Source of the DNA: a virus
DNA: 21,115 nt
Virus record (IMG/VR): IMGVR_UViG_3300027832_000129
Span: 1 to 21,115 of that record
Strand: one strand, 5' to 3'
The position numbers and the translations under genes are program-made. The notes under the pieces are model-generated. The model was not told the DNA's origin, made no database searches, and saw only the letters and a list, made by a program, of their open reading frames with translations. This document shows, piece by piece, positions 1 to 21,115 of the stretch. Each line of letters begins with the position of its first letter. The first letter of the stretch is position 1.

Positions 1-1
1 C

Positions 2-169
2 TTACAAGGGTCTAAGATTATCGATTTAACTACAACAACAAAAGCAGACCGTTATTTTGAAATTATTATAACGTGTAACGTTAATGCACTCATCACAAAG
101 AGCGGAGTAGTTGGATATGTTGATATCTTCGAATTAAAGCCCGCTGGACTAATTACCTACGATACTTAA
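2..169 (+). CDS. C-terminal fragment of an unknown rightward phage protein
   Basis: An open frame runs from the left edge to a TAA at 167-169 and encodes 55 residues ending in GLITYDT; the start lies outside the window. The visible part alternates hydrophobic and polar residues (YFEIIITCNVN, GVVGYVDIFELKPAG), which suggests beta-strands. It is followed at once by a strong terminator and then by convergent leftward genes, so it is the last gene of a rightward transcript, probably the end of the late/structural operon in a circularly permuted map. That placement is inference. No family was recognised and no function is assigned. Confidence 0.6.
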   Translation, partial: LQGSKIIDLTTTTKADRYFEIIITCNVNALITKSGVVGYVDIFELKPAGLITYDT

Positions 170-172
170 TAG

Positions 173-200
173 AAAAAAACCACCCAAAAGGTGGCTTTTT
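173..200. terminator. Bidirectional intrinsic terminator between convergent genes
   Basis: Stem CCACC (180-184) and GGTGG (190-194) closes a 5-nt loop. On the plus strand it is followed by CTTTTT. On the minus strand it is followed by a run of seven T (the A run 173-179). It sits between the stop of the rightward gene at 169 and the stop of the leftward gene at 211, where a two-way terminator is expected. Confidence 0.85.
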
Positions 201-210
201 CGTTCGTATT

Positions 211-450
211 TCACTGATTTTCTGGTAAAAAACGGTGCATATCTCTGAAGTCTACGTCTTTCATTTCCGAATGTTCGTGTAAAATGGACTCCATAATTTC
301 GAATAAGTCTGCTAAATCGTCGTTTTTCTTTGCTCTTCGTATTTCAGCTTCCAAATCGTGTATAATTTCTTCGAATATAGTGATACACCCCCGTGCCGAT
401 TCCTCTGTTATGTCGTCGTTTGATGCCAAACTGTCGAATATATGTTCCAT
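211..450 (-). CDS. Small acidic hypothetical protein
   Basis: Encodes 79 residues, rich in Glu and Asp and predicted to be mostly helical (EEIIHDLEAEIRRAKK). It is the last gene of the leftward block and ends just before the bidirectional terminator. Its ATG shares one base with the TAA of the upstream gene (TAATG), which points to translational coupling. The helical stretch has a faint resemblance to the two paralogous genes just upstream (similar hydrophobic spacing and an EM near the end), but too weak to claim homology. Function unknown. Confidence 0.7.
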   Translation of the reverse strand: MEHIFDSLASNDDITEESARGCITIFEEIIHDLEAEIRRAKKNDDLADLFEIMESILHEHSEMKDVDFRDMHRFLPENQ

Positions 451-671
451 TATTCAGCTACTTTCGTTGTACATTTTTGTACCATATCTTTAAACCTCTT
501 ACTGTAATAAAATCTATAATCTACATAATACTGAGCCTCCTTATAGCACTCAAGGACTGTTTTTCCGCTTTCTAAGTGACATTCAAACTCGTAATAAAGA
601 TGAGCTATTATTAGCTTTAAATCTTCGATACTAATTGTTTCCGTTTCCGTTTTGCTAGTTAATTTTTCCAT
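450..671 (-). CDS. Small hypothetical protein, tandem paralog of the upstream gene
   Basis: Encodes 73 residues from an ATG at 671, preceded by an AGGAG ribosome binding site; an in-frame TTG lies one codon earlier but is less likely. The core ELK-like start, CYKEAQYYVD and YSKRFK match the neighbouring 655-906 protein (CYDDAQYYLD, YSNYFK), with about a third of aligned positions identical without gaps. The two genes overlap by 17 bases. This looks like a tandem duplication that has diverged. Function unknown; small soluble helical proteins of this kind are common in phage early regions. Confidence 0.75.
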   Translation of the reverse strand: MEKLTSKTETETISIEDLKLIIAHLYYEFECHLESGKTVLECYKEAQYYVDYRFYYSKRFKDMVQKCTTKVAE

Positions 672-906
672 CAATCAGCTCCTCTCTTTGTTTTTGTAAA
701 ACAGCTTTAAAATAGTTGCTGTACATTTCATTATTATCCAAATAGTATTGAGCATCATCATAGCATTTCTCAAGATTTTGCCCCTGACCTATTTTAGTGC
801 GTAGGTCTAACAATATGAAACTAATTAAACATTTTAATTCTTCTGTTTCTCCCCTCCCAAGCGTTGTTTCACCACCGTTGTTGTTATTCAAAGTTACATT
901 TTTCAT
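655..906 (-). CDS. Small hypothetical protein with MKNVT leader, tandem paralog
   Basis: Encodes 83 residues. The first ~16 residues (MKNVTLNNNNGGETTL) are low-complexity and polar, and resemble the first residues of the 2002-2589 protein (MKNVTFNNNYHGQSTL). The rest is helical and paralogous to the product of 450-671. The start is preceded by AAATAAGGA. It ends with TAG at 655-657 inside the next gene. Function unknown. The design suggests an N-terminal tag-like segment joined to a separate small fold. Confidence 0.75.
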   Translation of the reverse strand: MKNVTLNNNNGGETTLGRGETEELKCLISFILLDLRTKIGQGQNLEKCYDDAQYYLDNNEMYSNYFKAVLQKQREELIDGKIN

Positions 907-915
907 TTTTGTTCC

Positions 916-1191
916 TTATTTTGTTTCTTCAATTGCGGTCAAAACTACATATAAAGCCGATATCTTGTTAAACATCGTTGTATCAGCATCGGATTTTCTT
1001 AGGACTACAGCTGTACCATCGGTTAATCTTCCTACGATTTTATATATCCTATTATCCATATTCCTTGTTATTTGGAAGGTACCTAATTTACTAACCATCA
1101 TATCAAGGGTTGTGTTAAACGGTCTACGGTTGCTTCTTGAGGTTACCTGTTCAACGGTATTCATTTCCATTTTTAAAGCTTGCTTTGTCAT
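916..1191 (-). CDS. Hypothetical protein
   Basis: Encodes 91 residues. The N-terminal third is basic and polar (TSRSNRRPFNTT). The C-terminal part looks like a small mixed fold (GTFQITRNMDNRIYKIVGRL, then SALYVVLTAIEE). The start is preceded by ATAAGGA, and a conserved hairpin (1221-1248) stands between it and the upstream gene. It lies in the leftward small-gene cluster, only 9 bases from the next gene. No known domain was recognised. Confidence 0.65.
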   Translation of the reverse strand: MTKQALKMEMNTVEQVTSRSNRRPFNTTLDMMVSKLGTFQITRNMDNRIYKIVGRLTDGTAVVLRKSDADTTMFNKISALYVVLTAIEETK

Positions 1192-1220
1192 GTTGTATTT
1201 TCCTTATTTGTTTTCGAGTT

Positions 1221-1248
1221 AAGCCCCCTACTACTTTTCAGGGGGCTT
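1221..1248 (-). other. Intercistronic hairpin with conserved loop (copy 2)
   Basis: Nine-base-pair perfect stem AAGCCCCCT (1221-1229) and AGGGGGCTT (1240-1248) with a 10-nt loop. In the leftward transcript the loop reads GAAAAGUAGU. No real T tract follows on the minus strand, so a classic terminator is not favoured. A matching hairpin with a near-identical loop lies at 1965-1995. Both lie between a stop codon and the ribosome binding site of the next gene. Confidence 0.7.
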
Positions 1249-1274
1249 TGAATATATTCAACTAGTCGAGTATT

Positions 1275-1940
1275 TTAATATCTATTATCAAGACCAACCT
1301 TTCCAAAATATAATAGCCCCCCATTACTATCAGGAAAAGACTCTATACTTACAAATAGTTGCCAATTGTGTGTATTCACATCAAAGTCTATAAAATAAAA
1401 ATATTCTTCAGCTTCAGCTCCGTCTTCGAAGGCATAGGTCCCCGTTTGTAACCATATCGGTAAACGTCCAAAACAGGCAGCTGCTTTGTCTTCTGGCTCC
1501 ACACAAATGACTTCTTGACGAACGCCGCATACATCTATACCATCGCGTGAGAAATTCAAAAAAAAACCAACAAAATCTTTAAGTAAAGCTTCCTTACTTA
1601 AGTAAAACGTTTTATGTCCTGCTAGATATTCCCCAAAAGTCTGTTCAGGCGACGTTCCGTACCCTTGGTTGTCATAGACCCGTTTGTAAGTTCCCAATTT
1701 TTCTATGGATAAATACTTCCTATATCTATCGCATTCCAGCATATGTTCTAGTTTTGCTTTCACTAGTATAAACAATTCATCATTTGTCATTCTCTTCATT
1801 ATAGTCGGACTAACCCTTGTTGCGATACCGTTCATCACCATAACAAGCATCTGTTCACCAGTAGTTTTTTCCCTCGTTTTCTTCATATCCTCAACTTCCC
1901 TCATTTCCCTAAATTCCTTGTCTTCTCTCGTTTCTCTCAT
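1275..1940 (-). CDS. Hypothetical protein with repetitive charged N-terminus
   Basis: Encodes 221 residues. Residues 1-30 are a repetitive Arg/Glu/Lys stretch (RETRE, KEFREMREVED, KKTREK), written in DNA as a long purine-rich tract on the coding strand. The remainder looks globular, with aromatic-rich segments near the C-terminus (EEYFYFIDFDVNTHNWQLF). The start is preceded by AAAGG. A downstream Met around residue 31 could be the functional start if the charged segment is not translated. No known family recognised. Conserved hairpins lie on both sides of the gene. Confidence 0.7.
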   Translation of the reverse strand: MRETREDKEFREMREVEDMKKTREKTTGEQMLVMVMNGIATRVSPTIMKRMTNDELFILVKAKLEHMLECDRYRKYLSIEKLGTYKRVYDNQGYGTSPEQTFGEYLAGHKTFYLSKEALLKDFVGFFLNFSRDGIDVCGVRQEVICVEPEDKAAACFGRLPIWLQTGTYAFEDGAEAEEYFYFIDFDVNTHNWQLFVSIESFPDSNGGLLYFGKVGLDNRY

Positions 1941-1964
1941 ATCATTTACCTTTGTTTTCGAATG

Positions 1965-1995
1965 AAAGCCCTCTTACTACATTTCAGAGGGCTTT
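1965..1995 (-). other. Intercistronic hairpin with conserved loop (copy 1)
   Basis: Ten-base-pair perfect stem AAAGCCCTCT (1965-1974) and AGAGGGCTTT (1986-1995) around an 11-nt loop. In the leftward RNA the loop reads GAAAUGUAGUA, nearly the same as the loop of the hairpin at 1221-1248. The two stems differ by a compensated C-G to U-A pair, which supports a selected RNA structure. It lies between the stop of the 2002-2589 gene and the start at 1940. Confidence 0.7.
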
Positions 1996-2001
1996 TAAAA
2001 A

Positions 2002-2589
2002 TTATGCCAATCTTAAATACATTGCTTCAAGTCTGTTTTTGTTTTCAACATTGCAAGCAACACCATCAACACTCCATGTATATTTCTCTTTACCTTTTTG
2101 AAGGTATGAAGAACGAACCGCCTCAGAATTTCCAAAAGTAAAAGCCTTAACCACTCTATGGTTATCGGGTCTGTTTTCAACAAAAACAAGGTCACTATCA
2201 TTATTTAAAACCGATTGTTGTACTGCTTCTTTAGCTTCCAACATTGCGTTCACTTCGTTCAGTTTATCTTTAGTTGTTGATACATCAACACGTGCCGTGT
2301 CTAATTTTGCTACCAACAAATCGGTATACAAATCCATTACATTACTCCAGTCAACTGATTGACCATTTAATTGTTTAACAACGCACGCAAATTGGTTACC
2401 ACTTAAGCCCTTATATCTATCATTTGACTCACGTAATGAGGCGAAAAATGGTGCTGAAGAATTTACTAAGGATAATAGTAATGTAGTCATTGCGTGGTCT
2501 TTTTGAGGGTCTAAGGATAATACTGTAAAATCTGAAGTCTCAAGAGTTGACTGACCGTGGTAATTGTTGTTAAATGTTACATTTTTCAT
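2002..2589 (-). CDS. Hypothetical protein, first gene of the distal leftward unit
   Basis: Encodes 195 residues. The N-terminus (MKNVTFNNNYHGQSTL) resembles that of the 655-906 protein. Residues around 45-75 (PFFASLRESNDRYKGLSGNQ) vaguely resemble a short FxxSLxxxxxRxxxLSxxQ module sometimes seen in phage and plasmid DNA-metabolism proteins; this is a weak inference from memory. A middle segment looks coiled-coil (TTKDKLNEVNAMLEAKEAV). The start is preceded by ATAAGGA, and a consensus promoter lies 56-87 bases upstream, so this gene should open the distal leftward transcript. Function unknown. Confidence 0.75.
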   Translation of the reverse strand: MKNVTFNNNYHGQSTLETSDFTVLSLDPQKDHAMTTLLLSLVNSSAPFFASLRESNDRYKGLSGNQFACVVKQLNGQSVDWSNVMDLYTDLLVAKLDTARVDVSTTKDKLNEVNAMLEAKEAVQQSVLNNDSDLVFVENRPDNHRVVKAFTFGNSEAVRSSYLQKGKEKYTWSVDGVACNVENKNRLEAMYLRLA

Positions 2590-2644
2590 CTTCGTAATTC
2601 CTTATATTTTCGTTGTTATCGCCTCGCTTCGTTTTGAAGTTGTA

Positions 2645-2676
2645 CAAATATAATACATATTTTCGACGTATGCAAA
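2645..2676 (-). promoter_or_regulatory. Bacteroidota-type promoter for the distal leftward genes
   Basis: On the minus strand the -33 element TTTG (2676-2673) is followed after 20 bases by the -7 element TATATTTG (2652-2645), matching TTTG-N19-21-TAnnTTTG. Transcription should begin near 2638, giving a leader of about 50 bases before the ATG at 2589. The box and much of the spacer are nearly identical to the leftward promoter at 6209-6240. A GC-rich, imperfect hairpin (about 2709-2731) just upstream may weakly end the preceding transcript. Confidence 0.75.
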
Positions 2677-2729
2677 TATATTTACAACTATTTTCAAAGT
2701 ATTTTTCTAAAGCCCCCATAAACGGCGGT

Positions 2730-3152
2730 TTACTCGCTGAAAATAATTTTAAATATTTTCGATAATTTACCTTTATTTAGATTATCTTGATTTTTAGACT
2801 CGAAAATATCTAAGATAAATCGCAATTTCTTGACCTCTATAGTAAGGTCATTCACCTTAATTGATAACTGCTTAAGCTCCAAGGTCTTATTGCGTGCATC
2901 TATAGTAATTGGACGTGTTGTTTGTTCCCTTACGGCTGTACCATAACCGAAATTCCTACCTCTATATACGATGTTATAGAATCTACCTTCTGTAACCCGC
3001 TTATGGAATGTAACCCTACCTATGCCGTACTTTTCAAGAACTGTACGTAATTGCTGACTATCAATGGATATATCACCACTTTTGCTAGTAAATTCCTTCT
3101 TGATATCTTCATAAATCGCAGTAAATGCACTATCTAATTTTGACCTGTTCAT
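2730..3152 (-). CDS. Hypothetical protein with C-terminal coiled coil
   Basis: Encodes 140 residues. Residues 1-60 are mixed polar and helical. Residues 60-85 are rich in Arg and Tyr (FYNIVYRGRNFGYGTAVREQ) and could contact nucleic acid, which is a guess. Residues 88-118 have heptad-like spacing (LELKQLSIKVNDLTIEVKKL), a likely coiled coil, followed by a basic tail. The ATG overlaps the stop of the upstream gene (ATGA, 3152-3149). It is the last gene of the proximal leftward unit. No family recognised. Confidence 0.7.
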   Translation of the reverse strand: MNRSKLDSAFTAIYEDIKKEFTSKSGDISIDSQQLRTVLEKYGIGRVTFHKRVTEGRFYNIVYRGRNFGYGTAVREQTTRPITIDARNKTLELKQLSIKVNDLTIEVKKLRFILDIFESKNQDNLNKGKLSKIFKIIFSE

Positions 3153-3361
3153 ATTTTGTTTTTCCTTATATTTCGTTCAATTATCCCAGCTATTTGCTGA
3201 GATTCGGAATCGTCAACCCAACGTTTAAACATCATATCGCGTATAATGTTCAGCCTCGTTATTTCGACTTGTAAAGCCTTATTTGCCTTATTGTACTTGA
3301 ATATAATCACGGCACAAAACGCATAAGAAAGTAGCACTAAAAAGAAGGATAATTCAACCAT
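3149..3361 (-). CDS. Small single-pass membrane protein
   Basis: Encodes 70 residues from the ATG at 3361. This start puts a hydrophobic helix (VELSFFLVLLSYAFCAVIIF) at the extreme N-terminus and overlaps the stop of the upstream small gene by 8 bases. An upstream in-frame ATG at 3409 would add 16 residues but lies inside the upstream gene. After the helix come a basic segment (KYNKANK) and a charged helical tail. The topology resembles small phage inner-membrane proteins such as holin-like or superinfection-exclusion proteins, but no family is recognised. Confidence 0.65.
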   Translation of the reverse strand: MVELSFFLVLLSYAFCAVIIFKYNKANKALQVEITRLNIIRDMMFKRWVDDSESQQIAGIIERNIRKNKI

Positions 3362-3518
3362 TATTGACCTCTTCCATATAATTGGTATATAATTCTTCAA
3401 ACTCTTCATCTTCCTTCAGCACCAGACGGAATATCGCTTCAGCTGGTAGGTTCATTTTTTGCCTTTCGTTTTCAATTGACCACAGCATAAACCGTATTTT
3501 AAATTCTTCTTTTGTCAT
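3354..3518 (-). CDS. Small hypothetical protein (54 aa)
   Basis: A 54-codon frame runs from ATG at 3518 to TGA at 3356-3354, fills the gap between the LRR-like gene and the membrane-protein gene, and is preceded by AAAGGG about eight bases before the ATG. It begins MTKEEFKIRFMLWSIENERQ and ends with an acidic helix (LKEDEEFEELYTNYMEEV). The MTKEEFK start resembles the N-terminus of the adjacent LRR-like protein (MTKEEEFK). It overlaps the next start by 8 bases. Function unknown. Confidence 0.65.
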   Translation of the reverse strand: MTKEEFKIRFMLWSIENERQKMNLPAEAIFRLVLKEDEEFEELYTNYMEEVNNG

Positions 3519-3542
3519 TTTATTTCCCTTTGTTTATAATTA

Positions 3543-3971
3543 TTATACGTAAATACCATAACCAACTTTACACACGGATTTTACTGCTTCTTTTGTGAAC
3601 CTAACGGCGTTGTCGTTACACGTAAGTTCCCCACCTACATACTTAGGAGCATATCTCAAAGTCGTTAAATTGTTGCTATGAATCCAAAAACTCCTGCCGA
3701 TTTCTTTTGGTGCAAATTCTAATGAAGTCAATTTATTATTACAACAATCAAAACACCCAGTAACTTTTATCGGTGCATTTTTTAAAGATGTTAATTGATT
3801 ATCGTAACACCAAAAACTACCTTGCACAACTCCAAACCTAATAGGTATTTCTTTTAAATCTCTTTTGCTTAAATCTACGGTTCCTTCTACATTACATAAA
3901 CCTTCTTTGTCAATCTCATAGGTTCCATATATACCATTATCCATTTTAAATTCTTCTTCTTTCGTCATCAT
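3543..3971 (-). CDS. LRR-like repeat protein, paralog 1
   Basis: Encodes 142 residues from ATG 3971, or 141 from the adjacent ATG at 3968. After an N-terminal cap (MTKEEEFKMDNGIYGTYEID) come four repeats of about 21 residues with consensus VxGxFxCxxNxLTSLxxAPK, then a C-terminal cap (FTKEAVKSVCKVGYGIYV). These are short leucine-rich-like solenoid repeats seen in many large phage proteomes and usually of unknown role; binding of a host protein is plausible but unproven. Each repeat carries a Cys or His near the strand. The ATG overlaps the upstream stop (ATGA). Two paralogs occur at 5513-6169 and 6937-7332. Confidence 0.8.
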   Translation of the reverse strand: MMTKEEEFKMDNGIYGTYEIDKEGLCNVEGTVDLSKRDLKEIPIRFGVVQGSFWCYDNQLTSLKNAPIKVTGCFDCCNNKLTSLEFAPKEIGRSFWIHSNNLTTLRYAPKYVGGELTCNDNAVRFTKEAVKSVCKVGYGIYV

Positions 3972-4582
3972 TTTACTCCGTTAATTTCAAAAATATCATT
4001 TAAATTATTACATAAAATAAACTCGATAAAGCCGTTTAAAACCGTCCTTAAACGTGCTTCAGCATCGTTATTGTTTACGTCCACTTCAGCATAATCTGTA
4101 AGTGTATACGTGCCGTCCTTACGTTTTTTTAAACAAACTATATGGTACACTACTTGAGAGCAATCGAACAAGTAGGAGTAGCATAGACCTTGCAAGCTCT
4201 TCTGATACTTACTAACTATATCGTAATTTATGTACGAATAACGGGTCTTGACCTCATGAATCACATCGCCTGTCATTCCGTCACACATACCAGATAATAC
4301 CACCGTAAAGCCTCTTACTTCCATCGTTTTACGTACCTTCAGTTCGTGAAAAGAAAACCGTTCGCCTGTTTTTCTTGCAAGTTCGTTTGCTTCATCTGAA
4401 AAAATATCATTAGGAATACTAGTCTCAACTACTTTGTGGAATTTCGTTCCAATTTCCATATAAACCGAGGGGATAAAATCCCCCCTATATCGTTTTATAA
4501 GCTCTTCATAAGTGATTGAATCACTCATATAGTCTTGATAGTTAACTAGTTGCGTTGGACTTACCTTAAATGCTATTGCCAT
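3968..4582 (-). CDS. PD-(D/E)XK exonuclease, RecB/Cas4-like
   Basis: Encodes 204 residues. Motifs fit the PD-(D/E)XK superfamily of RecB-like exonucleases: GTKFHKVVE near residues 45-53, the metal-binding Asp in SGMCDG, the E-x-K in HEVKT about 12 residues later, and the Q/Y motif YQKSLQGLCYSYLF. It lies directly downstream of the Sak4-like ATPase and overlaps it by 10 bases, so the pair probably forms a recombination or end-processing module. It would act on DNA ends in the cytoplasm. Superfamily is fairly sure; the exact polarity or substrate is not known. Confidence 0.8.
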   Translation of the reverse strand: MAIAFKVSPTQLVNYQDYMSDSITYEELIKRYRGDFIPSVYMEIGTKFHKVVETSIPNDIFSDEANELARKTGERFSFHELKVRKTMEVRGFTVVLSGMCDGMTGDVIHEVKTRYSYINYDIVSKYQKSLQGLCYSYLFDCSQVVYHIVCLKKRKDGTYTLTDYAEVDVNNNDAEARLRTVLNGFIEFILCNNLNDIFEINGVK

Positions 4583-5490
4583 ACTTTAGTTTCCCTATTG
4601 TAGGTGCAACCAAGCACCGTGGCTACCTTACTCATTTCAACAAATAACGCTTGTTTATCTTTGTCTAGTATTTCATAATTATCGGAGCGTGCGTTAACCA
4701 GTTCGTTGATAATTTCGTTTAAGTCGTCGACACTTCTTGATGCTTTAATTTGCGTCAAAACAGAACCAATATAGTTAGATTTTTCAATATTGGCAAATCG
4801 TGTTTTTCCCAAAACCAAGAATAGTCGTTCAGCTAATTCCGTTGCGAATGTTGGTTTATCCTTGAAATCTGGAACAAAAACAATCGGTTCAATATTGCCT
4901 CTGTTTTTCAAATCGAAAGTGTTAGAATTCTGATACTCAAACATCAATTTACGTTGCTTAGACTCGGTGTAGAGCCTTGTAATGTAGTCAGCTTGAGGCT
5001 CTACAATTGCACGTGCCATCTTTCCCATCACCCTGTATGTAGTCATCTTAGCATCTGAATCGTAGTCTTCGTGTGTTATGAACAATAACTTCTTTTTGGA
5101 CTTCCTAAGCACCTCGCAAAAAGCCTTGAACTCCTTACCGATTTGACCATATAATGACATGTTTTTATTAGGGTCAGACATACTAGGGTCTAGCTTAACG
5201 ATGTACGTCTCTATCTGGCTCATCATCGTAGATAGTGCATCAACAATCACCCATTGATACTTATCAATATCCTTTAGTATAGCGTCCTTATTAGATATCC
5301 ATTCTGAATAAGTGATATCCGTTATTACATCGTTCCTATACTCCGTGCCTTTGGCTCCGTTATCGAAATCGAGTAATATACTATTATCAATCATCGATGC
5401 TAGCGATGTTTTTCCTGTTGACGGCTTACCGTACAATACCCATGTTAAGCCTTCTACAGCGATATTCTCTTCTTTTGATACTTTCTTCAT
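4573..5490 (-). CDS. RecA-fold ATPase, Sak4-like recombinase
   Basis: Encodes 305 residues. The Walker A motif is GKPSTGKTS near residues 21-29, the first strand ends in LLDFDNGAKG, and Walker B is WVIVDALST near 80-88; a later strand holds LLFITHED. This order matches the phage nucleotide-binding AAA/RecA-like family that includes Sak4 single-strand annealing/recombination proteins. The start follows a good AAGGAGA site. It is coupled to the downstream PD-(D/E)XK nuclease, as expected of a phage recombination pair. The C-terminal 80 residues look helical and regulatory. Confidence 0.8.
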   Translation of the reverse strand: MKKVSKEENIAVEGLTWVLYGKPSTGKTSLASMIDNSILLDFDNGAKGTEYRNDVITDITYSEWISNKDAILKDIDKYQWVIVDALSTMMSQIETYIVKLDPSMSDPNKNMSLYGQIGKEFKAFCEVLRKSKKKLLFITHEDYDSDAKMTTYRVMGKMARAIVEPQADYITRLYTESKQRKLMFEYQNSNTFDLKNRGNIEPIVFVPDFKDKPTFATELAERLFLVLGKTRFANIEKSNYIGSVLTQIKASRSVDDLNEIINELVNARSDNYEILDKDKQALFVEMSKVATVLGCTYNRETKVWQ

Positions 5491-5512
5491 TCCGATTCTC
5501 CTTGTTTATAAA

Positions 5513-6169
5513 TTATTCTACTTCAATATTCCCGCCGACCATACACACATCTTCTACTTCTTTTCTCGTAAAAAACGTTGGATTATAATAGCACCAAAAG
5601 TTACCTTCAACTTTCGTTGGAGAACCTTTTAAAGACGTTAAACAATTACTATCACAATCAAAATAACCACCGACGCCATTAGGTGCATACTTTAAACTCC
5701 TTAAATTATTACCATGACAGATGAAATAACCACCTACTTCCTTTGGAGCATTCTTTAACGTATTTAAGCTGTTACCAGCACAATCAAAATTACCACTTAC
5801 GTTTCCAAACGCAATAGGAATTTCTTTTAATTGCGAATAACTCAAATCTACATCACCAATTACATTACATAAACCTTTACTATCGATAGTATAAGTGCCT
5901 TTTATACCGTTTTCTTTTTTAAATTGCTCTTTTTCAATAGTACTATTTTCTTCGAGCTGTTTCAAGCAACCAATGGAGTGCATTAAGTCCCTTTTTAGTT
6001 CCACTAATTTAGTGTGTAACCGACTCAAGGGAGATAAGTAATCGTCCAATAACAGATAGTCCGTTTCTTCACTCAAGAATTTAACGGTCTTCGTTATCTC
6101 TTCTTGACACTCTTTTATGTCAATATTGTAATCGTCGATGTCTTCCAAAATCCGTTGAAATTCAGTCAT
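5513..6169 (-). CDS. LRR-like repeat protein with helical N-terminal domain, paralog 2
   Basis: Encodes 218 residues. Residues 1-80 are helical and coiled-coil-like (IDIKECQEEITKTVKFL, LHTKLVELKRDLMH). Residues 82-200 repeat the paralog layout: cap (EQFKKENGIKGTYTID), about four VxGxFxCxxNxLxSLKxAP repeats, then a C-terminal cap (FTRKEVEDVCMVGGNI). The helical part is absent from the other two paralogs and could mediate oligomerisation. It is the first gene of the leftward block, 40 bases from a consensus promoter, and follows AAATAAGGAG. It shares a 28-nt identical segment, inverted, with the third paralog. Function unknown. Confidence 0.8.
   Translation of the reverse strand: MTEFQRILEDIDDYNIDIKECQEEITKTVKFLSEETDYLLLDDYLSPLSRLHTKLVELKRDLMHSIGCLKQLEENSTIEKEQFKKENGIKGTYTIDSKGLCNVIGDVDLSYSQLKEIPIAFGNVSGNFDCAGNSLNTLKNAPKEVGGYFICHGNNLRSLKYAPNGVGGYFDCDSNCLTSLKGSPTKVEGNFWCYYNPTFFTRKEVEDVCMVGGNIEVE
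5724..5751 (-). repeat. 28-nt segment identical to 7190-7217, inverted
   Basis: Read on the minus strand, this segment of the second LRR-like gene (beginning ATGCTCCAAAGG) is identical over 28 bases to 7190-7217 on the plus strand in the third. It encodes part of the APKEVGGYF repeat. The two copies therefore form a long-range inverted repeat around the control region. Confidence 0.85.
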
Positions 6170-6208
6170 CTCGATACTCCTTATTTGTTGTTATTTAAAA
6201 TCATTAGA

Positions 6209-6240
6209 CAAATATAATACATATTTTTGACATCTCCAAA
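6209..6240 (-). promoter_or_regulatory. Bacteroidota-type promoter for the leftward block
   Basis: Minus strand: -33 TTTG (6240-6237), 20-base spacer, -7 TATATTTG (6216-6209). Start of transcription is expected near 6202, about 33 bases before the ATG at 6169. The spacer end (AAATATGTAT) matches that of the promoter at 2645-2676, so both may respond to the same factor. The four-site array begins 34 bases upstream of the -33 element. Confidence 0.8.
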
Positions 6241-6273
6241 TTTATTTACATTATTTTTAATAAAGTTTTCCAC

Positions 6274-6361
6274 CGACTTTTTGGCAGTATACTAATGACA
6301 AAGTGGCATATCGATACACATACACTAATGACAAAGTGTCAGTACGTATGACATATTGGCA
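6274..6361. repeat. Four-site inverted-repeat array (operator or iteron candidates)
   Basis: Four 13-bp sites of consensus TGACAnnnTGGCA: CGACTTTTTGGCA (6274-6286), TGACAAAGTGGCA (6296-6308), TGACAAAGTGTCA (6329-6341, a perfect dyad) and TGACATATTGGCA (6349-6361). Start-to-start spacing is 22, 33 and 20 bases, close to two, three and two helical turns. Two sites sit in a longer direct repeat, ACTAATGACAAAGTG (6291-6305 and 6324-6338). Position between divergent transcripts fits binding by a dimeric regulator or a replication initiator; which one is not decided by the sequence. Confidence 0.65.
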
Positions 6362-6679
6362 GTACAGCAAAAAAACACACTAAATAGCTGATAAGAATTG
6401 CTAAATACCTTAAATAGTTAATATATCTAATTGGTTAATTACCTGCATCAATTCTAAGGCGTCAAACAAAGCCACTACACGACGTAACAGCGTAACCCTA
6501 AAACTTATACTCATTACCCTATTACGTTGAACGTAGACACCTTAAAACGTCTTAGAAAGGCACTATACACCCAATACACCTAACAACATACCTTATTTGA
6601 GTGTTTTGGACTTAATATCCGTGTATATATTGACCGCACGCAGTCCTATCTGATTCTTTCGGAAAGAAAGACTAAGACT
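6362..6679. other. Non-coding part of the divergent control region
   Basis: No convincing gene is seen. The left part (6370-6440) is AT-rich with three TAAATA repeats (6380, 6401, 6412), a possible unwinding zone next to the site array. Further right are a perfect dyad TACGTTGAACGTA (6523-6535), scattered CGTAAC/ACGT motifs, and a small dyad TCTTTCGGAAAGA (6655-6667) just before the 6680 ORF. An origin of replication is possible but unproven. Confidence 0.4.
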
Positions 6680-6826
6680 ATGAGTAAGATTCTTGTTCCT
6701 ACTCTTAAAGATTATGTTAATAATCTCTTAGAAGATAGTGAGAAGATTAAGAAAGAAAGAAGGAATCTTAAATTGTTCCATTCTTACACGCATGCACGTG
6801 CGTACGTGTATACACAATTGTTTTGA
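6680..6826 (+). CDS. Small basic hypothetical protein (48 aa)
   Basis: A 48-codon frame starts at ATG 6680 and ends TGA 6824-6826. It begins MSKILVPTLKDYVNNLLEDS and continues with a basic helix (KIKKERRNLKLFHSY), looking like a short helical protein. A purine-rich GGAAAGAAAG lies about 10 bases before the ATG. Codons 36-46 fall in a strictly alternating pyrimidine-purine tract, so the C-terminal residues (YTHARAYVYTQ) may reflect a DNA-level constraint. It is the first rightward ORF of the control region. It could also be chance. Confidence 0.45.
   Translation: MSKILVPTLKDYVNNLLEDSEKIKKERRNLKLFHSYTHARAYVYTQLF
6785..6816. other. 32-nt perfect alternating pyrimidine-purine tract
   Basis: From T6785 to A6816 every base alternates pyrimidine and purine, with CG, CA/TG and TA steps and the palindrome GCACGTGC inside. 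Such tracts can adopt left-handed Z-DNA under negative supercoiling. It sits between divergent promoters, 50 bases before the rightward -33 box. Confidence 0.75.
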
Positions 6827-6865
6827 GTATTCCTAATTATTTATTTTGTTTATTTTTGTGTATTA

Positions 6866-6897
6866 TTTGGATATATCAAAATAAAGAACTATTTTTG
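6866..6897 (+). promoter_or_regulatory. Bacteroidota-type promoter for the rightward block
   Basis: Plus strand: -33 TTTG (6866-6869), 20-base spacer, -7 TATTTTTG (6890-6897). The spacing is identical to the two leftward promoters. Transcription would start near 6904, leaving a leader of about 33 bases before the ATG at 6937. Confidence 0.7.
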
Positions 6898-6936
6898 TTC
6901 AATGATTTCAAAACAATACGGAATATGGGGGCTTTA

Positions 6937-7332
6937 ATGACTACTAAAGAAGAATTAATAAAAGCAAACGGTATAATTGGAAATTACACTATTGATGAAA
7001 ATGGTTTATATAATGTAATTGGTGATGTACATTTAAATTGCATGCAACTAACAGAAATTCCTATTCCATTCGGAACGGTTACAGGTGAGTTTTTTTGTAT
7101 AGGAAATGAATTAACAACTTTAAAAAACGCACCTAAATATGTAGGTAAAAGTTTCGTATGCACTAGCAACAATTTAACATCTTTAGAACATGCTCCAAAG
7201 GAAGTAGGTGGTTATTTTAATTGTTTAAGGAACCTTACAAATTTTACCTTTGAAGACGTCGAAAAAGTTTGTGAAGTTGCTTGCCATATATACGCACAAG
7301 AAGCGGTTAAAAAAAAGAAAATATTGAAATAA
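6937..7332 (+). CDS. LRR-like repeat protein, paralog 3
   Basis: Encodes 131 residues from ATG 6937. The frame is open further upstream to 6823, but the MTTKEELIKANG start matches the caps of the paralogs and lies downstream of the promoter. Cap GNYTIDENGLYNVIGDVHL is followed by about three VxGxFxCxxNxLTSLxxAPK repeats and the C-terminal cap (FTFEDVEKVCEVACHIYA) plus a basic tail (KKKKILK). It is one repeat shorter than the others. Nucleotide identity to paralog 2 is high in patches. It is the first main gene of the rightward block. Function unknown. Confidence 0.8.
   Translation: MTTKEELIKANGIIGNYTIDENGLYNVIGDVHLNCMQLTEIPIPFGTVTGEFFCIGNELTTLKNAPKYVGKSFVCTSNNLTSLEHAPKEVGGYFNCLRNLTNFTFEDVEKVCEVACHIYAQEAVKKKKILK
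7190..7217 (+). repeat. 28-nt segment identical to 5724-5751, inverted
   Basis: This is the plus-strand copy of the identity shared with the second LRR-like gene. It encodes APKEVGGYF-type residues. The inverted arrangement means recombination between copies would flip about 1.4 kb containing the divergent promoters. Confidence 0.85.
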
Positions 7333-7341
7333 TTTTTAAAC

Positions 7342-7355
7342 GTTCCAATTGGAAC
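7342..7355. promoter_or_regulatory. Perfect 14-bp palindrome
   Basis: GTTCCAATTGGAAC is a perfect dyad 10 bases after the LRR-like stop codon. It has the size of a binding site for a dimeric regulator. No matching second copy was noticed. It could instead be part of the transcription-end structure at 7356-7414. Confidence 0.4.
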
Positions 7356-7414
7356 AAAAAAAAAGCTCCCCCCTATGTACGCTGTTATCCGAGGATAAGG
7401 AAGCGGGGGGAAGC
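7356..7414 (-). terminator. Leftward intrinsic terminator between rightward genes
   Basis: On the minus strand the arms GCTTCCCCCC (7414-7405) and GGGGGGAGC (7373-7365) pair with one bulge and are followed by nine T (the A run 7356-7364). Inside is a second stem: CGCT with AGCG, then TTATCC-GA-GGATAA (7385-7398). On the plus strand no T run follows, so it should stop leftward transcription. It lies between two rightward genes, which is unexpected. Confidence 0.65.
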
Positions 7415-7470
7415 ACGTCGAGGGCAATATACAAAAAAATCTTATATAAACACAAATAAGGAGTAAAAAA

Positions 7471-7611
7471 ATGAAAATAGTATTTGAGAATATTGGTTCA
7501 GCAATTGAAATAATTGCAAGGCTGAAGGACTACAATAGGGATAATTGGAAGGGATATAGATTAACATTTGATGTAATAAAAAGAAAGGGTATAGTATGGG
7601 TAAAGAACTGA
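7471..7611 (+). CDS. Small hypothetical protein (46 aa)
   Basis: A 46-codon frame starts at ATG 7471 after an excellent AAATAAGGAG site and ends TGA 7609-7611, overlapping the next gene by 16 bases. It begins MKIVFENIGSAIEIIARLKD and resembles the start of the 7981-8310 protein from its sixth residue (MEIVFDRTGTEIDFF). It may be a short relative of that protein. Function unknown. Confidence 0.65.
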   Translation: MKIVFENIGSAIEIIARLKDYNRDNWKGYRLTFDVIKRKGIVWVKN

Positions 7612-7991
7612 AATATACGGTTAAGGAAGCTAGCGAAATAACTGGTTACACGTTGAGCTATATCGCAATGCTCTGCAAGTTTTCGACTAAAAAAGTAGAG
7701 GCTTATAGCTCCACTGTTGAACGAAAAGACGGCACCGTAAGAGATGTTGTTATAAAGATTGAGAATCTGTTTAAGCACGGCGAATGCTGGAAGGAAGGTC
7801 ACCCTGTTGCGATTTGGTATCTTTCAAAAAAAGGACTAGATAGGTTAATAGGTAAGAAAGCGAAGAATGGGTTTACTCACTTGGAACGATTGGAAGGACG
7901 AAAAGAGACCATTAAGGGATATCTTACTACTGAAGAAATGAAGATTAAAGAACAATTATTGAATTATAATAAGCAGAAAAATGAAAAGTAA
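7596..7991 (+). CDS. Putative HTH DNA-binding protein
   Basis: Encodes 131 residues. Residues 6-28 (KYTVKEASEITGYTLSYIAMLCK) fit a winged helix-turn-helix of the MerR/excisionase type. A second segment, AIWYLSKKGLDRLIGKK near residues 72-90, also resembles a DNA-binding or wing element. The C-terminal part is basic and helical. As the only visible HTH regulator close to the control region it is a candidate to bind the nearby palindromes, which is inference. It overlaps both neighbours by 11-16 bases. Confidence 0.6.
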   Translation: MGKELKYTVKEASEITGYTLSYIAMLCKFSTKKVEAYSSTVERKDGTVRDVVIKIENLFKHGECWKEGHPVAIWYLSKKGLDRLIGKKAKNGFTHLERLEGRKETIKGYLTTEEMKIKEQLLNYNKQKNEK

Positions 7992-8310
7992 AAAGATGGA
8001 AATAGTTTTTGACCGTACTGGTACAGAAATTGATTTTTTCGAAATTTTGCAAAATGCAAGAAAAGCGATTGGTGTAATTGAAGATGCAGTTATTTTGTTT
8101 GGGTTTGAACAAAGTTTTTTTGACGACTATATACAGAAAGAAGTTGACCCTTCGAACAAACACAAATACTATAGTTCTTCCTATAATGGGTACGAAACGC
8201 TTTTAGTTTCGTTTTTAAGTCCTATAGAGCGTGAAGTTTTTCTAATAGTTCTTGAGCGTTTAAATAAAAAAATGAAGTACAGTATTATAGTAATTGCTAA
8301 TTCAGAATAA
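7981..8310 (+). CDS. Hypothetical protein
   Basis: Encodes 109 residues from ATG 7981, or 104 from the ATG at 7996, which aligns with the start of the 46-aa gene upstream. It is a mixed acidic protein (FEILQNARKAIGVIEDAVILF, then PIEREVFLIVLERLNKKM). The sequence EREVFLIVLERLNKK suggests a terminal amphipathic helix. It overlaps the preceding gene by 11 bases and ends 10 bases before the next. No known family recognised. Confidence 0.7.
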   Translation: MKSKKMEIVFDRTGTEIDFFEILQNARKAIGVIEDAVILFGFEQSFFDDYIQKEVDPSNKHKYYSSSYNGYETLLVSFLSPIEREVFLIVLERLNKKMKYSIIVIANSE

Positions 8311-8320
8311 GAGGAACAAA

Positions 8321-8668
8321 ATGAAGAAGACAATTAAAGATTTTAAACGCGACGGTGGGAGCCGTAGCACGCTTTATAGTTGCTTGGTTGATGGTGTTAG
8401 GTGCAGTTTCCTGAGGCGTGAAGATATGGTATACCTCGATAAAGAGGTTATAAAAATAGACGGTTATCGATGGTATATACTCGATATGGGTATGAAGCTT
8501 ATCCGTAGTAGGGATAGAATTGCCGTTGAAATAGACGCAAATTTATCGTTTCAGTTGGAACTTGAAGTCGATATTTTAAAGGACGCTAACGATAAAAGAC
8601 AGTACCAAAAAGTGCTTGGTTGGAACAACATAAACAGATTAAAAAAAGCGATGAAAGGTTACCAATGA
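8321..8668 (+). CDS. Hypothetical protein
   Basis: Encodes 115 residues from ATG 8321, which follows an AAGAGG site; an earlier in-frame ATG at 8294 lies inside the preceding gene and is less likely. The N-terminus is basic (MKKTIKDFKRDGGSRSTLYS). The middle looks beta-rich (VYLDKEVIKIDGYRWYILDMG). The C-terminus is basic and helical. It ends by overlapping the nuclease gene with ATGA. Position suggests a helper in replication or regulation, but no domain is recognised. Confidence 0.65.
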   Translation: MKKTIKDFKRDGGSRSTLYSCLVDGVRCSFLRREDMVYLDKEVIKIDGYRWYILDMGMKLIRSRDRIAVEIDANLSFQLELEVDILKDANDKRQYQKVLGWNNINRLKKAMKGYQ

Positions 8669-9012
8669 TTGTAAAAGCTGGCACGAAATTAATACTGTTT
8701 GAATCAGCACTAGACAGGCTTTGTTTGTCTTTAAATTTGGAATACGCAAAAGAATTGAAGTTCCATAGTTTACGTAAATTCCGTTTCGATTTTGCTATTC
8801 CAACTGCCAAATTGGCAATAGAAGTAGAAGGAGGTATATTTAAAAACGGAGGGCATACTCGAGGGCGTGGGTATATGAAGGATTTGGAAAAATATAACCT
8901 TGCAATCACTCAAGGCTGGTACGTATTAAGGTATAGTTACGAAACACTATGCCATATTGACACGATTAAGCAGATAGAAACAGTTTTAAAGAACCTAACT
9001 GGTAGATGGTGA
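8665..9012 (+). CDS. Small PD-(D/E)XK endonuclease (Vsr/DUF559-like)
   Basis: Encodes 115 residues from ATG 8665, which overlaps the upstream TGA (ATGA); an in-frame ATG at 8620 is further inside the previous gene. The motif block RFDFAIPTAKLAIEVEGG gives the Asp and E-x-E of the restriction-like fold. It is followed by HTRGRGYMKDLEKYNLA and GWYVLRYSYE, the pattern of small Vsr/DUF559-like nucleases common in phages and sometimes annotated as resolvases. A role in DNA repair, resolution or nicking during replication is plausible. It directly precedes the helicase gene. Confidence 0.75.
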   Translation: MIVKAGTKLILFESALDRLCLSLNLEYAKELKFHSLRKFRFDFAIPTAKLAIEVEGGIFKNGGHTRGRGYMKDLEKYNLAITQGWYVLRYSYETLCHIDTIKQIETVLKNLTGRW

Positions 9013-10313
9013 TGGTAATGCACAATGAAGGAGTTGAAAAGCTCGTACTATCAGCGTTATTAGCTGACTCAAAAAGCCGTGGTACTATCTTTGAGCTGAT
9101 TAAAAAGGATACTATTTACACTCCAAAGAACCAAAGTGTATTTGAATCCATATTAGAAATGTACAATAAGAGTTTGACAATTTCAGCAATAGATTTAATC
9201 GATTATATGCGAAAAATGGGGACTTTACGACACGTTGGCGAATCTTATTTATTTGAATTGAATCAAGAATCTTTAGTAGAATTTCAGCAGGTACGAAGCT
9301 ATTGTATGATTCTGAAAGAACATCAAATAAAGCGTGAATTAATGAAGTTGGTACAGAATACACAGGCACGTTTGACGAATGAAAAAGACGCTCTGGAGGT
9401 ACTCGAGTTCTTTGAAAAGGAAATGAAGAAGGTTAAAGCGATTACGAGTATACCAAAGCTATCTGCAATAATGGCAGATATTCAAGGAGCTTACGACGAA
9501 TTGCACCAAAGCAAAGTAAACCATACAATTAAAACACGATACCAGTCAATAGATGATGCCATTATTGGCTTTAATCCTACAGACTATGCCATATTAGCAG
9601 GGCGTCCATCGATGGGTAAGACTGCGTTTGCAATGAACCTAATCCGTGCATTCGAAACTCAAAATAAAAGTACATTAATGTTTTCCATTGAGATGCCTAA
9701 GGCTTTACTTTATCGTCGTTTCTTATCAATGATTGCACACGTACCAGGTTGGCGTTTGAACCGTAAATTATTCGAAACTTCAGATTATTCGTCGCTATTA
9801 GATGCAGTCAGACAAATGAAGCAATGGAGCTTAAAGATAGACGATTCAGGAACCCAAACGATACAGAGCATACGAGCAATATCGGAACGGCAAAAAGAAG
9901 AACAGGGTTTAGATGTGGTTATTATTGACCATATCGGTTTAATACGGTCTGGTAAAAGCTACTCAAAAAACGATGAATTGGGAGATATCTCACGTCAAAT
10001 TAAGCAAATGGCAAAAGAATTGAATGTAGTTGTACTGGTCTTATCGCAACTAAATAGGAGCCTCACAACACGCGTGGATAAGATGCCAATGTTAAGTGAT
10101 TTAAGGGACTCTGGGAATCTTGAGCAAGATGCTGATATGGTTATAATGCTTCATACAGATGATTATTATGATGCTGAAACTGCGAAAAACGAGGTCTGGA
10201 ACTCAAAGGTTTTCATTGCTAAAGACCGTAACAACGGTGGAACTAGAGTAGTTAACTTAGAGTTCTTGAGGAACTTTTCAAAGTTTAAAGAAAAAAACGA
10301 ATCAATTTTTTAA
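9006..10313 (+). CDS. dnaB: Replicative DNA helicase, DnaB family
   Basis: Encodes up to 435 residues; ATGs at 9006, 9012 and 9018 are all possible, and 9012 gives a TGATG overlap with the upstream stop. The N-terminal domain (1-150) matches the DnaB primase-interacting helical domain (EKLVLSALLAD). The ATPase has Walker A GRPSMGKT (199-206), Walker B DVVIIDHI (303-310), LSQLNR (346-351) and LRDSGNLEQDAD (366-377). It should unwind the phage replication fork as a hexamer. No separate primase or loader was recognised in the window, so these may come from the host or another part of the genome. Confidence 0.93.
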   Translation: MVMVMHNEGVEKLVLSALLADSKSRGTIFELIKKDTIYTPKNQSVFESILEMYNKSLTISAIDLIDYMRKMGTLRHVGESYLFELNQESLVEFQQVRSYCMILKEHQIKRELMKLVQNTQARLTNEKDALEVLEFFEKEMKKVKAITSIPKLSAIMADIQGAYDELHQSKVNHTIKTRYQSIDDAIIGFNPTDYAILAGRPSMGKTAFAMNLIRAFETQNKSTLMFSIEMPKALLYRRFLSMIAHVPGWRLNRKLFETSDYSSLLDAVRQMKQWSLKIDDSGTQTIQSIRAISERQKEEQGLDVVIIDHIGLIRSGKSYSKNDELGDISRQIKQMAKELNVVVLVLSQLNRSLTTRVDKMPMLSDLRDSGNLEQDADMVIMLHTDDYYDAETAKNEVWNSKVFIAKDRNNGGTRVVNLEFLRNFSKFKEKNESIF

Positions 10314-10327
10314 AATCAAGGAAGATT

Positions 10328-10654
10328 ATGAGAATAATAAAAGAAAACATATTGCATGAAGATACAAGTAATACAGTAATTATGAGGATAAGAGAAAATA
10401 AAAACAACAATACGGATAATAAGGTAATTGAGATATTTAACAAGATATTTAGTCTTTACGTGCTTGATTATGAAGTTTTATTAAACACGCACGATTATAC
10501 GTTTCACTTTTCTAAGGAGCAAATGGATACGTTAGGAATAGGAGAGTATGCCTCTCACTATGTAGAAGAATACTTAGAATTTATCGAAGAATCGGTAAAA
10601 ATTGGTAATTATGATGTAGATAAAATAAAGGAAGACTATGAAAAAAGTTGGTAA
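10328..10654 (+). CDS. Acidic hypothetical protein
   Basis: Encodes 108 residues. An AAGGAAG site precedes the ATG. The N-terminal 40 residues are polar and Asn-rich (RENKNNNTDNKV). The remainder is acidic and helical (YASHYVEEYLEFIEESVKIG). It follows the helicase by 14 bases and overlaps the start of the broken frame at 10638. No family recognised. Confidence 0.65.
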   Translation: MRIIKENILHEDTSNTVIMRIRENKNNNTDNKVIEIFNKIFSLYVLDYEVLLNTHDYTFHFSKEQMDTLGIGEYASHYVEEYLEFIEESVKIGNYDVDKIKEDYEKSW

Positions 10655-10865
10655 ACACCGAGTGGCGTTTTAAAGAAAAGAAAAATCGTCTAAATTGGTA
10701 TCGTTTTATGAACAACAACTAAATAGGAGGCTTTTAGTCCGTAAGGATTGTTACGCTGATAGACGTGTAGATTTAGACGCTGATATTGAGATGTATACGG
10801 AAAAAATAAGACATCAAAACGAAATTATCGAACAATATTACAAAACATATGGAGAATCGGAATGA
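10638..10865 (+). pseudogene. Small gene frame interrupted by in-frame TAA
   Basis: From ATG 10638 (after an AAAGGAAG site) one frame reads MKKVGKHRVAF, then TAA at 10671-10673, then continues open for 63 codons to TGA 10863-10865. The later part looks coding (RKDCYADRRVDLDADIEMYT, then a helix RHQNEIIEQYYKTYGESE), and its stop overlaps the next ATG as ATGA, the arrangement used by true neighbours here. Either a nonsense mutation broke a ~75-codon gene, or translation begins later, at a TTG (10692) or ATG (about 10791). Recoding is unlikely because TAA ends many other genes. Confidence 0.55.
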
Positions 10866-11698
10866 CTGAAGAACAAGAAAAGATAAAAGAATTTGGGAAC
10901 GAACAACTAAGGCAATTAATCGCGGGTGCTTATGACAGTACGTCAGTGCATAACCGTACGACGTTAGCTATATGCGTAATGTTAACAACTAAACCAAGCG
11001 ATATTGAAGGGCTTTACAGGCTTATAAATGCAGTAAAAGGTGAACGTGTGTACGTTATTCTGAATCGTAGAAACGATGAAACAGAGATAGGTTTAAGCCC
11101 TTTAGTAAGAGCAATTAACAAAAAGGAAAATGTGTTCGTGATGCAGGGGGAAAATAACCCCCTCGATTTTTCGGCGATGAAAAACAGATTTTTAGAAATA
11201 GAACACGTTAAAAGCGATTGGATACTTTTCCTTGACGCTGATGAATACGTTGATATTAATGATTTGAATTTACTCAAAAAACATATAAAAGATGCTGAAA
11301 AACACAATATTAGTGCGTTGCAGTTAATCAATATGGAAGTAACAACAAAGAACGAAATACAGTCAGTGGAGCAGTTACGTTGCGTCAAAAAGTCAGAAGG
11401 TTGGCGATGGTGCTTTCAAATCCACGAACAAATACTAAAGGTAGACCAATTTAACACGTCGATTGTTGCACGCACTCAAGCGATTATACGGCATAAGGGA
11501 TATAGTCACTTGAATGATTCTGAACTATTTGAAAAATACGAACGTAACTTAACTACATTAGTCAATGCACTCGATAGACTATTTCAATCTAAGGCAAACG
11601 GTGCTGAATTAAATGTAGATGAAGTTATTCATTATTCCAAGTACCTCGAAGTAACAGGTAGAGAGTTTACGGCAATTTTGGAAAATAATACAAAATGA
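10862..11698 (+). CDS. Glycosyltransferase family 2-like protein
   Basis: Encodes 278 residues. A GT-A fold is indicated by early strand LAICVMLTT, the segment DFSAMKNRFL (102-111) and the metal-binding DxD in WILFLDADEYV (D125, D127). GWRWCFQIHEQ (180-190) and RHKGYSH follow, as in SunS/WaaE-type family 2 enzymes. It should transfer a sugar from a nucleotide-sugar donor. The acceptor is not visible: virion protein, host surface glycan or modified DNA are all possible. It is coupled by ATGA overlaps to the frame upstream and to the methyltransferase downstream, which suggests a linked role. Confidence 0.8.
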   Translation: MTEEQEKIKEFGNEQLRQLIAGAYDSTSVHNRTTLAICVMLTTKPSDIEGLYRLINAVKGERVYVILNRRNDETEIGLSPLVRAINKKENVFVMQGENNPLDFSAMKNRFLEIEHVKSDWILFLDADEYVDINDLNLLKKHIKDAEKHNISALQLINMEVTTKNEIQSVEQLRCVKKSEGWRWCFQIHEQILKVDQFNTSIVARTQAIIRHKGYSHLNDSELFEKYERNLTTLVNALDRLFQSKANGAELNVDEVIHYSKYLEVTGREFTAILENNTK

Positions 11699-12447
11699 AT
11701 AAAGTAATACACGGCGATTGTCTGGAGCATATGAACACTCTGGAGGCTGGAAGTGTCGATTTAATATTAACCGATTTACCATACGGAGCAATTGACTGCA
11801 GTTGGGATACGGTTATAGATATAGAAAAAATGTGGGAGTGTTTTTATAGAGTTTTGAAGGCAAATGGTGTTATTGTGTTGACAGCATCACAGCCATTTAC
11901 AACGCGTTTAATCGCCTCTAATTATAGTAGGTATTCCCATATTTGGGTTTGGCTTAAGAATAGACCAACGGGCTTTTTTTTGGCTAAACGTATGCCAAGA
12001 AGAGCAAATGAAGATGTTTTGGTATTTAAAACAAAGGCAGGGAATTACACCTACAATCCTCAAGGTTTAAGAAAAGGAAGCTCAAAAGGGAAAACGGTTT
12101 TGAATAATAATACTGCCAAAGAAGGTTCCCAAATGCAAAAATGTAAAAAAGCAACGTACAGGCAGGAACAAACCAACTATCCTACTAATATAATTAAAAT
12201 CGATACAGACCACAACGAACATACTTTACACGCAACACAAAAGCCCGTACAGTTGTTTGAATATTTTATAAAAACGTATTCAAATGAGGGCGATACAGTA
12301 CTAGATTGTTGTGCTGGTTCAGGTACTACTGCTCTAGCGTGCATAAGGACTAAAAGAAATTATATATTGATTGAGAAAGAGAGTAAGTTTATAGATGTTA
12401 TAAATAGACGAATTGAAGAAGAAAACAAACTTATTTCATTATTTTGA
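11695..12447 (+). CDS. DNA N6-adenine/N4-cytosine methyltransferase
   Basis: Encodes 250 residues. Motif IV is DLPY (27-30), a variant of DPPY, near the N-terminus after GDCLE. The KPV motif TQKPVQLFEYF and SAM-binding motif I DCCAGSGTT are near the C-terminus. Motif IV before motif I places it in the beta class of amino-methyltransferases. It should methylate adenine or cytosine in DNA to protect phage DNA from host restriction or to mark it. No partner restriction enzyme is nearby. It overlaps the glycosyltransferase stop by four bases. Confidence 0.9.
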   Translation: MNKVIHGDCLEHMNTLEAGSVDLILTDLPYGAIDCSWDTVIDIEKMWECFYRVLKANGVIVLTASQPFTTRLIASNYSRYSHIWVWLKNRPTGFFLAKRMPRRANEDVLVFKTKAGNYTYNPQGLRKGSSKGKTVLNNNTAKEGSQMQKCKKATYRQEQTNYPTNIIKIDTDHNEHTLHATQKPVQLFEYFIKTYSNEGDTVLDCCAGSGTTALACIRTKRNYILIEKESKFIDVINRRIEEENKLISLF

Positions 12448-12521
12448 AAATAATTTAAGCAATTTACAATAAAATGCATTATATTGATATATATAGTATT
12501 ACAACAACACTTAACAACATT

Positions 12522-12710
12522 ATGAAAACAATTGAAGAAATAGCCATAGACCTTTATATAAGTGCCAAGAACGTAAACAACGGCAATAGTGCAATTACAA
12601 TCGTTGAAGCCTTAAACCAAGCAGTTAAATTGCATCGTGAGGTGTATCCATCACGTACTGAATTCGTCGAAAAAGTTGAAGAAACAAAAAACAAGAACAA
12701 AGTACGATGA
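12522..12710 (+). CDS. Small hypothetical protein
   Basis: Encodes 62 residues from ATG 12522 (MKTIEEIAIDLYISAKNVNN); an in-frame ATG at 12474 would add 16 residues with no clear fold. It is helical and charged, with HREVYPSRTEFVEKVEE near the end. The stop overlaps the membrane-protein ATG (ATGA), linking it to the lysis cassette. Function unknown. Confidence 0.65.
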   Translation: MKTIEEIAIDLYISAKNVNNGNSAITIVEALNQAVKLHREVYPSRTEFVEKVEETKNKNKVR

Positions 12711-12982
12711 TACAAAAAACCGTAACAGGTGTACAGGTGTGGGTGCTTACGAGCGTATTGGGTTTGAGTTCCGTTATCTTGGGTGTGTTCGCTTTCTCAA
12801 TGTACACATCGTTTTTGAGTTTAGAAAAAGCAGTGAACGCAATCGCTGGTGATATAGGTATAATAAAAAACGAACAACGGCACCAACTGATTGAAGCAAG
12901 CAAGTTAAGTTCAATACTCGAGAATGTTAAGGTAGAATTGATAATGCTGGATAGAAGAATATCTAGAATAGAAAACAAATGA
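12707..12982 (+). CDS. Membrane protein with coiled coil, holin or inner-membrane spanin candidate
   Basis: Encodes 91 residues. One long hydrophobic segment (about 11-34, VWVLTSVLGLSSVILGVFAF) is followed by a 55-residue helical, heptad-like tail (IIKNEQRHQLIEAS, VELIMLDRRISRIEN). This N-terminal anchor plus periplasmic coiled coil fits an inner-membrane spanin; its place just before the endolysin also fits a holin. It overlaps the amidase start by four bases. The small lipoprotein after the amidase strengthens the spanin reading. Confidence 0.6.
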   Translation: MIQKTVTGVQVWVLTSVLGLSSVILGVFAFSMYTSFLSLEKAVNAIAGDIGIIKNEQRHQLIEASKLSSILENVKVELIMLDRRISRIENK

Positions 12983-13467
12983 AAATAATACAAGAAGTAT
13001 TAAAATTTAAAGCCTTGGATATACGTAAGGTGACTAATAAGATAGTGATACACCATACTGCTGGAGCTATCGGCACGGACGTGCAAGGTATACACTCATC
13101 GCATTTATCGCGTGGTTGGCGTGGTATTGGTTATCATATATATACACGGCTTAATACAAATACTGGTACTTGGTTAACATACTATGGTAGACCATTGCAC
13201 ACGGTCGGTACTCATGCTAGAGGGCATAATAGCGATAGTATAGGTATTAGTTTCGCTGGTAATTATGAAGCTAATCAGCCTCAAGATGAGTTACTTAATC
13301 AAGTATTTGAAGTATTGAGATGGGTTAAGGCTGAGTATCCTAAGGCGATACTTACGTATCATCGTATCCTCCCATCATCAGCGACTGCATGTCCTGGGAA
13401 GAACTTAATACCTCACTTACGTGTTATAGCAAAACGGTTATGTTTTGAAACACAAAAAGGATTTTAA
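12979..13467 (+). CDS. N-acetylmuramoyl-L-alanine amidase endolysin
   Basis: Encodes 162 residues, a single amidase_2/PGRP-type domain of about T7-lysozyme size. The zinc ligands are likely H25 in IVIHHTAG, H128 in TYHR and C138 in TACPG. GYHIYT (51-56) supplies the conserved Tyr, and HARGHNSDSIGISFAGNYE matches the family core. It cleaves the amide bond between muramic acid and L-Ala in peptidoglycan. No signal peptide is seen, so export needs a holin. It sits inside the lysis cassette. Confidence 0.92.
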   Translation: MKIIQEVLKFKALDIRKVTNKIVIHHTAGAIGTDVQGIHSSHLSRGWRGIGYHIYTRLNTNTGTWLTYYGRPLHTVGTHARGHNSDSIGISFAGNYEANQPQDELLNQVFEVLRWVKAEYPKAILTYHRILPSSATACPGKNLIPHLRVIAKRLCFETQKGF

Positions 13468-13649
13468 TGAAATATATATTAGTGGTGATGGTTGTCTTGT
13501 CGTCGGCTCTCCTGATTGGTTGCGAAAATTCACAAACGCAACCAACTACGACGACTACAAGATGCACGAAACTTGAAGTCGTTCAAAACGCTTGGTTACA
13601 ATGTGCATTCCCTGCAATTACACCAAACGAACGATGTTGGAGGCACTAA
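13467..13649 (+). CDS. Small lipoprotein, outer-membrane spanin candidate
   Basis: Encodes 60 residues. Residues 1-19 form a lipoprotein signal peptide with lipobox LLIGC (Cys19), leaving about 42 mature residues with a Thr-rich linker (TQPTTTTTRC). The ATG shares a base with the amidase stop (TAATG). A tiny lipoprotein directly after an endolysin is typical of Rz1-like outer-membrane spanins, which fuse inner and outer membranes in Gram-negative hosts. It has no sequence likeness to Rz1 that can be seen, so the call rests on topology and place. Confidence 0.6.
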   Translation: MKYILVVMVVLSSALLIGCENSQTQPTTTTTRCTKLEVVQNAWLQCAFPAITPNERCWRH

Positions 13650-13650
13650 G

Positions 13651-14013
13651 ATGTATACAGTACATATAGATTGGGAAATAGTGGATAAGTTGTTAGAATC
13701 AGGGTGTAGTGGTATGGAGATATCAGGTTACTTAGGGTGTACAGAAAACACTATCTATGATAGATGCAAGAAGGATAAAGGTAGGGAGTTTGGGGAATAT
13801 AAAGCACTTAAAAGGTCTTCAGGTTATTCAAAGCTACGTACGGCACAATTAGATAAAGCCTTGTCAGGCGATACGACTATGCAGATATGGCTTGGCAAAA
13901 ATTGGTTATCACAGACCGACAGGCAGCAGATACAGCAAGACACGACTATTAAAGTAGAATGGGAATTCGAAGATGACACTAAAACTACCGAGGCTATTCA
14001 AGATACAGATTGA
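13651..14013 (+). CDS. terS: Terminase small subunit-like HTH protein
   Basis: Encodes 120 residues from ATG 13651, which follows GGAGGC; the frame is open upstream to 13516, but that part overlaps the lipoprotein gene. An HTH (MEISGYLGCTENTIYDRCKK) and the following GREFGEYKALKRSSGYSKLR, then ALSGDTTMQIWLGKNWL, match small terminase-like DNA-binding proteins of Gram-negative phages. It would recognise packaging DNA. It overlaps TerL by 41 bases. Confidence 0.82.
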   Translation: MYTVHIDWEIVDKLLESGCSGMEISGYLGCTENTIYDRCKKDKGREFGEYKALKRSSGYSKLRTAQLDKALSGDTTMQIWLGKNWLSQTDRQQIQQDTTIKVEWEFEDDTKTTEAIQDTD

Positions 14014-15148
14014 GTGCTTCAAAGCATTTCAAGAATATAAGAATAGTATTGTTGTTGCAGGAAGACGTGGAGCAAAATCAACGGTAATAAGGGTCTACCT
14101 AGTCTATTTACTTATTAATCAAAAGACGGCAGTATATTACTTGCCTGCTCCTGAAGGGCTTAACAACTTCTTCCTAAGTTTTTTAAAGCTAATTAAACCT
14201 ATAGAACACTTATGCGATATTCACAGAACGTATAGAGAGGTGAGGTTTCAAAACGGTTTAATAGAGTTCAAAACATTGCAAGCTGATGGAGTAGCCAGAG
14301 GGTCTGAATACGATTGTATTATAATTGATGAAGCTCAATCCTGCGAAAAAGCACACGTAGACTTAAGAGCTAGAATTAACGAAAACCTACAGCCGACGCT
14401 CTTAACTACTAATGGAAGTATGATAATCTCTGGTACTGCTATGCTACCTTCAGAGCTTGCTGATATGTACAGAGCTAATGAAGACGATAAGGATTGGTTC
14501 GTTAAGAAGTGGACTTCATACGACAACCCGCACCTACATCATGCAGTTATTGAACGTATGCGTAAAGAGATGGACGATATCGCATTTCGTCAAGAGATAT
14601 TAGCTGAGTTCGTCCATCGTTCAAATACGTTGTTTCAGTTAGCTTCAGTGAAGTATTATGAAGATGCTCCTAAATTCGATATGATTGTTATGGGTGTCGA
14701 TTTGGCAATAAGCCTCAAAGACAGTGCAGATTATACAGCATTAACTGTAATGGGTAAGATAGTCGATACAGACCAGTACTATATAATTGATGTAGTGCGT
14801 GGTAAATTCACATTTAAACAGACTATGGATACGATAAAGTCCGTTGCAAAGCAATACGAAGTAGAGTATATAGCCGTTGAAGCAGTCCAATATCAAGCCG
14901 CTATGGCTCAAGAATTAGAGCGTACGTCCTCCGATTTAGTTATACTTAAGGTATATCCTCGAGGTGATAAGTACACACGTGCTATACCAATGAACGCACG
15001 GTTCGAAAACGGACGCGTTTTTATCAATAAGCATATAGGTAACTTCTTTGTGAAAGAGCTTACTTCGTTCCCATTGGGTAAAAAACGTGACTGCGTGGAC
15101 GCTACAGTATTCGCATTTCAATTATTGGCAAAGTACCAAAATGAATAA
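13973..15148 (+). CDS. terL: Terminase large subunit
   Basis: Encodes 391 residues, on the short side for the family. ATPase: Walker A GRRGAKST (30-37), Walker B CIIIDEAQ (115-122) and IISGTA (151-156). Nuclease: D243 in GVDLAIS, E303 in AVEAVQ and D373/D376 in KRDCVDATVFA. It pumps DNA into the prohead and cuts concatemers. It lies between TerS and portal, overlapping both. Confidence 0.93.
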   Translation: MTLKLPRLFKIQIECFKAFQEYKNSIVVAGRRGAKSTVIRVYLVYLLINQKTAVYYLPAPEGLNNFFLSFLKLIKPIEHLCDIHRTYREVRFQNGLIEFKTLQADGVARGSEYDCIIIDEAQSCEKAHVDLRARINENLQPTLLTTNGSMIISGTAMLPSELADMYRANEDDKDWFVKKWTSYDNPHLHHAVIERMRKEMDDIAFRQEILAEFVHRSNTLFQLASVKYYEDAPKFDMIVMGVDLAISLKDSADYTALTVMGKIVDTDQYYIIDVVRGKFTFKQTMDTIKSVAKQYEVEYIAVEAVQYQAAMAQELERTSSDLVILKVYPRGDKYTRAIPMNARFENGRVFINKHIGNFFVKELTSFPLGKKRDCVDATVFAFQLLAKYQNE

Positions 15149-17147
15149 CTCAATAGATTATCTATTTAAGAACCCAAACGACTTTGATATAATCAGAGAC
15201 GGTTACGGTAATACGCTCGTACAAGCGTGTATAACGATGATTACGACGGTCTATTCTGAACCACGTTTCGTTGAAAAGAAAGACGGTGAACCTATAGAGA
15301 ATTCACCTATAACCTTTCTCCTTGATAAACCAAACATATACGAATCTGGAGCAAGCTTTAGAAAGAAGATAGCTGAAGATGTAGCGGTATACGGCAATGC
15401 TTACATACTAATAGAGCGTAACCGTGCAGGTAAGGCACTATCATTAAAGGTATTACCAGCGTCCATGGTTACACCATTAGAGGACGATAACGAAATAGTA
15501 ATTGGTTATCAAGTGAATTCAGTTAAGGGGATACGTAAGTACTTGAGTAACGATGTTATCCATTTAACGTGGTTCATTACAGAGCCGTTAAATAGGTTCT
15601 TAGGTTTATCGCCGATGTTTTCAGCAATGCGAGCAATTGAGACGTATAATGAGATACAACGGCACGTAGCAGGGACGATGAGTAGGGGCGGAATGTCGCC
15701 GATGTTCGCAATTACGCAGGCAGTTGGAGCCGATGGGAGTATGCAGAAGGGTACGCAAGAAGCGTACGTAAATACCTTCAGGCGTGCATGGTCAAGAATG
15801 TTTGGCAAAACTCAAAACTCAATTGTGAATACTGCTAGTGAAGCACCTATAATTATCCTTAAGGAAGGTCAAGATATTAAAGCTTTAGGTTTTGATATTA
15901 AGCAATTGGAAGCACCGATATTGCTTAAGCAGATGGAAGTACAGATATGTTCAGCATTTCGAGTGCCTCCAGAGCTTGCTATATCAAATGCAGGGATAGA
16001 GAATAGCACGTACAATAACTTACTGAATAGTTCAAGGAATTTCATTTCGATGACAATGAAACCGTTGTGGGTTCTTCATTCAGAACAAATTACAAATAAG
16101 CTTGCAGACACGAAAAACGGTTACTACATTGAAACAAACTTCAATGAGATATCAGCTACAGAGCCTTCACGTAATGAACTAATATCAATATATGATAAGG
16201 CGTATTTAAGCCGTGTGGTGACGATTGATGAGTACCGTAATGTATTAGATTTAGCACCGTTGGATAGCTCGCAATTAAGTGAATTGGTGCAAGTAGAAGC
16301 GATTAAAACCAAAGACGATACCTTCTATTCTATCCAGAATATGGACTACTACACTAAGGCATTAGATGTAATTGTTAATTTAGAAACGGCATTTGGTAAG
16401 GCACATAAGCGAGCAGGTAAGAGCTTAATCGAAGAGATTGAAGCTGAACTAGCTATACGATATCCTAATGATACTAATGTTAATCTAAGTGTTGGACTCG
16501 ATGCAGTAGGTGCCGATTTTTTTGAAAAAGAATACATAAAAGAAATTACTAATGATATCCCAAAGCTTGCTAACAGTGTAATAAGCTGGGCTGGTAATCA
16601 AGTGGATTTTACTCCTACCAAAAATGAAGTAGATGACTTGATTAGTCAATTTGATGAAGTTGTTAGAAACACTGCAAGTGATTCTGGAGCTACTTTGTTC
16701 GCACGACTTAAAGTACTATCAGCTACAGTACCTAGCGGTAATCTTTCTGAAGTAATTAAAAAACTGCGTGTAGGTGGTAACGATATAGTGGAGGGTAACG
16801 CAACGGTATCAAGTAGGACGTTAGCCACTCGTTTAACAAACGAAACATCGGTTAATGCGTGGAGCATCAAGGATAAGAAGTTAAGACGTGATGGTAAGAG
16901 GATTAAAAAAGTATGGTTTACTCAAAGAGATAAGAGAGTAAGACCAGCGCACCGATTAATGGAAGGTCAAGAAGTAGACGTAGACCAAGCATTCACATAT
17001 CAAGCGATGGGTGTAGATGCTGAAGGCAATGAATTCCCAATAGGTGAACCTAATCCCATGCAGTATCCAGTGGATATAACAGCCGAAAACGTTGGAGAGG
17101 GTGCCAATTGCAGGTGCGTAACAAGACCAATTATAGTGAGTTTATAA
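15141..17147 (+). CDS. Portal protein fused to MuF-like head morphogenesis domain
   Basis: Encodes 668 residues from ATG 15141, overlapping the TerL stop; an in-frame ATG at 15087 would extend into TerL. Residues 1-400 are HK97-type portal (NAYILIERNRAGKALSLKVL, RVPPELAISNAGIENSTYNN). The last ~90 residues hold VWFTQRDKRVRPAHRLMEGQ and end GEGANCRCVTRPI, the Mu gpF-like minor head domain. So a portal and a capsid-assembly domain are joined in one chain. The region between is helical. It forms the dodecameric DNA gate. Confidence 0.9.
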   Translation: MNNSIDYLFKNPNDFDIIRDGYGNTLVQACITMITTVYSEPRFVEKKDGEPIENSPITFLLDKPNIYESGASFRKKIAEDVAVYGNAYILIERNRAGKALSLKVLPASMVTPLEDDNEIVIGYQVNSVKGIRKYLSNDVIHLTWFITEPLNRFLGLSPMFSAMRAIETYNEIQRHVAGTMSRGGMSPMFAITQAVGADGSMQKGTQEAYVNTFRRAWSRMFGKTQNSIVNTASEAPIIILKEGQDIKALGFDIKQLEAPILLKQMEVQICSAFRVPPELAISNAGIENSTYNNLLNSSRNFISMTMKPLWVLHSEQITNKLADTKNGYYIETNFNEISATEPSRNELISIYDKAYLSRVVTIDEYRNVLDLAPLDSSQLSELVQVEAIKTKDDTFYSIQNMDYYTKALDVIVNLETAFGKAHKRAGKSLIEEIEAELAIRYPNDTNVNLSVGLDAVGADFFEKEYIKEITNDIPKLANSVISWAGNQVDFTPTKNEVDDLISQFDEVVRNTASDSGATLFARLKVLSATVPSGNLSEVIKKLRVGGNDIVEGNATVSSRTLATRLTNETSVNAWSIKDKKLRRDGKRIKKVWFTQRDKRVRPAHRLMEGQEVDVDQAFTYQAMGVDAEGNEFPIGEPNPMQYPVDITAENVGEGANCRCVTRPIIVSL

Positions 17148-17148
17148 A

Positions 17149-17811
17149 ATGAATAAAGTAAATAAGAGTTATGAGATATCGAATATAACAAACGTTGAAA
17201 AGAATTACGCGGCTATCGTTTCGACATTCACGGTCAAGGATAGCCAAGGTGATAGAATAGAGTTTGGAGCATTTAAAAAGTCTATCGAACGATTAAAGAA
17301 CCGCGGTGGTTCCGTGCCTGTATTGTTTCAGCACTCGAACGACTTAAGAACCGTAATTGGTAAGACCACATTTATTGAAGAGCTTGCACCGGGTGATGGT
17401 AGACTACCAGAGAGAGTACAAGCATTAGGTGGTCTATACGTTGAGTTTGAGTTTTATAGCGAATTCGAAGAAGGCAAGAAGGCTGAAAAGTTGTTAAACG
17501 ATAAGGTCTATCAAGAATTCAGCGTGGGTATGTACTTACTTGAATATGAAGTAATCAACGACGACTATATGAACTATGAAGCTATCATAAAAGAAGCTGA
17601 TTTAGTTGAATACTCCTTAGTGTTAAGGGGTGCAAACGTGTTTACTGAACTTATATCCGTTAAGGATTTGATGAAAAAAGAAGGTAAGACCAAGACAATC
17701 GATGTAATAGATGAAGTAATTGATGTAGAAGATTCACAAAAAAGACGTACAAAGCTAATGCTTGCACGTACATTAACTAAAATACAAGGGTATAAAGATG
17801 GAAAGAATTAA
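17149..17811 (+). CDS. Prohead maturation protease, HK97 S78 family
   Basis: Encodes 220 residues. Candidate catalytic residues are H62 in PVLFQHS and S125 in EFSVGMY, with VEYSLVLRGAN (153-163) as the conserved third strand. The C-terminal 50 residues are charged, as expected for the removable or scaffold-like tail. It should cut the delta domain from the capsid protein and then itself. It overlaps the capsid start by 14 bases. Confidence 0.88.
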   Translation: MNKVNKSYEISNITNVEKNYAAIVSTFTVKDSQGDRIEFGAFKKSIERLKNRGGSVPVLFQHSNDLRTVIGKTTFIEELAPGDGRLPERVQALGGLYVEFEFYSEFEEGKKAEKLLNDKVYQEFSVGMYLLEYEVINDDYMNYEAIIKEADLVEYSLVLRGANVFTELISVKDLMKKEGKTKTIDVIDEVIDVEDSQKRRTKLMLARTLTKIQGYKDGKN

Positions 17812-19117
17812 GGAACTGCAAAACGAATTGCAGGAAAAATCAGCTGTTATTGAAAAGTTGTTAGCAACTGAAAAAATAACAGATGAGGATATTGAAAAAG
17901 CTGAAAAGCTTAATATTGAAGTGACTGGGTTAATCCAATCTATTGATAAGTTTCAAAAATTGGAAGTAATGAAATTAGAGAATGCTGAACGTATGTTGAA
18001 GGTTAACAACAACAATACAGTAGAGCAGGCACGGGTTTACGCTGAACCTAAGGTAACGACTTCGAAGTACTTCAAAGACGATAGAGATGCATCGGCATTT
18101 GGTGAGTATATGGCAACTTCTGGAGTTAAAAACGAACGATACAAAGAGCGTTTTGGTCACGAATTTGCAACGAAAACGACGGTAACAACAGACCCTAACA
18201 ATGCTGGTCTATTGGTTACACCCCCTTCAATCGCCTTAACAATTATGGCGACTGCTGCAGAGCAAGGCGTTGCCTTACGTGAAGTAAACGTACAAAGAAT
18301 GAGTCAACTGAAAGAAGGTATCAACACGATTAATCCAGAAGCGGCGGTAATGTATTACGTAGGTGAGGGTGTTGCACCCACTGCGAGTACAATGGACGTA
18401 CGCGGGGCTGAATTGATAGTGAAGGAAGTTGCGGGGACTATCTTAGTATCTAATAGAATGCTACAATCGTCGTACGTCAATATAGCTGATGAGATTTTGA
18501 AAACGTTTTCTTACGCATACGCAAGAACTGCTGATGAAGCAGTATTTAGCAATATTGGAACCGTTGGAACTGCTCAAGGTGGTATCGTTTCAATCCCTCA
18601 AGCTCTCTTAAATCTTAGTACAACATTAGCTAATACACCTGCGATTATTGAAACGGGTGCATGGTCTACAGTTACCTTTGCTCAATTACGTGCCTTAAAA
18701 GCTGCGGTACCTGATACAGCTCAAGCAGGGGCAAAATGGTATATGTCAAGGTCTGCGTTCGCTTTAATCTTCCAAAGGCTTATGGACGGAGCGGGTGGCA
18801 ATAGTGGACTATATTACCAAGATGGTAGCCGTCCTTTCTTTGATGGTAACGAAGTTATTTTCACTGATAAATTATCATTAACTGATACTAACAATACTAA
18901 TACGGTGTTGTTTGGTAATCTCAAAAACGTAGCTACCTTAGGTGTATTTGAATCGTTTAACATGCAATTGAATCCTTTTATATTCCAAAAAGAAGGGTTA
19001 ATCGAATACAACTTCAGAGCTCAACACGATTTACTTGCTTACAATTTGGGAGTAAGTTCTATCACTGCAGCACTAAGACGTGTTGGCGGTGTTTCTTTAA
19101 TGCGACGTACTTCATAA
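17798..19117 (+). CDS. Major capsid protein, HK97 fold
   Basis: Encodes 439 residues. Residues 1-65 are a charged coiled coil (delta/scaffold-like domain). The shell domain begins near 95 (EYMATSGVKNERY) and contains TDPNNAGLLVTP, GEGVAPTAS, TILVSNRMLQ and a C-terminal DLLAYNLGVSSITAALRRV, all typical of HK97-type capsid proteins. The cleavage site is likely between residues 70 and 130 but is not evident. The longest intergenic gap in the head module (21 bases) follows. Confidence 0.92.
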   Translation: MERIKELQNELQEKSAVIEKLLATEKITDEDIEKAEKLNIEVTGLIQSIDKFQKLEVMKLENAERMLKVNNNNTVEQARVYAEPKVTTSKYFKDDRDASAFGEYMATSGVKNERYKERFGHEFATKTTVTTDPNNAGLLVTPPSIALTIMATAAEQGVALREVNVQRMSQLKEGINTINPEAAVMYYVGEGVAPTASTMDVRGAELIVKEVAGTILVSNRMLQSSYVNIADEILKTFSYAYARTADEAVFSNIGTVGTAQGGIVSIPQALLNLSTTLANTPAIIETGAWSTVTFAQLRALKAAVPDTAQAGAKWYMSRSAFALIFQRLMDGAGGNSGLYYQDGSRPFFDGNEVIFTDKLSLTDTNNTNTVLFGNLKNVATLGVFESFNMQLNPFIFQKEGLIEYNFRAQHDLLAYNLGVSSITAALRRVGGVSLMRRTS

Positions 19118-19138
19118 TTAAATAAAGGATAAAATAAA

Positions 19139-19579
19139 ATGTTTCCGAGTTACAATAACAAATACGACTTAACCCTAAACACTACCCTTACGGATAATGC
19201 AACGGTAACAGGGTCAATCGACTTAAATTTATTCGATGCATCAGCATTAACATTCCTCGTAATTGTAGGAAGTGTTGATATTGGTGTATCAGCGATTAAA
19301 ATACAAGAGTCTGCGAATAATTCAGATTGGACTGATGTAGCAGGTGCTAATTTTAACGGTGCCGTATTGACTGCAGCAAGCGATAATACTCTATTACTAC
19401 AGCCAATAGCAGTAGCAGGTAGACAACGATACTTACGTTTTTCCGCACTGGTAGCCGATGGTACAGTAGGTTGTCAATTCACCGTGGTGACTATCTTAGG
19501 TTCTTGCGGTACATTCCCAATAGGAACAGTCGCGGCTACTTACGGTGCCGATGTAACATTCGCTGGTCAATACGTTTAA
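19139..19579 (+). CDS. Probable capsid decoration or cement protein
   Basis: Encodes 146 residues, beta-rich and low in charge, with repeated small residues (VTGSIDLNLFDASALTFLVI, SANNSDWTDVAG, RQRYLRFSALVADG). The pattern of small beta-sandwich proteins right after the capsid gene is typical of head decoration proteins. AAAGGA precedes the ATG. No catalytic motif is seen. Assignment is from position and composition only. Confidence 0.55.
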   Translation: MFPSYNNKYDLTLNTTLTDNATVTGSIDLNLFDASALTFLVIVGSVDIGVSAIKIQESANNSDWTDVAGANFNGAVLTAASDNTLLLQPIAVAGRQRYLRFSALVADGTVGCQFTVVTILGSCGTFPIGTVAATYGADVTFAGQYV

Positions 19580-19590
19580 CGAAAAAACAA

Positions 19591-20172
19591 ATGATAACGC
19601 TGAACGAGCTTAAGACTAACTACCTAAACATTGCAACGGCTGAAGTGACGTACGATGTTCAGTTGACTACGTTTATTGAAACTGCTACAAAGAGCATTGA
19701 GGCTTATTGTAATCAGCCAATTTTGCAACGACAACACCTAGAGTATTACGTACTTCAGTATACGTACTTCGCAGGCTTACCGTTCTTTGGTACACCGTTT
19801 TCGTTGACCTCACTAGAAGGGACTAACAGCCTTACTGGTGATGATTGGACTGCTTACGGTGTAGCTGATTATGTAGTTATTCAAACAGACGGCACCTACT
19901 TATATGATTTCGTTGGAACTCCGAAAAAGTACCTGCGATTGACTGGATTAGTCGGTTGGACTGTTGCAGATATGCCTGCTAATCTCAAAGAGGCGTGCGG
20001 GCGGTTATGTCTTGAGCTTGTTCGGCGGTCGTTTATTAACCCTACAGGCTCTACATTAGGTGTAGATTCAGTGAACACGTCGACACCTGTAGGAACAACT
20101 ACGGTGAATTACGTACCAATTATTGATGAAGTGGCTGATTGGTTAGATGCTTATAAGATAGCAGTGATATGA
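19591..20172 (+). CDS. Head-tail connector, gp6-like
   Basis: Encodes 193 residues from ATG 19591; the frame is open upstream but inside the preceding gene. The N-terminal MITLNELKTNYLNI and TTFIETATKSIEAYCNQPI match the first helices of HK97 gp6-like connectors, and LKEACGRLCLELVRRSF matches their last helix. A middle insertion is beta-rich. It should form the ring beneath the portal. It overlaps the next start by four bases. Confidence 0.78.
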   Translation: MITLNELKTNYLNIATAEVTYDVQLTTFIETATKSIEAYCNQPILQRQHLEYYVLQYTYFAGLPFFGTPFSLTSLEGTNSLTGDDWTAYGVADYVVIQTDGTYLYDFVGTPKKYLRLTGLVGWTVADMPANLKEACGRLCLELVRRSFINPTGSTLGVDSVNTSTPVGTTTVNYVPIIDEVADWLDAYKIAVI

Positions 20173-20579
20173 GCTTAATCCCAGCACTTAGACGGTTAAT
20201 CGATGAAGTGTCTGGGGTGGTTTCAGAGGCTTTAAACAGTGCATTTCCGTTATTAGACTTATACGTTGATTCATTTATGAATTTAGGAATGAGACCAAAG
20301 GCAGGGAACTTTACGGATAAGGTGTATGTAAACACTGGTAAGCTTAAGCGTTCGTTTTCGATTGGTGCAAGCGATTCTATTCAAGAACTTACGGTTAACA
20401 ATAGCGGTATCGTCTTGAGATTTGGAACGACTGTTCCTTATGCGATATTCAACGAAAAGGGTACACGGCATATACAAGCTAGACCGTTTTTAGAGCCTGC
20501 TATTGAAGCGTACTTTGACGATGATATAGCAGATTTGCAAGATGAGATAGAAAACAAACTAAGGTTAATATTCAAATGA
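20169..20579 (+). CDS. Neck/tail-completion protein, HK97 gp10-like
   Basis: Encodes 136 residues. The segment VPYAIFNEKGTRHIQARPFL (about 96-115) is the signature of HK97 gp10/virion-morphogenesis proteins, preceded by VNTGKLKRSFSIG. It probably works at the head-tail joining stage. It is coupled to both neighbours by four-base overlaps. Confidence 0.8.
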   Translation: MSLIPALRRLIDEVSGVVSEALNSAFPLLDLYVDSFMNLGMRPKAGNFTDKVYVNTGKLKRSFSIGASDSIQELTVNNSGIVLRFGTTVPYAIFNEKGTRHIQARPFLEPAIEAYFDDDIADLQDEIENKLRLIFK

Positions 20580-21055
20580 GTACACGCTCGATTTTAATTA
20601 AAGATAAAATAGTAGCTATTGTGAATGAATTAACGATACCTAATATAGTGGCTTATAAGGTGTATACAGCTGATTCTAATAAGAATAGTTTGGTTAAATC
20701 CACGCAAACGCGTGTCTATCCGATTGAAGAACGTACTAAGTACATGTATCAATTTGAAGATGGTTTAAAAACGCACGCAACGGGTACAACGTCGTATCTA
20801 TTGGGTGGAATGACGAATCTAAGCGTGGGTACGTTGGCTTTAAATGACGATGTAGCATTTAAAAGGTACTCAGAATTGATAGATAAGCTTGAGAGTAAGT
20901 TAATCGACTATCAAGATTTTCAAATAATTAATGGTGCAAGTGTGTACAATTGTAGTCTTTCATTAGTAGATTCAGAAAGCAACGCAATTAGTAATCAAAA
21001 TGAAATAGTTTTCAATATTAAACTTAAAGTAGATTGGAAAACTGAAAGGATTTAG
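20576..21055 (+). CDS. Probable tail terminator or neck protein
   Basis: Encodes 159 residues. The N-terminus (RSILIKDKIVAIVNELTIPN) resembles the first helix of tail-terminator proteins. The C-terminal part has beta-strands (ASVYNCSLSLVDSE, NEIVFNIKLKVDWKT) like their final sheet. The call rests on its place after the gp10-like gene. It ends with TAG at 21053-21055, two bases before the next ATG. Confidence 0.5.
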   Translation: MSTRSILIKDKIVAIVNELTIPNIVAYKVYTADSNKNSLVKSTQTRVYPIEERTKYMYQFEDGLKTHATGTTSYLLGGMTNLSVGTLALNDDVAFKRYSELIDKLESKLIDYQDFQIINGASVYNCSLSLVDSESNAISNQNEIVFNIKLKVDWKTERI

Positions 21056-21057
21056 AT

Positions 21058-21115
21058 ATGAGTATAACAACGATAATCGGTATTGTAGGTGGACTAAGTA
21101 TGATAGCCTTCGAGT
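21058..21115 (+). CDS. Start of an unknown rightward gene, cut by the window edge
   Basis: ATG at 21058 begins an open frame of 19 codons, MSITTIIGIVGGLSMIAFE, before the sequence ends. The upstream TAG is two bases away and AAAGGA lies ten bases before the ATG. The N-terminus is hydrophobic; position would fit a tail protein, but too little is visible. Confidence 0.5.
   Translation, partial: MSITTIIGIVGGLSMIAFE

Follow-up and report, generated by a model that had tools for sequence, protein, structure and literature searches.

A phased array of four inverted-repeat sites between divergent phage operons as a candidate replication origin

The array and its surroundings

The DNA analysed here (the window) is a virus record of 21,115 bp, a fragment of an incomplete genome. 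To the left of about 6.2 kb its genes run leftward and encode a Sak4-like protein, a 204-aa protein and small proteins, and to the right they run rightward, encoding a DnaB-like helicase, methyltransferase, amidase, terminase, portal and capsid proteins. The two divergent operons are separated by as much as 768 bp of gene-free DNA, which contains an array of four inverted-repeat sites. This placement, proposed in an earlier sequence-only reading, held, with the start of the first well-supported rightward gene corrected to about 6938 and a 48-aa ORF at 6681 regarded as doubtful. The features concerned are as follows.

3968-4582, leftward: gene for the 204-aa protein, downstream of 5513-6169; weak match to a CRISPR-associated family
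4573-5490, leftward: Sak4-like gene, downstream of 5513-6169
5513-6169, minus strand: first leftward gene, encoding a repeat protein
6170-6273, no strand: second AT-rich stretch (GC 0.21), containing the leftward promoter
6209-6240, minus strand: leftward Bacteroidota-type promoter TTTG-N20-TATATTTG, consensus match
6274-6286, plus strand: site 1, weak, CGACTTTTTGGCA / CGACTTTTTGGCAGTA, two mismatches to TGMCANNNTGKCA
6296-6308, plus strand: site 2, TGACAAAGTGGCA, exact
6329-6341, plus strand: site 3, TGACAAAGTGTCA, exact and a perfect dyad
6349-6361, plus strand: site 4, TGACATATTGGCA, exact
6362-6450, no strand: AT-rich stretch with TAAATA words (GC 0.27), candidate unwinding element
6440-6690, no strand: non-coding stretch with a strong fold (z = -3.0, both strands)
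6866-6897, plus strand: rightward Bacteroidota-type promoter TTTG-N20-TATTTTTG, consensus match
9006-10313, plus strand: DnaB-like replicative helicase (PHROG 19, E = 1.4e-81)

The array comprises three exact TGMCANNNTGKCA sites (starts 6296, 6329 and 6349) and one weak site (6274) within 6274-6361, with start-to-start distances of 22, 33 and 20 bp, confirming the four 13-bp near-dyads first described there. The clustering of these sites is far beyond chance, with a cluster score of 10 against a maximum of 5 among 200 dinucleotide shuffles, and the window as a whole has four exact sites where shuffles average 0.03. The spacing puts all four sites on one face of the helix, as had been supposed from its near whole-turn intervals (phasing resultant 0.86, with P about 0.02 when compared with random spacings). 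The sites are asymmetric and point the same way, and GTA stands directly behind three of the four. Site 3 is 90% identical to site 2 across 21 nt, TTGGCAGTA is common to sites 1 and 4, and a longer repeat unit, TATACTAATGACAAAGTGGCA / TACACTAATGACAAAGTGTCA, can be drawn around the sites.

Two features expected of an iteron origin are present at the locus, namely at least three tandem dyad repeats at near-helical spacing (one of the four being weak) and adjoining AT-rich, easily melted DNA. The neighbouring AT-rich stretch with TAAATA repeats was correctly recognised at the outset: the words lie at 6380-6423, and the best 40-bp stretch within 6362-6450 ranks in the lowest 0.03% of the window for stability. 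The strong fold beyond it includes a long imperfect inverted repeat (6452-6557), and might function in priming or represent an unrelated RNA; searches of the window for RNA families and tRNAs gave no matches. A 26-bp near-palindrome, TACACGCATGCACGTGCGTACGTGTA, is found at 6785-6810, upstream of the rightward promoter.

The form TTTG-N20-TAnnTTTG is the housekeeping promoter of Bacteroidota. Three perfect copies are found in the window against a shuffle mean of 0.16, each in a gap before genes, and the virus host therefore probably belongs to this phylum. One of the three is the leftward promoter beside the array, which by its consensus is real. The regions 6194-6241 and 6865-6912, around the leftward and rightward promoters, are 77% alike across 48 bp in inverted orientation and precede paralogous repeat-protein genes. 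The third promoter (2645-2676) shares ATATGTATTATATTTG with them.

A gap of 33 bp separates site 1 from the end of the -33 box of the leftward promoter, and the site centres would lie about 74, 96, 129 and 149 bp upstream of the presumed leftward transcription start. This proximity to a perfect promoter is consistent with transcription control, in which a phage or host regulator bound to the four phased sites would activate the early leftward operon or repress it by looping, a tentative reading to which we give appreciable weight. Phage L012, which also has Bacteroidota-type promoters, carries a similar array between divergent genes, again upstream of a leftward promoter. Against this, none of the sites overlaps any promoter recognised by the consensus scan of the window, whereas the near site reaches the -33 box in the clpB operons of phages. 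The arrangement also differs from a cooperative operator of the CI type, with the nearest consensus promoter 33 bp from site 1 and no match to a repressor or activator family among the window proteins searched, the genome being incomplete. The HTH protein of 7596-7991, earlier put forward as a possible binder of the array, gained no support from protein searches or structure prediction; the predicted structures of 7596-7991 and 2730-3152 had mean pLDDT values of 42 and 38 and were left unused.

The same dyad in other genomes

Megablast against phages gave no near relatives of the virus. Scans with Sak4, with terminase and, in phages, with the capsid protein, each used singly, gave no close relatives either, and the capsid protein had one weak match among 296 Bacteroidota genomes. 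Distant Sak4 relatives carry parts of the same module, but such an array was absent from all 20 checked, as it was from the best 80 DnaB relatives found. In one distant relative (L126) a Lin1244_N-domain initiator gene (15345-16298) stands just upstream of DnaB and has internal 21-bp repeats (15755-15843).

The dyad itself recurs widely. Among the matches listed in viral contigs, the spacings of paired sites cluster at 21-23, 30-32 and 42-45 bp, so that phased arrays are real and widespread. Five classes can be distinguished. In the first, the arrays are internal to phage winged-helix initiator genes that neighbour helicase and single-strand-binding genes, at spacings of mostly 21-24 bp; this initiator family accounts for 64 of the 73 genes that enclose an array. 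Winged-helix initiator genes with internal TGACAnnnTGTCA iterons include L029, L035, L038, L040, L050, L060, L075, L094, L108 and L461, among others. In-gene copies ending in TGGCAGTA, as in the window, are found in L461 and G444.

In the second class, pairs of sites 30-32 or 42 bp apart precede phage clpB, hsp20 and dnaK genes; large phages with the dyad in this position include L041, L062 and L083. The third consists of bacterial genomes, mostly Bacillaceae, with arrays before TetR-family genes. Triple TGACACnGTGTCA-like sites, 28-40 bp apart, lie beside such regulator genes in L304-L420. In the fourth, tandem sites precede grpE-dnaJ, groES, htpG and hsp20 in Bacteroidota genomes, and the exact site is found in 6 of 29 sampled groES upstream regions compared with none for a reversed-pattern control. 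Genomes of this phylum with (C)TGMCANNNTGKCA(G), often in tandem, upstream of chaperone genes are L344, L421, L426, L427, L485-L491 and L700-L729. The fifth class is formed by intergenic asymmetric arrays in phages. A separate family of phage arrays, with TGCCAnnnTGGCA about 29 and 41-42 bp apart, was also encountered (L428-L434, L440, L443, L451, L453 and L478).

One 13-bp dyad is thus found to serve several apparently unrelated systems, and function must therefore be judged from context, spacing and asymmetry and not from the word alone. The dyad before chaperone genes is a candidate heat-shock operator. According to one report, the chaperone promoters of Porphyromonas are bound by RprY and have no CIRCE element (PMC3646045); neither a binding motif for RprY nor a regulator motif corresponding to the chaperone dyad was found in the literature searched. 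The use of the same tandem dyad as an operator before phage clpB, hsp20 and dnaK genes and before TetR-family genes adds to the case for transcription control of the leftward operon. The Bacteroidota sites upstream of groES, grpE-dnaJ, htpG and hsp20, with the groES counts given above, further suggest that a host regulator of chaperone genes might bind the window sites, making early phage transcription or replication answer to protein-folding stress. However, a chaperone gene was not found in the window, although the motif of the Bacteroidota-type chaperone operator is present, and the flanks are unlike (TGCCA is preceded by TAC in the window and by CCG or AAA in the bacterial chaperone sites). 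A host regulator of this kind is considered unlikely.

The form of the sites separates the classes further. Asymmetric sites pointing in the same direction make up 18 of 20 in the origin-like set and 1 of 21 among phage chaperone operators, where the sites are symmetric in 20 of 21. The commonest triplet before TGCCA in the origin-like set is TAC, that is, TGGCAGTA on the opposite strand. The window array resembles the asymmetric same-direction intergenic form TGACAnnnTGGCAG, often followed by GTA, and is unlike the chaperone operators in both site form and flanks, which also argues against transcription control. Since the numbers are small, this likeness to the intergenic class is a resemblance and not proof. 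A heat-shock operator, once entertained for the window array, was demoted after site asymmetry, flanks and skew had been compared.

Coincidence with skew minima

The window has its cumulative GC-skew minimum at 6660, at a distance of 299 bp from the array, and its AT-skew minimum (6282) falls within the array. The skew minimum is not independent evidence, because gene direction flips at the array. Other contigs were weighed in three batches. The first (four phages, picked for array likeness) and the second (18 contigs) were both chosen before skew was computed, and the third comprised contigs that a full scan for the asymmetric pattern had found. In the first batch the cumulative GC-skew minimum lies at the array. 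In the second, it does so in G445, G438, G439 and, with an in-gene array, G444, but not in G440/G441, G442 or six contigs with chaperone operators (0 of 6, the minimum being 5.6-52 kb off). In the third, one coincidence (G453) stands against 13 arrays without, of which three are inside a winged-helix gene and three near a contig end.

In G421, G422, G424, G445 and G453 an intergenic array of the asymmetric form lies 0-728 bp from the minimum, and the signal in these five records is still within the top 0.3-0.4% of positions once gene direction is corrected for. The first four form one family by common genes, and G453 is like them by its array only. Two further intergenic cases are G438/G439, with the array about 190 bp from the minimum, and G003, at 300 bp, and genes turn there as well; the in-gene array of G444 lies 237 bp away from its own minimum. 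For these contigs and the window the coincidence is weaker evidence, because gene direction turns near the array. Intergenic arrays at a GC-skew minimum are accordingly found in three unrelated phage lineages, only one of them clear of gene direction. None of the long contigs G421, G422, G424, G438, G439 and G445 yielded a winged-helix initiator when searched.

Several other intergenic asymmetric arrays (G440/G441, G456, G458, G460, G463 and G465) lie far from the skew minimum, which counts against an origin. The outcome is therefore mixed across the class, and the case for the window rests on its likeness to that class together with its own, confounded, skew.

A replication origin and its alternatives

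The comparative evidence leans towards iterons over an operator. Of the two functions first offered for the array, iterons are favoured by the in-gene iterons and by the skew minima of the three lineages, and an operator is kept as the main rival. The best-supported reading, held with about even confidence, is that the array is the iteron cluster of a phage replication origin. An initiator dimer would bind each dyad. With all four dimers on one side of the helix, the DNA would be bent and loaded from that face and the adjoining AT-rich stretch opened, and the DnaB helicase (9006-10313) would be loaded there. Replication would then start at the array, with forks going left and right, co-directional with the two divergent operons. 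The initiator may be encoded beyond the 21-kb fragment, in which profile searches recognised no initiator gene (initiators outside known families would escape them) and a winged-helix initiator HMM gave zero matches; DnaA boxes were likewise not found in the window by strict consensus. Counted against an origin is the spacing of 22/33/20, which is less regular than that of most in-gene iterons (21-24).

Known systems offer partial parallels. Lambda and its relatives carry their iterons, four or six in number, together with an AT-rich tract inside the O gene (PMC7466680). The window is like ori lambda in having four short tandem inverted repeats by an AT-rich tract and in the predicted involvement of a DnaB-type helicase, but the iteron sequence is another, no O-like gene was recognised, and the array is outside any gene, with no ORF of at least 50 aa across 6274-6361 in the window ORF list. 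The same paper was set aside as a parallel for TGACA, which occurs there only in a primer sequence; the lambda iterons differ. The ICP1 satellite PLE carries its semi-palindromic repeats in non-coding DNA and uses an initiator of the RepA_N type, and its coverage has been plotted with GC skew (PMC7145576). Semi-palindromic direct repeats in non-coding DNA are common to PLE and the window, and the PLE initiator gene is elsewhere. However, no RepA_N protein was recognised in the window, and the host phylum is another. With the winged-helix (HTH_36-like) initiator genes (L029, L050, L060, L461 and others) the array shares the dyad at about two helical turns, several of them with the TGGCAGTA end, but neither their in-gene position nor their mostly symmetric form. 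With the tandem chaperone operators (phage clpB/hsp20/dnaK and Bacteroidota groES/grpE/htpG/hsp20) it shares the 13-bp dyad, the often whole-turn spacing and the phylum; those operators differ in lying beside chaperone genes and away from the skew minimum, with phage sites that are mostly symmetric. By analogy, the window array would work like the lambda and PLE origins while fitting neither type, because it lies outside an initiator gene and no initiator was recognised.

The length of the gene-free region and the strong fold nearby would also suit some other role in DNA organisation (in partition, packaging or recombination) or a functionless remnant. This is slightly less likely again than a host chaperone-gene regulator: no partition or integrase gene was recognised among the window proteins searched, and the array is far beyond chance. 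Least probable of all is an origin or early promoter built from host chaperone-regulator sites, without a phage-coded initiator of known type; were it true, it would tie phage replication to the host protein-folding stress response. If the array is an origin, asymmetric TGACAnnnTGGCAG arrays lying next to AT-rich tracts in DNA free of genes would provide a signature for origin finding, one usable in phages without a recognisable initiator gene, and would point to a hitherto unrecognised initiator.
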